Shown: positions 1-64,000 of the stretch, piece after piece
Position numbering within the stretch: position 1 is the stretch's first letter
Layout: each line of letters begins with the position of its first letter
Assembly: GCF_001624705.1 (NCBI RefSeq)
Contig: NZ_JSEO01000015.1
Coordinates: 62,001 to 126,000, forward strand
Source: Marinomonas sp. SBI8L
Lineage (GTDB): Bacteria > Pseudomonadota > Gammaproteobacteria > Pseudomonadales > Marinomonadaceae
Direction: 5' to 3'
Length of the DNA stretch: 64,000 nucleotides
Position numbers and translations under genes: made by a program
The notes under the pieces: model-generated
What the model was told of the DNA's origin: nothing
Database searches by the model: none
Seen by the model: only the letters and a program-made list of their open reading frames with translations

Positions 1-542
1 GCAGATACGCCAGCTTCTCCTTTTAACACGGCATAATACAATTCACGCAGTCGCCCTTCTCCTAAGATCGAAATATCAGAAGGGTTCTCCAGCAATCTAA
101 GTAAACGCACAAGTGCCTCAGTGAAAGGCTCATCCCAGTGAGAAAGTGTCAAGCTAGATGATAGGCGACTTGCTTGAGGCTGACGAATAGCGCCTATACC
201 TGTGTCCATTTCTATTGCGAGCTCAGTCATGACTTTTGTATCTAAAGAGATATAAACACCTAACAAAGGGTTTTCAGGTGAAGCTTCTGGCGTACCCGCT
301 TCTACCGGCATAGAAATAGGGCAACACATAAATTGGCTACTATCGTAAGCATACCTTTGACCATTGACGATAGCTTCTTTCGATCCGTTCACTAAGGCAA
401 CAACTGTCGGCTCGTAAATAGCGGGCGCACAGCGAACTGGACTAGTAACACGAAAGAGCTGAACCCCCTTCACACCCGTTTCCACCATACCATCGTCACG
501 AACATTCATTTCAACGAGTTGTTTGATTAATTCTTTACTCAT
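1..542 (-). CDS. AraC-type transcriptional regulator, 3' part outside window
   Basis: The minus strand reads from an ATG at 542 and stays open to the window edge, giving about 180 residues beginning MSKELIKQLVEMNV. The stretch with PVRCAPAIYEPTVVALVNGS, then FMCCPISMPVEAGTPEASPENPLLGVYISLD, is typical of the AraC_N sensory domain of AraC regulators. The DNA-binding helix-turn-helix half would lie beyond base 1. It resembles the N-terminal half of the complete regulator at 26758-27639. It diverges from the dehydrogenase/patatin pair, which it probably controls. The family call rests on sequence pattern; the target is inferred. Confidence 0.8.
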   Translation of the reverse strand, partial: MSKELIKQLVEMNVRDDGMVETGVKGVQLFRVTSPVRCAPAIYEPTVVALVNGSKEAIVNGQRYAYDSSQFMCCPISMPVEAGTPEASPENPLLGVYISLDTKVMTELAIEMDTGIGAIRQPQASRLSSSLTLSHWDEPFTEALVRLLRLLENPSDISILGEGRLRELYYAVLKGEAGVS

Positions 543-822
543 AATGGCTACACAACTCAATTATCTTTTAATGTGGCTTAGCTTTTTACAAACCTTCTAT
601 TAACGAATAACTAAACAGGTCAATTAGACGCAAATAAAACATCTAGAAAACACACCTCCAAATTAGCACCAGGGATTCACGAACTCAATTCAGCGATACA
701 AATAGGCATATTTTAGAGATTATTTCGCCTATTTGCGCTCAATGCTGAGAGTTATATTTGTCTGCGATGAAAAACACAGATTTACAGACCTTCAAAGACA
801 GACAATTTTTGGATCATAAACA

Positions 823-1770
823 ATGAAGCAAATAAACACATTTGGCCCTAAAGGCTGGACACCAGAACAACTTGGCTCTTTAACAGACAAAACCTATGTG
901 ATTACTGGAGCTAATAGTGGCGCAGGTTTCCAAGCAACACGCACTCTGTTAAGCAAAGGAGCGAGAGTCATCATGCTTAACCGTAATACACAAAAATCCG
1001 CAGCAGCCATCACAGCTCTGAAACAGGAATTTGGCGATAAAGCAGAAGTTACCTTTATTCGAATGGATCTCGCTATATTAGATTCGGTAAGAGAAGCCGC
1101 CACGAAAGTATTAGAAACTACAAAACAAATAGACGCCCTACTCTGTAATGGAGCCATTGCCCAAGTTGCCAAACAAGAAATCACACTTGATGGCTTCGAA
1201 AGCCAGCTTGGTGTAAATCATTTTGGTCACTTTCTCCTATGTGGCATGCTTTTCGATCGAATAGAAGCGTCCCAAGGACGTATCGTTGTTGTAGGCAGCA
1301 ATGCTTACAAAATGGGTTTAAAGAAAATCCAATTTGACGACCTTAATTTTGATCGAAAATATACAGCTTGGGACTCCTACGCACAAAGTAAGCTCGCTCA
1401 AATGATGTTTGCCTACCAGCTACAAGATCGTATCGAAGCAGCAGGTAAAAGAACAAAGGTATTTGTATGTCACCCAGGCGCATCCAGAACTAACTTACTC
1501 ATGGACACAGCAAGCACCTTTAACAAAGTGCTTTGGTCACTACTTTCTCGAATCATTGCGCAATCTGCCGAAAAAGGCGCTTGGCCAGAAGTTATGTGTG
1601 CGACTCAAGATGGACTCGCTCTAAAGCGTTTATATGGCCCAACTAAAAGAGCCGAAACCGTTGGTCCTATTGGAGAGTGCTCTTTAAACGAAGTCGCGTT
1701 AAATCAAGGCATGGCTAATAAACTTTGGCGCTTGTCAGAGGAAAAAACCGGCCTTACTTGGTCGTTCTGA
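823..1770 (+). CDS. short-chain dehydrogenase/reductase (SDR)
   Basis: A 315-residue classical-to-extended SDR. The Rossmann cofactor motif TGANSGAG lies near residues 28-35 and the catalytic pair is YAQSK near residue 190. An NG-A motif (CNGAIA) stands where SDRs have NNAG. The overall pattern (NHFGHFLLCGML, CHPGASRTNL) is that of the retinol dehydrogenase/WWOX-like NADP-dependent group. The substrate cannot be told. It follows a 280-bp divergent promoter region shared with the AraC regulator, and its TGA is one base from the ATG of the patatin gene, so the two are almost certainly co-translated. Confidence 0.85.
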   Translation: MKQINTFGPKGWTPEQLGSLTDKTYVITGANSGAGFQATRTLLSKGARVIMLNRNTQKSAAAITALKQEFGDKAEVTFIRMDLAILDSVREAATKVLETTKQIDALLCNGAIAQVAKQEITLDGFESQLGVNHFGHFLLCGMLFDRIEASQGRIVVVGSNAYKMGLKKIQFDDLNFDRKYTAWDSYAQSKLAQMMFAYQLQDRIEAAGKRTKVFVCHPGASRTNLLMDTASTFNKVLWSLLSRIIAQSAEKGAWPEVMCATQDGLALKRLYGPTKRAETVGPIGECSLNEVALNQGMANKLWRLSEEKTGLTWSF

Positions 1771-1771
1771 A

Positions 1772-2722
1772 ATGAGAATTAGGCTCTTACTTATTACCCT
1801 CTTCATGCTAACGATGGCAGGCTGTGCCCAGAATAATAACTATCAACAATTAGAGTTAGTTAAAGCTTCTGAATTGAAAGCTCATTCGAAAGAAAAGCAA
1901 ATGGCTGCAAGCCAAAGGGTTGAAAGCAAACCCAAAGGCCAAAAAGCTATTCAAAGAAAGAAAATAGGTATTGCCTTTGGCGGTGGTGGCATTCGAGGCT
2001 ATATGCACCTTGGCGTGATCAAAGCCTTGGAAGAATCCAAAATAAAAGCAGATATAGTCACAGGTTCTTCTGCTGGCTCCATTGCAGCAACCCTTTATGC
2101 ATCGGGAAAAACCTATGACGAATTAGAAAAGATCATCAGTGATTTTAGTGAAACAGATATTATGGATATCGTTTTATCACGTAAAGGGATTATGAACGGC
2201 CAAAACCTAGCTCAATGGATCAATAATTCAGTACCACAGCAAAAACTGTCTGACATGGTCATCCCAATTGGGATCACTGCAACCGATATGACTAGCCTAG
2301 AGTCTGTTCTAATTAGAGATGGAAACCCAGGAGAAGCAGTACAAACCTCTTCCACTATTCCTGGTGCTTTCATCCCTGTTGAACATAAAGATCACCTTCT
2401 AGTTGATGGAGGAGTATTGAATGTCGTACCAGTAGATTATGCCAAAGCGATGGGGGCAGATTTAGTCATTGCAGTGGACATATATTGTGGCAACCAAAAA
2501 CCAGCTAAAAACACCTCTTTAAGCATGCAGCTATCAACCTTTAGGTTACTTGCCTGCAAACTTAGTGAAGCAGAAATCAATCGTGCAGACATAGTTATCA
2601 GACCTGATTATGAACCAGATGATAATCGAAATTTTAACTCGAAAAAAGATGCGATCGATGCAGGTTACAAAGCCATGATGGCGCAAATGCCTAAGCTGGA
2701 AAAATTGCTAAAAGAGCTTTAA
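1772..2722 (+). CDS. patatin-like phospholipase, predicted lipoprotein
   Basis: A 316-residue patatin-family serine hydrolase, related to RssA. The N-terminus is a lipoprotein signal: hydrophobic LLLITLFMLT, then the lipobox MAGC with Cys18, so it is probably membrane-anchored. After a charged linker (about 25-63) come the oxyanion motif GGGGIRG (70-76), the nucleophile motif GSSAG (Ser100) and the catalytic DGG (Asp212). All parts of the Ser-Asp dyad are present, so it should be an active lipid acyl hydrolase. It starts one base after the SDR stop. A joint role with the SDR in lipid or wax-type metabolism is only inference. Confidence 0.85.
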   Translation: MRIRLLLITLFMLTMAGCAQNNNYQQLELVKASELKAHSKEKQMAASQRVESKPKGQKAIQRKKIGIAFGGGGIRGYMHLGVIKALEESKIKADIVTGSSAGSIAATLYASGKTYDELEKIISDFSETDIMDIVLSRKGIMNGQNLAQWINNSVPQQKLSDMVIPIGITATDMTSLESVLIRDGNPGEAVQTSSTIPGAFIPVEHKDHLLVDGGVLNVVPVDYAKAMGADLVIAVDIYCGNQKPAKNTSLSMQLSTFRLLACKLSEAEINRADIVIRPDYEPDDNRNFNSKKDAIDAGYKAMMAQMPKLEKLLKEL

Positions 2723-2827
2723 CACAGAAAGGTACTAAGAAAAGCAGATGCTAATCAATCTGGTTAAGGAACCTGCGAATAAATCCACCCGCCTCAGCGT
2801 GTGGATAAAAGCGCCTAGATTTATGGC

Positions 2828-2868
2828 GAGGAGCGCAACTTAATAGTCATTCTATTGATAAGCTCCTC
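2828..2868. repeat. nested palindrome
   Basis: Outer arms GAGGAGC (2828-2834) and GCTCCTC (2862-2868) enclose inner arms AATAG (2842-2846) and CTATT (2852-2856). Both pairings are perfect. There is no T-run after either side, so it does not look like a simple Rho-independent terminator. Confidence 0.6.
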
Positions 2869-2907
2869 AACGTCAAAATAGGGCTTTTAGACCACTCCCT
2901 TCGGGTC

Positions 2908-2997
2908 TTTCAGAAAAAGTAACACCCTGCGTTATCCCTTCTTGAAAGGTACCTACATTACTTCAAAGAGATGCCTTGATTGGTACTTTTTCTGAAA
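2908..2997. repeat. 14-bp inverted repeat around ~62-base loop
   Basis: TTTCAGAAAAAGTA at 2908-2921 is the exact reverse complement of TACTTTTTCTGAAA at 2984-2997. Such long-spaced arms suit the ends of a small mobile repeat or the base of a larger folded RNA. Confidence 0.5.
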
Positions 2998-3139
2998 AGA
3001 CTGAGAAGAGGTGACTTAATCGCAGGCTCCTTAAGTTCTTATAAACGTAAAGAAGGACTATAAATAGCCAATTAACTTGAGTCTCTCAGTGCAGCTGCGA
3101 CATAATCAGCCCACCTTAATACTGACTCGCTAATAAAGA

Positions 3140-3727
3140 ATGAAAAAACATCTAGGATTTGCTCTTAACATTATCGCTATTGGCCTCTTCATCCCTGGGA
3201 TAATGTTGCCCATGCTGTCTTTATCCATGGAAATGGGCATCAATGTCATGGGCTCTAACTTCACACCCAATTTGATCGATAAAGAGTTATCCATTATCGC
3301 CACAGTTGAAGAGCTATGGCTAGATAAACGTTTTATCGTGGCAGTACTGATTTTTTTATTTTCAGTTTGTATTCCCTTATTAAAAACTTCATTGGTTAGC
3401 TTTTCATACTTCATTAAAAATGCCGATAAAGAAGCCAAGATCTTAAAGTTTGTCGCCAGTATCGGTAAATGGTCCATGGCAGATGTTTTCACTGTCGCTA
3501 TTTTTCTGGCTATCTTATCGACTAACCACAGTGAAACCGTAAATAGAGAAGCTATCTCTGCCTTTGGTTTAAACATTGATTTACTCATCAGCAGTCAAAC
3601 CCTTTCTGCAGCAGGCGCAGGTTTTTACTATTTTACAGGCTATTGCTTATTGTCTTTATTAGGCACACACCTAAGCCAAAGCAGCCATAAAACGAATACC
3701 AAAGCAATAATTGAACAAAGTGAATAA
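3140..3727 (+). CDS. PqiA-like integral membrane protein, single domain
   Basis: A 195-residue inner-membrane protein with four predicted membrane segments. The opening (GLFIPGIMLPMLSLSMEM), the segment VCIPLLKTSLVSF, and KWSMADVFTVAIFLAILST match the paraquat-inducible protein A domain, especially the KWSM-DVF motif. E. coli PqiA carries two such domains plus zinc-ribbon cysteines and works with the MCE protein PqiB in lipid transport. Here only one domain is present, there is no zinc ribbon, and no pqiB or pqiC follows. It therefore probably stands alone; its function is uncertain. Confidence 0.8.
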   Translation: MKKHLGFALNIIAIGLFIPGIMLPMLSLSMEMGINVMGSNFTPNLIDKELSIIATVEELWLDKRFIVAVLIFLFSVCIPLLKTSLVSFSYFIKNADKEAKILKFVASIGKWSMADVFTVAIFLAILSTNHSETVNREAISAFGLNIDLLISSQTLSAAGAGFYYFTGYCLLSLLGTHLSQSSHKTNTKAIIEQSE

Positions 3728-4167
3728 AAATCAGTTACACCAAGCCACCACTTCTCGTTCCCACGACCTTCCTTCTCTGGGAACGAGGTGAAATTTTTTA
3801 TCATACCAATTCACTCCCCTTCTCTTTTATAAAAGCTTCTCTCTAAACCTGACCAAGAAACCTATTACTTCCTGCAAGTACTACATAGTTAAAGCCGAAT
3901 ACTTCGTCGACTAGACAGAGGTTAATTCATTCAAGTGGGTAATATTAAATAAATGAAACGATTATTTACTTAGCGCCCTTAAGTAATGGTAGGAAATTAA
4001 ATAGTTATTTTTTTAACGGCGGCCATATTAATTTCTTGATCCTCTTAATTGCTTTTTGATTAAGCATAACCGGCTTCGATTTAACTCACGTTTTGTTGTG
4101 AGTGTATATCTAATAAATATCAATTAAGTCTATATCTATTGAATGTTAATTAAATTGGGAGAGTAAT
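3728..4167. other. 440-bp spacer, AT-rich
   Basis: No gene is recognised. A perfect 10-bp palindrome lies at 3754-3787 just after the PqiA-like gene. The remainder becomes strongly AT-rich and leads into a good ribosome binding site (GGGAGAG, 6 bases before the ATG at 4168). The drop in GC here marks the left edge of the accessory island. Confidence 0.5.
3754..3787. repeat. REP-like palindrome / possible terminator
   Basis: CTCGTTCCCA (3754-3763) pairs exactly with TGGGAACGAG (3778-3787) around 14 bases. A CTCGTTCCCA...TGGGAACGAG core is known as a scattered repeat in several gammaproteobacteria. It lies 27 bases after the PqiA-like stop codon and is followed by a T-rich stretch on the plus strand, so it could also end that transcript. 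Confidence 0.5.
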
Positions 4168-5040
4168 ATGTATGCTCAAAAACAGAAAGGCACACAACAA
4201 AACAGACTACTTTCTATGAACAAGACAACCAATTCACCAAGATATGAGTTGTCGTACCAGCCTAGTCAAGTCAACCCTTTAACTGCCATCATTCAACGAC
4301 AAAGAGCAGAGGGCTGGTATCGAACAAAAGAAGCAACTAGTCTTAGGCAAACTGCAGCGCCTCATGCTGAAATTATTGCAGTACCCAATGGGGTTCCAGT
4401 TAAGATTTTAGATAACAGAGTGAATAATTTTGCCGTTAAACTCATTCCTCGGGATCACCGTTGGGCTAGCTATGGTGGCCAAGTAGGCTGGATAGCAAGC
4501 ACGCGACTGTGCAATAACCCCGATACGGATTATTATTGGAATACCTACCAGAATAATAATGCGCCAGCGTTGTTTAGTTTAGCGAATTTACAATATGTGT
4601 CTGTTAGTAATGGGATTGTAGGCAGTATTTATTTTGACGATGCAGCAGGCAATAATGGCCGCATACGCCTTAATCATCCATCAGGGCCTGCAGTGGAGTC
4701 GCATGTTAACCCTGTTGAAGTCTATACGCATACGAATGTTGATGCGGCGAAACCAAATCGTGCAAAGCTGAGAGAAGGCATCGTTGCAACGAGGTTATTT
4801 ATGACAAATAATGGTTGGAATAATCCACCACGAGTTGGCGAATATGTGTATGAGCTTTGGGCCAATGGTGCAAATGTGGCAGCAAGTCACCCTTCTCGCG
4901 GACAATACACATTACCTGTTAATATTACGCAAAATATGATCAACGTGCTTTATCATGCAGTGCACACAGAACATATTGGTAATAGTATCATGAGTAAACT
5001 ACGTAATAATGCCAATATGGCAGCTCAGATTAATGAATAG
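4168..5040 (+). CDS. orphan protein with SH3b-like domain
   Basis: A 290-residue protein with no signal peptide or membrane segment. Residues about 50-113 look like a bacterial SH3 domain: YRTKEATSLRQTAA at the start, PNGVPVKILD in the middle, and QVGWIASTRLC at the end. Residues 1-48 are polar and low in complexity (Gln, Asn, Ser). The C-terminal 170 residues (YVYELWANGANV and surroundings) are not recognised. A strong ribosome binding site supports the start. It sits alone at the left end of the AT-rich island, facing the DNase I-like gene. The Gln/Asn-rich leader recalls cargo of contractile injection systems, but that is only a hunch. Confidence 0.75.
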   Translation: MYAQKQKGTQQNRLLSMNKTTNSPRYELSYQPSQVNPLTAIIQRQRAEGWYRTKEATSLRQTAAPHAEIIAVPNGVPVKILDNRVNNFAVKLIPRDHRWASYGGQVGWIASTRLCNNPDTDYYWNTYQNNNAPALFSLANLQYVSVSNGIVGSIYFDDAAGNNGRIRLNHPSGPAVESHVNPVEVYTHTNVDAAKPNRAKLREGIVATRLFMTNNGWNNPPRVGEYVYELWANGANVAASHPSRGQYTLPVNITQNMINVLYHAVHTEHIGNSIMSKLRNNANMAAQINE

Positions 5041-5079
5041 GCATTAAATATAAACAGAAGATTTCTAAAAGAATCATAT

Positions 5080-5151
5080 AAACAGCCATCATAAAATACT
5101 TTTTTATAATACATTCATTAATAATTATTTAATTTTTATCATGGCTGTTTT
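5080..5151. terminator. possible bidirectional terminator
   Basis: AACAGCCAT at 5081-5089 pairs with ATGGCTGTT at 5141-5149 around a long AT-rich loop, between two convergent genes. The right arm and its flank (about 5134-5160) closely match the terminator arm after the HNH gene (about 7336-7362), so the two are probably copies. Confidence 0.45.
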
Positions 5152-5193
5152 CGTGATTTTCCATTGTAATTTCTACGAAATCTAAAATACGTC

Positions 5194-6246
5194 CTACTTC
5201 AACCTAACATGCAGCAAGATCCCTTTATGGTCTGTTACCGCAACAGCGCCATTACTCACTATATTACTTAGTTGATGATCCGTGCGCCCTTCATAGGTTG
5301 CATCGTCGTCGTCACTGTCTGAGCCATCGTCTCCATCATCATTTACGCCGTGGTAAACAAACTGATTGGTATACTCTATCCAAGGGAGGTGAACGGTATT
5401 TTCATTATATAAAGCAATGTCGTAGAACTTCTCTCCTGTAGAGTTAGTTCCGTGGAGGTTACCGAATGAGTGTTTTAAAGTTGAATCAGTTACGACTTTT
5501 GTCGCCAGTTTATAGCTATTACCACCAGAACTCATGGCATTCAAAATATTTACCACGGTAGAAATGCCGCTTTGATTCGTATCGCCCATGATGATATCGG
5601 GTATTTTTTTAATTAAGCTAGAAGCGTTAATTTTGTCTTTTAAACTGGTGAAAAAGCTCTGCATACCTGTGCTTGAAGAAGCATGGCTATTTGGCACATG
5701 TAAAAAGACGATCAATAAGTTGTTTTTGATGAATGCAACAAAGCCGGTGTCACTTAGAAAGTGTGTATTCAAGCTTAAGTTGGTATCTATAAAAGGTGTG
5801 AACAAGCTGAAATTCTGACAATGTTTCTTTGCAGAAGCCACTCTGACGCTTTTCCCTAGATCCCTAAAGGTACTGATATCATCCGAAGTAATCTGAGCGT
5901 TTAACTCCCCGACACAAGTAATATCTACATGCTGTTTAATACTTCGGCGCATTTGCCTTTGACCATTCAGGATCAAACGCCTTATGTATCGCCTTCTAAG
6001 CATTCTGTCCTTATCCCTGTTTACTAGTGGCTTATACTCTCTCACTTTAACGTCTAGCTTAACCCTTTTTTTAGCAATGGTTTTAGACGCTCTGAGCAGC
6101 TTTTCACGAAACCTAACAGTACCGCTACTCACAGCGCGCTTAGCCGTGGTACGGGTATGCATACATTCTTTCCAAGAATACGAACTTGTCGGGTCAGAGC
6201 TATTTGTTTCTATGGATTGATAATAGATGCTAGTACTCGTAGTCAT
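5194..6246 (-). CDS. DNase I-like (endonuclease/exonuclease/phosphatase fold) protein
   Basis: A 350-residue protein with a good ribosome binding site (AAGGA, 5 bases before the ATG). The C-terminal two thirds carries the EEP-fold signature in order: HVPNSH (183-188), MGDTN (220-224, the GDxN motif), YDIALY with Asp276, and VTDH (337-340). These are the usual metal- and phosphate-binding residues of DNase I-like enzymes. Residues 58-110 are very basic, suggesting nucleic-acid contact. Residues 303-315 are an acidic Asp-rich insertion. The first 58 codons and upstream region are duplicated at 6991-7294. DNA, RNA and phospholipid substrates are all possible. No signal peptide is seen. Confidence 0.65.
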   Translation of the reverse strand: MTTSTSIYYQSIETNSSDPTSSYSWKECMHTRTTAKRAVSSGTVRFREKLLRASKTIAKKRVKLDVKVREYKPLVNRDKDRMLRRRYIRRLILNGQRQMRRSIKQHVDITCVGELNAQITSDDISTFRDLGKSVRVASAKKHCQNFSLFTPFIDTNLSLNTHFLSDTGFVAFIKNNLLIVFLHVPNSHASSSTGMQSFFTSLKDKINASSLIKKIPDIIMGDTNQSGISTVVNILNAMSSGGNSYKLATKVVTDSTLKHSFGNLHGTNSTGEKFYDIALYNENTVHLPWIEYTNQFVYHGVNDDGDDGSDSDDDDATYEGRTDHQLSNIVSNGAVAVTDHKGILLHVRLK

Positions 6247-6376
6247 AAAAATCCTTGTAAACGCTACCTATATCTGAATTTAGGTACAGAAAAGTTGAAA
6301 TGAGATTCAGTTAAAAAATCATATATTAAATAGCAAGAGATACAAAGCAGATTTATGGGTGAGGGTTTGGTGTTAG
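6072..6376. repeat. ~305-bp direct repeat, copy 1
   Basis: Covers the first ~58 codons of the DNase I-like gene and about 130 bases upstream. It matches 6991-7294 at a constant offset of 919 through the coding part, with only a few substitutions and one single-base gap. Confidence 0.9.
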
Positions 6377-6399
6377 AAACTTCTTTCGGTTAAATGGTT

Positions 6400-6846
6400 T
6401 TATTCAGTTATTGGCTCAATTTGAGTCATTCCATTATTATACTTTTCTTTAAACCATTTTTCCTTTAGCAACTTCTCACAATTTGTCCCTAGTTTTTTGG
6501 CAGCTGTGCCTAAAACTGCTCGTTCAACTTTACACCACCTTACCATTCTACTTCTAATATAAGGGTCAGTCGAATCTTGATCAATCAAATATGTTCGACC
6601 AACTTCTAATTTAGCTTGTAATTGCTTCGTACCTTTAGCATCTATAGTGTCGAACATTATTTTATTATCAAAGTCTATATCTATTTGCCTTAACATCTCT
6701 AATTTTAATAACCTTTCTTGCTTCCATTGCAAGTAAAAACTACCCACACTGAAAATTAAAGATACAATTAATACAAAAAGAAAAACATAATTCTTCTTTT
6801 GAACTGCTAATGAAATTCGATCAATATCTTCTGGTAAAACACTCAT
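6400..6846 (-). CDS. small single-helix membrane protein, unknown function
   Basis: A 148-residue protein. The chosen ATG at 6846 is preceded by GAGG at 7 bases; a GTG four codons earlier has no better signal. After a short cytoplasmic start there is one hydrophobic helix at about residues 20-40 (VFLFVLIVSLIFSVGSFYL), then a charged domain with two cysteines. No family is recognised. It lies between the intact nuclease gene and the truncated copy of its 5' end, in the same orientation. That is the arrangement in which immunity proteins of toxin cassettes are found, but nothing in the sequence proves that role. Confidence 0.7.
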   Translation of the reverse strand: MSVLPEDIDRISLAVQKKNYVFLFVLIVSLIFSVGSFYLQWKQERLLKLEMLRQIDIDFDNKIMFDTIDAKGTKQLQAKLEVGRTYLIDQDSTDPYIRSRMVRWCKVERAVLGTAAKKLGTNCEKLLKEKWFKEKYNNGMTQIEPITE

Positions 6847-6928
6847 TTCAAACCTCACAGATAAAATATAAATTCAAGTTATTTTTAAAAATCATTAAAA
6901 ATATTAGCACTTTTAACAAAAACAGCCA

Positions 6929-7165
6929 CTAGAAAATTAATGCGAATATTTGAAATAGATTAAAAATTGGCATGCCTGTCCATGCAAATATAGCAATGGT
7001 TTTAGACGCTCTGAGCAGCTTTTCACGAAACCTAACAGTACCGCTACTCACAGCGCGCTTAGCCGTGGTACGGGTATGCATACATTCTTTCCAAGAATAC
7101 GAGCTTGTCGGGTCAGAGCTATTTGTTTCTATGGATTGATAATAGATGCTAGTACTCGTAATCAT
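6929..7165 (-). pseudogene. truncated duplicate of the DNase I-like gene 5' end
   Basis: The ATG at 7165, its ribosome binding site and about 58 codons are nearly identical to the start of the intact nuclease gene. The match breaks off right after the residues KTIA, and the frame runs on through 20 unrelated codons to a stop at 6929. It lacks every catalytic motif. It may still be expressed as a 78-residue peptide because the promoter region was copied too. It looks like the remnant of a cassette exchange or tandem duplication. Confidence 0.8.
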
Positions 7166-7294
7166 AAAAATCCTTGTAAAGGCTACCAATATCTGAATTT
7201 AGGAACAGAAAAGTTGAAATGAGATTCAGTTAAAAATCATATATTAAATAGAAAGAGATACAAAGCAGATTTGTGGGTGAGGATTGGGTTTTAG
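6991..7294. repeat. ~304-bp direct repeat, copy 2
   Basis: Second copy of 6072-6376. The left boundary is sharp at the base after codon 58. The right boundary falls about 130 bases upstream of the start codon, so the unit is promoter plus N-terminal region. Confidence 0.9.
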
Positions 7295-7315
7295 TGGCTT
7301 TCTTGGACAATAAAA

Positions 7316-7348
7316 AGCCATGATAAATTATTAGGTTTTATCATGGCT
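7316..7348 (-). terminator. Rho-independent terminator after the HNH gene
   Basis: AGCCATGATAAA (7316-7327) pairs perfectly with TTTATCATGGCT (7337-7348) around a 9-base loop. On the minus strand the stem is followed by a T-run, and it lies 22 bases after the HNH stop codon. Confidence 0.75.
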
Positions 7349-7369
7349 GCTTTGTGATTTTTATCACTA

Positions 7370-8122
7370 TTATGTAAAGTCTGAGAACTGCTGTTTTTTT
7401 ATAAGATCAATTAAACCAAATTCAGAAAGGTTATTGTTTTTATATTCTAATAAAGCCATTTCTTTATCTCCAGTTTTCAAAGCCCTTATAAAATTTTTAA
7501 ACTTTTGATAATGTGAAGATAAAATTTCAAGCCTAAGTAATTTAGCATTATTGTTTGAATGAAGAAATTCATCATAATGACCAATCCCGAACATTTTAAT
7601 TGTTTTCAAAGCTTTCTCATATTCATAGCCATTATTGTTTCTAGGAGTCAGCTCTAATAAGTTACGCCCTGTTTGTGACATAACGAATCGGACATTAAAT
7701 AATTCACTAAGGTTGTCTGTTAATGGATTAACTATTAATGGTTGTTCTTTCTCGATAGATTCTGAACATGTGCCTCGAATAGCAGGAGAAAAAAGGGGAA
7801 ATTCACATCCTTTATATAAGTTATTGCAATCAGAACACATCACAATATAGTTTTTATCCTCATATTTAAGGAATGGATACAAGCCATTTTTTTTCGGTCT
7901 ATAATGATCAATTGTAGCCTCAATAGAAATACTTTGACTATTATTACTTGGTCGAGTTAATGAACCATCTAAACGACATTCGCATATAGGGCACTTATTC
8001 TTAGTAACCTTTAAATGAACAGGTTTAAAAATTGACCACCGTTTCGCATTATTCGAAGCGAGAAATTCTTTCTTGGTATTTTCGTAGTCACTATGTTCAT
8101 AAAGATCCTTCATACTAATCAT
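7370..8122 (-). CDS. HNH nuclease, PtuB-like, second gene of a Septu-like operon
   Basis: A 250-residue protein. The start at 8122 overlaps the ATPase stop by 8 bases and has GGAGAG 7 bases upstream, so the two genes are translationally coupled; a longer frame to 8197 would run inside the ATPase gene. Residues 44-47 (CPIC), the central IDHYRPK (71-77) and CSDCN (96-100) form a Cys-type HNH finger as in PtuB of Septu and the Ec78 retron effector. His73 is the expected catalytic base. The C-terminal 140 residues are helical and charged. It is probably the DNA- or RNA-cutting effector kept in check by the ATPase. The operon ends in a clear terminator. Confidence 0.8.
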   Translation of the reverse strand: MISMKDLYEHSDYENTKKEFLASNNAKRWSIFKPVHLKVTKNKCPICECRLDGSLTRPSNNSQSISIEATIDHYRPKKNGLYPFLKYEDKNYIVMCSDCNNLYKGCEFPLFSPAIRGTCSESIEKEQPLIVNPLTDNLSELFNVRFVMSQTGRNLLELTPRNNNGYEYEKALKTIKMFGIGHYDEFLHSNNNAKLLRLEILSSHYQKFKNFIRALKTGDKEMALLEYKNNNLSEFGLIDLIKKQQFSDFT

Positions 8123-11042
8123 TGAAAAACTCTCCAAACTCTTCAAGAAATTCTTCCATATCTTCAGGTTCAATAGATTCAAATCTATTAAAATCAATTT
8201 CTTTATTATCTCTTAAAAACTTTAAAAACTTATAATAATTTCTATTATAAAGAATTTCACTAGAGAAGCTATTATCAAGTTCTAACTTTATCTTTTCAAT
8301 TCGTTCTACTTCTTCATCATTAGGCGAATTTATTATTTGCAACGATGAGTACTCTTTTATTTTATCTCTCATATCTTTTCCAATTAGAGACGATAAATTA
8401 AAGTGTTCAAGAAGAACTGACGAAATATCTAGGTATTTCGTCCCTATTTTACTAGTATCAATGCAAGTACTTTTATAATCTATAATTCCAATCTCATTTT
8501 GATTACGATTTAATAGAATCAGTGGATTATGTGTAGTTGATACAATTTGCATTTTTGGATTTAACTCTTTTACATTGTCAATAAAAGAAGACTGCCACTC
8601 AACATGTAGAGATGTTTCTGGCTCATCCATGATTAAAATAGATGATTTTCCAGAGTTTAAAATCACATTTAGAAATATAATCAGTAATTGTTTTTCACCT
8701 GAAGAGAGTTGATTTAATCTTATTCTCTTCTTTTCCGGTGATGACAATTCAATTACTAGCGCATCATTATCGTCATCTATTATTATGGTTTTCTCAGTAT
8801 CTAAGAAATATTTATCCATTACTTTTTTAAATTTAAGTAAAACTTTTGATTCATTATCTATAATACTATTAATTTCAACAGAAAGTTTCTTAAATTCTAA
8901 CAAAGATTCAGGAGTACTGTCGGTAATATTTTCAAGTATTTTATTTCTTTTACTTTCTAACTCCTCTGATCTATTACTTATAATCTGCTTAACATTTCGT
9001 TGATACTTACTAAATTTATTTGTCAAATTCTCAATTACTAAATCCAAAGTTAAACTTTCATTTTTATTAGAAAACCGACTTAAATCATTAAGTGAAGGAA
9101 TAATTATTGGGTTTAAGTTTAAAGAAGGTGTATTTGCTTTTAATACTTGTTCTGAATTTTGACCATTTTCAAATTCTTTTTTTATTGTTAATTCAACATA
9201 TGGGTAGTTATAATAGTCAAGTATTTCTTTATTATTAGATATACATGCACTAAGCAAATTTAATACAGTACTTTTTCCTGATCCATTTTTACCAACCAGA
9301 AGATTAATATCGTCCTGTAAATTCCACTCTATATCACGATTACCAAATATATTTGTTATTTTAATTTTACATATTGTTGTTCGTATTGGTTCTTTCATTT
9401 CCAAAGCACCTGAATTTATCAATAATTTTTTAAGTTTTTCTCTAAAATTCAGAAAGTTTTTTGAACTTTCTTTAGGCAAAAAATTTGTTATAATATTATC
9501 GAAAATGAAATTTTTTCTATTTTGATGAGAACCTCTTCCTCTCATCTCATAGGCTTGTTTCCATAAGTGAGATTTCTCTATAATCAGTTCTTTGAAAATA
9601 AAATCTCTCAAGTTTTTAGAGAAAGTTCTTTTGATTTTATTTTGTGAGTCACATATTTCTGAAACCAAATTATTTTTGGTCAAAAATAAATTTATATCTC
9701 TCATGATAAAAGTTAGAACCCAGCTTAAAGGTTTTAGATGGCGATATTCAAAATCCTTCCAACTTAGCCTTTTACTGAAAGCTTTTAACACTGCCCAGTG
9801 TTCATTATCGAGCCGATTTATAAACTCTTCATGAAATTCATTATTATTAATAGTTGAATAAAAAACTGAATAATCATACTCTAAATCAATAATATTTCTT
9901 TCAATTTTACTATTTATTACTTTTAGTAATTTTATTATCTGCCCTGAAGTATGGTGACTGAGTTCTTTTTTATTTAACTCTCCAAATTTAAAGGTGTCTT
10001 TATTTTCTACACTAAACTCTATACTTTGCTTACTAAGCGCTGATGATAAATTATGTAAATTCCTTCTTATATAACCGTTTACATCAGTATTATCCAATTT
10101 ATCTGTTTTAGAAAACACTAGTTGAAATTTATCTTGATAGCCATTTAAGCATATACTTTCAATTACACCTTGCCCACCTGTTGCAAAAGCTTCCTCTGCA
10201 TCACCAATAAGAATAATATGATTACAAAAATCAAAATAGTCATAGTGCCTTGTGGACAGCGTATCACGTTTCTCACTGTAAGAATGGCCAATGCCTTCTC
10301 CATCAATTAAAACAAAATTTGAACTGTTATGAAATTTTGAAGATAACAAGTCACCTTCAATTCTAACATATTCAACTAATGCAGATATGGAGCCAAATTC
10401 ATTTTTGAGTAAATCTTTATTTTTAATAATAAATTTATCTTTATCATTTATCCCTATTATTTCTATTGTTTCTTGTTCGAAAAGATTTCCCGAATCAGGA
10501 CATGTTTTTGAAAAATTAAATTCAATTTCACCAATAAGATTATTTTTTATATCATCAACAATATTGTTAACTTTTAAGTTATCAAAAAAACCATCATCAT
10601 TTACATCTAAATTTAAAGGCCTTAGCTTATTTATTAATGTTTCAGCTTGTTTCTCTATAATTGAATCTGAAACTATATGTTTTAATTTAAACCTTTCATC
10701 AGGTGACTGCTCAAATTCATAAATAACATCACTTAAATTAGAGTTTTTATCCAAGGTTTTTTTTATTGCTTCAAAAATCAAATCTTCAATTGCAAAAACA
10801 AGGTCTTCTTTTTTCTTTAATAAAATAGTACTTTTAAAAGGTAATAAACTGTTAATTACATATTCAGTTGGTGCAACAGTCGTTCTGCGTTGAGTTGTAG
10901 TTGGAAAGTTAACTTCCGTTGTTCCAAGTATTTGCTGAACTAATGAGCTTTTACCTGCCCCTGTGCTACCAATCAAGTAAGCTTTTGTGACTTCCTCTGG
11001 TAGATCACCCATTAAATTTTGTATTGTTTTAAAATCGCGCAT
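8115..11042 (-). CDS. fused GTPase-like / ABC (SMC-type) ATPase, Septu-like defence protein
   Basis: A 975-residue two-headed P-loop protein. The N-terminal half has Walker A GSTGAGKSS (25-33), a Thr-rich switch I-like stretch (48-55), a DGEG switch II (247-250) and SKTD (311-314) in the G4 position, which together suggest a dynamin- or septin-like GTPase. Residues 380-550 are helical. The C-terminal half has a second Walker A GKNGSGKST (584-592), a coiled helical insert (665-745), the ABC signature LSSGEKQ (779-785), Walker B IMDEPETSLH (804-813) and a THN switch (837-839), as in PtuA/OLD-type ATPases. No nuclease motif is seen, so cutting falls to the HNH partner. PtuA is normally much shorter and lacks the GTPase half. 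Codon use is very AT-rich, indicating transfer. Confidence 0.8.
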   Translation of the reverse strand: MRDFKTIQNLMGDLPEEVTKAYLIGSTGAGKSSLVQQILGTTEVNFPTTTQRRTTVAPTEYVINSLLPFKSTILLKKKEDLVFAIEDLIFEAIKKTLDKNSNLSDVIYEFEQSPDERFKLKHIVSDSIIEKQAETLINKLRPLNLDVNDDGFFDNLKVNNIVDDIKNNLIGEIEFNFSKTCPDSGNLFEQETIEIIGINDKDKFIIKNKDLLKNEFGSISALVEYVRIEGDLLSSKFHNSSNFVLIDGEGIGHSYSEKRDTLSTRHYDYFDFCNHIILIGDAEEAFATGGQGVIESICLNGYQDKFQLVFSKTDKLDNTDVNGYIRRNLHNLSSALSKQSIEFSVENKDTFKFGELNKKELSHHTSGQIIKLLKVINSKIERNIIDLEYDYSVFYSTINNNEFHEEFINRLDNEHWAVLKAFSKRLSWKDFEYRHLKPLSWVLTFIMRDINLFLTKNNLVSEICDSQNKIKRTFSKNLRDFIFKELIIEKSHLWKQAYEMRGRGSHQNRKNFIFDNIITNFLPKESSKNFLNFREKLKKLLINSGALEMKEPIRTTICKIKITNIFGNRDIEWNLQDDINLLVGKNGSGKSTVLNLLSACISNNKEILDYYNYPYVELTIKKEFENGQNSEQVLKANTPSLNLNPIIIPSLNDLSRFSNKNESLTLDLVIENLTNKFSKYQRNVKQIISNRSEELESKRNKILENITDSTPESLLEFKKLSVEINSIIDNESKVLLKFKKVMDKYFLDTEKTIIIDDDNDALVIELSSPEKKRIRLNQLSSGEKQLLIIFLNVILNSGKSSILIMDEPETSLHVEWQSSFIDNVKELNPKMQIVSTTHNPLILLNRNQNEIGIIDYKSTCIDTSKIGTKYLDISSVLLEHFNLSSLIGKDMRDKIKEYSSLQIINSPNDEEVERIEKIKLELDNSFSSEILYNRNYYKFLKFLRDNKEIDFNRFESIEPEDMEEFLEEFGEFFND

Positions 11043-11529
11043 ATTATTCTCTAGAGCTAAAATATATGTTTTTTATATAATACATCATGCCTAAGCTTAG
11101 TATCCCTGTTAACTAATATTTTTATATATTCACTTAAAACAATCCTCATATCTTAATTTTTTTAATATAAAATATTTTAAGGAAACAAACTTAAGTTTGA
11201 TTTTTATACTAAAAAATGACTAGTTTCTTACATTTTAAGATTTAGCTTTTCTATCTAGTCATTTTACAATAAAAAGGTATGAAAAGATCATTAAAACCAA
11301 AAGATAAGCAGTTTGAAAAGCCGTCCTTAGCCCTACAAGCTGAAATTTAAAATCTCATTTATTGATAAATGGTCAAAAACCACTAACAGTCTATCTCATA
11401 TATAAATTACTAGAATCCTACTCATTTCCCTTCACATTTCAATTTATTTCGCTATGATCAAGCAAAAAACATACAATTTATAACATTATCGCTAATCTTT
11501 CATTGCAAATATGTCATAGCCCAGAACGG
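11043..11529. other. 487-bp AT-rich spacer
   Basis: No gene is recognised. It holds the promoter side of the ATPase-HNH operon and a perfect 11-bp inverted repeat at 11213-11265. GC rises again to the right of about 11500, marking the right edge of the island. No integrase, tRNA or obvious attachment repeat is present. Confidence 0.5.
11213..11265. repeat. 11-bp inverted repeat, 31-base loop
   Basis: AAAATGACTAG (11213-11223) is the exact reverse complement of CTAGTCATTTT (11255-11265). It lies about 170 bases upstream of the ATPase start and could be an operator or a weak terminator; neither can be shown. Confidence 0.5.
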
Positions 11530-12231
11530 CTAAACTCTGCTTTCTTTTAGACTGCTAGCGGGTTCAATACGTATCAAAGCCTGCAACAAGAATCCAATCA
11601 TTAGGCCATTCAATAAATGCCAGAGAAAGTGACTACCTAAAGCAAATCTGGAGCACAAAGCGAGGTCATAGGTTCTTGCGACAAGGGATAAGCTAAAGAC
11701 AGCTGCAGCACTCATTACCCAAGGCCATACAGGACGCTTTTTTATTAAGCTGATTAGGGCAAAAACCCAAAGTCCTATAAGAGCAGGCGTATACTGGCCC
11801 GATCCATTTAAGGCATCTGTTGAGGCGCTCACTTGAGTAGCACTGCCTGAGATAAAGATCCAACCTAGGCTGATGAAGAGAAGTGGTAAAAACATTAACA
11901 AACGAGTGGCAGTTAAGCCTTGGCGGCCCGTAAGTTTCAAAAACACCACCAGTATATAAAGAGCGACAAAGCTCCAAATAGGGATAACATCCGCAAAGGA
12001 TGACCAAAGATTAGCTGTGGTATGAAATAGGAAAGAGCCTAAACCAATACAAGCTCCGAGTAGACATAATACCTTTGTGCTGATATCAAACGGCCCTCTT
12101 TTTCGAGCACTTGATGCAGCCCAAAGTGCAGCAATCACAAAACTTAGGTTAGATATTGCATTGATTGGTTCGGCCCAAAATGCCGTTCCGACTCGTTCGC
12201 AGTATAGATCTATCTCGGTAAACCATTCCAT
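11530..12231 (-). CDS. ceramidase-like integral membrane hydrolase (CREST superfamily)
   Basis: A 233-residue protein with about seven membrane helices. The pattern EPINAISNLSFV (21-32), GSFLFHTTAN (65-74) with His70, ADVIPI with Asp81, and a C-terminal GSHFLWHLLNG match the alkaline ceramidase / PHB-aPHC family. There the Asp and three His (two in the last motif) with a Ser bind zinc and cleave amide-linked lipids. Bacterial members mostly have unknown substrates, and ceramide is not a common lipid in gammaproteobacteria. It is monocistronic, separated from the upstream cytochrome gene by a strong hairpin. Confidence 0.75.
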   Translation of the reverse strand: MEWFTEIDLYCERVGTAFWAEPINAISNLSFVIAALWAASSARKRGPFDISTKVLCLLGACIGLGSFLFHTTANLWSSFADVIPIWSFVALYILVVFLKLTGRQGLTATRLLMFLPLLFISLGWIFISGSATQVSASTDALNGSGQYTPALIGLWVFALISLIKKRPVWPWVMSAAAVFSLSLVARTYDLALCSRFALGSHFLWHLLNGLMIGFLLQALIRIEPASSLKESRV

Positions 12232-12356
12232 TTACTCACTTCCTTGTAATTGGGTTCGGGTTGATATGCTTATTGATCATAATGAGTATGATCTGCAAGA
12301 GCAGGCATTTTAGAGCAAGAATGGGAGCTAGATAAAGCTAAAAGTTTACTGATTTA

Positions 12357-12398
12357 GCAGGTATTAAAACGCTTAGTAATTAGCGTTTTAATACCTGC
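12357..12398. terminator. 16-bp perfect hairpin, probable terminator
   Basis: GCAGGTATTAAAACGC (12357-12372) pairs with GCGTTTTAATACCTGC (12383-12398) around 10 bases. It lies 51 bases after the cytochrome c stop codon on the minus strand. There is no clear T-run, so a role as transcript 3' end protector or repeat is possible. Confidence 0.55.
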
Positions 12399-12449
12399 AG
12401 TTGAGGCTAGATGATTAAGCCAATGACGTGTCGATTACTTTTCTGCTGT

Positions 12450-13277
12450 TTAGAGCTTGTTCGTATTCTTGTGTTCCTTCATATACACAAGGTAATCAAT
12501 AGCGTTGTCTATATCCTCATCGGATAAATCAGGCAGCCCTGTCATTCTGCTTCTGGCTCTAAAGCTATCTGGGTTACGGATAAACTGCTTCATATACTCT
12601 TTCGTGCGATATTCGGTAATATTTTGCGGAATGTTCAACTCTGGTCCAATCACGCCACCCACTAAATTGACTGAGTGACAGGCCAAACAAGCGCCTTTAA
12701 ACAACTTGTAACCTTCGTGAACAGAAGCGGATGCAGATTGCTCTGGCTTAATCACCTGATAACTATCTTTGGCAGATATTTCTAAAGCAACCACTTGATG
12801 AGGCCAAGGGAAAATGCCGAATGTTTCTTTTTGAGGCCACACCATATAAAAAGGCGAAGGATCAGCAATTTTCTTGCCCTCTCGCATTGGCTCAAAATCA
12901 CCGGCAATGCCTTTACCGTTTTGATCCAACTGACGATAGCTGATCAGGGCATCTGGGTATTTACGCAGAATGTCGCCATCCAGTACCGCCTTGTATCCAT
13001 CGGCACAAACAACGGTAATTTCTGCTATGTCGTCTAATGAATAGTTATTATGTTCTAGCATGGCTTTTAGTGAAATGCCTTCATATGTTTTATCTTCATG
13101 ATAAGACACATCGTAGACGGTAAAGGATTGCACTTTGAATATGTCCATCATGTCAGACAGGGTCATCACTGACTCGTATTGCTCAGATTGAATTCTGAAC
13201 TCCTGAGACTCGTCATAGGCCATTGCCGATATAGAAACACCCGCCGTTAGTAGGCAACTCAACAAAATCCGTTTCAT
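12450..13277 (-). CDS. periplasmic cytochrome c with N-terminal molybdopterin-oxidoreductase-like domain
   Basis: A 275-residue exported protein. A Sec signal peptide (about 1-20, ending AMA) is followed by a domain (about 25-175) that resembles the sulfite-oxidase-type molybdopterin-binding fold: ISLKAMLEHNNY, VVCADGYKAVL and the WPQK...WPHQVVALEI stretch. No cofactor-ligating cysteine is evident there, since its only Cys lies in VVCADGY. The C-terminus is a class I cytochrome c: heme site CLACH near 196-200, and an axial Met probably in SRMTGLPDLSDEDI. It should carry electrons in the periplasm. The donor or acceptor is unknown and no oxidase genes adjoin. Confidence 0.75.
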   Translation of the reverse strand: MKRILLSCLLTAGVSISAMAYDESQEFRIQSEQYESVMTLSDMMDIFKVQSFTVYDVSYHEDKTYEGISLKAMLEHNNYSLDDIAEITVVCADGYKAVLDGDILRKYPDALISYRQLDQNGKGIAGDFEPMREGKKIADPSPFYMVWPQKETFGIFPWPHQVVALEISAKDSYQVIKPEQSASASVHEGYKLFKGACLACHSVNLVGGVIGPELNIPQNITEYRTKEYMKQFIRNPDSFRARSRMTGLPDLSDEDIDNAIDYLVYMKEHKNTNKL

Positions 13278-13460
13278 GAATAATCATCCTTATATTCAAG
13301 TTCCATAAAATCGTACGGGATACTGCATGAAACGGGGAGAGAGATCAAAAGGTTTGTCTCAATTTTTGAGAAGTCTAACAAATGAGTGATTTAGGACTAA
13401 ATTAGTACAATTAAAACAATAAGATAATAGTGAAATTAATTAACACTCTTAAGTAAAAAA

Positions 13461-14750
13461 CTAGACTAAATAGCGATTAAAACGCTTTCTAAGGAGCGCA
13501 TTAATATGTTCTGTTGGAGCAGCATTGATTGCTTTTTGCATTTCAAGGTTTGCAACTTGAGACTTCCCGATCTGAAAAAGTAAATCCGCTTTGACTGCAT
13601 ACCAGTGGTAAGAGCATGCAAGCCAATTGGGTGGTGTGAGGCTAGCTAAAAAAGTGAGAGCCGCTTCTGGGCCATCTAGATGAGATACTACTATGGCACG
13701 GTTTAAACCTAATAATGCCGAAGGGCTAATCTGTTGTAGTTTATCGTATGCCGATAAGATGCTTTGCCAATTGGTCTGTTCAAAGCTAGGGGCTAAACAA
13801 TGCTCTGCGGCAATACTGGCCTCTAGATGATATCGAGATAAATGCTCACCTTTTGCTGAGTCAAGAAGGTAGCTCATGCCGATTTTAATGTATTTATCAT
13901 GCCAGAGTGATCTGTCTTGATCCGAGAACAATATCAGTTCACCACTGCCCTCTTGGCGGCTATTCATTCTTGCGAGGTGAAAGAACATTAAGGCCAATAA
14001 GGCAAAGGTTTCGGGTTTATTACCACTAGGATGTTCCGACAAAACACTGGCAAGATGAATCGCCTCTTGGCACAGATCTAGCCGAATGGCCTTATCTGGA
14101 TGAGATGATAAATACCCTTCGGTAAAAATAAGATAAATAACATTCAGTACATTTGAAAAGCGAGTATTAAGCTCACCTAAACTGAAATTAGCAATATCTA
14201 ACTCACTCGTTTGTAGAGACGACTTAGCTCGATTAAAGCGTTTATAAACATTGGCTTCTGAGATGAAAAGGCGTTTAGCTATCTCGTTAGTACTAAAGCC
14301 GCACACGCTTTAAAGGGTAAAAACTAACTGTGATTGCGCTGGTAAGGAGGAATCACAACAGATAAACAAAAGGGACAGCATATCGTCACTCATCTCTTTA
14401 GATAAGGGAATTTGCAAGCCCATTTCTTGTTTACTTTCTTGTTCATCCGCTTGAATTAACGCCTGCTGAATGAGCAAGGTTTGTTTGCGTTTATCAGTGC
14501 GAAACTCAGACATCAGCGTGCGATAAGCTACTTGGTAAAGCCATGCACTTGGCTGCTTTGGTTTGCCACTCACAGGCCAAGCATCTAAGGCAGTCAGCAT
14601 GGCTTCTTGCACAGCATCTTCCACTAGGCTGAGATGCTCTATGCCTACCCGCTTACTTAAGCTTGCGACAAGTTGACCATAATGATGTCGAAAAAGATGA
14701 TCAACTTGGTGCTGCTTCTCTTGTTGATAGTTAGTACCATTTGAATTCAT
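13461..14750 (-). pseudogene. ECF42-type sigma factor interrupted by one in-frame stop
   Basis: From the ATG at 14750 the frame encodes the sigma-2 region (DHLFRHHYGQLVASLSKR, EDAVQEAMLTALDAWP) and reaches a TAA at 14310-14312. The same frame continues without a break (Ser, Val, then CGFSTNEIAKRLFISEANV, the sigma-4 helix-turn-helix) and on through the long TPR-like C-terminal domain to 13461. Intact relatives read continuously through this point. The two halves give 146 and about 281 residues. The 3' part shows no further damage, so the stop is recent, suppressed, or the halves are made separately (a GTG at 14306 could start the second). It follows the DGPF gene by 4 bases, as in ECF42 loci. 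Confidence 0.8.
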
Positions 14751-14754
14751 GGGA

Positions 14755-15171
14755 CTATTCTGGCGTCCAGATTTCTCTGATTTCGATACTCACGTTAGGG
14801 CTTTCTATCCTAGGGCTTTGATTAATAACCGCTACGGCCTCTTCCATGTCTGCTGCACTAATCATCATATAACCGCCGACGATTTCTTTGAGCTCGATAA
14901 AAGGACCATCATCAACACCAGATTGGCGTACAACACTGGCACTGCCGCTCAATTTACCGCCCATGTCTTTAATATTATCTGCGAACTTTTCTTGCCATGC
15001 TTGGTACTTGGCATACATAGCTTCCATTTCGGAAGGAGAGGGTGAGGATGAGCTATCACAGCCTTGCTCTGATTCACTGCGTAAAATGCACATATAGGTT
15101 TTGTTAGACGTTTTTTTATCTGACATTGTTTTATCTGACGCTACTTTATTTGACATTGTTTTATCTGACAT
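14755..15171 (-). CDS. YCII-related DGPF-domain protein, ECF42 partner
   Basis: A 138-residue protein. Residues about 27-138 form a YCII-related ferredoxin-like domain with the hallmark DGPF (in VDDGPFIELKE) and VGGYMMISA. DGPF proteins are the standard genomic companions of ECF42 sigma factors, whose broken gene follows 4 bases later. The ATG at 15171 has GGAG 5 bases upstream, which supports it. The first 26 residues, however, are an internal repeat of SDKTMSNK-like units absent from the family's usual start (YMCILR here). The repeat expanded at DNA level as well. The molecular function of DGPF proteins is not settled. Confidence 0.8.
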   Translation of the reverse strand: MSDKTMSNKVASDKTMSDKKTSNKTYMCILRSESEQGCDSSSSPSPSEMEAMYAKYQAWQEKFADNIKDMGGKLSGSASVVRQSGVDDGPFIELKEIVGGYMMISAADMEEAVAVINQSPRIESPNVSIEIREIWTPE

Positions 15172-15265
15172 AGTTGCTCCAAAAGTTTGACCTTAGATCA
15201 GGGCTTAATTACCTCTGATACTCTATAAACGTGTGAGCTCGTGAGTTTTGGACACTTTTTTAAAC

Positions 15266-15350
15266 TTCTCTTTAGAAAAAGTTTCTCTTTAGAAAAAGTT
15301 TCTCTTTAGAAAAATCTTCTCTTTAATAAAGGCTTCTCTTCTATTTAGAA
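15266..15350. repeat. 17-bp tandem repeat, 4-5 units
   Basis: Units of 17 bases (TTCTCTTTAGAAAAAGT and variants) begin at 15266, 15283, 15300 and 15317, with a partly altered fifth unit overlapping the end of the LysR gene. The first three are nearly identical. Confidence 0.85.
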
Positions 15351-16375
15351 AAGGCCTCGATTCTCTGGTTAGCATCAATGCCTAATTCGCTTAATACTTG
15401 CACTAATTGCGTTTCATCTTCTTGAACTTGCTGTACTAACCAATCTTGGTATTTCGCCATGGCCCCTTTGCTGGGCTGCTTAGAGATTAAAAGATAGTCC
15501 AGTCCTAATAAAATCGGCATATTAAAAGGGATCACTAGGCGTTTTTCGGCTAAAGCTTTGATCGCATAAAACACATCACACACCACTAACCCTATGCCAT
15601 TTTCTGCAGCTGACAGGGCCATATCTAGCGTTTCAAACTCATAACCTTGGCTAACATCAAACGCTTCATTTTCTTGCCCTTTTCCTTTTTGCCCTTTTCT
15701 TTCGAGGGCTGGCCCTCCTAGCAACTCATTCCAAGCTTGCCAGTGTATATGTCCATCTAAGCGAGTGTGTATCAGGGTTTGCCCGATAAGATCCTTAGCT
15801 GAATTTATTGGCTCACTTTTCTCAAGGTAAGCGGGTGACGCTAATATGCAAAGCCACTCTTGCCTTAGTTTTACTATTGAGGCGTCTTTGTCTGTGTAAT
15901 CTAGACAAGCATGTAAAGCGAGCTCATCCCCTTTTAGGTTGACGGTATCTGTGATCTTCCTCATCCAGGTGGTTTCAATATGCAAATCTAACTCAGGCTT
16001 GGACTGCTTAAGTTCGCCCATTTTAGGGATAAGCCATCTCGCCGCAAAAGTAGGCGGCACCTGTAACCTTAATAGAGGCTGGCTGCCTTGTATTTCATCC
16101 ACTGCAAGTTGCAATAAATCGAGAGCTTGGCTGGCCCTTTGTTGCAGTATTGTGCCTGATTCTGTGAGCGCAAGTTGATGCCCTTCTCTTACAAAAAGTG
16201 CTGAGCCTAAAAAAGCTTCTAACCCTTTAATTTGTTTACTCACGCCACTTTGAGTGAGTGCAAGTTCGTCACCTGCTTTGGTGAAGTTTAAATGCCTAGC
16301 TGCGGCTTCGAATACGCGGATAGATTGCTGTGCAGGCAGCCTTGGGTAACGCTTATTACCATGAATTTCAGTCAT
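15341..16375 (-). CDS. LysR-type regulator, GcvA-like
   Basis: A 344-residue LysR regulator. The N-terminal winged helix (LPAQQSIRVFEAAARHLNFTKAGDELALT) is of the GcvA/AmpR kind, followed by a PBP2-type effector domain (TFAARWLIPKMGEL onward). It diverges from a class IV aminotransferase with a 113-bp gap that contains a candidate operator, so it probably senses an amino acid or its derivative and controls that gene. The last codons merge into the 17-bp tandem repeat, so the C-terminus may vary between strains. Confidence 0.85.
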   Translation of the reverse strand: MTEIHGNKRYPRLPAQQSIRVFEAAARHLNFTKAGDELALTQSGVSKQIKGLEAFLGSALFVREGHQLALTESGTILQQRASQALDLLQLAVDEIQGSQPLLRLQVPPTFAARWLIPKMGELKQSKPELDLHIETTWMRKITDTVNLKGDELALHACLDYTDKDASIVKLRQEWLCILASPAYLEKSEPINSAKDLIGQTLIHTRLDGHIHWQAWNELLGGPALERKGQKGKGQENEAFDVSQGYEFETLDMALSAAENGIGLVVCDVFYAIKALAEKRLVIPFNMPILLGLDYLLISKQPSKGAMAKYQDWLVQQVQEDETQLVQVLSELGIDANQRIEAFSK

Positions 16376-16425
16376 ACTATAAGAACCAGAACTCGTTTGT
16401 TGATGACATGCTAAGTCTCTAACCT

Positions 16426-16468
16426 CTCAATATATTTCATCATTATTCAATATATTCCCTATATTGAG
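16426..16468. promoter_or_regulatory. candidate LysR operator / promoter
   Basis: CTCAATATA (16426-16434) and TATATTGAG (16460-16468) form an inverted repeat. TCAATATATT also occurs twice (16427-16436 and 16447-16456), 20 bases apart, about two helical turns. It lies between the divergent LysR and aminotransferase genes. Confidence 0.45.
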
Positions 16469-16488
16469 GACAAATTAGGAGAAAAATC

Positions 16489-17394
16489 ATGTTAGATGAT
16501 AAGTCATTACCTGCATTTTACAATGGCGACTTCATGACTCTGAGTCAGGTTAGCATTTCCCCCATGGATAGAGGTTTCCTATTTGGCGACAGTGTTTATG
16601 AGGTGATTCCTGCTTTTCATGGCACACTTTTAGGCGAGGTAGAACACTACCAAAGATTAATGAATAGCTTGGCGAGCATTGGCCTTAGCCTGCCCTACTC
16701 GATTGATGATCTGATCAGTATTAGCCATGCTTTGTTAGCTCAAAAACCTGCTTTTGCTTTTATTTATGTGCAAATTACGCGCGGTGTAGAAGCAACACGA
16801 AAGCATCGTTTCCCTGTGACAGCTGAACCCACTATTTTGATGTATTCTCAGCCTGTTGAAGCGGCTTTTGGTCTTGACTATCAAGGTTGTCACGGCCATT
16901 TCCATGAGGACTTGAGATGGCAGAAGTGTGATATTAAATCCACCAGCTTAATGGGCAACATTTTGGCTTATCAGCAACTTTATCAGCAAGGTCATGAGAA
17001 TGATGAAGCCTTGTTAGTTAGGGATGGATTAGTCGTAGAAGCGCCCAGCAGCAACCTCTTCATGGCGAAAGATAACGTTATTTATACGCCACCACTTAAT
17101 AACATTTTAGCGGGCGTTACTCGTGACTTGGTGATTAAGCTAATTCATGAAGCAGGTTTTGAGCTTGAAGAAATTGCACCAAGTAAAGCAATGCTATTGG
17201 ATGCTGACGAGGTTTGGCTAACTAACTCTTATGAGGAGCTAAAGCCGATTGTCACCATTGAAGGTAAAAACATAGGTTCAGAAAACCCCGGCCCGATTTG
17301 GCTGCAACTTTTTAGTGCTTACCAGAAATTAAAAAGCCAAGAGTTAAAGATAAAAATAAATAGCCAAGCAGTAAAAGCAGGCCTCAATTACTAA
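16489..17394 (+). CDS. class IV aminotransferase, D-amino acid transaminase-like
   Basis: A 301-residue PLP enzyme of fold type IV. Visible features are the DRGFLFGDSVYEV start region, the lysine region CDIKSTSLMGNILA carrying the PLP Schiff-base Lys, EAPSSNLF and ILAGVTRDLVIKL. These match D-alanine/D-amino acid aminotransferases best, but branched-chain aminotransferase and aminodeoxychorismate lyase share the fold. A clear AGGAG ribosome site precedes the ATG. It is followed by an AraC regulator and a LysE exporter, suggesting an amino-acid turnover and export locus. Confidence 0.85.
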   Translation: MLDDKSLPAFYNGDFMTLSQVSISPMDRGFLFGDSVYEVIPAFHGTLLGEVEHYQRLMNSLASIGLSLPYSIDDLISISHALLAQKPAFAFIYVQITRGVEATRKHRFPVTAEPTILMYSQPVEAAFGLDYQGCHGHFHEDLRWQKCDIKSTSLMGNILAYQQLYQQGHENDEALLVRDGLVVEAPSSNLFMAKDNVIYTPPLNNILAGVTRDLVIKLIHEAGFELEEIAPSKAMLLDADEVWLTNSYEELKPIVTIEGKNIGSENPGPIWLQLFSAYQKLKSQELKIKINSQAVKAGLNY

Positions 17395-17500
17395 AGAAAG
17401 GAAGATAAAGCAATTTTATCCAAGTCTTACCTAAGAAGCTTGTATACTCTAATCACTCTTATTGAATTAAATTGAGTTGCGTTACTTCTTAGGTGAGACC

Positions 17501-18331
17501 ATGTCAGTAGAAAACCATTTTCAGTTTGCTAAAAGTGAAAGTCACAATGACATCATTTTATTGGAAGCCTCTATGCGAGACTTCACTTTTTGCAAACATG
17601 CCCATGAAGAGTTCTCTTTTGGTATTACTTTGGCTGGAAGGCAGGATTTCTTTTCTCTAGGAAAGCATCACAAAAGCCATGCTGGTAACGTGATGGCAAT
17701 TAATCCAGGTGATGCTCACGATGGCCATGTGGGCACCAGTGATACTCTGCGTTATAAGATGCTTTATGTTCACCCAGATCAGCTTAGCCCTATGCTAAAG
17801 CAAGCTGGCATTCAAAAACCAGAAAGCTTTCGCATTAAAGAAACAGTACAAGACAATCCAGCTATGCAACAGCATATCTTGCGTTTGTTTGCTCTCGTCG
17901 AAAACCCAGATACCCCTGCGATGGCCTATTCTTCCGCTCTTTATGAGTTTGCTGTTTTACTGGCAAGACAAGAAGGCATACACCAAGGGCAAATTTATCG
18001 TCGCAAAGATTCCGCATTAGAAAGAGCCAGAGAATACTTGCACGCTCACCTTAACCAAGAAGTTTCTCTTGATGCGTTAAGTGCTGAGGTGCATATGTCC
18101 AAGTTTCACTTTCTGCGTCGCTTTAAAGACTATTTTGGCATGACGCCCCACCAATATTGGCTTAACTATCGTATCAACCGTGCGAAAGATGCGTTAGAAG
18201 CTGGCTCACCTTTGGCGGATATTGTGTTCGATTATGGCTTTAATGATTTAAGCCATTTTAATCGGCGCTTTAAACCCACTTATGGCAAAACACCTTATCA
18301 GTTCCAAAGGGACTTTTTACAAGGCAAATAG
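17501..18331 (+). CDS. AraC-type regulator
   Basis: A 276-residue protein. The start at 17501 is preferred over an upstream TTG because AGGTGA precedes it at a proper distance. The N-terminus is a cupin sensor (CKHAHEEFSFGITLAGRQ) and the C-terminus holds two helix-turn-helices (VSLDALSAEVHMSKFHFLRR and ADIVFDYGFNDLSHFNRRFK). This cupin-first layout is common next to LysE-family exporters, as here 124 bases downstream, so it probably activates that exporter. Confidence 0.85.
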   Translation: MSVENHFQFAKSESHNDIILLEASMRDFTFCKHAHEEFSFGITLAGRQDFFSLGKHHKSHAGNVMAINPGDAHDGHVGTSDTLRYKMLYVHPDQLSPMLKQAGIQKPESFRIKETVQDNPAMQQHILRLFALVENPDTPAMAYSSALYEFAVLLARQEGIHQGQIYRRKDSALERAREYLHAHLNQEVSLDALSAEVHMSKFHFLRRFKDYFGMTPHQYWLNYRINRAKDALEAGSPLADIVFDYGFNDLSHFNRRFKPTYGKTPYQFQRDFLQGK

Positions 18332-18374
18332 CTTCAAGAGAAATAGTTACAAAGCAAATAGCTTCAAGAGAAAT
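18324..18374. repeat. 21-bp direct repeat, period 30
   Basis: GCAAATAGCTTCAAGAGAAAT occurs at 18324-18344 and again at 18354-18374. The first copy includes the stop codon of the AraC gene. Confidence 0.8.
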
Positions 18375-18455
18375 GATTTTCGAAAGTAAGTAGCTAAACA
18401 ACCTCCTTATCCACCTTTTAATTTTTAATCATCAAATTCAGTTTGAGGGATCACT

Positions 18456-19040
18456 ATGCTCGAAATTCTTATCTTTGCCTTTGGCATCATGTACAGTCCA
18501 GGGCCTATGAACATGCTTGCTCTGTTTGCTGGGGTTAATAACCAAGGCAAACAAGCCTTGCTGTTTTGCGTTGGGGTTGGCTTTGCCATGCTCATCTTAT
18601 TTTTGCTGGTCGGTTATTTGGGTAGCAATATCATACCGCCACATTATCAAGCTGGAATCGCCATCTTAGGCGCTCTCTATATAAGTTACTTGGGGTTTAA
18701 GATTATGAAGTCGAGCTTTGCTAGCCAGTCCCTGCAAACAAATAATACTCAGCTCTTCTTCAAAACAGGCTTTGTGCTGCAAATCTGTAACCCAAAAGCC
18801 TTGGTTGCCATCATTCCTATTGTATCGATTCAGTTCCCACGCGCTGCGATCGAAGGCAACCAGGTTGCAGTATGGTCTTTTATTTTGGGCATGATGGCTT
18901 GTGGCGCGCCTAGCCTATATTTATTGGCAGGACACAAACTTAAAACCTTTGCGTTAAACCCCAGAGTTATGGCTTGGATAAATCGTGTAATGGCACTGCT
19001 ACTTTGGTTTGTGGCTTATCAGTTTGTTGCTGTTTTATAG
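18456..19040 (+). CDS. LysE/RhtB-family amino acid exporter
   Basis: A 194-residue inner-membrane protein with about six helices. The N-terminal GIMYSPGPMNMLALFAG is the LysE/RhtB family signature (SPGPN-like), followed by a Gly-rich helix (CVGVGFAMLILFLLVGYLG). The central FKTGFVLQICNPKALVAI matches the conserved NPKA segment. It should export an amino acid or similar metabolite by proton exchange. The adjoining AraC regulator is the likely controller. Confidence 0.85.
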   Translation: MLEILIFAFGIMYSPGPMNMLALFAGVNNQGKQALLFCVGVGFAMLILFLLVGYLGSNIIPPHYQAGIAILGALYISYLGFKIMKSSFASQSLQTNNTQLFFKTGFVLQICNPKALVAIIPIVSIQFPRAAIEGNQVAVWSFILGMMACGAPSLYLLAGHKLKTFALNPRVMAWINRVMALLLWFVAYQFVAVL

Positions 19041-19057
19041 CTAGATCAACTATAAAT

Positions 19058-19102
19058 ATGGCTAAAAACATAACTAAAACATGGCTAAAAACATAACTAA
19101 AA
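19058..19102. repeat. 22-bp tandem repeat, two units
   Basis: ATGGCTAAAAACATAACTAAAA is found at 19058-19079 and at 19081-19102, directly against the stop codon of the following LysR gene. Confidence 0.8.
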
Positions 19103-19103
19103 A

Positions 19104-19982
19104 CTAGTCGAAAAGGCCTTTTAGGGCTTCAAACAACCACTCTTGAGCAGGGCCTCTTGAGTGGTTTTTTTCTGTCACCATATCAATTGGTGGACTCCAG
19201 ATTTTATGGTCGAAAGTTAAATCTAATTTACAAAGCTTACCAGCCTCTATCTCTTGCTTCACAAGGTGAGCTGGCAAATAAGACCAACCTAAACCCTGTA
19301 TTATCATGGCTTTAATATTAAGAAAGTCATTCGCCCACCATAAATTTGCTGATAAAAGTGGCGTACTTTGGTTGGTTTCAACCCTATCCTCTTTTAACGC
19401 GATTTGTTTATGAGCCGTTAGATCTCCCACATTGATTTTAGCCATGCAGGCAAGTGGGTATTCTGCATGGCACACAGCATAAAAAGGCAAATGGCCGATA
19501 AAGCACAAATCCACCAGCTTATTAAAACTTGGATTGGCCAACATAATACCAATATCAGCACGACCTAAACGCACTTCATTCGCAACTTGTAGACTCGAAG
19601 TTGTATTTACTTCTAAGGAGGTATTTGGAAACTTCTGATCAAACTCGGCCAAAATTTTAGTAAGAGCAGGCATCAATAAGGCGTTATCAAAGGTGATACG
19701 GACTAGCGCCTCCTCCTCTTTATTGATGGAATCCACCACGGCTTGAAACTCATTGACCTGATGCAAGATAGCCTCTGCATAGGGTTTTAGCCTTTCTCCT
19801 TCTGGTGTGAGGCTTGGCTTTCTTGTGGATCGATCAAAGAGCTGCACATCTAAATCTATCTCTAGATTAGCAATACCTTGGCTTACCGCAGATTGCACTT
19901 TTCCTAACTTTTTCGCACAGGCAGAAAAAGAGCCTTGCTCTACTGTTTCGAGAAACATGCGTAGCTGATCGAGATTATTCAT
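19104..19982 (-). CDS. LysR-type regulator
   Basis: A 292-residue LysR protein: winged helix at residues about 1-60 (FLETVEQGSFSACAKKLGK, VSQGIANLEIDLDVQLFDR) and a substrate-binding domain after it. It diverges, with a 92-bp gap, from a PACE-family efflux gene. That is the usual layout for AceR-type control of PACE transporters, so it probably regulates that gene in response to a cationic biocide or polyamine. Confidence 0.85.
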   Translation of the reverse strand: MNNLDQLRMFLETVEQGSFSACAKKLGKVQSAVSQGIANLEIDLDVQLFDRSTRKPSLTPEGERLKPYAEAILHQVNEFQAVVDSINKEEEALVRITFDNALLMPALTKILAEFDQKFPNTSLEVNTTSSLQVANEVRLGRADIGIMLANPSFNKLVDLCFIGHLPFYAVCHAEYPLACMAKINVGDLTAHKQIALKEDRVETNQSTPLLSANLWWANDFLNIKAMIIQGLGWSYLPAHLVKQEIEAGKLCKLDLTFDHKIWSPPIDMVTEKNHSRGPAQEWLFEALKGLFD

Positions 19983-20074
19983 ATCATTAAAAGTGATAGT
20001 TATTAACTTGGTTTAATCAATATAAATAATAGAATACTCATTAACAAGCTGAGATTTTCTATTAGGAGTTTGAA

Positions 20075-20509
20075 ATGAAAACTAAAGAACGTATTTTCCA
20101 TGCATTGCTTTTTGAAGCGCTGGCGCTCATTTTATTAATTAGCCTCGCCTCTTTGCTCCCAGGTCAAGAAACCTCAGCAATGACTGGGCTTGCCATTGCC
20201 CTTTCTGTGATCGCAATGGCTTGGAACTATATTTATAACGTGATCTTTGACCGCTTTTTCCCGGGCGATAGGCTAGAAAGAAGTTTTAAATTACGCTTGG
20301 GTCATGGTTTAGGCTTTGAAGGAGGTATGATTTTAGCCTCTTTCCCTGTGATTATGTGGGTCACAAAAATGAGCTTTTGGACTGTGTTTATGCTTGATAT
20401 TGGCGCAGTAGTTTTCTTCATCATTTATGCCATCGCCTATAACTGGGCCTACGACGTTATCAAACACAAATACTGGCCTAAGCAAGAGCCGCAAGGTGAA
20501 GCGTCGTAA
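20075..20509 (+). CDS. PACE-family efflux transporter (AceI-like)
   Basis: A 144-residue protein with four membrane helices arranged as two tandem pairs, the hallmark of PACE transporters. ERIFHALLFEALALIL at the start has Glu14 in the place of the essential Glu15 of AceI. RSFKLRLGHGLGFEGG is the matching motif in the second half, and the NYIYN and NWAYD signatures end each half. AceI homologues export chlorhexidine and short diamines by proton antiport. The 3' end overlaps the convergent phosphatase gene by 32 bases. Confidence 0.9.
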   Translation: MKTKERIFHALLFEALALILLISLASLLPGQETSAMTGLAIALSVIAMAWNYIYNVIFDRFFPGDRLERSFKLRLGHGLGFEGGMILASFPVIMWVTKMSFWTVFMLDIGAVVFFIIYAIAYNWAYDVIKHKYWPKQEPQGEAS

Positions 20510-21134
20510 AGTCGAGCAGGCTAGCCAGTTTAAACTGTGACAATTCGAACTTAGGATTGTCATAGTGTTCCTTCTGGGGCACAACGATTACCTTCATATC
20601 CGCTGCAACGCCAGCCGCTAGCCCAGATGGGGAATCTTCAAATACCATGCATTGCTCTGGCTCAACATTGAGCCTTTGCGCGGTTTTAAGGTAAACATCG
20701 GGTGCGGGCTTCCCCTTCTCTACTTGATCAGACGAAGTAATCACATCAAAGTAATGTCTCACCTCTATGGCATCTAAAATCACTGGGATTAATTGATAGG
20801 GTGAATTAGTTGCCAAGCCTATCTTTAAGCCTTGTTCTTTACAGAAATTAAGAATCTCTTTTACACCGGGTTTGGCTTCACCTTTTTGTTTGATAAGCAA
20901 TTCGACTTGATCAATTACCGCTTGCTCGACAGACGCTAAAGAATCACCTTGCCAAGGGTGTTGCTGATACCAAAATTCTGTAACTTCTTTGGTTGTCATT
21001 GCCGCTGTGATGGCGCTTAACTCTGGTGTTACTCTAACCCCAAGGCGACTAAACACCTGATACTCTGCTTCTTGCCAAAGGGGCTCTGAATCAAACAATA
21101 AACCATCCATATCAAAAATTGCGGCAGTGATCAT
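20478..21134 (-). CDS. HAD-superfamily sugar-phosphate phosphatase, HxpB/YniC-like
   Basis: A 218-residue HAD hydrolase. Motif I is FDMDGLLFDSE with nucleophile Asp8, motif II ATNSP, motif III KGKPAPDVYL and motif IV FEDSPSGLAAG. The sequence and cap type match E. coli HxpB (YniC), which dephosphorylates 2-deoxyglucose-6-phosphate and hexitol phosphates. All catalytic residues are present. Convergent with, and overlapping, the PACE gene. Confidence 0.85.
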   Translation of the reverse strand: MITAAIFDMDGLLFDSEPLWQEAEYQVFSRLGVRVTPELSAITAAMTTKEVTEFWYQQHPWQGDSLASVEQAVIDQVELLIKQKGEAKPGVKEILNFCKEQGLKIGLATNSPYQLIPVILDAIEVRHYFDVITSSDQVEKGKPAPDVYLKTAQRLNVEPEQCMVFEDSPSGLAAGVAADMKVIVVPQKEHYDNPKFELSQFKLASLLDFTTLHLAALA

Positions 21135-21246
21135 AGTCTCTTCTCTTTTGCTAAAGCAGTAATAGGTAAACTTGAGACATTAATAAGATGCCTCGTTTTA
21201 GAGAGTGAACTTTATCTTTAAAACAGTCTCTTAGAAAGTGGCTCTT

Positions 21247-21274
21247 AAAAAGTAAAAAGCAAAAAGTAAAAAGT
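21247..21274. repeat. heptanucleotide repeat (AAAAAGT/C) x4
   Basis: Four consecutive 7-base units, three AAAAAGT and one AAAAAGC, lie in the gap between the divergent phosphatase and dioxygenase genes, about 60 bases before the dioxygenase ATG. Copy number of such short repeats can change by slippage and alter promoter spacing. Confidence 0.8.
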
Positions 21275-21336
21275 GCCTCAACACTTTAATATAGAATTTT
21301 CTAATAAAGCATTATCGATACAAGGGAAAACACCAG

Positions 21337-22149
21337 ATGCATATCGAACGATTAACACCGCATTTTGGCGCCATGATTCATGGGGTTAACCTCACAAAAT
21401 GCAGTTACGCTGAGTTCGAGTCGGTTTATCAAGCTTGGTATCAAAACGGGGTTATTTTCTTGCCAGATCAGAAAATGACGCCTGAAGAGCATCTCAAAAT
21501 CGCCAGCCGTTTTGGTGAACTTGCACCAGTTCATCCTTTCTTCCCGAATATAAAAGAGGCACCGCAAGTGAGTGTTATAGAAACCGTGAGAGGCAAAGCA
21601 CCTCTAGAAAGTTTTTGGCATACGGATTTAACTTGGCAAACAAGACCATCTAAAGCCTCGCTACTACATGCCCAGCATTTACCAGAAGTGGGTGGCGATA
21701 CTCTTTGGTGCTCTATGAGAGCCGTGTTTAATGCGTTGTCTGAAGAGGATAAAAACAGCGCTCGCCAGCTTAAGACGATGCACTCACTGCATGCATTTGA
21801 AAACATAAAAACAGACGAGGTAAATGCCGACTGGCATAAAGATGTGATTAAAACAGCGGCGGCGAATCCACCTGTTGAGCACCCTATGGTCACTAAACTG
21901 CCTGAAACAGACGAAGAAATTCTCTTTATCAACGAGCAGTTCACCCGCTTTGTCATTAGCTTGAACGACACCGAAAGCCGAGCACTGCTTGATCGGCTCT
22001 TCGCTTTAGCAAGACAGCCTGAGTATCAGGTGCGTTTTAAATGGCAGCCAAATACTCTCGCTATTTGGGATAATCGTAGCACGCAACATTATGCTGTGAT
22101 TGATTATGGTGATGAGCCGAGAAAACTACACAGGGTGACGGTTTATTAA
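21337..22149 (+). CDS. TauD/TfdA-family Fe(II)/2-oxoglutarate dioxygenase
   Basis: A 270-residue dioxygenase. The iron ligands are visible as HTD in ESFWHTDLTW and a distal His in RSTQHYAVIDY. The 2-oxoglutarate-binding Arg is in the final HRVTVY. FGAMIHGVNL and QKMTPEEHL at the N-terminus are typical of TauD (taurine), TfdA (2,4-D) and AtsK enzymes. No sulfonate transporter adjoins, so the substrate is open. The gene stands alone, preceded by the heptanucleotide repeat. Confidence 0.85.
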   Translation: MHIERLTPHFGAMIHGVNLTKCSYAEFESVYQAWYQNGVIFLPDQKMTPEEHLKIASRFGELAPVHPFFPNIKEAPQVSVIETVRGKAPLESFWHTDLTWQTRPSKASLLHAQHLPEVGGDTLWCSMRAVFNALSEEDKNSARQLKTMHSLHAFENIKTDEVNADWHKDVIKTAAANPPVEHPMVTKLPETDEEILFINEQFTRFVISLNDTESRALLDRLFALARQPEYQVRFKWQPNTLAIWDNRSTQHYAVIDYGDEPRKLHRVTVY

Positions 22150-22188
22150 AAGCTTGAGCGACACTCTAAGTTGTATTTTAGTGACGCC

Positions 22189-22812
22189 TTAAGCTTTGAT
22201 AGTAGACAGGTATTGTTCGAGATCTTCTGGGTAATCGATATCAAATAGTGCGTTGTCCATCACTTGCAGACTTAGGTTATCTTTCGCTGCCATCAAGATG
22301 GGTTTTGCCCCTTGTTTGCCTTTAAGACCTTTTAACTCAGTAAATTGGCTGGCTGGAAAAATCGCAGGCACACCGGGTTTATTGGCATAATAAGCGGTTC
22401 GAATTGTCTGTCCATCGTAACCTTTGATGAGGTTTTCAAGGTCATCAAGGTTGACCTTTACTTGATCAGACAAGGTAAAAAGCACCGCATCATAATCGCC
22501 TAATCCTTGAATAACCTCACTTGCTTTGGCGATAGACGCACCCAAGCCGAGCGACCAATCTGGATTATAAATCACCTCGGCCTTATCCATTATGATTGGT
22601 TTGATCTGCTCATAATAGGCACCTAATACAACAAAGGGCTTGATTCTATTCGGCTGGGATTGAGTCGGCTGGTTTTGAGTCTGCTCAGCTAAAGCAGTTA
22701 AGGTCTCAAGGCTATGAAGTATCATGGCCTTATCATGCACTTCTGCCAACTGTTTACAGCTGCCAAAGCGACTCGCATTGCCAGCCGCTAATAGCACGTA
22801 AGCTATTTTCAT
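22189..22812 (-). CDS. MobA-like nucleotidyltransferase, MocA type
   Basis: A 207-residue protein starting with the nucleotide-binding loop LLAAGNASRFGSCKQL, followed by AVLFTLSDQVKV (metal-binding Asp) and NKPGVPAIFPA. This is the MocA family, which adds CMP or GMP to molybdenum cofactor to make the dinucleotide form used by molybdenum hydroxylases. It overlaps the xdhC stop by one base (TAATG) and is the last gene of the IorAB operon, which explains its job: maturing the cofactor for the IorB-like subunit. Confidence 0.85.
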   Translation of the reverse strand: MKIAYVLLAAGNASRFGSCKQLAEVHDKAMILHSLETLTALAEQTQNQPTQSQPNRIKPFVVLGAYYEQIKPIIMDKAEVIYNPDWSLGLGASIAKASEVIQGLGDYDAVLFTLSDQVKVNLDDLENLIKGYDGQTIRTAYYANKPGVPAIFPASQFTELKGLKGKQGAKPILMAAKDNLSLQVMDNALFDIDYPEDLEQYLSTIKA

Positions 22813-23849
22813 TAGCTGGCTATCCTCGTCTCTTCATTCTGCTCACCTTGGGACACATTGCTATGATGCAGCACGCTATGACACTGGGCCAGAATAGACA
22901 GGGCAATACTCTCAGGCAACTGTCCGCCAATATCAAACCCTGCTGGCGAAGCGACTTTTGATACAAGCTGAGAGGGTTTGAGTTTCGCGATACCCAGTAC
23001 CTCTTGAAACCTATGCTTAGGACCTAACATGGCTACATAATCAATTACTTTAACCTGTGCACTTTTTAATGCTTTAGCGTCAATCTCCATACTGTGAGAC
23101 ATGATCACCATGGCATCCACACCTTGATTAAGCAGATACTCAGACAAAGGCTCACCCACATCGTCCAATATCACATCAGCATTAGGGAAGTTCTTTGCTC
23201 TGGCATGACTGGCTCTTGGATCCGCAAGTGTGATTTTCCAGCCCATTTCTTTGGCCATATTCACCAAAGGTTTAGCATCCACACCACCACCTACAATAAC
23301 TAAATGTGGCTCTGGCACAACTGGCTGCACTAACCAGCTTTCTTCAATAGGTTTTTCGGCATTGCAGCTTTCGTCACTGCTGTGTTGAATAACCACCTTT
23401 TGAAAAGGCTTGTCAGCCAGCGGTTCAAAATAAGCCTGATTCGCATTAATTTTTTGATGATACAAGCCTGGCTGACGATTCTCTAACGCCGTTAACATAG
23501 CACTTAGACCTAGGTCATTTTCCTTGGTGATAGCTTGCAGCATGATATACACCTTACCGCCACAGCCTATGCCTAACTGATAAGACCAATCGTCTTCATC
23601 GGTTGCATCATAGCTGAGTAATAAGGGTTTACCCCATTGCAGTACTTTTCTGGCATTGCGAACAATATCGGCCTCTAAGCAGCCACCGCTTAACAAACCG
23701 TATTGCTCTCCTCGACTGTTTATAAGAGTCAAGGCCCCTGCTTTTCGATAGCAGGAACCTTGTGTCTTATAAACCGTCCCCAGCACCCAATCAGCCTCAT
23801 CTTGGCCTTTTTGCCATGCTTGTAGCATGGCAGTCAGTTGGTTGCTCAT
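22812..23849 (-). CDS. xdhC: XdhC-family molybdenum cofactor insertion factor
   Basis: A 345-residue XdhC/CoxI protein. The N-terminal part has VYKTQGSCYRKAGALTLI and LLSGGCLEADI, and the C-terminal Rossmann domain has VIVGGGVDAKPLVNMA and VASPAGFDIGGQLPESIALSIL. XdhC proteins bind sulfurated cofactor and load it into xanthine dehydrogenase-family enzymes. It lies between the catalytic subunit (12 bases upstream) and the MocA-like gene, in one operon. Confidence 0.9.
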   Translation of the reverse strand: MSNQLTAMLQAWQKGQDEADWVLGTVYKTQGSCYRKAGALTLINSRGEQYGLLSGGCLEADIVRNARKVLQWGKPLLLSYDATDEDDWSYQLGIGCGGKVYIMLQAITKENDLGLSAMLTALENRQPGLYHQKINANQAYFEPLADKPFQKVVIQHSSDESCNAEKPIEESWLVQPVVPEPHLVIVGGGVDAKPLVNMAKEMGWKITLADPRASHARAKNFPNADVILDDVGEPLSEYLLNQGVDAMVIMSHSMEIDAKALKSAQVKVIDYVAMLGPKHRFQEVLGIAKLKPSQLVSKVASPAGFDIGGQLPESIALSILAQCHSVLHHSNVSQGEQNEETRIAS

Positions 23850-23860
23850 AGGAAGGTACC

Positions 23861-26023
23861 TCAGCTAAATGTGAAACCTGCTTTTGTCATAGGAAGATCC
23901 GTAATTCGCACACCCGTGACAGCATAAATTGCGTTAGCAATCGCTGGTCCTGTTGGTGGAACGGCAGGTTCTCCTACACCCGTTGGTGCTTCGTTCGAGC
24001 GAACAATCTCAACCTCTATCTCTGGCATATCGCCAAAGCGGGTCGGTTGATATTGTGGGAAGTTAGCTTCAATTACTTCGCCTTTATCCAGTGTTACCTC
24101 ATTACGAGCAATGGCACCTAGCGCAAAGCCTGCGCCCCCTTCCATTTGAGCCTTAATGACATCTGGGTTAATGGCAACACCACAATCAACGGCGATGTAA
24201 AGCTTATCAACATGAACTTGCTTGGCTTTTACACTGACATCAGCCACTACCGCAACATAGGTATTAAAGGAGAAGTGGGATGCAAAACCGCGTTTATCGC
24301 CCTCTTTCCAATTCGCCATGTCGCGAGCTGTTTTAATGGTGTTCGCCATTCGTTGACCTTTTGCGTCTGCCTGATCAAGCAAACTTAATCTAAGCTCAAC
24401 AGGGTCACGCTTAGCTTTTGCTGCTGCCATATCTATCAAGCTTTCCATGACAAACGCCGTATGAGAATGGCCAACTGAACGCCACCAAAGCACAGGAATC
24501 ACAGACTTAAAGTCACTTACACCCATAGACATGTTAGGCACTTGGTATAAGGTGTCTGATAGACCTTCGACACTGGTATGGTCGATACCGTTATGAACCA
24601 CCATGGCTTCAAACGGTGTGCCCTTCATAATAGGTTGAGCAGCAACGTGGTGGTCCCAGCCTAGTAGCTGACCGTTTGCATCCAGACCAATTTTCGCTCT
24701 GTGCATAGACATAGGACGGTAATAACCACCACGGATATCGTCTTCACGGCTCCAAACAAGTTTAACCGGCGTTTGTCCACCATAAGCTTGGAATGCCAAT
24801 GCAGCTTCTACATGGTAATCCGAATTTACATTGGCACGACGACCAAATGAACCACCCGCGTAGAAGGTTTTCACCTCAACTTGTGACTGCTCTAATCCTA
24901 AGACATAAGCAACTACACCTTGTACTAAACTTGGGCCTTGGCAACCATCATGGAATCTCACTCCATTAGCTGTTTTTTCAATGACACAGTTTAAAGGCTC
25001 CATTGGGGCATGGGATAAGAAAGGAAATTGGAAATCCGCTTCAACCAAATGCTCGGCATCTTGCATGGCTGTATTGGCAGCTTCTTTCGTTGTCGGTAAA
25101 CCATTAAACATGGCGGGTTCGTCGACAAGTTTTTTATACTCAGCGCGCATTTCTTCTGTGCCACGGGTTTCTGCACCAGAGAAGTCCCAGCTTACTTTCA
25201 ATGCATCTCTTGCTTTGAAAGCCGCCCAAGTGTTTTTCGCATAAACAGCTACACCTGCTTTGTTAGCAAGTACTTTAGCATCGACAAAACCACCTATTTT
25301 TTTAGCGTCATCTAGATTAAATGAACTTACCTTGCCACCGAATTTAGGTGAACGATGAATCGCTACATACAGCATGCCAGGTAGTTTCACGTCCATGGCA
25401 AACATAGCTTGGCCAGTGGTTTTTGCTTGAGAATCCTTACGTGGCAGTTTGAGCTTACCTATCAGGTTAAACTGATCAGGCGTTTTAGTAACAGGTTTAT
25501 CATTTAGCTTAAGCGCCATAGCTTCTTTTATAAACTCGCCAAAGTGAGCCGTTTTATTGCCAGCACTGATCACACCATTACGGATTTGAATTTGATTTGG
25601 GCTAACACCCCATGCGGTACTTGCAGATCTCACTAATAGATCTCTTGCCATGGCACCGGCTTCACGATATTGCATGTAAGAGTTCGCAATGGCAGTAGAG
25701 CCCCCAGTTAACTGAGCACCAAAGAAAAGGTTTTTGTAACGAATGCCGTCAGCTGGTGCGAAGTCTATTTTCATTTTTTGCCAATCGGCATCTAATTCTT
25801 CTGCTACCAAAGTCGTTAGGCCTGTTGTTGTTCCTTGGCCCATTTCAAAATGTTTGATAACAACCGTGACTTCGCCATCTTGATTGATACTAACAAAAGG
25901 GTTTACCACAATATCACTTGAACCTACGGCCAGCAGTCCACCAGCATTTAAGCCTACCATCATCACAGCAGAACCCGCTGCTGCTGACTTTAAGAAACCT
26001 CGTCTTGAAATAGTCTGACTCAT
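23861..26023 (-). CDS. molybdenum hydroxylase large subunit, IorB-like, Tat-exported
   Basis: A 720-residue protein. The start at 26023 has GGAGG upstream and opens with a twin-arginine signal (SRRGFLKSAAAG), which puts the enzyme in the periplasm. The xanthine-dehydrogenase molybdopterin domain has GQGTTTGLTTLVAEEL, the cofactor stretch GGSFGRRA, and GVGEPAVPPTGPAIANA near the end with the catalytic Glu. The closest type is the beta subunit of isoquinoline 1-oxidoreductase, or an aldehyde dehydrogenase of the same group. Its small Fe-S partner is encoded one base upstream. No cytochrome subunit is in the operon. Confidence 0.88.
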   Translation of the reverse strand: MSQTISRRGFLKSAAAGSAVMMVGLNAGGLLAVGSSDIVVNPFVSINQDGEVTVVIKHFEMGQGTTTGLTTLVAEELDADWQKMKIDFAPADGIRYKNLFFGAQLTGGSTAIANSYMQYREAGAMARDLLVRSASTAWGVSPNQIQIRNGVISAGNKTAHFGEFIKEAMALKLNDKPVTKTPDQFNLIGKLKLPRKDSQAKTTGQAMFAMDVKLPGMLYVAIHRSPKFGGKVSSFNLDDAKKIGGFVDAKVLANKAGVAVYAKNTWAAFKARDALKVSWDFSGAETRGTEEMRAEYKKLVDEPAMFNGLPTTKEAANTAMQDAEHLVEADFQFPFLSHAPMEPLNCVIEKTANGVRFHDGCQGPSLVQGVVAYVLGLEQSQVEVKTFYAGGSFGRRANVNSDYHVEAALAFQAYGGQTPVKLVWSREDDIRGGYYRPMSMHRAKIGLDANGQLLGWDHHVAAQPIMKGTPFEAMVVHNGIDHTSVEGLSDTLYQVPNMSMGVSDFKSVIPVLWWRSVGHSHTAFVMESLIDMAAAKAKRDPVELRLSLLDQADAKGQRMANTIKTARDMANWKEGDKRGFASHFSFNTYVAVVADVSVKAKQVHVDKLYIAVDCGVAINPDVIKAQMEGGAGFALGAIARNEVTLDKGEVIEANFPQYQPTRFGDMPEIEVEIVRSNEAPTGVGEPAVPPTGPAIANAIYAVTGVRITDLPMTKAGFTFS

Positions 26024-26024
26024 C

Positions 26025-26486
26025 TTATGCCTCCAAGTTTTTAGCTGCGGTTTTAATCGCGTCTTTAATACGCACATAGGTGGCACAACGGCACACATTA
26101 CCTTGCATTGCAGCTTCTATTTCGGCATCTGATGGTGATGGGTTTTGTTTTAGTAAACCCACAGCAGACATGATTTGACCAGATTGGCAGTAACCACATT
26201 GCACAACGTCTTTTTCATTCCATGCGGCCTGTACTACTTTGGCGGTTTTATCTTCTAGGCCTTCGATTGTGGTGATTTCATTTTCGCCAACTGCATCAAT
26301 CGGGAAAGAACAAGAGCGAATTGGCGCACCTTGGAAGTGCACAGTACAGGCGCCACATGCAGCCACACCACAACCGAATTTTGTACCCGTTAGATCTAGC
26401 TCATCACGAATAACCCATAACAAAGGTGTCCCTGGTTCTGCTTCGACTTCTTGTGCTTTTCCGTTAACTTTTAATTTGTATAACAT
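26025..26486 (-). CDS. (2Fe-2S) subunit of molybdenum hydroxylase, IorA-like
   Basis: A 153-residue protein; the ATG at 26486 is chosen because GGGAG sits just upstream. It carries a plant-type [2Fe-2S] cluster motif (CGCGVAACGAC) and a second cluster in a C-terminal helical domain (CGYCQSG and CRC). It has no signal of its own, as expected if it is co-exported with the Tat-bearing large subunit. First gene of the four-gene operon iorA-iorB-xdhC-mocA-like. It passes electrons from the molybdenum site to an acceptor not encoded here. Confidence 0.9.
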   Translation of the reverse strand: MLYKLKVNGKAQEVEAEPGTPLLWVIRDELDLTGTKFGCGVAACGACTVHFQGAPIRSCSFPIDAVGENEITTIEGLEDKTAKVVQAAWNEKDVVQCGYCQSGQIMSAVGLLKQNPSPSDAEIEAAMQGNVCRCATYVRIKDAIKTAAKNLEA

Positions 26487-26757
26487 ACCGTCTCCCATGC
26501 CTGTTTAACCAAATACCACCCAAACCTGCCCGTTCTTTATTTTGGTGATGTTTAATAAGTGTCTGTTATGTGAAATGCTCGTCCCTTATAAAGAGCGCCA
26601 TTACAACTTAGTTCATACTAGAGGCTTTAGCTGAAGAGAACTTATCAAATACTCTAAAACACCTGCCTAATTCTCCAGAGAGATTGTGTCCAGTGTGCTT
26701 TATGGCAAAAATTTCAATATACTTTTTATTTCCTAACACAGATGAAACAGGCCCAAA

Positions 26758-27639
26758 ATGACATTAACCGAGCTGTTAGCATTAGCGACGAATTACATGG
26801 AATCTCAGTCAATGGGTAACGATGAGCTGCTATCACCTATCCCTGATTTCTTTGTGCATCAGTCGAAAAAGCCAACTCAATTAAATGCCTGCTTTTATCA
26901 CCCTATTGCCTGCATCATTCTGCAAGGGAGTAAGGAAGCTATTGTTGGGGATGAGAAAATATCTTATCGGGCTGGCATGTCATTAATTGCTAGCCATAGC
27001 GTACCCGCCTTTTCTCGTATTGTTGAAGCGAGCGAGGAAGCTCCTTATATTGGCCTCGCCATCTGTTTAGATTTGGGCATACTTCGCAGCTTGCAGCGTG
27101 AAATGGGCGAACCTGAGATTCTCGATAAAGAGTTCAAGCCTTTAAGTACAGCGCAATCCACCAATGAACTAATTGATGCCATGGGCCGCTATTTGGCCTT
27201 AGAAGGTAAACCTTTAGAAATGAAGGTGATGGGGCCATTAATTTTAAAAGAAATTCACTTTTTATTATTAAAGTCATCCAATGGCAATATGTTACGACAC
27301 CTGGCAGGGCAAGACAGCCACGTAAGCAAAGTCACTCAAGCTATTGAGGAAATCCGCACCAATTTTAAAGTTACCTTATCTGTCCCAGAGTTGGCTAAAA
27401 AGGTGGGAATGAGCACTTCTTCGTTTTACGAGCACTTTAAGCAAATCACTAAATCAACCCCTTTACAGTATCAAAAAGAATTAAGGCTAATAGAAGCACA
27501 ACGTTTGATTAGAGAGGAACAAGCCTCTGTCTCTAGTGCGGCATTTGAAGTTGGTTATGAGAGCCCAACTCAATTTAGTCGAGAATACTCTCGTAAGTTT
27601 GGCAATAGCCCAAGACAAGAGTTAGCCGTGCTTAGCTAA
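26758..27639 (+). CDS. AraC-type regulator (AraC_N)
   Basis: A 293-residue regulator. Residues 1-190 are an AraC_N sensor (ACFYHPIACIILQGSKEAI, SHSVPAFSRIVEASEE) and residues 195-293 hold two helix-turn-helices (LSVPELAKKVGMSTSSFYEH; SSAAFEVGYESPTQFSREY). It diverges from the molybdenum hydroxylase operon across a 271-bp gap and is its probable controller. AraC_N regulators commonly govern aldehyde- or ketone-handling enzymes. The truncated gene at 1-542 is of the same subfamily. Confidence 0.88.
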   Translation: MTLTELLALATNYMESQSMGNDELLSPIPDFFVHQSKKPTQLNACFYHPIACIILQGSKEAIVGDEKISYRAGMSLIASHSVPAFSRIVEASEEAPYIGLAICLDLGILRSLQREMGEPEILDKEFKPLSTAQSTNELIDAMGRYLALEGKPLEMKVMGPLILKEIHFLLLKSSNGNMLRHLAGQDSHVSKVTQAIEEIRTNFKVTLSVPELAKKVGMSTSSFYEHFKQITKSTPLQYQKELRLIEAQRLIREEQASVSSAAFEVGYESPTQFSREYSRKFGNSPRQELAVLS

Positions 27640-27654
27640 AAATCAAACTAAAAA

Positions 27655-28590
27655 TTAGCTAAGCACGCTCTCATCAAGAATCTTTTTTTCCACTAACTGG
27701 CTTAATAAGTCACGACTCTTTTCTCTTAGCCTGTCTCTTAGTAACCGGACTGCGGGTGAAATAGATTGCTTGCTTGGGCAAATGAGCCAAAGCTCTGTTG
27801 GCGTCGGATGATACTCAGGCATGATATTCACCACTCTTTGCGCTAATAAATCTGCCGCCATATCTAAACTAGATTTAACCGCTATACCCTTACTTGCCAC
27901 ACACCAACGCCTTACAAGGTCACCATCGTTAGAGATACGGTTACCTTTAACCTTCATTTTAATGTCGTTATTTTCATGCCTAAAATTCCAGACATCATAA
28001 ACTACATCCTGTAACTGGTAATGCAAACTATTATGTTCAGAGAGCTCATGGGGATGTTTGGGTGTGCCGTGTTGAGTGAGATATTCATGAGTTGCACAGG
28101 TTAGCCTTGGCACATTGCAAATTTTAAAGCCGTAAAGGTTAGAATCATCAGGAAAGCCATAACGCAAAGCAATATCAACAGAGTCTCGGTAGAAATCGAT
28201 ATTAGAGTCGCTAATATTTGTTCTCAAGCTTAAATCTGGGTAATCATCCATAAATTCATCAAGCCAAGGAATCACAAGGTTACGACCTAAATCCGATGAG
28301 ACAGCAAGCCTTAGCTCGCCTTCAACTATATCTTGGCCATCTTTCATATTTTGCTTAGCTTGGGACAATATCTGTAAAGCCTGCTGACATTGGGGAATAT
28401 ACTTTTCACCCGCACTTGAGATTCTAAGCTGCCTTGTTGTTCTCACAAACAAAGACACACCGAGCTCAGCCTCTACTCGTTTTAATGCCGCACTTGCTGT
28501 GCCTGTGCGCATATCTAGGCTGGTTGCCGCTGCGGTTATACTACGAAATTCCGCCACTTTCAGGACCACATGTAAATCTTCTAAAAGCAT
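27655..28590 (-). CDS. LysR-type regulator
   Basis: A 311-residue LysR protein. The ATG at 28590 fits the family start (LLEDLHVVLKVAEFRSITAAA). The effector domain runs from about residue 90. It is convergent with the AraC gene and diverges from the zinc-type dehydrogenase gene with a 118-bp gap, so it probably regulates that gene and the following monooxygenase. This subgroup (often next to quinone reductase/ABM genes) responds to electrophiles or quinones in other bacteria. Confidence 0.83.
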   Translation of the reverse strand: MLLEDLHVVLKVAEFRSITAAATSLDMRTGTASAALKRVEAELGVSLFVRTTRQLRISSAGEKYIPQCQQALQILSQAKQNMKDGQDIVEGELRLAVSSDLGRNLVIPWLDEFMDDYPDLSLRTNISDSNIDFYRDSVDIALRYGFPDDSNLYGFKICNVPRLTCATHEYLTQHGTPKHPHELSEHNSLHYQLQDVVYDVWNFRHENNDIKMKVKGNRISNDGDLVRRWCVASKGIAVKSSLDMAADLLAQRVVNIMPEYHPTPTELWLICPSKQSISPAVRLLRDRLREKSRDLLSQLVEKKILDESVLS

Positions 28591-28708
28591 ATTATCCAAA
28601 ATTATTAGAAAAAGATTCAATTATTATCCTGTTTATCTATCAATATGCAATCCCTATCATGTGCTCATCAGTTCAGTAAACGAACTCAAAATTCGAAGGA
28701 GAAACACA

Positions 28709-29734
28709 ATGAAAGCGATCGGTTATAAAGCGTCTTTACCTATTTCAGATGCGAACTCTTTGGTAGATATTGAAGTAGCACAACCTAAGGCTACAGGTCA
28801 TGATTTATTAGTTAAAATTGACGCAATTGCAGTGAACCCTGTTGATTGCAAGATACGTCAGAATGTTGCGCCAGAAGGTGATGAGCATAAAATTATTGGT
28901 TGGGATGCTGTCGGTGAAGTGGTTGCAACAGGCGAAGCCACTAGCCTTTTTAAACCCGGTGATAAAGTGTTTTACGCCGGCGATCTCACTCGTTCTGGTA
29001 GTAATTCTGAATTCCAACTTGTTGATGAACGTATTGTTGGCCATAAGCCGAAAAGTTTGAATAATGCTGAAGCTGCCGCTTTACCATTAACCGCCATTAC
29101 AGCCTATGAATTACTATTTGATCGCCTTGCAATCAAAACCCAAGCACCTGGCACAAATACAGTATCTGACGAAGTTATTCTCGTGGTTGGAGCGGCAGGC
29201 GGTGTGGGTTCTATCTTGATTCAACTGGCTAAAGCAATTTCTGGTGCAACCATTATTGGTACCGCATCACGTGAATCCTCTAAAGCTTGGGTGAAAGAGT
29301 TAGGCGCTGATTATGTGATTGACCATACGAAAGATCTAGCAGATCAAATTAATAATCTTGAAATTGGCCCTGTTACCCATGTTGCTAGTTTAAATAGCAC
29401 GGATAGCTACTTTGAAACCTATACCGAAATTTTAAAACCTTTTGGCAAAATTGCTCTCATTGATGACCCAGCAATCCTTGATGTTTCCAAGATGAAGCGC
29501 AAAAGTTTGTCACTTCATTGGGAGTTTATGTACACCCACTCTATGTTCCAAACAGAAGACATGAACAAGCAAAACCTGTTGCTTAATAAAGTCGCAGACC
29601 TTGTAGATCAAGGATTTATTAAAACCACAGTGAATAAGCAATTAAGCCCGATTAATGCAGCAAACCTAAGAGCAGCTCATGAAGCAATTGAGTCAGGCCA
29701 ATCTATCGGCAAGATTGTTCTGGAAGGCTTCTAA
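28709..29734 (+). CDS. zinc-type alcohol dehydrogenase-like / quinone oxidoreductase family protein
   Basis: A 341-residue medium-chain dehydrogenase/reductase. AAGGAG before the ATG at 28709 fixes the start. The N-terminal GroES-like domain has VNPVDCKIRQ; the NADPH Rossmann site is VVGAAGGVGSILIQLAK. The zinc-ligating residues of true alcohol dehydrogenases are not seen, as in the quinone reductase/enoyl reductase branch. The downstream quinol monooxygenase-like gene (57 bases on) suggests a shared role in quinone or reactive carbonyl detoxification. Confidence 0.85.
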   Translation: MKAIGYKASLPISDANSLVDIEVAQPKATGHDLLVKIDAIAVNPVDCKIRQNVAPEGDEHKIIGWDAVGEVVATGEATSLFKPGDKVFYAGDLTRSGSNSEFQLVDERIVGHKPKSLNNAEAAALPLTAITAYELLFDRLAIKTQAPGTNTVSDEVILVVGAAGGVGSILIQLAKAISGATIIGTASRESSKAWVKELGADYVIDHTKDLADQINNLEIGPVTHVASLNSTDSYFETYTEILKPFGKIALIDDPAILDVSKMKRKSLSLHWEFMYTHSMFQTEDMNKQNLLLNKVADLVDQGFIKTTVNKQLSPINAANLRAAHEAIESGQSIGKIVLEGF

Positions 29735-29791
29735 ACCTGTTTGATCAAAACGTTTTACAATTATTTAAAATTAAATTGAAAGGAATTAAAA

Positions 29792-30082
29792 ATGGCTAAG
29801 CTAACGATTGTTGCCAATATCAAAGCACATGAAGATAAAATTGAATTAGTAAAAGCAGAGCTTTTAAAATTGATTGACGCCACTCGTGCGGAAGAAGGTT
29901 GCATTAACTATGACCTGCACCAAGATAACGAGAACCCTGCTCACTTTATGTTTTATGAAAGCTGGGAAACACGCGAACTTTGGCAAGCGCATATGGGCAA
30001 CCAACACTTACAAGATTATATGGTCGCTACCGAAGGCGCTGTTGTTGAGTTTACTCTTAACGAAATGAGCCAAATTGCTTAA
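29792..30082 (+). CDS. putative quinol monooxygenase, ABM domain (YgiN-like)
   Basis: A 96-residue antibiotic-biosynthesis-monooxygenase (ABM) fold protein, about the family's usual length. EEGCINYDLHQDNENP and MFYESWETRELWQAH are its signature, as in YgiN, which oxidises quinols without a cofactor. AAAGGA precedes the ATG. It forms a short operon with the dehydrogenase upstream and ends at a clear terminator. Confidence 0.88.
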   Translation: MAKLTIVANIKAHEDKIELVKAELLKLIDATRAEEGCINYDLHQDNENPAHFMFYESWETRELWQAHMGNQHLQDYMVATEGAVVEFTLNEMSQIA

Positions 30083-30116
30083 TATCTTCTAAGGTTCTTT
30101 GAAAAAAGTTCCCTAT

Positions 30117-30154
30117 AAAAGCCTGATTAACCTTTTTTGGTTATCAGGCTTTTA
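30117..30154 (+). terminator. Rho-independent terminator
   Basis: AAAAGCCTGATTAACC pairs with GGTTATCAGGCTTTT (one mismatch) around a T-rich loop, with a T-run on the plus strand and an A-run before it. It can end both the ABM operon and the convergent exported ABM gene. Confidence 0.8.
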
Positions 30155-30202
30155 TTCTGTTTCTAAGCTTGTGTTTACTAGAGAAACCCCATTTTATCTT
30201 GG

Positions 30203-30565
30203 TTAATCTCTGCGAATCACATGATACAAAGCTGGAGATGGCTTTACGCCTTCTATTCGAGGAAGGCCTGCATTCGCACGCATCGATTGAGTTGCTTTTG
30301 TATATTCCTCGACAGTGCGCCACTGGGCAACATTAATCAGCCTATATTGTGCATCTGAAGATAAGGATTGGTGTAATGCTGTCGAAATATAGCCTGGCTG
30401 TTGCTGTAAATAATCTCGAGCCTTTTCCCACATGTTAATGGTCTCTCCAAGTTGGTGCTCTGGTACTTTGAAAGAATTGATCAAGACTACATTTTCGCTT
30501 GCTACTACAAATGTAGAGAAAACACTTGATACAAGAAACATCATAGATAGAACTAAATTTTTCAT
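30203..30565 (-). CDS. exported ABM-domain protein
   Basis: A 120-residue protein with a Sec signal peptide (about 1-22, ending VVAS) and an ABM-like domain (VVLINSFKVPEHQLGETINM, QPGYISTALHQSL, INVAQWRTVEEYTKAT). The ferredoxin-like fold is that of YgiN-type monooxygenases, but export is unusual for them. A periplasmic heme- or quinone-related role is possible. Flanked by cytochrome c' and the cytoplasmic ABM gene. Confidence 0.75.
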   Translation of the reverse strand: MKNLVLSMMFLVSSVFSTFVVASENVVLINSFKVPEHQLGETINMWEKARDYLQQQPGYISTALHQSLSSDAQYRLINVAQWRTVEEYTKATQSMRANAGLPRIEGVKPSPALYHVIRRD

Positions 30566-30680
30566 CGCTATTACCTCTAAATGGCTTTTATCCTATTGGA
30601 TTTCAACCTAATTAATATTTAAATCAGACACTTAATAGTGTGCTAATTCATTACTCTATTACTGATTTTCAAAAACTGAA

Positions 30681-31106
30681 TTACCAAAGTGATCGGTATT
30701 TCATATGGCAGGAGCGACAAGAAGAGTCTGCGAGTTTAAAAGCTTGCTTAACTCTTTTTGAATCCTCATTAGAAGCCGCGTTGGACATTTGTACATATGC
30801 ACTTTCAAAACGCGATAAACGAGCGCTAAAGTCATCCCAGTTTTTCCAAATTTTGCTGCTACTTCTTCCTTTTCCACGTGTATCTTCTGGAAACAAATTA
30901 ACCAGTTGAGCAATCTGCTTCGATAAAGCATCCGCTTTAACAACCACATCAGACATTGCACCATGATCGATTAATATCTCTAACGATTCAGTGCCTTTTT
31001 CAACCTTTTTAAAAATGGTTTGCCTTTGTTCAACCTTTGCTTCCTCTGCCCCAATGGCACAGGTAAGAAAACCAAAAATGAGTCCTGCTAGAAGTTGCTT
31101 TTGCAT
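30681..31106 (-). CDS. cytochrome c'
   Basis: A 141-residue periplasmic protein with a signal peptide ending near IGA. The heme motif CRSCH is close to the C-terminus (SCRSCHMKYRSLW), the diagnostic position for cytochrome c', a four-helix bundle that binds nitric oxide. A GTG two codons upstream is an alternative start. It diverges from a cytochrome b561-type gene across 147 bases; that pairing recurs in other proteobacteria and suggests the membrane cytochrome reduces c'. Confidence 0.85.
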   Translation of the reverse strand: MQKQLLAGLIFGFLTCAIGAEEAKVEQRQTIFKKVEKGTESLEILIDHGAMSDVVVKADALSKQIAQLVNLFPEDTRGKGRSSSKIWKNWDDFSARLSRFESAYVQMSNAASNEDSKRVKQAFKLADSSCRSCHMKYRSLW

Positions 31107-31253
31107 TTTCACTTATCCAATTTATTGCTGAGATTGATCAAAAGGTAGCATGAAGAAAATTTATTTGCAAATGCAACAATAGCATTTGCTATATTTTGTT
31201 TTTTATCATTATACTGTCGCTAAATTAAGGTTTTTAGATATTTTGGAGTTGGC

Positions 31254-31886
31254 ATGATTAAAAAATGGGATCTAGCAATTAGGCTTTATCATTGGGTTCA
31301 AGCCATATTAGTAGTGCTTTTACTCTTATCTGGTTTTAGCGGGAAAGGGTCTACTCTCATTCATATTGGCGCTGGATTATTCTTAATGACATTGTTATTT
31401 TGGCGCATTTCATGGGGAGTGATTGGCAGTGAAACAGCCCGTTTCACTCACTTTTTAGCAGGACCACAAGCCATAATAAAGTATCTAAGTAGCGGCAAAA
31501 GTGAGCATGTTGGTCATAACCCTGCAGGCGCTATTATGGTGATAGTGATGCTGATACTGCTAATGTTTCAGACTACATCTGGACTTATGACAACAGATTT
31601 CATCGATGGTGTTTTTCTGGTGGGAATAGACAAACTAAATACCCTAGAAAATCTGCATAAGTTGAATGCTATCTTGTTATTAGTGCTTATTTTCATTCAT
31701 ATTCTTGCCATTATTATCTACCGATCAAAAGGCATTTTTTTGGTAAAGGCAATGATTAGTGGGTATAGTAGCAGTAATCAGAAACAGCCTTTTTTAAAAA
31801 GCAATCTCCGAGCTGGCTTAACATTATTGTTAAGCCAGCTTGTGACGATTAGCTTAATTATTACGCTGTATTTTTTAAGCTATTAA
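31254..31886 (+). CDS. cytochrome b561-family membrane protein
   Basis: A 210-residue protein with four core membrane helices and a fifth near the C-terminus. Histidines in RLYHWVQA, STLIHIGAG, ENLHKLNAI and LIFIHILA sit in the helices at positions suited to binding two b-type hemes. It should shuttle electrons between quinol and a periplasmic carrier, most simply the divergently encoded cytochrome c'. Confidence 0.83.
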   Translation: MIKKWDLAIRLYHWVQAILVVLLLLSGFSGKGSTLIHIGAGLFLMTLLFWRISWGVIGSETARFTHFLAGPQAIIKYLSSGKSEHVGHNPAGAIMVIVMLILLMFQTTSGLMTTDFIDGVFLVGIDKLNTLENLHKLNAILLLVLIFIHILAIIIYRSKGIFLVKAMISGYSSSNQKQPFLKSNLRAGLTLLLSQLVTISLIITLYFLSY

Positions 31887-31933
31887 AGACATTTAAATGG
31901 CCAAATACATTTAAATGAATTGAGACCATATTA

Positions 31934-32377
31934 ATGAGCAAAGAAGCACCAAAAACCAAACTCCCTAGACATACTAGCTTTGGTTGGTTAATCGCTGTTT
32001 TAGGCGGCCAAATGGCGAACGGTTTAGATACCAGATTAAAAGAAATAGGTCTTCATATTGGTTTATGGCCTACCTTATTTGCCCTTTGGGAAGAAGAAGG
32101 TTTAACTCAGACAGAGCTGGCCCATAGATGCCAGACAGCCCATTACACTACCACTCGCGTATTAGACTCTCTTGAAAAATTAGAGCTAGTAGAAAGAAGA
32201 GCACATCCAACTAGCAGGCGCGCTTTTCAAATATTTCTCACTGAAAAAGGTAGAAGCTTAGAAGTAGAAGGCACAAGCCGTGCAAATGAGTGTAATCAAG
32301 AATTTTTATCTGCTTTAACACCAGAAGAAAGCGACGAGCTACACAGGCTTGTCGCTAAAGTCATCAAGCAAGGTTAA
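31934..32377 (+). CDS. MarR-family regulator
   Basis: A 147-residue winged-helix protein. LTQTELAHRCQTAHYTTTRVLD is the recognition region and RRAHPTSRRAFQIFLTEKGR the wing, both typical of MarR. It begins 47 bases after the cytochrome b561 gene in the same direction and may be co-transcribed. The ligand is unknown; such factors often respond to phenolic or oxidising compounds. Confidence 0.85.
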   Translation: MSKEAPKTKLPRHTSFGWLIAVLGGQMANGLDTRLKEIGLHIGLWPTLFALWEEEGLTQTELAHRCQTAHYTTTRVLDSLEKLELVERRAHPTSRRAFQIFLTEKGRSLEVEGTSRANECNQEFLSALTPEESDELHRLVAKVIKQG

Positions 32378-32402
32378 ATCCTATTGCCCTTTTCTCATTA
32401 GC

Positions 32403-33713
32403 TCAACTGTCTAATTGAGCTAATGTATAGGCATTTCGTCCACCTTCTTTCACTTGATACAAGGCAGTGTCTGCCGCTCTAAATAAGCCTTCAACACTCT
32501 GCCCATGAAGTGGGTAAATAGCCCCTCCTATACTGGTACCCACTTTGAGTAATAGGTTTTCAAACAATATAGGTTGTTGGAATTCTTTTAGTATCTTTTG
32601 TGCACAGGTATTAAGTTTTTGTGCATTACCCGCACTTTGCAGCATGATGATAAATTCATCGCCACCGACTCTGGCCACGAGATCACCTCGCTGTATTTGA
32701 GCATTTAGCCTTTTAGCCACTTCTTGCAAAACAGCATCGCCCGCTAGATGCCCGTGGTTATCATTAATTTGCTTAAAATAATCAAGATCCACCCACAAGA
32801 TAGCAAAAGGACTCCCTGTTTCTTTACCTTGTTCTAATAGAGATTCTAGCTCTTGATTTAGCTTCATACGGTTTGGGAGCTGAGTCAGAGGATCATGATA
32901 GGCTTGATGGATGATGCGCAACTCAATCTCTTTTTGCTCTGTAATATCTTGGTTAGTACCCAACAGGCGAATACTATTTCCTTTATCATCGGACTTAATA
33001 CCAACATGGGTTGAAATATAGCGCTCTACGCCATTTGGTAGGATGATTCTAAACTCAAAGTTGAAGTCTATGCCTGCCTCTATTCCTTCTTGTGTTGCAA
33101 GCTGGGTACGCTCTAGATCATCGGGATGGATCAGGTTTTCAAATAATTCACGGCTTGGCTCTATACCCGAATCTATTCCAAATATACGATAGGTTTCGTT
33201 TGACCAAACTTGCTTATTTGTCTTGAGATCCCAATCCCAGCAGCCTAGATTAACTAACGACTGAGCGGCTTTAAGGCGTTCTTCGCTTTCACGCAATGCA
33301 TGTTCAGCTCTTTTTTGATCTGTAATATCTTGGTTTGTACCTAATACTCTTACTTTTTTACCATGGGCATCTTTTTCAAAAGTAAGGTGGGAGTAGATAT
33401 AACGCTCTTCCCCGTTTGGTCGGAGGATACGGAATCCGTAAGTAATATCGTCTTCTTGTGCTATGCCCTGCTCTAGTTTTTCTCTTACATAGTCAAGGTC
33501 GTCTGGGTGCAATAAGGATTCAAATAACTCTCGTGTTACCTCAGCACTTGAGTCTACCCCAAGAATTTCATAGGTTTTATCAGACCAAGCTTGCTCGTTG
33601 GTCACAAGGTCCCAATCCCAAGTACCTAAGGCTACCAATTTGTACGCAGCAATTAACCTTTGTTCACTTCTTTTAAGCTTTTTAAGAAGTGCTTCCTCTT
33701 TTCGATTCAGCAT
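32403..33713 (-). CDS. PAS-PAS-GGDEF diguanylate cyclase
   Basis: A 436-residue cytosolic protein with no membrane segment. Two PAS/PAC modules (about 20-135 and 145-262) are near copies of each other: GTWDWDL/GCWDWDL, LLHPDDL/LIHPDDL, and LGTNQDIT twice. The C-terminal cyclase domain has an intact RVGGDEF active site, so it should make cyclic di-GMP. The position of the inhibitory I-site reads QRGD rather than RxxD, so product inhibition may be lost. There is no EAL domain. Confidence 0.9.
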   Translation of the reverse strand: MLNRKEEALLKKLKRSEQRLIAAYKLVALGTWDWDLVTNEQAWSDKTYEILGVDSSAEVTRELFESLLHPDDLDYVREKLEQGIAQEDDITYGFRILRPNGEERYIYSHLTFEKDAHGKKVRVLGTNQDITDQKRAEHALRESEERLKAAQSLVNLGCWDWDLKTNKQVWSNETYRIFGIDSGIEPSRELFENLIHPDDLERTQLATQEGIEAGIDFNFEFRIILPNGVERYISTHVGIKSDDKGNSIRLLGTNQDITEQKEIELRIIHQAYHDPLTQLPNRMKLNQELESLLEQGKETGSPFAILWVDLDYFKQINDNHGHLAGDAVLQEVAKRLNAQIQRGDLVARVGGDEFIIMLQSAGNAQKLNTCAQKILKEFQQPILFENLLLKVGTSIGGAIYPLHGQSVEGLFRAADTALYQVKEGGRNAYTLAQLDS

Positions 33714-33940
33714 ATTTCTACCAACAAGTACATGGCACCACTAACAAGCACCTATAAATCACTGTCCCTAAAAAAGAATCCATTTTGTTACTTTGCTAAT
33801 TAGAATACCAAAGATAAGTGTAGTTCAGCTAATTGAATTAAGAACAGATTCGTCTTAGTTTAACCCTGATTTAAAAATTGGTATTAAGCCCTCTGATAAA
33901 AGCTTCAACCAGAGTAAAAACAACTTAAAAGTAATTTACA

Positions 33941-34972
33941 TTAAGTTAAACTTTGGGTGAGTTTCCAACTACCTTCTTCGCAACTTATCCTAGCTAGTGC
34001 GCCATTAATTAACGTTAAGTTTGGCGGTACATGGCCAATATCCATATCGATTAACACAGGAATACCAAGATCAGATAAGTGCCGCTTTATCACTTCATGA
34101 TAAGTTAAATCATCTTTGTCTTGAGTATCTGAATATGCTGAGCGCCCAAGCAATACGGCTTTAAGATGGGTAAAAACGCCTTTAAACTTCATACTGAGAA
34201 TGCTTCGGACCAAGTCGGCAGGTGACATTTCGACATTTTCTAAATAAAGAATTACCCCTTCATCACATTCTTTAGCATAACGCTTCAAATCTAAGTAAGG
34301 GGTATCAAATAGATGTATTAGGGTATCCCAACAACCTCCTATTAAACGCCCTTCTAAACATGATCCGTTTTGGGGAGGCACTAACCAACGCCAGTTTGTT
34401 TTCAAATAAGGCTCTAAAACAGCAGCAGGATTGATGCGGCTATCAGGCCATTTATCCGTATGCTTTTGAGATGCATATTGAGTAAAACTTGCACCTGGCT
34501 TTGTCGCCATGTTAGTTAGAAAATTAGCGGTTAAGGTTTCGGTTTCATTTGCCACTAGGTTCATTAAATTTGGACTATGAGCCGTGGCCCAATTTAGCTT
34601 TGAGCTTATAACAACCATGAGCGTACTAATATCTGAAAAGCCAAAGAGCCACTTAGGCTTAGCCTCTTTTAAGCGGTCAAAATCTAAAAAAGGTAATATC
34701 TCCATGGCAAGTTCACCACCCCAAGGCGCAGCAATAGCATCAAGAGTGTCATCTAGTAAAAATGACATTAACTCATCTGCTCTTTGTGCTGCAGGTGCAC
34801 TAACATGCTTGCTATTACCCATCAGACACTTGCCTTCGATAATAACATAACCTTTCTCTTTTAAGTCTGTCACTACATGCTGGTACCTTATCTTTGCAGC
34901 ATCATTTATTCCAGATGAAAAGGCGGTAACAGCAATAACACTTCCTTGTTCCAATGAGGCTGGATAAATCAT
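33941..34972 (-). CDS. S66-family LD-carboxypeptidase / MccF-like
   Basis: A 343-residue peptidase. FGFSDISTL holds the probable nucleophilic Ser, LYLENVEM the Glu and DIGHVPPN the His of the S66 triad. PWGGELAMEILP is the other family hallmark. Known members trim the D-Ala of muropeptides in wall recycling (LdcA) or cleave microcin C (MccF). The length fits MccF-like proteins slightly better than LdcA. Transcribed alone, diverging from a Bcr/CflA transporter. Confidence 0.85.
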   Translation of the reverse strand: MIYPASLEQGSVIAVTAFSSGINDAAKIRYQHVVTDLKEKGYVIIEGKCLMGNSKHVSAPAAQRADELMSFLLDDTLDAIAAPWGGELAMEILPFLDFDRLKEAKPKWLFGFSDISTLMVVISSKLNWATAHSPNLMNLVANETETLTANFLTNMATKPGASFTQYASQKHTDKWPDSRINPAAVLEPYLKTNWRWLVPPQNGSCLEGRLIGGCWDTLIHLFDTPYLDLKRYAKECDEGVILYLENVEMSPADLVRSILSMKFKGVFTHLKAVLLGRSAYSDTQDKDDLTYHEVIKRHLSDLGIPVLIDMDIGHVPPNLTLINGALARISCEEGSWKLTQSLT

Positions 34973-35107
34973 ATATCGTCCTTAATTCTTTATTTTTTAG
35001 CATCAAAAATGCGACCACTAGTTTAGTGCATCTATCCATTTAACTGCCAACCCTTTAGCATCTGACTATCTAGGGAACCTCCCTGTATTTAGCAAAAAGG
35101 AAGTCGC

Positions 35108-36316
35108 TTGCTTACGGTCGATAAGAAAAACCATATTCTCGTTTTACTCATACTCGTTGGTTCTTTGGCACCGTTTGCAGCTGATGCCTATTTGCCTGCC
35201 TTGTCATTATTAACTGAGTACTTTCAAACTAGCGATAGTATGCTGAAGTTTAGTGTCACGGCTTATTTTATTGGTTTTGCTTTTGCACAAATTATCTTTG
35301 GCCCTTTATCCGATGCTAAAGGCCGTAGAAAGGTCATTCTATTAGGCATAGTGATTGGTGCGATTGGCGCCGTAATTTGCTTTAGCGCACAATCTATCTG
35401 GCAGTTTTTTATTGGCAGGTTTATTTTAGGTATAGGGATGGCATCAGGCATTCCAGTCGCTAGAGCGGTTTTAAAAGATTTGTTTACAGGTGTTGAGCTA
35501 TCAAAAGCAGCCTCAAGCATTAATATGGTGTTTGCCTTGATGCCTTTTATTACGCCATTGATTGGCGCTTATCTCTCTAGCTTTTATGTATGGCAAATTA
35601 TCTTTCAGCTACTCCTTCTATTAACGCTTTTTGTATTAGCTCTTACCTATTACTTTCTTCCAGAAACAAATCAAAAACTTGACCCTAAAGTGATTGAGAC
35701 TAAGCATCTTTGCAGACTCTTTATCCGCGTAATAAAAGATAAAGACGTATTTACTTATGGCACAGCAACGCTCTGCGCTTTTGGTTGTGCTGTGACCTAT
35801 ATGGTGTCTGCGCCGTTCATCTTTCTTAATATCTTTGGGCTAAGCATGATTGAGTTTGGCTGGCTTGCTGGGCTTATCACCTTGTCTTACATTATTGGCT
35901 GCTTCTTTAATAACTGGTTGCTAAAGCATCTAAGCCCGAATCAAGTCATTTTATGGGCTTTAATTGGAATGTTACTTACAGGTATGAGCATTTATTTGAG
36001 CTTAAAGCTATTCGGACCCCACCTTATTATCATGAGCGCTAATGTGTTCTTGCTTATGCTTTCTTCTAGAATGGTCTTTCCTAACGCTTTGGCAGGTGCT
36101 TTTTCCAGCCCTATAAAAGAAGTCGGTGTGATTAGTTCTGTATACGGGGTTTACCACACTTTAGGCGCTATCATCGCCAGTGGCATTATCGGGATTTTGA
36201 ACTTTAACCCCATTAGCGCCATGGCATTTACCATGATTGGATTTGCATGCTTAGGATTAAGTAGTTTTTACCTGAATAAAAGACTCGAAATGAAAGGCGA
36301 GAGAAAGCGATCTTAG
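35108..36316 (+). CDS. Bcr/CflA-family multidrug MFS exporter
   Basis: A 402-residue, 12-helix major facilitator. The start is a TTG at 35108, supported by AAGGAAG just upstream. DAYLPALSLLTEYF and FGPLSDAKGRRKVILLG are the Bcr/CflA signatures, and GMASGIPVARAVLKDLFTG is the second conserved motif. Such pumps export drugs, sulfonamides or small peptides by proton exchange. Diverges from the S66 peptidase; a peptide-handling link is possible but unproven. Confidence 0.88.
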   Translation: MLTVDKKNHILVLLILVGSLAPFAADAYLPALSLLTEYFQTSDSMLKFSVTAYFIGFAFAQIIFGPLSDAKGRRKVILLGIVIGAIGAVICFSAQSIWQFFIGRFILGIGMASGIPVARAVLKDLFTGVELSKAASSINMVFALMPFITPLIGAYLSSFYVWQIIFQLLLLLTLFVLALTYYFLPETNQKLDPKVIETKHLCRLFIRVIKDKDVFTYGTATLCAFGCAVTYMVSAPFIFLNIFGLSMIEFGWLAGLITLSYIIGCFFNNWLLKHLSPNQVILWALIGMLLTGMSIYLSLKLFGPHLIIMSANVFLLMLSSRMVFPNALAGAFSSPIKEVGVISSVYGVYHTLGAIIASGIIGILNFNPISAMAFTMIGFACLGLSSFYLNKRLEMKGERKRS

Positions 36317-36370
36317 TCACTCTTTACTTAAGAACACTTTAACCAAACATTCAGGCCTTTTTTATAGACG

Positions 36371-36404
36371 AAAAAAAACCGCATCTCGTAAGATGCGGTT
36401 TTTT
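36371..36404. terminator. bidirectional Rho-independent terminator
   Basis: ACCGCATCT (36378-36386) pairs with AGATGCGGT (36391-36399) with a 4-base loop, flanked by an A-run on the left and a T-run on the right. It ends tRNA-Ser on the minus strand and the Bcr/CflA gene on the plus strand. Confidence 0.9.
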
Positions 36405-36411
36405 AGAATAA

Positions 36412-36499
36412 TGGCGGTGAGCAAGAGATTCGAACTCTTGATGCCTTTCGACATACACACTTTCCAGGCGTGCTCCTTCGGCCACTCGGACAGCTCACC
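36412..36499 (-). tRNA. tRNA-Ser (GGA)
   Basis: On the minus strand an 88-base tRNA folds with acceptor arms GGTGAGC/GCTCACC, discriminator G, encoded CCA, a long class II variable arm, and the TTCGAATC T-loop. The anticodon loop CTGGAAA gives anticodon GGA, reading UCC and UCU serine codons. Confidence 0.95.
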
Positions 36500-36616
36500 A
36501 CAGGCCACTTTGAAGGCGTCGCCTATCAAAGAGTGCGCGTATATTAATGTCGAAGTGATTGAAACGCAAGCCCTTTTTTAGGAGAAATTCAGCTTTGACT
36601 CCCCCTTGTTCAAAGA

Positions 36617-37177
36617 TCAATCAAACCATTCTAGGTGCTGAGTTAGATCTACTTCTTTCACTCTTTTTTCGATTGCTTTAGGGGTACCCACATAAATAAA
36701 GCCAATCACTTGGTGATGTGCATCTATGCCTAAAAGCTCTTTCGTTAAATCACTATGAGCAACAGGACCAGTACGCCAAATGGCACCATAACCCAATGCG
36801 TTAAGACCAAGCAGAGCCTGTTGGGTAGCCGCTGAAACAGCCATTGTTTGTTCAATAGCGGGTACTTTTGGATGTTCCACTAATGCCGCTGTAACCACAA
36901 GAACAGCAGGTGCCCTATGTGCTTTTTGGATGAAATTATCCTTTTTGGCTGTTGGCATCTCAGGTGTAGTTGCTAATGCGTGCTGCCAATAACACTCACC
37001 TAAAATATCCAAGCTTTTTCCTGAATAAACACGGTAACGCCAAGGCCTCATCGCACCGTGGTCAGCAGCCCTACTTGCTGCCTCTAAAACGTTTTGCCAT
37101 TCATCTTTTGACGGTGCTGGCGCTAACAATGCATTCTGAGAGCTTCTTTCACGCATAAATTGGATAAATTCTTTCAT
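36617..37177 (-). CDS. nitroreductase family protein, YdjA-like
   Basis: A 186-residue flavoprotein of the minimal YdjA type. The start RERSSQNALLAPAPSKDEW and the FMN contact region ADHGAMRPWRYRV match YdjA, as does LLGLNALGYGAIWRTG near the end. It should bind FMN as a dimer and reduce nitroaromatics or a natural substrate not yet known. Transcribed alone between tRNA-Ser and the coiled-coil gene. Confidence 0.88.
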   Translation of the reverse strand: MKEFIQFMRERSSQNALLAPAPSKDEWQNVLEAASRAADHGAMRPWRYRVYSGKSLDILGECYWQHALATTPEMPTAKKDNFIQKAHRAPAVLVVTAALVEHPKVPAIEQTMAVSAATQQALLGLNALGYGAIWRTGPVAHSDLTKELLGIDAHHQVIGFIYVGTPKAIEKRVKEVDLTQHLEWFD

Positions 37178-37444
37178 ATTTTTTTACCTAGGCCATACTT
37201 AAATAAGTAAGTCATTGAGTTGCTTTACATTAATTCAATTTACTCATGTTAGCATGAAGTTATAATCTACCTCATTAGGGATAGAGAATTTTGGAAATGG
37301 ATAAGCAAACAATTTACACTAAGTTAACAGGTGACTTTACAGTTAATTAACTTAATCAATGGTGGATTTAAGAGTTAGTTAGAAAAGCTTTCTCTAGTAA
37401 ACACAGTACTCATATATTCGATTTTTACAGGCGCCCTTTTATAC

Positions 37445-39013
37445 ATGAAGCTATTAGTATGGACACTCATAGAAATTATCACCTTGTTAGTGTTTTCTGG
37501 CAGCTTATTGATATGGTTTAAAAGGCGTCTAGAAAAAGATAATGAACCTGAAAACACACCCTCTGGCAATACAGATCCAGTCAGCACTGACGACCAACCT
37601 GAACAAGCCATAAAAACCAACCAATCAGATGATTCTAGCCTTAAAGACTTAAAACGCTTCATCCAGAATCAAATTTTGTTTGCAAAAAAACTTCTTTCTA
37701 AAACAGAGTTAAGAGAAGACCCAAAGAAAGTAATGCTCATTAAACTCTGGGGGACACTTCTAAAAGCTGAATCAAGAGTATTAGATACTCCTGACAAAGC
37801 TGAAACAGATAAAATTTTGCAGCAGCAACTTTCTAAAATTTTAACGAATATTTTTAGCGCCAACAAAGAAAATGAGGAAACTAAAGCACTGAAAAAGAAG
37901 CTTGCAAAACTAATGGAAGAAGCAAATCAGTCTAATGAGGTACTAAAACTCAAAGAAGAGTTAGAAAAAGCACAAAGCGCAATTAAAAAAGAGTTATTAA
38001 TTCAGATTGAGAAACTTGAAAAAAACCTTAATCGATTAAAAGTTAAACAAAGAGAACATAACAACTTAGAACAAACACTTGCTAGCGCTGAAAAAAATGT
38101 AAACCAACTAAAACAAGCTCTACAAAATTTGGAACATAATAATGAATTTGATGAAATAATAAGTTCCAAACAAGAAGACACCACTGACATAAATTCAGAT
38201 CATGCTAAGCACAAGGCCAATAAACAAATCAGCGCCTTAAATCAAATTGCTAAACGACAAGAAATCGTGATTGATTTATTGAGAGAGAAGCTAAGTAACA
38301 CAGAAAAATCGAGTGAATTAGAGTTCGACGGATCACAAGAGATTGCAATTGGCCGGATTGAACAGCTGATTAAAGAATCTGACAACCTTATCCTACAACT
38401 TGAAAATGAACTAAACACAACAAACCTCTCCATTAACTCACTTAAATCAGAAATAGAACAAAAGAGTAAAAAGTTAGTAGAAAAAGAAAAACAGTTATCT
38501 ATCGCAAAAAAAACAGCTGCGAACTCATTTATTGAGTCAACAAAAAACCAGCAATCTCATGTAGATGATATGAAAAACCATCTATCTAACCCTCCTGAAA
38601 ACGATATAATGCAGGGCTTGATACTTGAACAACAAAAGGAATCAGACACTCTTGAAAGACTATTAAAAGAGTCTGAAACTTGTGTCACTTTATTAGAGTC
38701 TGAGCTAGAAACAGCTAGAAAAAATAATGCTGAAATGCTTAATACAATTAAAACAGTTAACCCTGATTTTGGAAGAGACAGTAGTGACGATGTAAATAAT
38801 AAGTTTCAGCAACTCGAAAATATTCATCAGCAACTACTTACTGAGCATAGCCAAGTTAAGCAACAACTATTAGCAAGTATTGATCAGGACGAAACTGGAG
38901 AACTAAGAAATGAATTTAATCGTAAAAATCTAGAACTAGATAGGCTTCAATTAGCAATTATTGATTTAGAAAAAAAACAAATTGAAAACAGTAAGAAAAT
39001 GTATGGAGAGTAA
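37445..39013 (+). CDS. membrane-anchored coiled-coil protein, unknown function
   Basis: A 522-residue protein with one N-terminal membrane helix (LIEIITLLVFSGSLLIWF, about 8-25) followed by basic residues, so the long remainder is predicted to face the cytoplasm. Residues about 140-520 are heptad-rich coiled coil with repeated Leu/Glu/Lys patterns. LIKESDNLILQLENELN and LLKESETCVTLLESELE are an internal repeat about 115 residues apart. No enzymatic motif or known family is recognised. It may scaffold or act in cell shape or envelope organisation. A strong terminator follows. Confidence 0.75.
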   Translation: MKLLVWTLIEIITLLVFSGSLLIWFKRRLEKDNEPENTPSGNTDPVSTDDQPEQAIKTNQSDDSSLKDLKRFIQNQILFAKKLLSKTELREDPKKVMLIKLWGTLLKAESRVLDTPDKAETDKILQQQLSKILTNIFSANKENEETKALKKKLAKLMEEANQSNEVLKLKEELEKAQSAIKKELLIQIEKLEKNLNRLKVKQREHNNLEQTLASAEKNVNQLKQALQNLEHNNEFDEIISSKQEDTTDINSDHAKHKANKQISALNQIAKRQEIVIDLLREKLSNTEKSSELEFDGSQEIAIGRIEQLIKESDNLILQLENELNTTNLSINSLKSEIEQKSKKLVEKEKQLSIAKKTAANSFIESTKNQQSHVDDMKNHLSNPPENDIMQGLILEQQKESDTLERLLKESETCVTLLESELETARKNNAEMLNTIKTVNPDFGRDSSDDVNNKFQQLENIHQQLLTEHSQVKQQLLASIDQDETGELRNEFNRKNLELDRLQLAIIDLEKKQIENSKKMYGE

Positions 39014-39030
39014 TAATTTATTCAAGTGTC

Positions 39031-39060
39031 AAAAAACCAGCTAATTAGCTGGTTTTTTTA
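39031..39060. terminator. bidirectional Rho-independent terminator
   Basis: A-run, AACCAGCTAATTAGCTGGTT palindrome, T-run. It lies 18 bases after the coiled-coil gene and 9 bases before the end of the convergent queF, and can stop both. Confidence 0.9.
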
Positions 39061-39068
39061 GTCATAAC

Positions 39069-39884
39069 TTATTGACGACTTAGTCTTTCATTACCCAAAG
39101 TTAACGGCTCTGAAGCACGGTAAGGGTTAATATCTAATCCGCCACGCCTTACGTAACGCGCATTAACAACTAAATAGTCTGGTGCACATTTTTGCATGAT
39201 ATCAATGAAGATACGTTCTACACATTGCTCATGAAAATCGGTGTGCTCTCTAAAAGAGATAACATATTTAAGTAGGCTCTCATGACAAATTTTAGCACCA
39301 CGGTACTCGATAAATACAGATCCCCAGTCTGGCTGGTTTGTTACAGGGCAATTTGACTTAAGTAAATGACTAACAACTTTCTCTTCGACTTGCTCCGCAT
39401 CTTCGTCCAAGGCTAACAAGCTAGCATCCGGATGATAAATGCTTGCCTCTACATCTAAGTCATCAATGCAGTAATCCGCAGTTTGAATAACCAAGTTTTG
39501 CATAGCTTCTAGATCACGAATTACAACACTAACGTCAGCACCAGCAGCAGCACTTAAATCTCTCACCAAGATGGACTCAACCTCTTGAACTGATTCATAA
39601 CGCATTTGATTTAATGAGTTTAAATACAGTTTAAAAGACTTTGACTCAATAATATTTGGCGAGTCATGGGGCAACCTAAATTCAGCAATTGCAACAATTG
39701 GCTTACCTTTGCTGTTTAACCAAGATACTTCATAAGCATTCCAAATATCTTCACCAAAAAATGGTAGGCGCTCAGACTCTATACCCATTTCTTGCCATTT
39801 ATCGACTCTGGCAATTGGGAATAACAATTCTGCAGAATACTCAGAAATGTATTCGGTTTTTTGACCTAGCGGTAACGCACCCAT
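39069..39884 (-). CDS. queF: NADPH-dependent 7-cyano-7-deazaguanine reductase
   Basis: A 271-residue QueF of the long, two-domain E. coli type. The catalytic Cys179 sits in LLKSNCPVTNQPDWGS, with Asp186 as the partner acid, and the NADPH signature ESKSFKLY is at 80-87. The enzyme reduces the nitrile of preQ0 to preQ1 in queuosine synthesis. No preQ1 riboswitch-like fold is apparent in the 89 bases upstream. Transcribed alone. Confidence 0.95.
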   Translation of the reverse strand: MGALPLGQKTEYISEYSAELLFPIARVDKWQEMGIESERLPFFGEDIWNAYEVSWLNSKGKPIVAIAEFRLPHDSPNIIESKSFKLYLNSLNQMRYESVQEVESILVRDLSAAAGADVSVVIRDLEAMQNLVIQTADYCIDDLDVEASIYHPDASLLALDEDAEQVEEKVVSHLLKSNCPVTNQPDWGSVFIEYRGAKICHESLLKYVISFREHTDFHEQCVERIFIDIMQKCAPDYLVVNARYVRRGGLDINPYRASEPLTLGNERLSRQ

Positions 39885-39973
39885 AACAGCCTCACTTAAC
39901 TCTTAACAATGTTGAAATATTCTAATAAAACGTTTTTTGTAGCAGCAGTTTTCGCTTCTTGCTTATGCTGCTA

Positions 39974-40747
39974 TTAACTTCTAATTCCATGCCCACGATT
40001 CAATAAACGTAGCGCATAGGTGAATAAAACAGCGATAAAAGCCAGAATAATGACAATGGCATAACCTACATTAATGTCAGACACACCAAGAACACCGAAA
40101 CGAAAAGCATTCACCATGTATAAAACAGGATTCAGAAGTGACATGTTTTGCCAAAAACTTGGCAGTAAATCAATCGAATAAAATACGCCACCAAGGTAAG
40201 TTAAAGGCACTAAAACAAAAGTTGGGATGATTGAAATATCATCAAAACTCTTTGCATATACTGCATTTACAAAACCACCCAAGGAAAACAATACAGCCGT
40301 TAAGAAGACTACCAAAACTGTAATCAGTAGATTTTCAAGGTGCATATCCGTGAAGAAGAGCGATAAAAGTGTCACGATAAAGCCAACAAACAAACCACGA
40401 GTAACGCCACCAACCACATATCCCATTAGAATAATCCAGTTTGGTGTTGGTGAAACTAATAATTCTTGTACATTATGCTGAAACTTAGCTGAGTAAAATG
40501 ATGCTGATACATTGGCGTAGGAGTTAGTAATGATAGACATCATTATCAAACCAGGCACTATATACTGCATATAGCTAAAGCCACCCATCTCACCAATACG
40601 TGAACCAATTAGGTTACCAAAAATAGCAAAGTACAAAGTCATGGTAATTGCGGGCGGTAATAAGGTCTGTGGCCAAATCCGCATAAAGCGACGGATTTCT
40701 CTTCTAACAATTGTTAAGAAAGCCACCAATATTTGTGTATTTTTCAT
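39974..40747 (-). CDS. ABC-2 type exporter permease (YadH-like)
   Basis: A 257-residue permease with six helices. LPPAITMTLYFAIFGNLIGSRIG and the LGGVFYSIDLLPSFWQ segment match YadH of E. coli. It lies 8 bases after the ATPase gene. YadGH-type exporters have no firmly assigned substrate; drugs, polysaccharide or lipid precursors are candidates. Confidence 0.88.
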   Translation of the reverse strand: MKNTQILVAFLTIVRREIRRFMRIWPQTLLPPAITMTLYFAIFGNLIGSRIGEMGGFSYMQYIVPGLIMMSIITNSYANVSASFYSAKFQHNVQELLVSPTPNWIILMGYVVGGVTRGLFVGFIVTLLSLFFTDMHLENLLITVLVVFLTAVLFSLGGFVNAVYAKSFDDISIIPTFVLVPLTYLGGVFYSIDLLPSFWQNMSLLNPVLYMVNAFRFGVLGVSDINVGYAIVIILAFIAVLFTYALRLLNRGHGIRS

Positions 40748-40755
40748 GTGTTAAA

Positions 40756-41670
40756 TTATCCCTTGGTTAGCTTCACAAACAGCTCTTCTAAGCGGTTTGA
40801 TTTGTTACGCATACTTTGCACTTGCAAGCCTTGCTCATTCAATGCGACAAAGATGTCATTAATGGATTGGCCTTTGTTAATCTCAACTTCAATAGAGTGA
40901 CCATCAGCCAGTGTTTTAACGGTAAAACCATCAATACTGACGTTGGATTCAATATTTGTAGCCAAATCTAAAATAAAGGTTTCTTGGCTAAGTGTTTTCA
41001 GCAGAGACTTCACACTGGTATTTTCAACAATTTCGCCTTTATTAATGATGGCAATATTGCGACACAGCTGCTCTGCTTCTTCTAGATAGTGAGTTGTCAA
41101 AATGATAGTTGTACCATTATCATTTAGCTCTTTTATGAACTCCCACATTGAACGACGCAGTTCAATATCAACACCAGCGGTTGGCTCATCTAATATCAGA
41201 ACTTGAGGCTCATGTATTAGCGCTCTTGCTATCATTAGACGACGCTTCATACCACCTGAAAGCTGCATAGAAGGATTATTGCGTTTTTCCCATAATCCAA
41301 GCTGCTTTAAATACTTTTCAGCCCTAGGCGCTGCGACATCATAAGGAATACCGTAAAATCCTGCCTGAGTAACTATGATATTAAAAGGCGTTTCAAAAAC
41401 ATTAAAATTGAATTCTTGCGGCACTACACCTAAAAATTGTTTTGCACCTGCAAAATCTTTATCGATATCAACACCAAAGATTGAGACCTTACCCTGACTT
41501 TTATTCACTAAAGAACAAAGAATACCTATGGTTGTGGATTTACCTGCGCCATTCGGGCCTAGTAGCGCAAAGAAATCCCCTTTCTCTACTTTGAGGTCAA
41601 CCCCTTTAAGGGCCTCAAAACCATTATCATAACGTTTTTTTAAGTCACTAATTTCTATTGCATATGTCAT
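40756..41670 (-). CDS. ABC transporter ATP-binding protein (YadG-like)
   Basis: A 304-residue ATPase: Walker A GPNGAGKST, signature LSGGMKRRL, Walker B VLILDEPTAGVD and H-loop LTTHYLEEAE. The C-terminal 80 residues form an extra domain as in YadG. It forms a two-gene operon with the permease and diverges tightly from the PA2817-like gene. Confidence 0.9.
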   Translation of the reverse strand: MTYAIEISDLKKRYDNGFEALKGVDLKVEKGDFFALLGPNGAGKSTTIGILCSLVNKSQGKVSIFGVDIDKDFAGAKQFLGVVPQEFNFNVFETPFNIIVTQAGFYGIPYDVAAPRAEKYLKQLGLWEKRNNPSMQLSGGMKRRLMIARALIHEPQVLILDEPTAGVDIELRRSMWEFIKELNDNGTTIILTTHYLEEAEQLCRNIAIINKGEIVENTSVKSLLKTLSQETFILDLATNIESNVSIDGFTVKTLADGHSIEVEINKGQSINDIFVALNEQGLQVQSMRNKSNRLEELFVKLTKG

Positions 41671-41730
41671 AATTACTCATCTTTGCCAGCATTGGGCTGG
41701 CATGAACATTTAACTGTAAAAGGCTATTAC

Positions 41731-42153
41731 GTGGATTCTCGTAACGATTTCATATTGAATGCATTCAAAGATCTAAAAAGTAGAATGTCTGAGCACTTCC
41801 CTTTTGATCAAACACCCTTAAACGAAGAAGAAGCCGATCTAATCGAAAAAATGGATCAGTTATTTCAGGACATAGAAAATCAAGCGGCTGATTACAGTTT
41901 TGACGCTCAAGAAATCTTGTCTCGATTTATTCGTTGTTACGCAAACTTAGTACCTTTGGTACGTCGCGAATTACTTTGGTTTATCGGTGGCGAGTGCTTA
42001 CATTTTCTTGGCGATGAAGAACTTAGCTTTTACCAGGAGCTAGAAGATCGTTTGTATCAACTCGATAACCAAGGCATTAATGTGGACTTAAATGAGCAAA
42101 TCAAGTCTTTGCGACAAGAATTAGATACAAATAATTCAAATACCACTCACTAA
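41731..42153 (+). CDS. PA2817-family conserved protein
   Basis: A 140-residue soluble, acidic helical protein as called from the GTG at 41731, which has AAAAGG before it. An upstream TTG at 41683 would lengthen it but would leave only 12 bases to the divergent ABC gene. SRFIRCYANLVPLVRRELLWFIGGECLHFL is split in its conserved centre by no gap and matches the PA2817 family of gammaproteobacteria, whose function is unknown. The start is uncertain. Confidence 0.65.
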   Translation: MDSRNDFILNAFKDLKSRMSEHFPFDQTPLNEEEADLIEKMDQLFQDIENQAADYSFDAQEILSRFIRCYANLVPLVRRELLWFIGGECLHFLGDEELSFYQELEDRLYQLDNQGINVDLNEQIKSLRQELDTNNSNTTH

Positions 42154-42190
42154 ATCTGTTTTAACTGAACTGGTCAGCTTAGCTTTAAGA

Positions 42191-42222
42191 TACAAAAATA
42201 GGAGCACTTGCTCCTATTTTTA
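42191..42222. terminator. bidirectional Rho-independent terminator
   Basis: AAAAATAGGAGCA (42194-42206) pairs with TGCTCCTATTTTT (42209-42221). It lies between the convergent PA2817-like gene and fabF, 16 bases from the fabF stop. Confidence 0.85.
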
Positions 42223-42237
42223 TACTTAACGAAATCA

Positions 42238-43476
42238 CTATACTTTACTAAACACTAGCGACCCATTCGTTCCACCAAAGCCAAATGAGTTATTTAGAAC
42301 AACATCAATACGACGCTTTTGCGGTGTATGTGGGACATAATTCAAATCACATCCTTCACCTGGGTTTTCTAAGTTTATCGTCGGTGGCGCCAGTTGATCG
42401 CGAATTGCTAACACTGAAAAAATTGACTCAACAGCACCAGAAGCGCCTAACAAATGCCCTATCATGGATTTTGTAGAGCTAATAGCCACATCAGATGCAG
42501 CAGGACCCATCAAGGATTTAACGGCATTGGTTTCGGCTAAATCACCTGCTGGCGTTGATGTACCATGTGCATTAATGTAATCCACATCCGCCGCTTCTAA
42601 CTTGGCATCTTTTAATGCTGCAGACATAGCAGACAATGCACCAATACCAGACTCAGGGGGCGCTGTCATATGATGCGCATCATCACTCATACCAAAACCA
42701 GCTAGCTCTGCATAAATTTTCGCACCACGGGCTTTAGCATGCTCATATTCTTCAAGTACTAATATGCCAGCACCATCTCCCATGACAAAGCCATCACGGT
42801 CTTTGTCCCAAGGGCGACTCGCTGTTTTAGGGTCATCATTGCGTGTAGATAATGCCCTTGCAGCGCCAAAACCACCAATTCCCAACTGGGTAATCGCCAT
42901 TTCAGCACCGCCCGCTATCATAACGTCTGCATCCCCATATGAGATCATACGCCCTGCCATACCAATATTGTGCGTACCTGTTGTACAAGCCGTAACGATT
43001 GATATGTTTGGTCCTTTAAAGCCAAATTTGATAGCAACATGTCCAGAGATCATATTAATGATTGCCCCTGGCACAAAAAAAGGAGAAATTCGTTTTGGGC
43101 CTGACTTATTTAGTAGTTCCACATTTTTTTCAATCATGGGAAGCCCACCAATGCCAGAACCTATTGCACAGCCTACTCGGTTATAGTCTAAATCATCACT
43201 CAAAAGTGCGGCATCATCTAAAGCCTGCATAGAAGCAGCCATGCCATATTGAATGAAGAGGTCCATCTTACGTGCTTCTTTTGCTGTCATGTATTGAGCA
43301 ACATCGAAGTCTTTTACCTGTGCAGCAAAGCGTGTAGAAAATTGCGAGGCATCAAAAAGATCAATGTCAGATACACCACTTTTTCCTTCCAATACGTTAT
43401 CCCACGTATCTTTCACATTGCTGCCCAAAGGGGTAACCATTCCCATACCTGTGACAACAACACGACGACGAGACAT
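42238..43476 (-). CDS. fabF: beta-ketoacyl-ACP synthase II
   Basis: A 412-residue condensing enzyme of type II fatty acid synthesis, standard length. The catalytic triad is visible: Cys in [12 protein letters not shown], His in [11 protein letters not shown] and His in [21 protein letters not shown] precedes the ATG. It is the last gene of the fab cluster here. A hairpin separates it from acpP. pabC and mltG, which often follow fabF in relatives, are not present. Confidence 0.97.
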
Positions 43477-43534
43477 ATCCTTCCTCCAAAAGTACGCCCA
43501 ACCCCTGAGGGTTTATTAAAAAGGGCTATAGAAA

Positions 43535-43567
43535 AGAAAAGCCGCTATGCACAAGACAAGCGGCTTC
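43535..43567 (-). terminator. terminator or attenuator between acpP and fabF
   Basis: AAGCCGCT (43539-43546) pairs with AGCGGCTT (43559-43566); on the minus strand a T-rich run follows. It can end most acpP transcripts, giving the excess of ACP over FabF known from other gammaproteobacteria. Confidence 0.65.
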
Positions 43568-43589
43568 TCCAAAAACTCAGTTTACCAAA

Positions 43590-43823
43590 TTACAGGTTTG
43601 CGTTGATGTAATCATTCGCAGCCTGAACTGTGGTAATTTTCTCAGCTTCTTCATCAGGGATTTCAGTGTCGAATTCCTCTTCCAAAGCCATTACTAGCTC
43701 AACTGTGTCTAGAGAATCTGCACCTAGGTCATCAACGAAAGAAGCAGTTGCAACTACTTCCTCTTCTTTAACACCAAGTTGTTCACAAACAATTTTTTTA
43801 ACGCGTTCTTCAATGCTACTCAT
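43590..43823 (-). CDS. acpP: acyl carrier protein
   Basis: A 77-residue, highly acidic four-helix carrier. The phosphopantetheine site is the Ser in [12 protein letters not shown]. Near identical to ACP of other gammaproteobacteria. It lies between fabG and fabF, with a 131-base gap upstream that may hold its own promoter. Confidence 0.98.
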
Positions 43824-43954
43824 TAGAAGTTCCTACTCTACTCATTGTTAGCTCATTTGAGCTTTATAAAAATGTATAACCGTCTTTACGACGTGATTCT
43901 CAAGATGAACCGGATGGCTATTTTCGTTGATATCGTTAGAAAATTCAACTCAAA

Positions 43955-44698
43955 TTACGCCATATACATGCCGCCATTAACATGTATTGTTTCACCCGTA
44001 ATATATGAAGCACCTTCAGATGCTAAAAATGCGACTGCAGCCGCAATTTCTTCAGGTTGACCAAGACGAGACGCTGGGACTTTTTCAGTCAAAGCGGCTT
44101 TATGCTCTTCTGGTAATACCTTAGTCATATCTGTTTCGATAAAGCCTGGAGCTACACAGTTTACTGTGATGCCACGTGATGCAATCTCAGAAGCTAAAGA
44201 ACGACTAAAGCCTTCTAAGCCAGCTTTTGCAGCAGAATAGTTCGCCTGACCTGGGTTACCCATAGAGCCAACAACTGAACTGATGCTAATTACACGGCCA
44301 AATTTTGCTTTTGTCATACCACGCATACAAGCTTTGGTTACACGATATACAGAAGATAGGTTGGTGTTAATTACAGAGTCCCACTCATCTTCTTTCATAC
44401 GCAACATTAGGTTATCACGAGTAATACCAGCATTATTAACTAGAATAGTTGGCGCCGCAAAGTCTGCTGTAATGGCCTTAACCACTTCAGTTACTGAGTC
44501 TGCATCTGCAACATCTAAAACATAGCCTTTACCCGCATTACCAGCGTCAGCAAGGTAATCAGAAATGCTTTGCGCACCTGATTCGCTTGTTGCCGTACCG
44601 ATAACCGTTGCACCTTGTTGACCAAGCAACAAAGCAATCGCTTTACCTATTCCGCGCGTAGCACCTGTTACTAGGGCTATTTTGCCTTCAAGACTCAT
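43955..44698 (-). CDS. fabG: 3-oxoacyl-ACP reductase
   Basis: A 247-residue SDR enzyme. NADPH site TGATRGIGKAIA, NNAG motif, and catalytic Ser-Tyr-Lys in SISSVVGS and YSAAKAG; the IDMTKVLP-like lid reads ETDMTKVLP. GGAGACAGT precedes the ATG. It reduces 3-oxoacyl-ACP in each elongation round. Confidence 0.97.
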   Translation of the reverse strand: MSLEGKIALVTGATRGIGKAIALLLGQQGATVIGTATSESGAQSISDYLADAGNAGKGYVLDVADADSVTEVVKAITADFAAPTILVNNAGITRDNLMLRMKEDEWDSVINTNLSSVYRVTKACMRGMTKAKFGRVISISSVVGSMGNPGQANYSAAKAGLEGFSRSLASEIASRGITVNCVAPGFIETDMTKVLPEEHKAALTEKVPASRLGQPEEIAAAVAFLASEGASYITGETIHVNGGMYMA

Positions 44699-44784
44699 TA
44701 CTGTCTCCGTCGTTTACTTATCGTAATTTTTAAATTGTTGTTATATGGAGTGTTTATATTCATAAACACTCAAAATAGCAATTA

Positions 44785-45711
44785 TTAATTTTTTGAAATT
44801 GCTGCGTCAAAGCTGGCAAGGTCAGCAATTGTTGCCGCACTTAGGCCCTTAACAATACGCTTATTAAGACCTGACAATACTTTTCCTGGACCGCATTCCA
44901 ATGTCTCTGTAACACCTAAGTCAGACAATAAAGCCACAGTTTGAGTCCATAGAACTGGCTCACTTAATTGCGCTAAAAGATTCGCTTTCAATTTAGCAGG
45001 ATCAGACTCTGCTTTTGCTGTAACGTTCTGAATCAAAGTGAAATTAGGTGCATTAAATTCAATTTTTTCTAAATCAAGTGCAAGTTTTTCGCCTGCCGGA
45101 ATCATCAATTCACAGTGAGAAGGGACACTCACTGGTAGTGGCAAAGCTCGCTTAGCACCCGCTTCTTTTGCTGCAGCCATTGCAGCCTCTACTGGCGCCA
45201 CATGCCCTGCAATCACAACTTGGCCAGGTGAATTGAAATTAACAGCGCTAACAACGCCCTCAATACCTTCACATGCTGCAACAACTTGATCGTCAGCAAG
45301 ACCAATAATCGCAGCCATTGCACCTTCACCTGCAGGAACCGCTTGCTGCATGTATTCACCACGTAAACGAACTAGGTTTACTGCATCAGCAAATGCCATT
45401 ACACCTGCACATACTAAAGCTGAATACTCACCCAAACTATGACCTGCAACATAAGCTGGTTGCGCACCACCTTGTTGTTGCCACAAACGCCACAAAGCAA
45501 CACTTGCTGTTAGTAAGGCTGGTTGAGTTTTATCTGTCTGATTCAATTTATCAGCATCATTTTGTACAAGTGCCCAAAGATCGTAACCTAGCACCTCAGA
45601 TGCTTCAGCAAATGTTTCTTCAATGACACTATGAGTTTCTGCAAGATCTGCCAACATACCCAATTGCTGAGAACCTTGTCCTGGAAAGACAAAAGCTAAT
45701 TCGTTTTTCAT
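44785..45711 (-). CDS. fabD: malonyl-CoA:ACP transacylase
   Basis: A 308-residue transacylase. FVFPGQGSQQLGML and the nucleophile motif GHSLGEYSAL are present, with the active-site His in SVPSHCELM. Its ATG overlaps the plsX stop by four bases, so it is translationally coupled to plsX. Confidence 0.96.
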   Translation of the reverse strand: MKNELAFVFPGQGSQQLGMLADLAETHSVIEETFAEASEVLGYDLWALVQNDADKLNQTDKTQPALLTASVALWRLWQQQGGAQPAYVAGHSLGEYSALVCAGVMAFADAVNLVRLRGEYMQQAVPAGEGAMAAIIGLADDQVVAACEGIEGVVSAVNFNSPGQVVIAGHVAPVEAAMAAAKEAGAKRALPLPVSVPSHCELMIPAGEKLALDLEKIEFNAPNFTLIQNVTAKAESDPAKLKANLLAQLSEPVLWTQTVALLSDLGVTETLECGPGKVLSGLNKRIVKGLSAATIADLASFDAAISKN

Positions 45712-46688
45712 TCGATTTCCTCTCTAGTCAATCGCGCCTCAATTTTTTTAGATAGTTGAGTTCGCGCTATATCAATTCCGTATTCAACCGCCCCCATCAT
45801 GGCAGGCACATCTGAATCCCCATGACTTTTTACCAAATTGCCACGAACTCCCACGAGACAAGCCCCATGCCTTCGCTCACTTTGGTAAAAAGACTCAAGT
45901 ACTTGATTCGAATCCTTCAATTGCGCTGTTTTTCCCATCAAAAAGTGCAACAAACCCTCTGACGCTTTTAATACAGCATTCCCCACCATGCCATCACACA
46001 CTATGACATTTTTATCGCCAGTAAAAAGCTCATGCCCTTCAGCGTATCCAAGGTAGTTCGGCCACTCTCTTTTAGAAAGTAAATTATCCACCTGTTTTAC
46101 TATGTTGCTACCTTTACTTGCTTCAACACCAACATTGAGCAAACCAACTTTCGCTGTCTCTTTGCCCATTTCTTCAACATAGGCCGAGCCAAGTTCGGCA
46201 AAACCGCACAGCATACTTGCCGGGCAATGCACATTAGCACCAAGATCTACAAGGCAACGTAATGGTTTAACACTAAGCTCTCTCATCAAAGCCGGATATA
46301 ACTTAGGCCTAATCAACCCCAATAAATAACGCGCTAAAGCAACCATAACCCCTGTATTACCACAGGTCACCACTACATCACTTCGACCTTGCTTCATACT
46401 TAATAAAGCTTGATATAAGCTAGCGTCTTTTCGTTTAAATAAACTTCGCTCTAACTCTTCATCCACACGATAATAATCAAGACAATTAACTAAAGTTAAA
46501 CGTGATGATGCACCTTTGGTGAACTTTGATAGATATGGGTTCGTTGAGTTGTTTTTACAAGAGCTAGACTCATGATAATAGAGCTGAATCTCAATATCAG
46601 AGTATTTTGAAAGGAGGTTATTTGCACATTCAAATGCAATGCAGGGACCTAAGTCCCCGCCCATAGCGTCAATAGCTACCCTAATCAT
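45708..46688 (-). CDS. plsX: phosphate acyltransferase
   Basis: A 326-residue peripheral membrane enzyme that makes acyl-phosphate from acyl-ACP for phospholipid synthesis. IDAMGGDLGP at the start, TCGNTGVMVALARYLLG, DLGANVHCP and VCDGMVGNAVLKASEG are the family blocks. The sequence is somewhat divergent from E. coli PlsX but no key block is missing. 12 bases after rpmF. Confidence 0.93.
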   Translation of the reverse strand: MIRVAIDAMGGDLGPCIAFECANNLLSKYSDIEIQLYYHESSSCKNNSTNPYLSKFTKGASSRLTLVNCLDYYRVDEELERSLFKRKDASLYQALLSMKQGRSDVVVTCGNTGVMVALARYLLGLIRPKLYPALMRELSVKPLRCLVDLGANVHCPASMLCGFAELGSAYVEEMGKETAKVGLLNVGVEASKGSNIVKQVDNLLSKREWPNYLGYAEGHELFTGDKNVIVCDGMVGNAVLKASEGLLHFLMGKTAQLKDSNQVLESFYQSERRHGACLVGVRGNLVKSHGDSDVPAMMGAVEYGIDIARTQLSKKIEARLTREEIE

Positions 46689-46700
46689 ACGGGTATCTAG

Positions 46701-46880
46701 TTACTCACCTTTTGGTGTAATAACTTGACGACCACGGTAAAAACCGTCTGCAGAGATGTGGTGACGACGATGAGTTTCACCTGTAGCTTGTTCTACAGAT
46801 AAAGCTGCACCAGTCAATGCATCATGAGAACGGCGTTGGCCGCGACGTGAACGAGTCACTTTACTTTTTTGTACTGCCAT
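46701..46880 (-). CDS. rpmF: 50S ribosomal protein L32
   Basis: A 59-residue basic protein reading from the ATG at 46880: [20 protein letters not shown], ending in VITPKGE. The start and the TAA at 46701-46703 agree with L32 of other gammaproteobacteria. The four zinc cysteines found in some L32 proteins are absent, so this is the zinc-free type. TTAGGAG lies upstream. Between yceD and plsX, the universal arrangement. Confidence 0.97.
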
Positions 46881-46890
46881 TTTGGAGCTC

Positions 46891-47418
46891 CTAACTTTTG
46901 GCCTTTAATTGGGCCAATATACTAAATGGATTCGGATTTTCTTCGTCATCCGGGGCGTCATCGGTAGACGATGCATACTTTAAAGCTATTGGGTTGCAAC
47001 CACTTTGATCATGATAAGCAACTACTGGTAGCGCCAGAAGTAACTCTTCTTCTATCATTTTGGCTAAAACAATCTCACCCTCAGTCATTACAACCGGATC
47101 ATATTCATCAGGTATATTCTTAGCATGGTCTTCGTCATAAACAAATGCCAAAGCCAATTCTATATCTACATCATATGGGGTCGGTTCCATACATCTTTGA
47201 CAGATGAGTTGAACCTGGGATTTAAGATTGCCTGTCGCGATGTAGCGCCTATCTTCATCAACTTTAAAGTTCAGATGAACAGTCACTTCACCAACATCAG
47301 ACGCCAAGGCAGCACAAAGCTCCTTAAGCTGGTTAAGGGAAATTTGTCCTTCAAGTGCCATTTCGTGATTGGCATACTTGCGAGGGTCTATATATATGGG
47401 TAATGAGCTATTCAACAT
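46891..47418 (-). CDS. yceD: YceD (DUF177) family protein, 23S rRNA accumulation factor
   Basis: A 175-residue acidic protein. The zinc-like pair CQRCMEP and the end [10 protein letters not shown]-type stretch (here [11 protein letters not shown]) followed by [10 protein letters not shown] are the family's hallmarks. E. coli YceD is needed for 23S rRNA accumulation. It begins the yceD-rpmF-plsX-fabD-fabG-acpP-fabF transcription unit. Confidence 0.93.
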
Positions 47419-47555
47419 GGCGGCAAATGATATGGATATGCATGCTAGTTGTCAAAGTTTGATTGCTATTTGAAGCAGTTTTTATACACTTTTCCTCAAC
47501 TTTCTTAAAAAAGTTTTAAAATCAATCGTGTTTTTCATTTTTATTAGGATAAACA

Positions 47556-48161
47556 GTGCAAAAAAGACTCATTTTAGGCTCCTCTTCACGCTACCGAAAA
47601 GCACTCTTGGAAAGATTAAATCTCCCATTTGAGTGCATCAGTCCCGATATAGATGAAGCCCCTTTAGTAAAAGAAGCACCAAAAGCATTAGTTGAAAGAT
47701 TAGCAAAGGAAAAAGCTAAGGCCATTTTTGAGCAAATCCCAAACACTCAGGAAAGCATTATAATCACTTCTGACCAAGTTGCCTGTTTAGACGGACAAAT
47801 TCTTGGTAAACCTTTAACAAGAGATAACGCAATTAAGCAACTCAGTCTTTTTAGCGGCAAAAAAGTAGAGTTCTTAACAAGCCTTTGCGTTACTGATAGC
47901 AAAACTAAACAAGCTGATCTCTCAACAAGCCTATATAGCGTTTATTTTAGGAAGTTAAATTTAGTAGAAATTGAAGGCTACATTGACGCAGAGCAACCAC
48001 TAGACTGCGCAGGTAGCTTTAAGTGCGAAGGTTTAGGCGTGGCTCTATTTGAAAAAATGGAAGGTGATGACCCAAATTCATTAATAGGACTGCCATTAAT
48101 TAAAGTAAGTAAATCCCTTAGCAATTTTGGGCTTAACCCTTTAACAAACCAAGCCAACTAA
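47556..48161 (+). CDS. Maf-family nucleotide pyrophosphatase, YceF-like
   Basis: A 201-residue Maf protein. GTG start at 47556 with AGGAT upstream. LGSSSRYRKALLERL is the nucleotide-binding start, SPDIDE and TSDQVACLDGQILGKP carry the catalytic Asp, and DCAGSFKCEGLG is of the YceF (7-methyl-GTP pyrophosphatase) subtype. It diverges from yceD, as in E. coli, and would clear modified nucleotides. Confidence 0.93.
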   Translation: MQKRLILGSSSRYRKALLERLNLPFECISPDIDEAPLVKEAPKALVERLAKEKAKAIFEQIPNTQESIIITSDQVACLDGQILGKPLTRDNAIKQLSLFSGKKVEFLTSLCVTDSKTKQADLSTSLYSVYFRKLNLVEIEGYIDAEQPLDCAGSFKCEGLGVALFEKMEGDDPNSLIGLPLIKVSKSLSNFGLNPLTNQAN

Positions 48162-48234
48162 TAAGTAGTAGGAATAGAGACAAGCAAACAAGGTGGTATT
48201 TGACTCTAAGCATATAGCCTAGAGCCAAACATCA

Positions 48235-49308
48235 TCATTGTAGACGCATAGAATCTAAGAAAGTATTCGCGACACTGACGCCAAAGGACTTAACAATTTC
48301 TTCCCACGGCTCTTTATCTTCAGTGAAATATAAAACGTCCACCCCTTTATACTCAGTATTTAATAGCTGATAGAAACTTGCAAGGCCATCAACCAAACCT
48401 AGGTCAACCGCTTGAGCACCAGTGAACACAGCTCCTGTAAATAGGTCTGAAGACTCTTTAAGCCTGTCACCTCGGCCTTCTTTCACGGCATTAATAAATT
48501 GCCCATGAGTCTCATCTAAAACGGCCTGCCATTTATCAATTGAAGATTGTGCCATAGGTAAAAAAGGATCTAAGAAAGCTTTATTTTCACCCGCAGTAAA
48601 TACACGTCTTTCAACACCAATTTTCTTCAACAACTCTGTTGCCTCAAAACCGGCTGAGATAACACCAATAGACCCGACCAAACTTGCTTTATCTGCATAT
48701 ATTTGATCAGCAGCAGAAGCAATGTAATAACCACCAGACGCAGCAAGGTCTTCCACAACTACATAAGTTGGCACATTAGGATACTGCTTACGTTTAAACT
48801 GAATCGCATCATAAATAATACCGGAGTGAACTGGGCTCCCCCCAGGACTATTCATTTTTAATACTAAAGCTTTAATACCGGGCTTTGCATAAGCATCATC
48901 TATTAATGGTAATACGATACTAGCATCAATAGGCTGCCCTGCCCCAATCTGCCCTTCCATTGGAATCACAGCAACATAATTAGCTTGAACATCTAACTCT
49001 GAAATATCAGCTTCACTCATAGCCACAACAAAAATCGCAATAATCACTGAAAAAGTTAAACTTCTAAAAAAGATCTTCCAGCGCCTCGCACGACGCTTCT
49101 CAACTAGATTTTCTTTTAGTGTGCTTTCTAATAATTGCCAAAGTTTTTCCGTACTTTTATTATCACCTTCTTTAGATGATGAAACTTGAACACTCTCTTC
49201 CGCCTTTTTTTCATCCTGCAATGACGTTCGACTTGATTCATCTACTTGATCAGCTTGCTCTTTATTAAGGACTTTCATTACCTTATCTTCATCTTCCGTC
49301 CAAGCCAT
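48235..49308 (-). CDS. sppA: S49-family signal peptide peptidase, SppA-like
   Basis: A 357-residue short-form SppA. Residues 1-76 are a charged cytoplasmic tail, 80-100 a single membrane helix (FFRSLTFSVIIAIFVVAM), and the rest a periplasmic protease domain. MNSPGGSP and EDLAASGGYYIA carry the catalytic Ser, and SLVGSIGVI and ENKAFLDPF follow; the Lys partner is expected in this region. It is the half-size type that forms octamers. Convergent with maf. Confidence 0.9.
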   Translation of the reverse strand: MAWTEDEDKVMKVLNKEQADQVDESSRTSLQDEKKAEESVQVSSSKEGDNKSTEKLWQLLESTLKENLVEKRRARRWKIFFRSLTFSVIIAIFVVAMSEADISELDVQANYVAVIPMEGQIGAGQPIDASIVLPLIDDAYAKPGIKALVLKMNSPGGSPVHSGIIYDAIQFKRKQYPNVPTYVVVEDLAASGGYYIASAADQIYADKASLVGSIGVISAGFEATELLKKIGVERRVFTAGENKAFLDPFLPMAQSSIDKWQAVLDETHGQFINAVKEGRGDRLKESSDLFTGAVFTGAQAVDLGLVDGLASFYQLLNTEYKGVDVLYFTEDKEPWEEIVKSFGVSVANTFLDSMRLQ

Positions 49309-49615
49309 AACCTAATTTCACCCTATAAATTATCAATCGCATTTAAAATTCAATATCTTTTTGAATATGCGGTCACTCATAAAAATATCAAGCATTAAAG
49401 AGTGAATCCTCCTCTACAGACTCACAAAACACTTATCAGTTCAACAAATACTCTAAATAACAAGAAACAAGATAGGATTTATCTATAAATTATCCACTTA
49501 CAGCATCATTTCCGATAGAATTTATTTCGATACATCAAGAAGATGCACAGACGCAATTTCTGACAATTTATTATTCACCATATAGTTATTATGGTAGACA
49601 AAAATGGAGTCTCAC
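49309..49615. other. 307-bp divergent spacer
   Basis: AT-rich spacer between sppA and the MaoC gene. It should hold both promoters. I see no repeat or RNA structure in it. Confidence 0.5.
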
Positions 49616-50035
49616 ATGAGCCAAGGTTATACCCTAGAAGAAATCACGGTAGGACAAAGTGTCGAAGTGACTAAAGTAGTGTCACCTGAAGATGTTCAAG
49701 CATTTGCAGATTTAACAGGTGATCACAATCCAGTTCATCTTGATGCTGAATTCGCAGCAACAACACAATTCGAAAAGCCAATTGCACACGGAATGCTGGG
49801 TGCTGGCCTAATTTCTGCTGCCATTGCATCCGAACTTCCTGGGCCTGGTAGCATCTATTTAGAACAGGCACTTAAATTTCGCGCTCCTGTTTTTGTCGGT
49901 GCAGAAGTTGTGACACGCATCACAGTTCTTGAAAAAGATGAACGTCGTCGCCGTGTAACACTAAAAACCGAATGCTTATGCGGTGATACTGTTGTTATCA
50001 AAGGCGAAGCTTGCATTATGATTCCAAAAGCTTAG
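49616..50035 (+). CDS. MaoC-family (R)-specific enoyl-CoA hydratase
   Basis: A 139-residue hot-dog fold hydratase. The ATG at 49616 follows GGAG and is preferred over one four codons earlier. FADLTGDHNPVHLDAEFA carries the catalytic Asp/His and PIAHGMLGAGL the conserved substrate loop, as in PhaJ. It converts enoyl-CoA to (R)-3-hydroxyacyl-CoA, linking beta-oxidation to fatty-acid or polyhydroxyalkanoate synthesis. Near the fab cluster but transcribed alone. Confidence 0.92.
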   Translation: MSQGYTLEEITVGQSVEVTKVVSPEDVQAFADLTGDHNPVHLDAEFAATTQFEKPIAHGMLGAGLISAAIASELPGPGSIYLEQALKFRAPVFVGAEVVTRITVLEKDERRRRVTLKTECLCGDTVVIKGEACIMIPKA

Positions 50036-50045
50036 CATCCCAATC

Positions 50046-50085
50046 AAAAAGACCGCACTCATTTTTATAGCGCGGTCTTTTTTTT
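50046..50085. terminator. bidirectional Rho-independent terminator
   Basis: GACCGC (50051-50056) pairs with GCGGTC (50072-50077), extended by A- and T-runs on either side. It separates the convergent MaoC gene and rluC. Confidence 0.85.
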
Positions 50086-50104
50086 ATAACGTGTTAAATA
50101 TTTA

Positions 50105-51073
50105 TTAATAAATACCCGTTAGATTTTGATTCATTGCATTACGCCACTCATCATCAATCGGCGCTTCAACTAAAATACGCTGATCATTAAGCATAATATC
50201 TAGCTTAGCAGCATGAAGACACAATCGTTTAAACCCAAGCGCCTTCGCCTCTTTATTTTGCTCTGATGGTGAATATTTGTCGTCACCGACTATTGGATAA
50301 CCGGCATGCAAGGTATGTACTCGTATTTGATGAGTTCGCCCTGTTACCGGCTCACACTCAACCAAACTGTATCCTTCGAACTGACGCAGTAATTTAAATC
50401 GAGTCAGACTTTCTTTACCGTCCGTATGCACCTTTACTATACGCTCACCAGATTTAAGCTCATTTTTTAACAAGGGTGCATTAACTTGCAGCTTACGCTT
50501 AGGCCAAGAACCATAAACCAAAGCTTGATAGGTTTTTTGAACGCCTTCTTTTTCACGCAGCGCAGCGTGAAGTTGCTTAAGTACAGAGCGCTTCTTAGAA
50601 ATCATAATTAACCCAGATGTATCTCTATCTAATCTATGCACTAGCTCTACACTTTTCTCTTTCGATCTTAGCTGTCTAACCACTTCTACCAAACCAAAGT
50701 TTAAGCCACTACCACCATGAACAGCTAAACCAGAAGGTTTATTTACTACAATCAAACCTGCATCTTCATACACGATACGAGACTCAATTATTTGCATTAA
50801 TTTCTGAGGAACTGCTGAGGCCTCTTTAGGTGGCTCAACAACAATAGGCGCTATCCTCACAATATCGCCAGAATAAATTCGGGTATCAGGCTTAACCCGC
50901 TTTTTATTCACACGTATTTCACCTTTTCTTAACAAGTTATAGATACGCCCTTTCGGCACCCCTTTTAGCTGGGCCATTAAATAATTATCGATTCTTTGAT
51001 CATGATTATTTTCATCGATTGTATTAATTTTGACCTTTGGACGGTCATTTTCATTACTCTTCGTATCTGACAT
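50105..51073 (-). CDS. rluC: 23S rRNA pseudouridine synthase (RluC type)
   Basis: A 322-residue pseudouridine synthase. An N-terminal S4 domain (QRIDNYLMAQLKGVPKGRIY, GEIRVNKKRVKP) precedes the catalytic domain with the motif HRLDRDTSGLIM (nucleophilic Asp) and TGRTHQIRVH. The start at 51073 matches the family's N-terminus; an upstream extension would be unusual. It modifies U955, U2504 and U2580 in E. coli. It diverges from rne, the conserved arrangement. Confidence 0.95.
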   Translation of the reverse strand: MSDTKSNENDRPKVKINTIDENNHDQRIDNYLMAQLKGVPKGRIYNLLRKGEIRVNKKRVKPDTRIYSGDIVRIAPIVVEPPKEASAVPQKLMQIIESRIVYEDAGLIVVNKPSGLAVHGGSGLNFGLVEVVRQLRSKEKSVELVHRLDRDTSGLIMISKKRSVLKQLHAALREKEGVQKTYQALVYGSWPKRKLQVNAPLLKNELKSGERIVKVHTDGKESLTRFKLLRQFEGYSLVECEPVTGRTHQIRVHTLHAGYPIVGDDKYSPSEQNKEAKALGFKRLCLHAAKLDIMLNDQRILVEAPIDDEWRNAMNQNLTGIY

Positions 51074-51566
51074 AACTGAAGAATGGTTTCCTTTATAATT
51101 GAAGCACTTAGTTTTTACTGATATATTCACATGCGCAGAGGGTAAGAGGCAAACAAAACGCCTCGAAGTTAAAAAAGAACCCCAAAAAGAGCTCCCACTG
51201 AAGCGACACTTCAGTTTATATCTTACCTCTGTAAAAGATAAGCTTAAATAATTTAACCACTTGATTTGGAAATTTCCTCTTCCAAGTGTAGAAAGTGTCT
51301 ATTTTTTACACTTATCAACAGGTCTTATGCTCATATGTAGAAGAACATTGATAAGTATTGATTTTGTTATGAATGACGGCAATGAATGCACTCAATCGCT
51401 CCAGTAGAGCCCGTGAATATGTATGCGGAAAATGGACGTAAAAAGCACCCTCTATGCGCCTAAATGAAAGACAGAAAAGATCAACTAAATACGCGTTGTG
51501 TAACAACCATGACATAGCACTGCACGAGGAATTGGCTTTCTAACTCAGCAATACAGAGTTTTATAA
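51074..51566 (+). promoter_or_regulatory. rne promoter and structured 5' leader
   Basis: A 493-base gap between rluC and rne, rich in hairpins: GAGGC/GCCTC near 51145-51165, ACTGAAG/CTTCAGT at 51197-51215, and CACTTG/CAAGTG at 51258-51288 with an inner palindrome GGAAATTTCC. In E. coli RNase E represses its own synthesis by cleaving a long structured rne leader; this layout suggests the same. Transcript ends are unknown. A short minus-strand frame within it is not credible. Confidence 0.55.
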
Positions 51567-54500
51567 ATGATAAGAATGCTAATTAACGCAACTCAACAAG
51601 AAGAGTTGCGCGTGGCCTTAGTTGACGGCCAACGTCTGTACGATCTTGACATTGAATCTGGTTCTCGTGAACAAACAAAAGCTAATATTTACAAGGGTCG
51701 CATCACACGAATCGAGCCAAGTTTAGAAGCCGCTTTTGTTGATTACGGTGCTGACCGCCACGGTTTTTTACCTCTCAAAGAAATCTCAAAAACCTACTTC
51801 TCTAAAAAGCCTAATCACGGTGAAGGGCGCATCAATATTAAAGATGTACTATCTGAAGGCCAAGAAGTTGTTGTACAAGTAGACAAAGAAGAGCGTGGAA
51901 ACAAAGGCGCAGCACTAACAACTTTTGTCAGTCTTGCTGGTCGTTATTTGGTATTAATGCCAAACAACCCTCGCGCAGGTGGTATTTCTCGCCGTATTGA
52001 TGGCGACGATAGAACACAACTTAAAGAAGCTATGTCTGGCCTAAATATGCCTGATAATGGCGGCCTTATTGTTAGGACTGCTGGTGTTGGTCGTAGCACA
52101 GAAGAGCTTCAATGGGATTTGGATTACCTAAACACTCTTTGGAATTCTATCACTGGTGCAGCTTCTGAAAAGCCTGCCCCTTTCCTAATTTACCAAGAAA
52201 GCAACATAGTCATTCGCGCTATTCGCGATTACTTACGCGAAGACATTGGCGAAGTTCTGATTGATGAAAAGTCTGTTTTCCAAGATGCCATGAACTTTGT
52301 TATGCAGGTTATGCCTCATTTCAAGTCACGCATTAAGTTATATACAGATCAGACCCCGCTATTTAATCGCTTTCAAATTGAAAGCCAAATCGAAACAGCG
52401 TTTCAACGCGAAGTTCGTCTACCATCAGGTGGCTCGATTGTAATCGACCCAACTGAAGCATTAGTGTCTATCGATATTAACTCCGCTCGTGCCACTAAAG
52501 GCGGCGATATAGAGGAAACAGCTCTTCAAACAAACCTTGAAGCGGCTGACGAAATTGCACGCCAATTACGCCTGCGTGACATCGGCGGACTAGTTGTCAT
52601 TGACTTTATCGATATGACACCTGTGCGCAACCAAAAAGAAGTTGAAAACCGCATGAAAGATGCCCTAGAAGCTGACCGCGCTCGCGTTCAACTAGGCCGT
52701 ATTTCACGTTTTGGCTTACTAGAAATGTCTCGCCAACGTTTACGTCCTTCCCTAGGAGAAACGAGCGGCATCGTATGCCCACGCTGTACTGGCCAAGGCT
52801 TTATTCGTGATGTTGAGTCCTTAGCGTTATCCGTTCTTCGTTTAATCGAAGAAGAATGCGCGAAAGAAAGAACTGCACAAATTCGAGCAGTTTTACCTGT
52901 TTCTGTTGCGACCTTCCTACTTAATGAGAAGCGCACAAACATAGCCAAAATTGAAAAACGCAACCACGTTCATATTATTCTTGTGCCAAATCCTCATATG
53001 GAAACACCACATTTTGAAGTTGAACGTATTCGTGATGACAGCTCATCTGTTGTGCAAAACGAAAACAGCTACACCTTAGTAGAAACACCTGAACAACCTC
53101 CTTACGAGCCACGTCAACCTGACCAAGAAACACGTCAGAAAGCAGCTGTCACAAGCATAGCACCGGCAGCTCCTGCACCCGCTCCAACGGATGTTAAGAA
53201 AGCACCAGCTAAGACTCAACCTGTTGGTTTCTTTAAACGCATTCTAAATGCTATTTTTGGCGTAGAAGAAACACAAGAAACGAAACCAGTAGTAGAAAGC
53301 AAACCTACTAACAAAAAGTCAAACACACGCAACAACAAGAACAGCAAAAACAGAAACACCCGCGGTAACAACCGTAACGTGAAGCAAGCGCACTCTGATG
53401 AACGCGACAATGATAAACAGCAATCTACTAGACAAAGCCGTAGAGAGCAGGCTGAAGCTAAATCATCTAATCGCCATAAAAATACTCGTAATGATCAGCA
53501 GGACAACAAAGCTAACAACGAAGAGACGCAAAGCAAGCGCCCTCAACGTAAAGAGAAAGTTATCCCTGAAGTAAAAGAGCGCAAACGCGAGCGTAATCAA
53601 AACAAACGCCGTAATGGCAAACTTAAAGAAGAAGCAAATAAAGCTAACGAAGAAGCTATAGCTGCTAAAGCACAGCAACAAGCGACAGAGGAAGCAGCAG
53701 AAAAAGCCAGTAAAGCAGCTACAGAGAGCAAAGACGGCACACGTGAAAAACGTAACCCTAGTCGACGCACTCGTCGTGGCGGCCAGAACCGCAATCGTGA
53801 CCAAGTAAAAGAAGAAAACCAAGCAACTGAAGTAAAAGCAGATGCAATAGTTGAGGCTAAAACTGAAGTAACTCCTGATACAGCTCCAGCAGCAGTGGTA
53901 GAAGTGATAGAAGTCGCAGAAGAAGCTAAAGCAGAAGTAGCACCAAAATCTACTCCTGAAGCTAAACATGAAACTGCACCAGAAACTCAAACTGAAGCAA
54001 CACCAGCAGTTGAAACTGAAGTTAAAGCAGAAGCCACTCCTGAGGTAACAACTGAATCTGAGCCAGAAGTTAAGGCTGAAGCGACTCCTGAAGTTAAAGT
54101 TGAAACAACTCCTGAGGCAACACCTAAAGTTGAGGCAGAAGTTAAAACTGAAGTTATTTCTGAAGTTAAAGTGGAAACAACGCCTGAGGTAGCACCAAAA
54201 GCTGAGCCAGAAGCCAAGCTAGAAGTTAAGGTTAAAGCCGAAGCGGTTACTGAAGCGACAGAAGAAGCTATACTAGAAGTTAAAACCGAAGCAGCTCCTG
54301 AAGCCCCAAAAGAAGCCAAACCAGAAGTTAACGCTAAAACGACTCCTGAAGTAACAGAAGAAGCTAAACCAGAGACTAAATCTGACCTAGCAGCTGAAAC
54401 TAAAGAAGTAACACCTGCTAAAAAACGTGCCCCAAGACGTGCTCGTGGTAAGCCAACAATAAAAGCCGAAGCACCTAAAGTGGCTGTTGAACTACCTCAA

Positions 54501-54668
54501 GCGGTTATAGATCAGCAAGAAAAGCAAAAAGCCGAAAGAGCTAAGCGCAATGCTGAAGCTAAACCTCGTCGTACTCGCAGCGAAACTCGTGTAAAAAATG
54601 ACCCACGAGCAGCAAAGCAAGAACCAGTAGCAGAAACCACTACTGAAACAGCTAACCTGTCAGAATAA
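51567..54668 (+). CDS. rne: ribonuclease E
   Basis: A 1033-residue endoribonuclease, the scaffold of the RNA degradosome. The catalytic half (1-530) has the S1 domain (37-125), catalytic Asp303 ([12 protein letters not shown]) and Asp346 (VIDFIDM), and the zinc-link CPRC (404-407). The C-terminal half is disordered. It has several Arg-rich RNA-binding stretches (about 575-640, 700-735, 930-1000) and a long Glu/Val/Lys/Thr/Pro repeat (about 770-945). The start [10 protein letters not shown] fits the family. A membrane-targeting amphipathic helix is likely near 549-565 ([11 protein letters not shown]). Confidence 0.97.
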
Positions 54669-54685
54669 TATCTATTCTTAAGGTT

Positions 54686-54714
54686 AAAAGAGCCCGCTAA
54701 TCGCGGGCTCTTTT
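54686..54714 (+). terminator. Rho-independent terminator of rne
   Basis: GAGCCCGC pairs with GCGGGCTC around 5 bases, followed by TTTT, 18 bases after the rne stop. Confidence 0.9.
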
Positions 54715-54876
54715 GCATTCAAAAAAGAAAAACGTTAGTTTAAACATGGCATAAATTACACCATAAAATAAAAACTTGAATCTTAGACTTTGATTCAAGC
54801 CAAGTGTCACTACATATTAGTTATTACATTGTTTTATAATAAAAATTTATACGTTTAACCTGTTACTGGATTATCT

Positions 54877-56523
54877 ATGTTTTTTGGTGATTCTCGATTT
54901 AAAGATTTTCATTTTGTTGGTGACCTTTTTGGTGGACTAACTACAGCCATTGTCTCCCTACCTCTTGCACTTGCCTTTGGTGTTGCCTCAGGCGCTGGGG
55001 CTGAAACTGGTCTTTGGGGAGCGATACTTGTTGGCTTCTTCGCATCAGTTTTTGGTGGCTCAACGTCACTTATTTCTGAACCAACCGGCCCTATGACAGT
55101 TGTAATGACAGCGGTGCTCACCACCATGATGGCCGCTCATCCGGAACAAGGCCTTGCGATGGCGTTTACTGTCGTCATGCTTGCCGGACTCTTCCAAATC
55201 ACCCTTGGTAAGTTAAAGCTAGGAAAATACATTACCCTGATGCCATATAGCGTCATTTCAGGCTTTATGTCAGGAATTGGTATCATCCTCATCATATTAC
55301 AAATAGCCCCCTTTTTAGGGCAAACAAGCCCTCCAGGCGGTGTACCTGGTACATTATCCGCTCTACCAGACCTTGTGATGAATATGGATTTTGGCGAGCT
55401 ATTTTTAGGATTAATGACGTTAGCCGTTTTATATTACATGCCGAAAAAGTGGCAAAAATACGTACCACCTCAACTACTTGCCCTGGTCAGTATTACACTT
55501 GTTTCAATCATTATTTTTGATCAAGACAGCATAAGACGTATTGGTGAAATCCCATCAGGCCTTCCTAGTTTACACTGGCCAACCTTTACCTTTGATATGA
55601 TGGGAAATATGGTAATTAACGCCTTAGTGTTAGGCACACTTGGCTGTATTGATACTTTACTCACCGCCGTTATTGCCGATAGCTTGACGCGAAAGGAGCA
55701 CGACTCTAACAAGGAGCTTGTTGGACAAGGGATAGCTAATCTAATTTCAGGCTTTCTAGGCGGCTTACCTGGAGCAGGCGCAACAATGGGAACTGTTGTA
55801 AATGTTCAGTCTGGCGCCAGATCACCTATCTCAGGCATGGTAAGAGCTTTCATTCTATTTTTAGTCGTAATGTGGGCTGCAGACTTAACAGCATCTATAC
55901 CAATGGCTGTACTTGCAGGTATCGCCCTTTATGTCGGTATTAATATTTTAGATTGGAGCTTCCTTCAAAGAGCCCATAAAGTCGCATGGTCCCCCACCGT
56001 TATAATGTATGGCGTAATGCTACTAACCGTTTTTGTGGACCTGATGGTTGCTGTTGGTATCGGTGTGTTTATCGCAAACATCCTCACAATTGAGAAATTA
56101 AGTCGTTTACAATCAGGAAATATTAAAGCCATCAGCGACGCTGATGATGACACACCACTCACCACAGAAGAAACTGAGCTACTCGATAAAGCCGACGGTA
56201 AAATTTTATTCTTCTACCTATCTGGCCCTATGATTTTTGGGGTTAGTAAAACAATTGCCAAACACCACAATACGGTTCAAGAATATCAAGCCATGGTATT
56301 GGACTTAAGTGCTGTCCCCATGATGGATTTAACTGTTGGGCTAGCACTTGAGAACGCAATAAAAGATGCCGTTGAATCTGGCTGCAAAGTGTTTATTTTT
56401 TGCCCCAACGGACAAGCAATTGACCGACTAGAAAAACTTAATATCCCTGCATTACTGCCTGAAGATGCCTTTGTAGACTCACGAAAAGAAGCGCTTGAAA
56501 AAGCAAATCAAAGCCTCAGTTAA
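54877..56523 (+). CDS. SulP-family anion transporter with STAS domain
   Basis: A 548-residue inner-membrane transporter. The start DLFGGLTTAIVSLPLALAFG and EPTGPMTVVMTAV are SulP/SLC26 signatures; about 12-14 helices run to residue 410. Residues 440-545 are a STAS domain (VMDLSAVPMMD with the conserved regulatory region). Substrate could be bicarbonate, sulfate or another anion; the group with LPLALAFG and a short STAS includes bicarbonate carriers. It is inserted between rne and murI. Confidence 0.9.
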   Translation: MFFGDSRFKDFHFVGDLFGGLTTAIVSLPLALAFGVASGAGAETGLWGAILVGFFASVFGGSTSLISEPTGPMTVVMTAVLTTMMAAHPEQGLAMAFTVVMLAGLFQITLGKLKLGKYITLMPYSVISGFMSGIGIILIILQIAPFLGQTSPPGGVPGTLSALPDLVMNMDFGELFLGLMTLAVLYYMPKKWQKYVPPQLLALVSITLVSIIIFDQDSIRRIGEIPSGLPSLHWPTFTFDMMGNMVINALVLGTLGCIDTLLTAVIADSLTRKEHDSNKELVGQGIANLISGFLGGLPGAGATMGTVVNVQSGARSPISGMVRAFILFLVVMWAADLTASIPMAVLAGIALYVGINILDWSFLQRAHKVAWSPTVIMYGVMLLTVFVDLMVAVGIGVFIANILTIEKLSRLQSGNIKAISDADDDTPLTTEETELLDKADGKILFFYLSGPMIFGVSKTIAKHHNTVQEYQAMVLDLSAVPMMDLTVGLALENAIKDAVESGCKVFIFCPNGQAIDRLEKLNIPALLPEDAFVDSRKEALEKANQSLS

Positions 56524-56559
56524 TCAAAACACCCAAGATTAATCGATGTATAACAACGA

Positions 56560-57438
56560 TTAATCTTGGATGCAATTGGCTTTATTAAACACTTCCCACT
56601 TAGCCATTCGAGCCTGCCCCAACAAACCCTCTAACCAGCTATATAATCTAACCACATCCGCTTTTCTTGAACTTGAATACAAATATAGGTTTTGTTGAGA
56701 CTCTATAGCTTCTTCCAAATCTAGCTCTTGCTCTATACGAACAAGCACCCTATCAGCAACTGCTTGACTAGGCTCAACAATACTTATAGATGGGCCAAGT
56801 AATGACTCAAACATAGGCATAATCAGAGGGTAATGTGTGCAGGCAAGCACAAGCACTTTTGAATTCATTGATACCAAGATATCTTTAATTCGAAGCAATT
56901 CTTGTTCAACAACTTGCTGACTATTCGGCAACTCATCTATGGCTTTCGCCAAGATATGGCTCGCAATACAATGATATTTAACAAAAGTATCGGAGTTAGA
57001 CTTTTCTATTCGAAGGTTATTTTGAATTAGAGCCCTAAGCCGCTGACTTTCGCATGACACAGGTGTCGCTAACACACTTACAACACCAGACTCTAACATT
57101 AAGCTGGCAGGCTTTACTGCAGGCTCCACACCGACAACAATTATTTTATTATCTACAACACAAGGGAGGTTTCGAATATAGGAGATAGCAGATAAAGTAG
57201 CAGTGTTACAAGCAATAACTAAGACATTTACACCTGACTTAATCATAAAGTAGCAGATTTTTTCTAACCTTGTACGCATACGGTCAATAGTCAAATTACC
57301 GTAAGGTGCAAACGCATCATCAGCAAAATAGTGATATTCATATTTATGGTTCGATTTAAGTAAGGCTGACAAAACAGTCAAACCTCCAGCACCTGAATCT
57401 AATACACCAATCTTAAGCTGAACATGTGTAGATGCCAT
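56560..57438 (-). CDS. murI: glutamate racemase
   Basis: A 292-residue racemase supplying D-glutamate for peptidoglycan. VLDSGAGGLTVLSAL, the two catalytic cysteines in ACNTATL and LACTHYPL, and ADDAFAPYGN are all present. It is one base from the murB stop, so the two wall-synthesis genes are coupled. Confidence 0.95.
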   Translation of the reverse strand: MASTHVQLKIGVLDSGAGGLTVLSALLKSNHKYEYHYFADDAFAPYGNLTIDRMRTRLEKICYFMIKSGVNVLVIACNTATLSAISYIRNLPCVVDNKIIVVGVEPAVKPASLMLESGVVSVLATPVSCESQRLRALIQNNLRIEKSNSDTFVKYHCIASHILAKAIDELPNSQQVVEQELLRIKDILVSMNSKVLVLACTHYPLIMPMFESLLGPSISIVEPSQAVADRVLVRIEQELDLEEAIESQQNLYLYSSSRKADVVRLYSWLEGLLGQARMAKWEVFNKANCIQD

Positions 57439-57439
57439 A

Positions 57440-58477
57440 TTAAATTAATGGCATCTTACCAAGCTGTACAGGTTCACGTTCAAGCACAACACCAAATTTT
57501 TGCTTAATATCTAATTTAATCTCTTGCTCGAGTTTTAACAAAGCATCCGCTTTTTGAGCATCATGATTAACAAGACACAAGGCCTGCTTTTCATAGACAC
57601 CAACACCATTCTGACTTACTCCTTTCCAACCAGCCTTATCAATCATCCAACCAGCTGCAAGTTTCCACCCTCCTTCAAAGGAGAAAGCCACAAGGTCAGG
57701 ATAATCTAGAGAAACTCGTTGATATTCTAGATTCGTAACAATAGGGTTTTTGAAAAAGCTTCCCGCATTACCTATCAATTTAGGATCAGGCAATTTTGAA
57801 GAGCGCACAGAGCAAACTCGATCAAATACTTGCTTTATTGTCGGCTCTGAAGGTAACCCTTCAGCCAAACCACCATAAGACACCTTGACCTCATGAACTA
57901 AATTCAACTCTAAGCAAATGGCAGTAATGAAATACTTGTCAGTCCACTTACCTTTAAAATGACTATCTCGGTAAGCAAAACCACAATCTTCAGCCTCTAT
58001 CCAGAGTAACTCCCCATTAGCCCTATCTAAAACCTGGACCCGCGACAGTGCATCTTTAATCTCTACGCCATAAGCACCAATATTTTGAACTGGTGCAGCA
58101 CCCGCGGTGCCTGGTATTAGCGCTAAATTTTCAATACCTGATAAATCGTTCTCTATCGCAAAAGTAACCACCTCATGCCAGTTCTCACCTGCTGAAACAA
58201 GCACCTCAACACATGCGTCAGTTCTAGATAAACTAATCCCTTTTAAGCAATTAATTAACACAAGAGCATCAAGGTCACCTGTGAGCAATAGGTTACTCCC
58301 CTCGCCTATCATAGATATAGGAATACTATTTGAATTAGCCCATTCAATCGCGCTTTTTAGTTGGTCTAAATTAAAAATTTGAGCATAAAAAGCCGCTAAG
58401 GCATCAAAACGAAAACTATTATGAGGTTTAAGCGAGATTTTTTCTTGAATGAAATCAGGCTTGACTATACACGTCAT
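57440..58477 (-). CDS. murB: UDP-N-acetylenolpyruvoylglucosamine reductase
   Basis: A 345-residue FAD-dependent reductase of the E. coli (type I) class. The ATG at 58477 follows AAGGGG and is preferred over an upstream TTG. MIGEGSNLL is the FAD-binding site, ALIPGTAGAAPVQNIGAYG the second, GNAGSFFKNPIV the catalytic Ser region and LEREPVQLG the end. Coupled to murI. Confidence 0.95.
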   Translation of the reverse strand: MTCIVKPDFIQEKISLKPHNSFRFDALAAFYAQIFNLDQLKSAIEWANSNSIPISMIGEGSNLLLTGDLDALVLINCLKGISLSRTDACVEVLVSAGENWHEVVTFAIENDLSGIENLALIPGTAGAAPVQNIGAYGVEIKDALSRVQVLDRANGELLWIEAEDCGFAYRDSHFKGKWTDKYFITAICLELNLVHEVKVSYGGLAEGLPSEPTIKQVFDRVCSVRSSKLPDPKLIGNAGSFFKNPIVTNLEYQRVSLDYPDLVAFSFEGGWKLAAGWMIDKAGWKGVSQNGVGVYEKQALCLVNHDAQKADALLKLEQEIKLDIKQKFGVVLEREPVQLGKMPLI

Positions 58478-58490
58478 ATTTAGCCCCTTA

Positions 58491-58976
58491 TTATTCAGAT
58501 TCAATCTTATTGAGAAAAGACTGAGACAATCGCTCTAAATGATCAGCCATACGCTCAAAACCATCATCAGCCCCATAATAGGGGTCAGCGACATCCTCAT
58601 TAGCACCAGAGAAGCTTGAAAATAAAGCAAGCTTATGACTCAAAGAAGCAGGACAACTAGATTGCAGATCTTTCAAGTTAGATTTATCCATTGCCAATAT
58701 CCAATCAAAATATTCAAAATCAGACGACTTAACCTGTCTTGCCTCTTGCTGACTAATATCCAGCCCTCTTAAAGACAAAGTTGACACAGACCGACTATCT
58801 GGTGAATTCCCAACATGATAGGCAGCCGTACCGGCTGAATCCACATTAATATTCAAACTTCGTTTATTAATATTGTCCTCTAAAATACCTTGGGCAGCAG
58901 GAGAACGACATATATTCCCCAAGCAAACCACCAAGACATTCAAGACTTTATCAGTACTATTTTTTTGATTCATCAA
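58491..58976 (-). CDS. low-molecular-weight protein tyrosine phosphatase
   Basis: A 161-residue LMW-PTP. The phosphate loop [10 protein letters not shown] carries the catalytic Cys and Arg, and ADPYYGADD the general-acid Asp. The start overlaps the ycaR stop by 20 bases. It lies in the lpxK-ycaR-ptp-murB row, where kdsB would be expected but is missing. Bacterial members often act on tyrosine kinases of exopolysaccharide synthesis; the target here is unknown. Confidence 0.92.
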
Positions 58977-59151
58977 GACGCTCTTCTGTCGTCAATGTTC
59001 TTGCTTCAGTTTCCAGCAAGACAGGTATGCCATCACGAATAGGATAAGCCATCCCACCTACTTTACTAATTAGCTCAGTACCAGCCTCATTCAGCACTAG
59101 AGGTGTTTTTGTTACAGGACAAACTAAGATATCTAATAATGCTTTTTTCAT
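58957..59151 (-). CDS. ycaR: Trm112-family protein YcaR
   Basis: A 64-residue small protein of the Trm112/UPF0434 family ([26 protein letters not shown]). Only one Cys remains of the zinc-ribbon set, as in many bacterial members. Always found next to lpxK and kdsB in relatives. The function in bacteria is unsettled. Confidence 0.92.
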
Positions 59152-59167
59152 TTCAACTTCCTAAAAA

Positions 59168-60253
59168 CTACTCTTTGCTACTAACTGATATCAACTTTTC
59201 AGTTAGTGACTCAATAAACTCTGCAGGCAATCCTACCTCAATTGGTAAATACCATACATTGTCATTATCTAAATTAAGGTCTTTACATTTTACGGCGTCT
59301 TTTTCTGTCATCACCACGGGGTTATCTTGAGCAACATCGTCTGCACTAAATTTATGATGATCACCAAACCAGCTTGTAGTATAGCCAGAAGGTAAACCCG
59401 CTTCTAACAAGGTATTTAAGAAGCGTTCAGGGTTACCAATACCAGCGACCAAGCTGCATTGTTTGAAGCCTTTTAATACCTCTAGAGCAACATGTTCACC
59501 CGTTTTAAGATTAACTAAGCTTTGAGGACTGACAGAAGCAGGGATTAACTTAGAATCTAGTATTTCTGCATTATCAATACCCTGATAGCTAAGCAATAAT
59601 TCTCTTATTTCTTGTTTCTTTCGCTCTAAATCAGGCTGAGTTTTTTCAGACACAAGACTAATCACATAATCAACCTCTAAAACTCTTGAAGCAGGCTCTC
59701 TCAAAGGCCCTACTGGCAAAAGAGCACCATTACCAAGCCCTCTTTTAGCATCCAACATAAGCAGTTCAATATCTCTTGCCATAGCATAGTGCTGCATACC
59801 ATCATCACTAATTACTAGGTCAACCCGCTTATCTTCAAGCAAGACATTTATTGCATCGACTCGGTTCTGACAAATGACCATAGGACATCTTGAACGTCGC
59901 ACTAACATCACAGGCTCATCACCACATTCATTAGCGAGAGACTCAGGTGTTACTCGAATCGGATTTGCGGCAGAAACACCATAACCACGTGATACAATCC
60001 CTGGGTAGTATCCCGCTAATTTAAGCGCTTCAATTAGAGCAAGCACCATGGGAGACTTTCCAGTCCCCCCAACACTGATATTACCAACCACAATAACAGG
60101 GACATTCACTTGCTTATGTTTATCAGTATCCGCTAGGAACTGACGACGTTTTTTAGCCACAAGATGTGAAACAAGTGGCAACACAGGCCTAAATACTTGA
60201 GTCCATTTGTTTTTCCCGTACCATGCTTTATTAAATAAAGTTTCTAAACTCAC
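59168..60253 (-). CDS. lpxK: tetraacyldisaccharide 4'-kinase
   Basis: A 361-residue membrane-associated kinase adding the 4'-phosphate of lipid A. Walker A VGNISVGGTGKSP and the DDGMQHY motif are diagnostic. Its start overlaps the exbD stop by four bases. Part of the comEC-exbB-exbD-lpxK row. An essential enzyme for lipopolysaccharide. Confidence 0.95.
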   Translation of the reverse strand: MSLETLFNKAWYGKNKWTQVFRPVLPLVSHLVAKKRRQFLADTDKHKQVNVPVIVVGNISVGGTGKSPMVLALIEALKLAGYYPGIVSRGYGVSAANPIRVTPESLANECGDEPVMLVRRSRCPMVICQNRVDAINVLLEDKRVDLVISDDGMQHYAMARDIELLMLDAKRGLGNGALLPVGPLREPASRVLEVDYVISLVSEKTQPDLERKKQEIRELLLSYQGIDNAEILDSKLIPASVSPQSLVNLKTGEHVALEVLKGFKQCSLVAGIGNPERFLNTLLEAGLPSGYTTSWFGDHHKFSADDVAQDNPVVMTEKDAVKCKDLNLDNDNVWYLPIEVGLPAEFIESLTEKLISVSSKE

Positions 60254-60672
60254 TCTTGCGTTTCTCTCGCTGTTGTATGAGCCAACTTAGCAAAACCTAA
60301 TTGAGCGGCTGCATCATAGATGCGCAATACGAGTTCATAAGATGCTTTAGCGTCTGCAGTAATGATCAGCGGCCTTTGTGTATCTCCCTCAGAAACTTCT
60401 AATATCCCCTGTTTAAGAGTGTCCGCTTTTTCATTAATTAAAGTCATTCCATTTAAAGTGTACTGACCATCTGCCGTAATTAAGATCTCTATTTTATTTT
60501 TTTCTGAGTCAGAAACTTGTGAAGCCTGTGCGCTTGGTAGCTCAATCGTCAGCTCATCCGTTTGCTTGAATGTCGTTGTCACCATAAAAAAGATAAGTAA
60601 GAGGAAAACAACGTCAATCAAAGGCGTTAAATTAATATTTACCTCATCAATTTTTTGACGTCTAAACTTCAA
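60250..60672 (-). CDS. exbD: ExbD/TolR-family biopolymer transport protein
   Basis: A 140-residue protein with one N-terminal helix. NINLTPLIDVVFLLLIFFMV contains the essential membrane Asp. The remainder is periplasmic. It overlaps exbB by four bases. With ExbB it uses the proton gradient to energise an outer-membrane process; in this conserved position next to lpxK, no TonB is present, so the partner is unclear. Confidence 0.92.
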   Translation of the reverse strand: MKFRRQKIDEVNINLTPLIDVVFLLLIFFMVTTTFKQTDELTIELPSAQASQVSDSEKNKIEILITADGQYTLNGMTLINEKADTLKQGILEVSEGDTQRPLIITADAKASYELVLRIYDAAAQLGFAKLAHTTARETQE

Positions 60673-61301
60673 CGCTTGCCTCCTGCAGAAACAGCATCAC
60701 GGTCGCCATGAATCACTTCAACCAATTTTGTCGATTGTTGCTCCATAGTCACAACTAACTCATCAATTCTACGAGCAAAAAAACGATGAAAAATAAGCGC
60801 AGGAATTGCCACACCTAAGCCTGCAGCGGTTGTTAATAAGGCCTCTGAAATCCCCCCGGCCAGCAATGCGGTATCACCAACACCTTGCTCCATCAACACA
60901 GCAAAAACCTTAATCATACCAACTACTGTACCTAGTAAGCCCAGAAGTGGTGATATTGCCGCAATTGTTCCTAATGTATTCATAAAGCGTTCTAATTCAT
61001 GAATAACATGGCTGGCTGCTTCCTGAATACTTTCCTTCATAATATTGCGGCCATATTTTGAGTTCAAAATACCCGCAGCAAAAATAGACCCCATCCCCAT
61101 ACTAAGCTGTAATTTACGTATATTTTCACGGTTCAACTTATCTTCGCGCAGCATCATTAAGATGTTATTCAACATACCATGAGGAGTTATTTTTGAGCGC
61201 CTTAAGGTCCAAAAACGTTCAATGACTATAGCTAATGTTAAAATAGAACAGGCAAGAAGCGGCCACATAAAAAAACCGCCAGATTGAATAAAATCTAACA
61301 C
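60669..61301 (-). CDS. exbB: ExbB/TolQ/MotA-family proton channel protein
   Basis: A 210-residue protein with three helices. GTIAAISPLLGLLGTVVGMIKVF and LLTTAAGLGVAIPALIFHRFF are the conserved channel helices. Coupled to exbD by a four-base overlap. Confidence 0.92.
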   Translation of the reverse strand: MLDFIQSGGFFMWPLLACSILTLAIVIERFWTLRRSKITPHGMLNNILMMLREDKLNRENIRKLQLSMGMGSIFAAGILNSKYGRNIMKESIQEAASHVIHELERFMNTLGTIAAISPLLGLLGTVVGMIKVFAVLMEQGVGDTALLAGGISEALLTTAAGLGVAIPALIFHRFFARRIDELVVTMEQQSTKLVEVIHGDRDAVSAGGKR

Positions 61302-61312
61302 AAAAAACTCCC

Positions 61313-63283
61313 TTAATGCTTTGGCGAATAATTTAACACACTCTCAAGCTCGGCAACACGCATACAATTGTTTTCTTGACCTGAAATTAAAAAAATCAAA
61401 CAGTTAGAATGCTTTATAACCCATTGCCCTCGCCAAAACTCAAATTTTATCACCTCCCCTTCCGCCAAAACTAGCCAAGACACATTCATAGCCTCCATGA
61501 GTGCGGTAAGTTTTAAATCTGGGGGAGCATTCAGAACTAGCCATTTAGGCGACAAGGCTTTTAAGAAGTAAGCTGACACCTTCCCATTAGAGAATGGCCA
61601 TATTAGTACTCTCTCGTTTTCAGTAAGCTCATCAAAGTAATCTCCCAGCCACAACATAGACATTTCAGAGGTATTATTTACCCAAATTGATGAAAGTAAG
61701 GAATTAGTCTGATCGGACTTCAGCTCAATAATATTTGTATTATTCGAAAGCTGGTAAGTACCTGTTCCAACTTCACTTAATTTTCCTGAAAAAATCATCA
61801 CAGATATAAGAAAGGGAAAACACAACCAAACATAGCCTTTATGCCGAAATAGAACCCAAATCAAACAGAGCAAATATAACACCAATTTAATAGCGACTCC
61901 TAAGTCTCTGTTAAGCGACAAAGAAGGTAAGTCCATTAAAAAATACTCTAGCTTAGGCAAAGCCCAGATTAGCAATTCATCCAACCAAATCATTAAATTA
62001 ATTTCAGCAAGAATAAAGTCAAATAGGCTAGCAAGAAATGCCATTGGGAAAAGAAAAATACCAATAATTGGTAAGCAAATAAGATTAATGAGTATCACAC
62101 CCGATGATAACGAAATCTGCCACCCCAGAATTAAGCTTGTAGCACATAAACTTAACAAAACTTGCAATTGAATAGTCTGAAATGTTTGCTTTGCATCCCG
62201 CTCAAAGTATATGAGCAATAGATAGACTAGAGAAAATGATAACCACAAACCAACTGAATAAATTGATAAAGGATCTATCAATAAGATTAAATATAAACTT
62301 ATTGATAACACGTAGACTGATGCTAATTTGATACCAAACAATTTCATTGCTTGCCAAGTAAAAAGCATAATAACAGCCCTTTGCACAGACTCTCCCCAAC
62401 CAGTTAAATAAGCGTAAAACAAGGTTATTGGCATCAATATGAGCAATGTAAAGGCCAATTTCTCTCCAAAGAAACCAATTAAAAAAGAAGGTAGAATTTG
62501 CCATGATAAACGGGAAATCGTAGAACCAATAAGATAGATAAAGCCAATATGCAGTCCAGAAACTACAAATAAGTGCATAAGGCCAAAGTACTTAATTGAC
62601 CAACGCTGTTTTTGGCTAAGTGCTTGAGTGTCGCCAAAAAGCAAAGCCTTTATATAAGGCCAACTTTTTAGAGACTCATACAAATCATCCAGTTTATTAA
62701 GCAAACTAACTCTTAAAGTCGGTTTAATATCTTCGAATTTTCTCTTCTGCTCTTCACTCCAATTAAGCACTTGAAAATGAAGCTCGCCACTTAAGCCATT
62801 ACGATACAAGCGCCTTTGTAGCCAATTCCCATAAATATCAGCGACTTCTATCGAGGTAAGTTTTAGTGAGACATTTGAGGAGTTATTAACAGGTTCAATT
62901 TGCTGATAGCTTTCGTTAAAAGCAAATTTAACAACAAACCTTTGCCTATTAAACCTAAACACTTGATACCAAGTAGACTCGCGCTTCACAAGAGCACTAA
63001 CATCAAGCATATATCCAAACTCAGAATGCCTTGTAACATCTGCAAAAGAAATAGAATACTCATCCATTAACTTAAGTCGAAGATCTGTATCCTGCTGCCC
63101 CCAAGTTAGCAGCAAACTTATTAATAATATTGTAATAAAAATCAGATGTTTGTAGTTTTTAGTCGCTAATAAATAGAGACAGAAGATTAAGATATGAGTA
63201 AAATACCCGAGTCTTATTTCGTATGGGCACAAAACACCCAAAATAAGCAATGCAAGTTGCATCAGCAGCATTAAGACCTCCAT
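61313..63283 (-). CDS. ComEC/Rec2-family protein with degenerate C-terminal domain
   Basis: A 656-residue polytopic membrane protein. The Competence helix block is clear: KALLFGDTQALSQKQRWSIK, HLFVVSGLHIGFIY (the HLLAISGLHIG-type signature) and GWGESVQRAVIM. ComEC usually ends in a metallo-beta-lactamase domain with an HxHxDH site. Here residues about 505-656 keep only a shrunken piece (KWLVLNAPPDLKL) and no such site, and the protein is about 100 residues short. A channel role for DNA uptake may persist, but the nuclease activity is probably lost. Eleven bases upstream of exbB. Confidence 0.85.
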   Translation of the reverse strand: MEVLMLLMQLALLILGVLCPYEIRLGYFTHILIFCLYLLATKNYKHLIFITILLISLLLTWGQQDTDLRLKLMDEYSISFADVTRHSEFGYMLDVSALVKRESTWYQVFRFNRQRFVVKFAFNESYQQIEPVNNSSNVSLKLTSIEVADIYGNWLQRRLYRNGLSGELHFQVLNWSEEQKRKFEDIKPTLRVSLLNKLDDLYESLKSWPYIKALLFGDTQALSQKQRWSIKYFGLMHLFVVSGLHIGFIYLIGSTISRLSWQILPSFLIGFFGEKLAFTLLILMPITLFYAYLTGWGESVQRAVIMLFTWQAMKLFGIKLASVYVLSISLYLILLIDPLSIYSVGLWLSFSLVYLLLIYFERDAKQTFQTIQLQVLLSLCATSLILGWQISLSSGVILINLICLPIIGIFLFPMAFLASLFDFILAEINLMIWLDELLIWALPKLEYFLMDLPSLSLNRDLGVAIKLVLYLLCLIWVLFRHKGYVWLCFPFLISVMIFSGKLSEVGTGTYQLSNNTNIIELKSDQTNSLLSSIWVNNTSEMSMLWLGDYFDELTENERVLIWPFSNGKVSAYFLKALSPKWLVLNAPPDLKLTALMEAMNVSWLVLAEGEVIKFEFWRGQWVIKHSNCLIFLISGQENNCMRVAELESVLNYSPKH

Positions 63284-63313
63284 GTCCTTTTAGCTACTTT
63301 AGAAAAACACTCT

Positions 63314-63835
63314 ATGCCAAAGCGATATTTTAAAAGATTTATACCTCATCCCGACAAGCTAAAGGAAAATAGATTATTAGCCTTGTTAGGAAGTAAAATT
63401 TATGACCATGAGCTGTGGCATTTACATAGAAAATCTGTTGCTAAAGCCTTTTTAAATGGACTGTTTTGGGCTGCCCTTCCAATGCCCCTTCAAATGCTTG
63501 CTGCAGCTTTGTTTGCCATCCCCTTAAGAGCAAACATCCCTCTTTCCATTGCTTTGGTCTGGGTATCAAACCCTATCACTATGCCTTTCCTATTTTACTT
63601 TAACTATTTGATAGGCACGCTAGTTGTTGGCAACAACCATGGATCTGAATTTCAACTTTCTATTGACTGGATCTGGGGGCAACTAGAGCACATTTGGCTA
63701 CCTTTATACATAGGCTCCCTCATCACAGGCCTTGTAGCAAGCATTACAGGCTATTTAGCCATCCTGATACTTTGGCGTCACAAGGTAAATAAACGCTGGA
63801 ACGCAAGAAAGCTTAGGCCAAAAAAGAAGCATTAA
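63314..63835 (+). CDS. DUF2062 membrane protein
   Basis: A 173-residue protein with three to four helices. HRKSVAKAFLNGLFWAALPMPLQMLAAAL and VWVSNPITMPFLFYFNYLIG are the hallmark of DUF2062. It sits between lolD and comEC as in Pseudomonas. Its function is unknown. Diverges from comEC with a 30-bp gap. Confidence 0.92.
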   Translation: MPKRYFKRFIPHPDKLKENRLLALLGSKIYDHELWHLHRKSVAKAFLNGLFWAALPMPLQMLAAALFAIPLRANIPLSIALVWVSNPITMPFLFYFNYLIGTLVVGNNHGSEFQLSIDWIWGQLEHIWLPLYIGSLITGLVASITGYLAILILWRHKVNKRWNARKLRPKKKH

Positions 63836-63868
63836 AAAGCCGGTATTGAAACAACACCGGCTTAGTTT
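63835..63868. terminator. bidirectional terminator
   Basis: AAGCCGGT (63837-63844) pairs with ACCGGCTT (63856-63863) around 11 bases, between the convergent DUF2062 and lolD genes. The A-run before and T-richness after it suit either strand. Confidence 0.75.
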
Positions 63869-63886
63869 GATTTCTATCACTATTAA

Positions 63887-64000
63887 TTAGGCTATCTCAA
63901 TTTCTTGAATCTTTCCAAAATGCAAACGATAAGCAGAATCCATCCAATCTAGCATCCCCTCATCATGGGTAACAATTAGAAAAGCCATATTCAACTCGAC
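63887..64000 (-). CDS. lolD: LolD-like ABC ATPase, 3' end only
   Basis: The last 37 residues of an ABC ATPase are encoded from the window edge to a TAA at 63887-63889. FLIVTHDEGMLDWMD is the H-loop region of LolD, and the ending GKIQEI-type matches. LolD drives release of lipoproteins from the inner membrane. The neighbour order (lolD, DUF2062, comEC) supports the name. Confidence 0.8.
   Translation of the reverse strand, partial: VELNMAFLIVTHDEGMLDWMDSAYRLHFGKIQEIEIA

What the first reader, a model, noticed from the sequence alone, without database searches (positions are those of the whole stretch)
7370..11042. Septu-like defence operon with an extra N-terminal GTPase-like domain
A PtuB-like HNH nuclease is coupled to an ATPase that carries two distinct P-loop domains: a dynamin/septin-type set (GSTGAGKSS 25-33, DGEG 247-250, SKTD 311-314) and an ABC/SMC set (GKNGSGKST 584-592, LSSGEKQ 779-785, MDEPETSLH 805-813). 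Classical PtuA has only the second. The GTPase half could sense infection, polymerise, or bind membrane, and gate the ATPase-HNH effector. I do not know a described defence system with this exact architecture.
Basis: partly seen in the sequence, partly recalled or inferred. Interest (0 to 1): 0.87.

Follow-up and report, generated by a model that had tools for sequence, protein, structure and literature searches.

The report
Dynamin-like GTPase fused to defence ATPase
A bacterial gene pair joins a dynamin-like GTPase, known elsewhere for remodelling membranes, to an ATPase-plus-nuclease of the kind bacteria use to shut themselves down when a virus infects; it is probably an undescribed type of anti-virus system.

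Summary
A 975-aa open frame (8115-11042, minus) carries two P-loop halves. An HNH gene (250 aa, likely ATG at 8122) overlaps its stop codon.

The N-terminal half (1-551) folds confidently (pLDDT 82, pTM 0.84). Its closest solved structures are dynamin-superfamily proteins. It belongs to an unnamed family that also occurs alone: on plasmids, some beside defence genes, and as a single gene among phage structural genes in viral contigs.

The same fusion plus overlapping HNH gene was found in three other genomes (two are near-copies). In 5 of 6 pairwise comparisons the GTPase half is the best conserved part.

Its HNH partner is PtuB-like and its tail weakly PtuA-like. So this looks like a PARIS/Septu hybrid with a dynamin-like module.

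Most likely it is an abortive-infection system in which the dynamin-like module senses infection or drives assembly, and an AriA-like scaffold then licenses the nuclease. Only anatomy, conservation and predicted fold are shown. GTP hydrolysis, trigger, target and protection are inferred. My searches of open papers found no description of this architecture. I rate it a new variant of a known kind.

The parts
8115..11042 (-). Fusion gene: dynamin-like GTPase half (aa 1-551) + AriA-like ABC-type ATPase core (about aa 552-845) + tail weakly like PtuA (aa 846-975)
   Evidence: open frame 975 aa; domains by Pfam/PADLOC, fold, conserved in L010, L011, L041
9390..11042 (-). Dynamin-like GTPase half (aa 1-551), with a helical insertion (about aa 78-212) ahead of the G3 strand and a helical C-terminal part (aa 391-543)
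   Evidence: AF2 model pLDDT 82.1, pTM 0.84; Foldseek/VIA matches to dynamin-like proteins; standalone homologues
10944..10970 (-). G1/Walker A of the GTPase half, GSTGAGKSS, aa 25-33
   Evidence: G25 and T27-K31 invariant in 10 of 10 aligned family members
10293..10304 (-). G3-like motif DGEG, aa 247-250 (DG[EQ]G in the family)
10101..10112 (-). G4-like motif SKTD, aa 311-314 (SKxD in fusions, THFD in the standalone members aligned)
8508..9389 (-). AriA-like ABC-type ATPase core, aa 552-845
   Evidence: PADLOC AriA E 2.8e-42 over aa 555-846; trees
9267..9293 (-). Walker A of the ATPase, GKNGSGKST, aa 584-592
8688..8708 (-). ABC signature LSSGEKQ, aa 779-785
8604..8630 (-). Walker B/D-loop MDEPETSLH, aa 805-813
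8118..8507 (-). C-terminal tail (aa 846-975), weakly PtuA-like; candidate docking site for the HNH protein (inferred)
   Evidence: matches PADLOC PtuA model PDLC00293 near its C-terminus in 4 of 4 fusions, E 5.4e-4 to 4.7e-5; the L041 tail matches JetA3 slightly better, 2.1e-4
7370..8122 (-). PtuB-like HNH nuclease, 250 aa from ATG 8122 (the listed frame begins at an upstream TTG, 8197)
   Evidence: PADLOC PtuB E 6.4e-14; conserved HNH/zinc residues in 4 of 4 loci
7820..7993 (-). HNH/zinc core of the nuclease (CxxC 44-47, DH 72-73, N91, CxxCN 96-100)
8115..8122 (-). Overlap of ATPase stop and nuclease start (ATGATTAG), suggesting translational coupling
   Evidence: the HNH frames also overlap the ATPase stop in L010, L011 and L041

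Best explanation
A two-gene anti-phage (probably abortive-infection) operon. The large protein is an AriA-like ABC-type ATPase with a dynamin-like GTPase joined in front. The small protein is a PtuB-like HNH nuclease. By analogy with AriA and PtuA, the ATPase forms a ring or scaffold that binds the nuclease and keeps it in check. The dynamin-like module acts as the sensor or assembly switch: on infection, GTP binding and G-domain pairing (and possibly contact with a perturbed membrane or a phage product) rearranges the scaffold and licenses the HNH nuclease, which cleaves a host RNA such as a tRNA, or nucleic acid more generally, and stops phage production. Shown here: gene anatomy, domain identities, predicted dynamin-like fold, conservation of all three parts, standalone relatives in defence and phage-like settings. 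Inferred: oligomerisation, GTP hydrolysis, what is sensed, the nuclease target and protection.
Confidence: 0.5

Rival explanations
1. Two defences on one chain: the dynamin-like module is an independent effector (as its standalone relatives may be) and is fused to a complete AriA/PtuB-type pair simply because both are carried together; neither gates the other.
For: The standalone family exists without ATPase or nuclease on plasmids and in viral contigs. The join is end to end: the standalone C-terminus meets the first residues of AriA-like proteins.
Against: The join is kept in three diverged lineages, each with the HNH gene attached. I made no systematic search for split versions. Standalone members' defence role is itself untested.
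Confidence: 0.22
2. The dynamin-like module is a tether or scaffold that places the ATPase-nuclease complex at membranes or in polymers, while the trigger is sensed by the ATPase as in PARIS.
For: Nearest folds are membrane-acting dynamins. AriA itself responds to the trigger in PARIS (PMC11455837, passages).
Against: The most hydrophobic 19-residue stretch in aa 1-551 has a mean Kyte-Doolittle value of 1.07; no paddle was identified.
Confidence: 0.15
3. Not phage defence: a toxin-antitoxin or element-maintenance module, or a stress response, with the HNH protein as toxin.
For: AAA ATPase-nuclease pairs appear in toxin-antitoxin networks (PMC10440598, passages). Window neighbours are not recognised defence genes.
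Against: Closest characterised relatives of ATPase and nuclease are anti-phage, and some neighbours of relatives are known defence genes.
Confidence: 0.13

Closest known systems
PARIS (AriA-AriB)
   Same: ABC-type ATPase core: best PADLOC hit AriA E 2.8e-42, best PDB hits AriA 8ux9/8v45, and fusions fall on the AriA side of a 100/100 branch
   Different: The partner is an HNH protein, not the Toprim/DUF4435 AriB; extra dynamin-like half; extra C-terminal tail that the two AriA rows aligned lack
Septu (PtuA-PtuB) and retron Ec78/Eco7 effectors
   Same: PtuB-like HNH nuclease overlapping the ATPase gene; tail weakly resembling the C-terminus of PtuA model PDLC00293
   Different: The ATPase core is not on the PtuA side in the trees; none of the 8 PtuA rows used (380-704 aa; two have an HNH part in front instead) shows a dynamin-like half
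Bacterial dynamin-like proteins (SynDLP, BDLP, IniA, the 5oxf pair, B. subtilis DynA)
   Same: Predicted G-domain fold with helical C-terminal part; DynA links bacterial dynamins to phage resistance (PMC8844932, passages)
   Different: Separate by sequence: Pfam Dynamin_N matches only weakly (8 of 10 members, best E 0.0015); fused to an ATPase; large helical insertion; no membrane paddle identified
Eleos (LeoA)
   Same: Three of ten family members match PADLOC LeoA weakly, best E 0.0019
   Different: The window member does not match at E 0.01
ptuXYZ (PtuA-like ATPase with DUF262 and a BECR-fold toxin; PMC11980606)
   Same: A PtuA-like ATPase recombined with other modules (passages)
   Different: No dynamin-like domain in the passages seen; different effectors

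Membership tests
Septu | HNH nuclease of the PtuB kind next to the ATPase gene | tested here: met
   PADLOC PtuB E 6.4e-14 (window) and 7.9e-18 (L011); HNH gene overlaps the ATPase gene in 4 of 4 loci
Septu | ATPase of the PtuA lineage | tested here: not met
   Core groups with AriA, 100/100, in trees of 16 and 19 rows; PADLOC 143 bits AriA against 84.9 PtuA. Row choice was mine, and AriA rows were picked as hits to the query
Septu | PtuA-type C-terminal region | tested here: inconclusive
   Tail of 4 of 4 fusions hits PtuA PDLC00293 only weakly (E 5.4e-4 to 4.7e-5); the L041 tail hits JetA3 at 2.1e-4
Septu | Protection against phages | not testable with these tools
   needs phage challenge
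PARIS | AriA-type ATPase | tested here: met
PARIS | AriB (Toprim/DUF4435) partner | tested here: not met
   Partner is HNH in 4 of 4 loci
Dynamin superfamily | G-domain with G1, G2, G3 and G4 motifs | tested here: met
   G1, two threonines at the G2 place, G3 and D314 conserved in 10 of 10 members; G4 is SKxD or THFD rather than [NT]KxD, and no G5 was identified
Dynamin superfamily | Dynamin-like fold with helical stalk | tested here: met
Dynamin superfamily | Membrane-binding paddle or transmembrane part | tested here: inconclusive
   No stretch of TM-like hydrophobicity in aa 1-551; amphipathic paddles not assessed
Dynamin superfamily | GTP-dependent oligomerisation and hydrolysis | not testable with these tools
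   biochemistry needed
Eleos (LeoA) | LeoA-family dynamin-like protein | tested here: inconclusive
   3 of 10 members match, best E 0.0019; window member none at 0.01

The most novel reading that the evidence does not exclude
A dynamin-like GTPase serves as the infection sensor and assembly switch of an ATPase-nuclease abortive-infection machine, built by joining a free-standing dynamin-like protein end to end with a PARIS-type ATPase that has taken a Septu-type HNH nuclease. The free-standing family, carried as a single gene among phage structural genes and beside defence systems on plasmids, would be an unrecognised one-gene phage-defence family.
Probability: 0.4. Interest if true: 0.86.

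Novelty: new variant of a known kind. Interest (0 to 1): 0.72.

Why it matters
The bacterial dynamin DynA is reported to limit phage spread by supporting membrane integrity (PMC8844932, passages). A dynamin-like domain on the same chain as an abortive-infection ATPase would link GTP-driven assembly directly to nuclease control, a bacterial parallel to immune GTPases of animals (this parallel is recalled, not tested). It also makes the question of what bacterial dynamin-like proteins sense testable with a simple genetic read-out (growth arrest by the HNH nuclease). And the standalone family gives a new set of candidate one-gene phage-borne defences.

Tried and rejected
Chance or frame artefact: rejected, since four open frames in four genomes have the same layout. 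N-terminal half as a normal part of PtuA: rejected for PADLOC models. A census with PtuA model PDLC00293 in 398 phylum genomes gave 8 genomes and nine places at E 1e-20; open frames were 178-638 aa except G409's fusion (987). It is a weak census: the window's own fusion was not recovered at that threshold.

Led nowhere: viral-contig scans with P0001, with the HNH alignment and with the fusion alignment gave no relative; the scan with the ATPase alignment gave 7 loci, none with a fused frame like this one among those printed; the N-terminal half has no match in 50,697 phage records; PDB sequence search with the family profile gave only short P-loop matches at the top, best E 0.0057; NCBIfam on the family gave nothing convincing; promoter counts equal shuffles (30 against 26.2, sd 5.1); full-length fold too poor to use; BFVD gave weak dynamin-like proteins, the best named rows from giant viruses. 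Septin membership: not among the rows shown, which does not exclude it. The empty-site comparison failed: the ceramidase flank is in 1 of 40 genus genomes (the own one) at E 1e-20; the patatin flank matches in 24 of 40, at 51-70% identity in three others.

Papers: ten searches of the open PMC library; no description of a dynamin-like domain fused to PtuA or AriA was seen in the listings. 'Dynamin' with 'Septu' as whole words gave one paper, where they are unrelated entries. Subscription papers and preprints were largely not searchable, so absence from print is not shown; the Septu structure paper (PMC12318543) is not held.
Full report
What is there. The minus strand at 8115-11042 encodes 975 aa in one open frame, and a second frame overlapping its stop encodes an HNH protein. 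The HNH protein's likely start is the ATG at 8122, because the four loci found here share an M-I-[SD]-M stretch at the ATPase stop codon. The operon is at 27.9% GC against 39.6% for the window, with 26-29% from 8 to 11 kb. Of ten neighbouring frames scanned, seven match ordinary families (short-chain dehydrogenase, patatin, PqiA, ceramidase, cytochrome c, DUF6596, LysR) and three match none.

The standalone relatives' setting. In 13 of the 16 viral-contig loci I clustered neighbouring frames (L028, L029 and L033 were left out). In 8 of 13 the gene lies near, and on the strand opposite to, a shared neighbour family (c2). PHROGs was run on ten proteins from five loci. In L035 the five neighbours are a tail tape measure, a minor tail protein, a tail terminator, the c2 protein (family of unknown function) and a protein of unknown function that weakly matches head closure. 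Single neighbours in L032, L037 and L039 are head proteins, one in L030 is an integrase, and the dynamin-like protein itself matches no PHROG. Several loci carry near-identical copies, so there are fewer independent phages than loci. This is the position of an accessory gene among phage structural genes; the hosts are not known to me. Around plasmid, genome and viral-contig copies I chose ten neighbours for PADLOC: six matched known defence families (a CBASS phospholipase and cyclase, AbiD, two type I restriction enzymes, DrmD) and four did not. The choice was mine and not random.

The ATPase half and nuclease. PADLOC's best match for the ATPase is AriA (143 bits), ahead of PtuA (84.9); PDB sequence hits run in the same order (AriA about 50 bits, PtuA at most 32). 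Of 54 plasmid records with a tblastn match to the fusion, I looked at the ATPase neighbourhood of six: three are ATPase + DUF4435 pairs (L052, L053, L054), one has an unnamed partner (L051), one record is unannotated (L050), and one is an HNH-partnered retron protein (L055). The HNH protein's plasmid relatives (10 records; 6 looked at) are all next to an AAA ATPase. A tree of 16 ATPases puts 4 fusions and 5 AriA rows across a 100/100 branch from 7 PtuA rows; within it the fusions do not form one clade (17% of bootstrap trees). A second tree of 19 rows, with 3 fusions, 8 PtuA and 3 other rows, keeps that branch at 100/100 and gives a fusion clade at 93/95, with warnings about long branches among the PtuA and other rows. 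The AriA rows were picked as hits to the fusion's ATPase, which biases the trees; the PADLOC and PDB scores do not share that bias. The last 130 residues are absent from the two AriA rows aligned and match the C-terminal part of one PtuA model in 4 of 4 fusions, weakly; one tail matches JetA3 slightly better. So the machine looks like a PARIS-type core with a Septu-type nuclease and perhaps a Septu-type docking tail. Related AAA ATPases are known with Toprim, HNH and HEPN nucleases (PMC10440598, passages).

Conservation of the fusion. Identity of window against L010, L011, L041: N-terminal half 44, 44, 51%; ATPase 37, 37, 44%; HNH 41, 43, 45%. L010 against L011: 91, 97, 88%. Between L010 and L011, dN/dS is 0.28 for the N-terminal half (0.18 for the G-domain core, 0.47 for the helical insertion), 0.14 for the ATPase and 0.36 for HNH (one pair, small counts). 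The faster helical insertion could be a recognition surface; that is only a suggestion. In 369 genomes of the class no further full-length relative was found at E 1e-12, and in 78 genomes of G409's order none besides G409. L010's fusion gene follows an mREase_IV-like helicase frame and an 807-aa protein in a tight row; L011 has AbiLi about 5 kb downstream. The upstream genes are not shared between L010 and L011, so the fusion plus HNH gene is the constant unit.

How it probably works. In PARIS, the AriA hexamer sequesters AriB until a phage protein triggers release, and AriB cleaves tRNA-Lys (PMC11455837, passages). Septu EcB88 needs both Walker and HNH residues and is reported to cleave tRNA-Tyr; retron-Eco7 PtuAB depletes tRNA-Tyr, whereas another Septu is reported to cut DNA (PMC13096335, listing abstract and passages; PMC11555353, passages). 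DynA shows that a bacterial dynamin can limit phage spread in a GTPase-dependent way (PMC8844932, passages). From these I infer that the dynamin-like half is the sensing or assembly switch of an AriA-like scaffold that controls the HNH nuclease. Nothing here tests that. The full-length model is too poor to show how the parts meet (pLDDT 64.6, pTM 0.42).

Verdict. It is a new variant of a known kind, with a fusion that I did not find described in the papers I could search.

Noticed in passing
window 6072-6376 and 6991-7294: A direct repeat of about 305 bp (246 nt at 98%, then 63 nt at 92%) duplicates the start of the 350-aa frame at 5194-6246 and leaves a truncated frame at 6929-7189, just downstream of the HNH gene.
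   Followed up: partly
L026, L027, L032, L034-L038: Standalone dynamin-like genes sit as a single opposite-strand gene among phage structural genes (L035: tail module): candidate phage-borne accessory or defence genes; the L035 protein matches no PHROG and the L009 protein no PADLOC family at E 0.001.
   Followed up: partly
L009, L014-L016 and most of L025-L040: Most standalone members carry about 100 extra N-terminal residues (VTFRHP...GLGT), weakly like DUF6538 in one of ten members scanned (E 0.046), absent from the Rhodococcus members and the fusions aligned.
   Followed up: no
L060 1819-3897; L055 1037-3151: Single-chain HNH-PtuA proteins (692 and 704 aa; L060 by PADLOC, L055 by eye), each followed by a second HNH-type gene; L055 lies by a retron reverse transcriptase.
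   Followed up: no
alignment A3 members: Six of ten members match PADLOC mad8 (MADS) weakly, best E 4.9e-4; the window member does not.
   Followed up: no
window 11530-12231: The ceramidase-like gene beside the operon is found in none of the 39 other genomes of the genus searched at E 1e-20, so the whole stretch may be accessory.
   Followed up: partly
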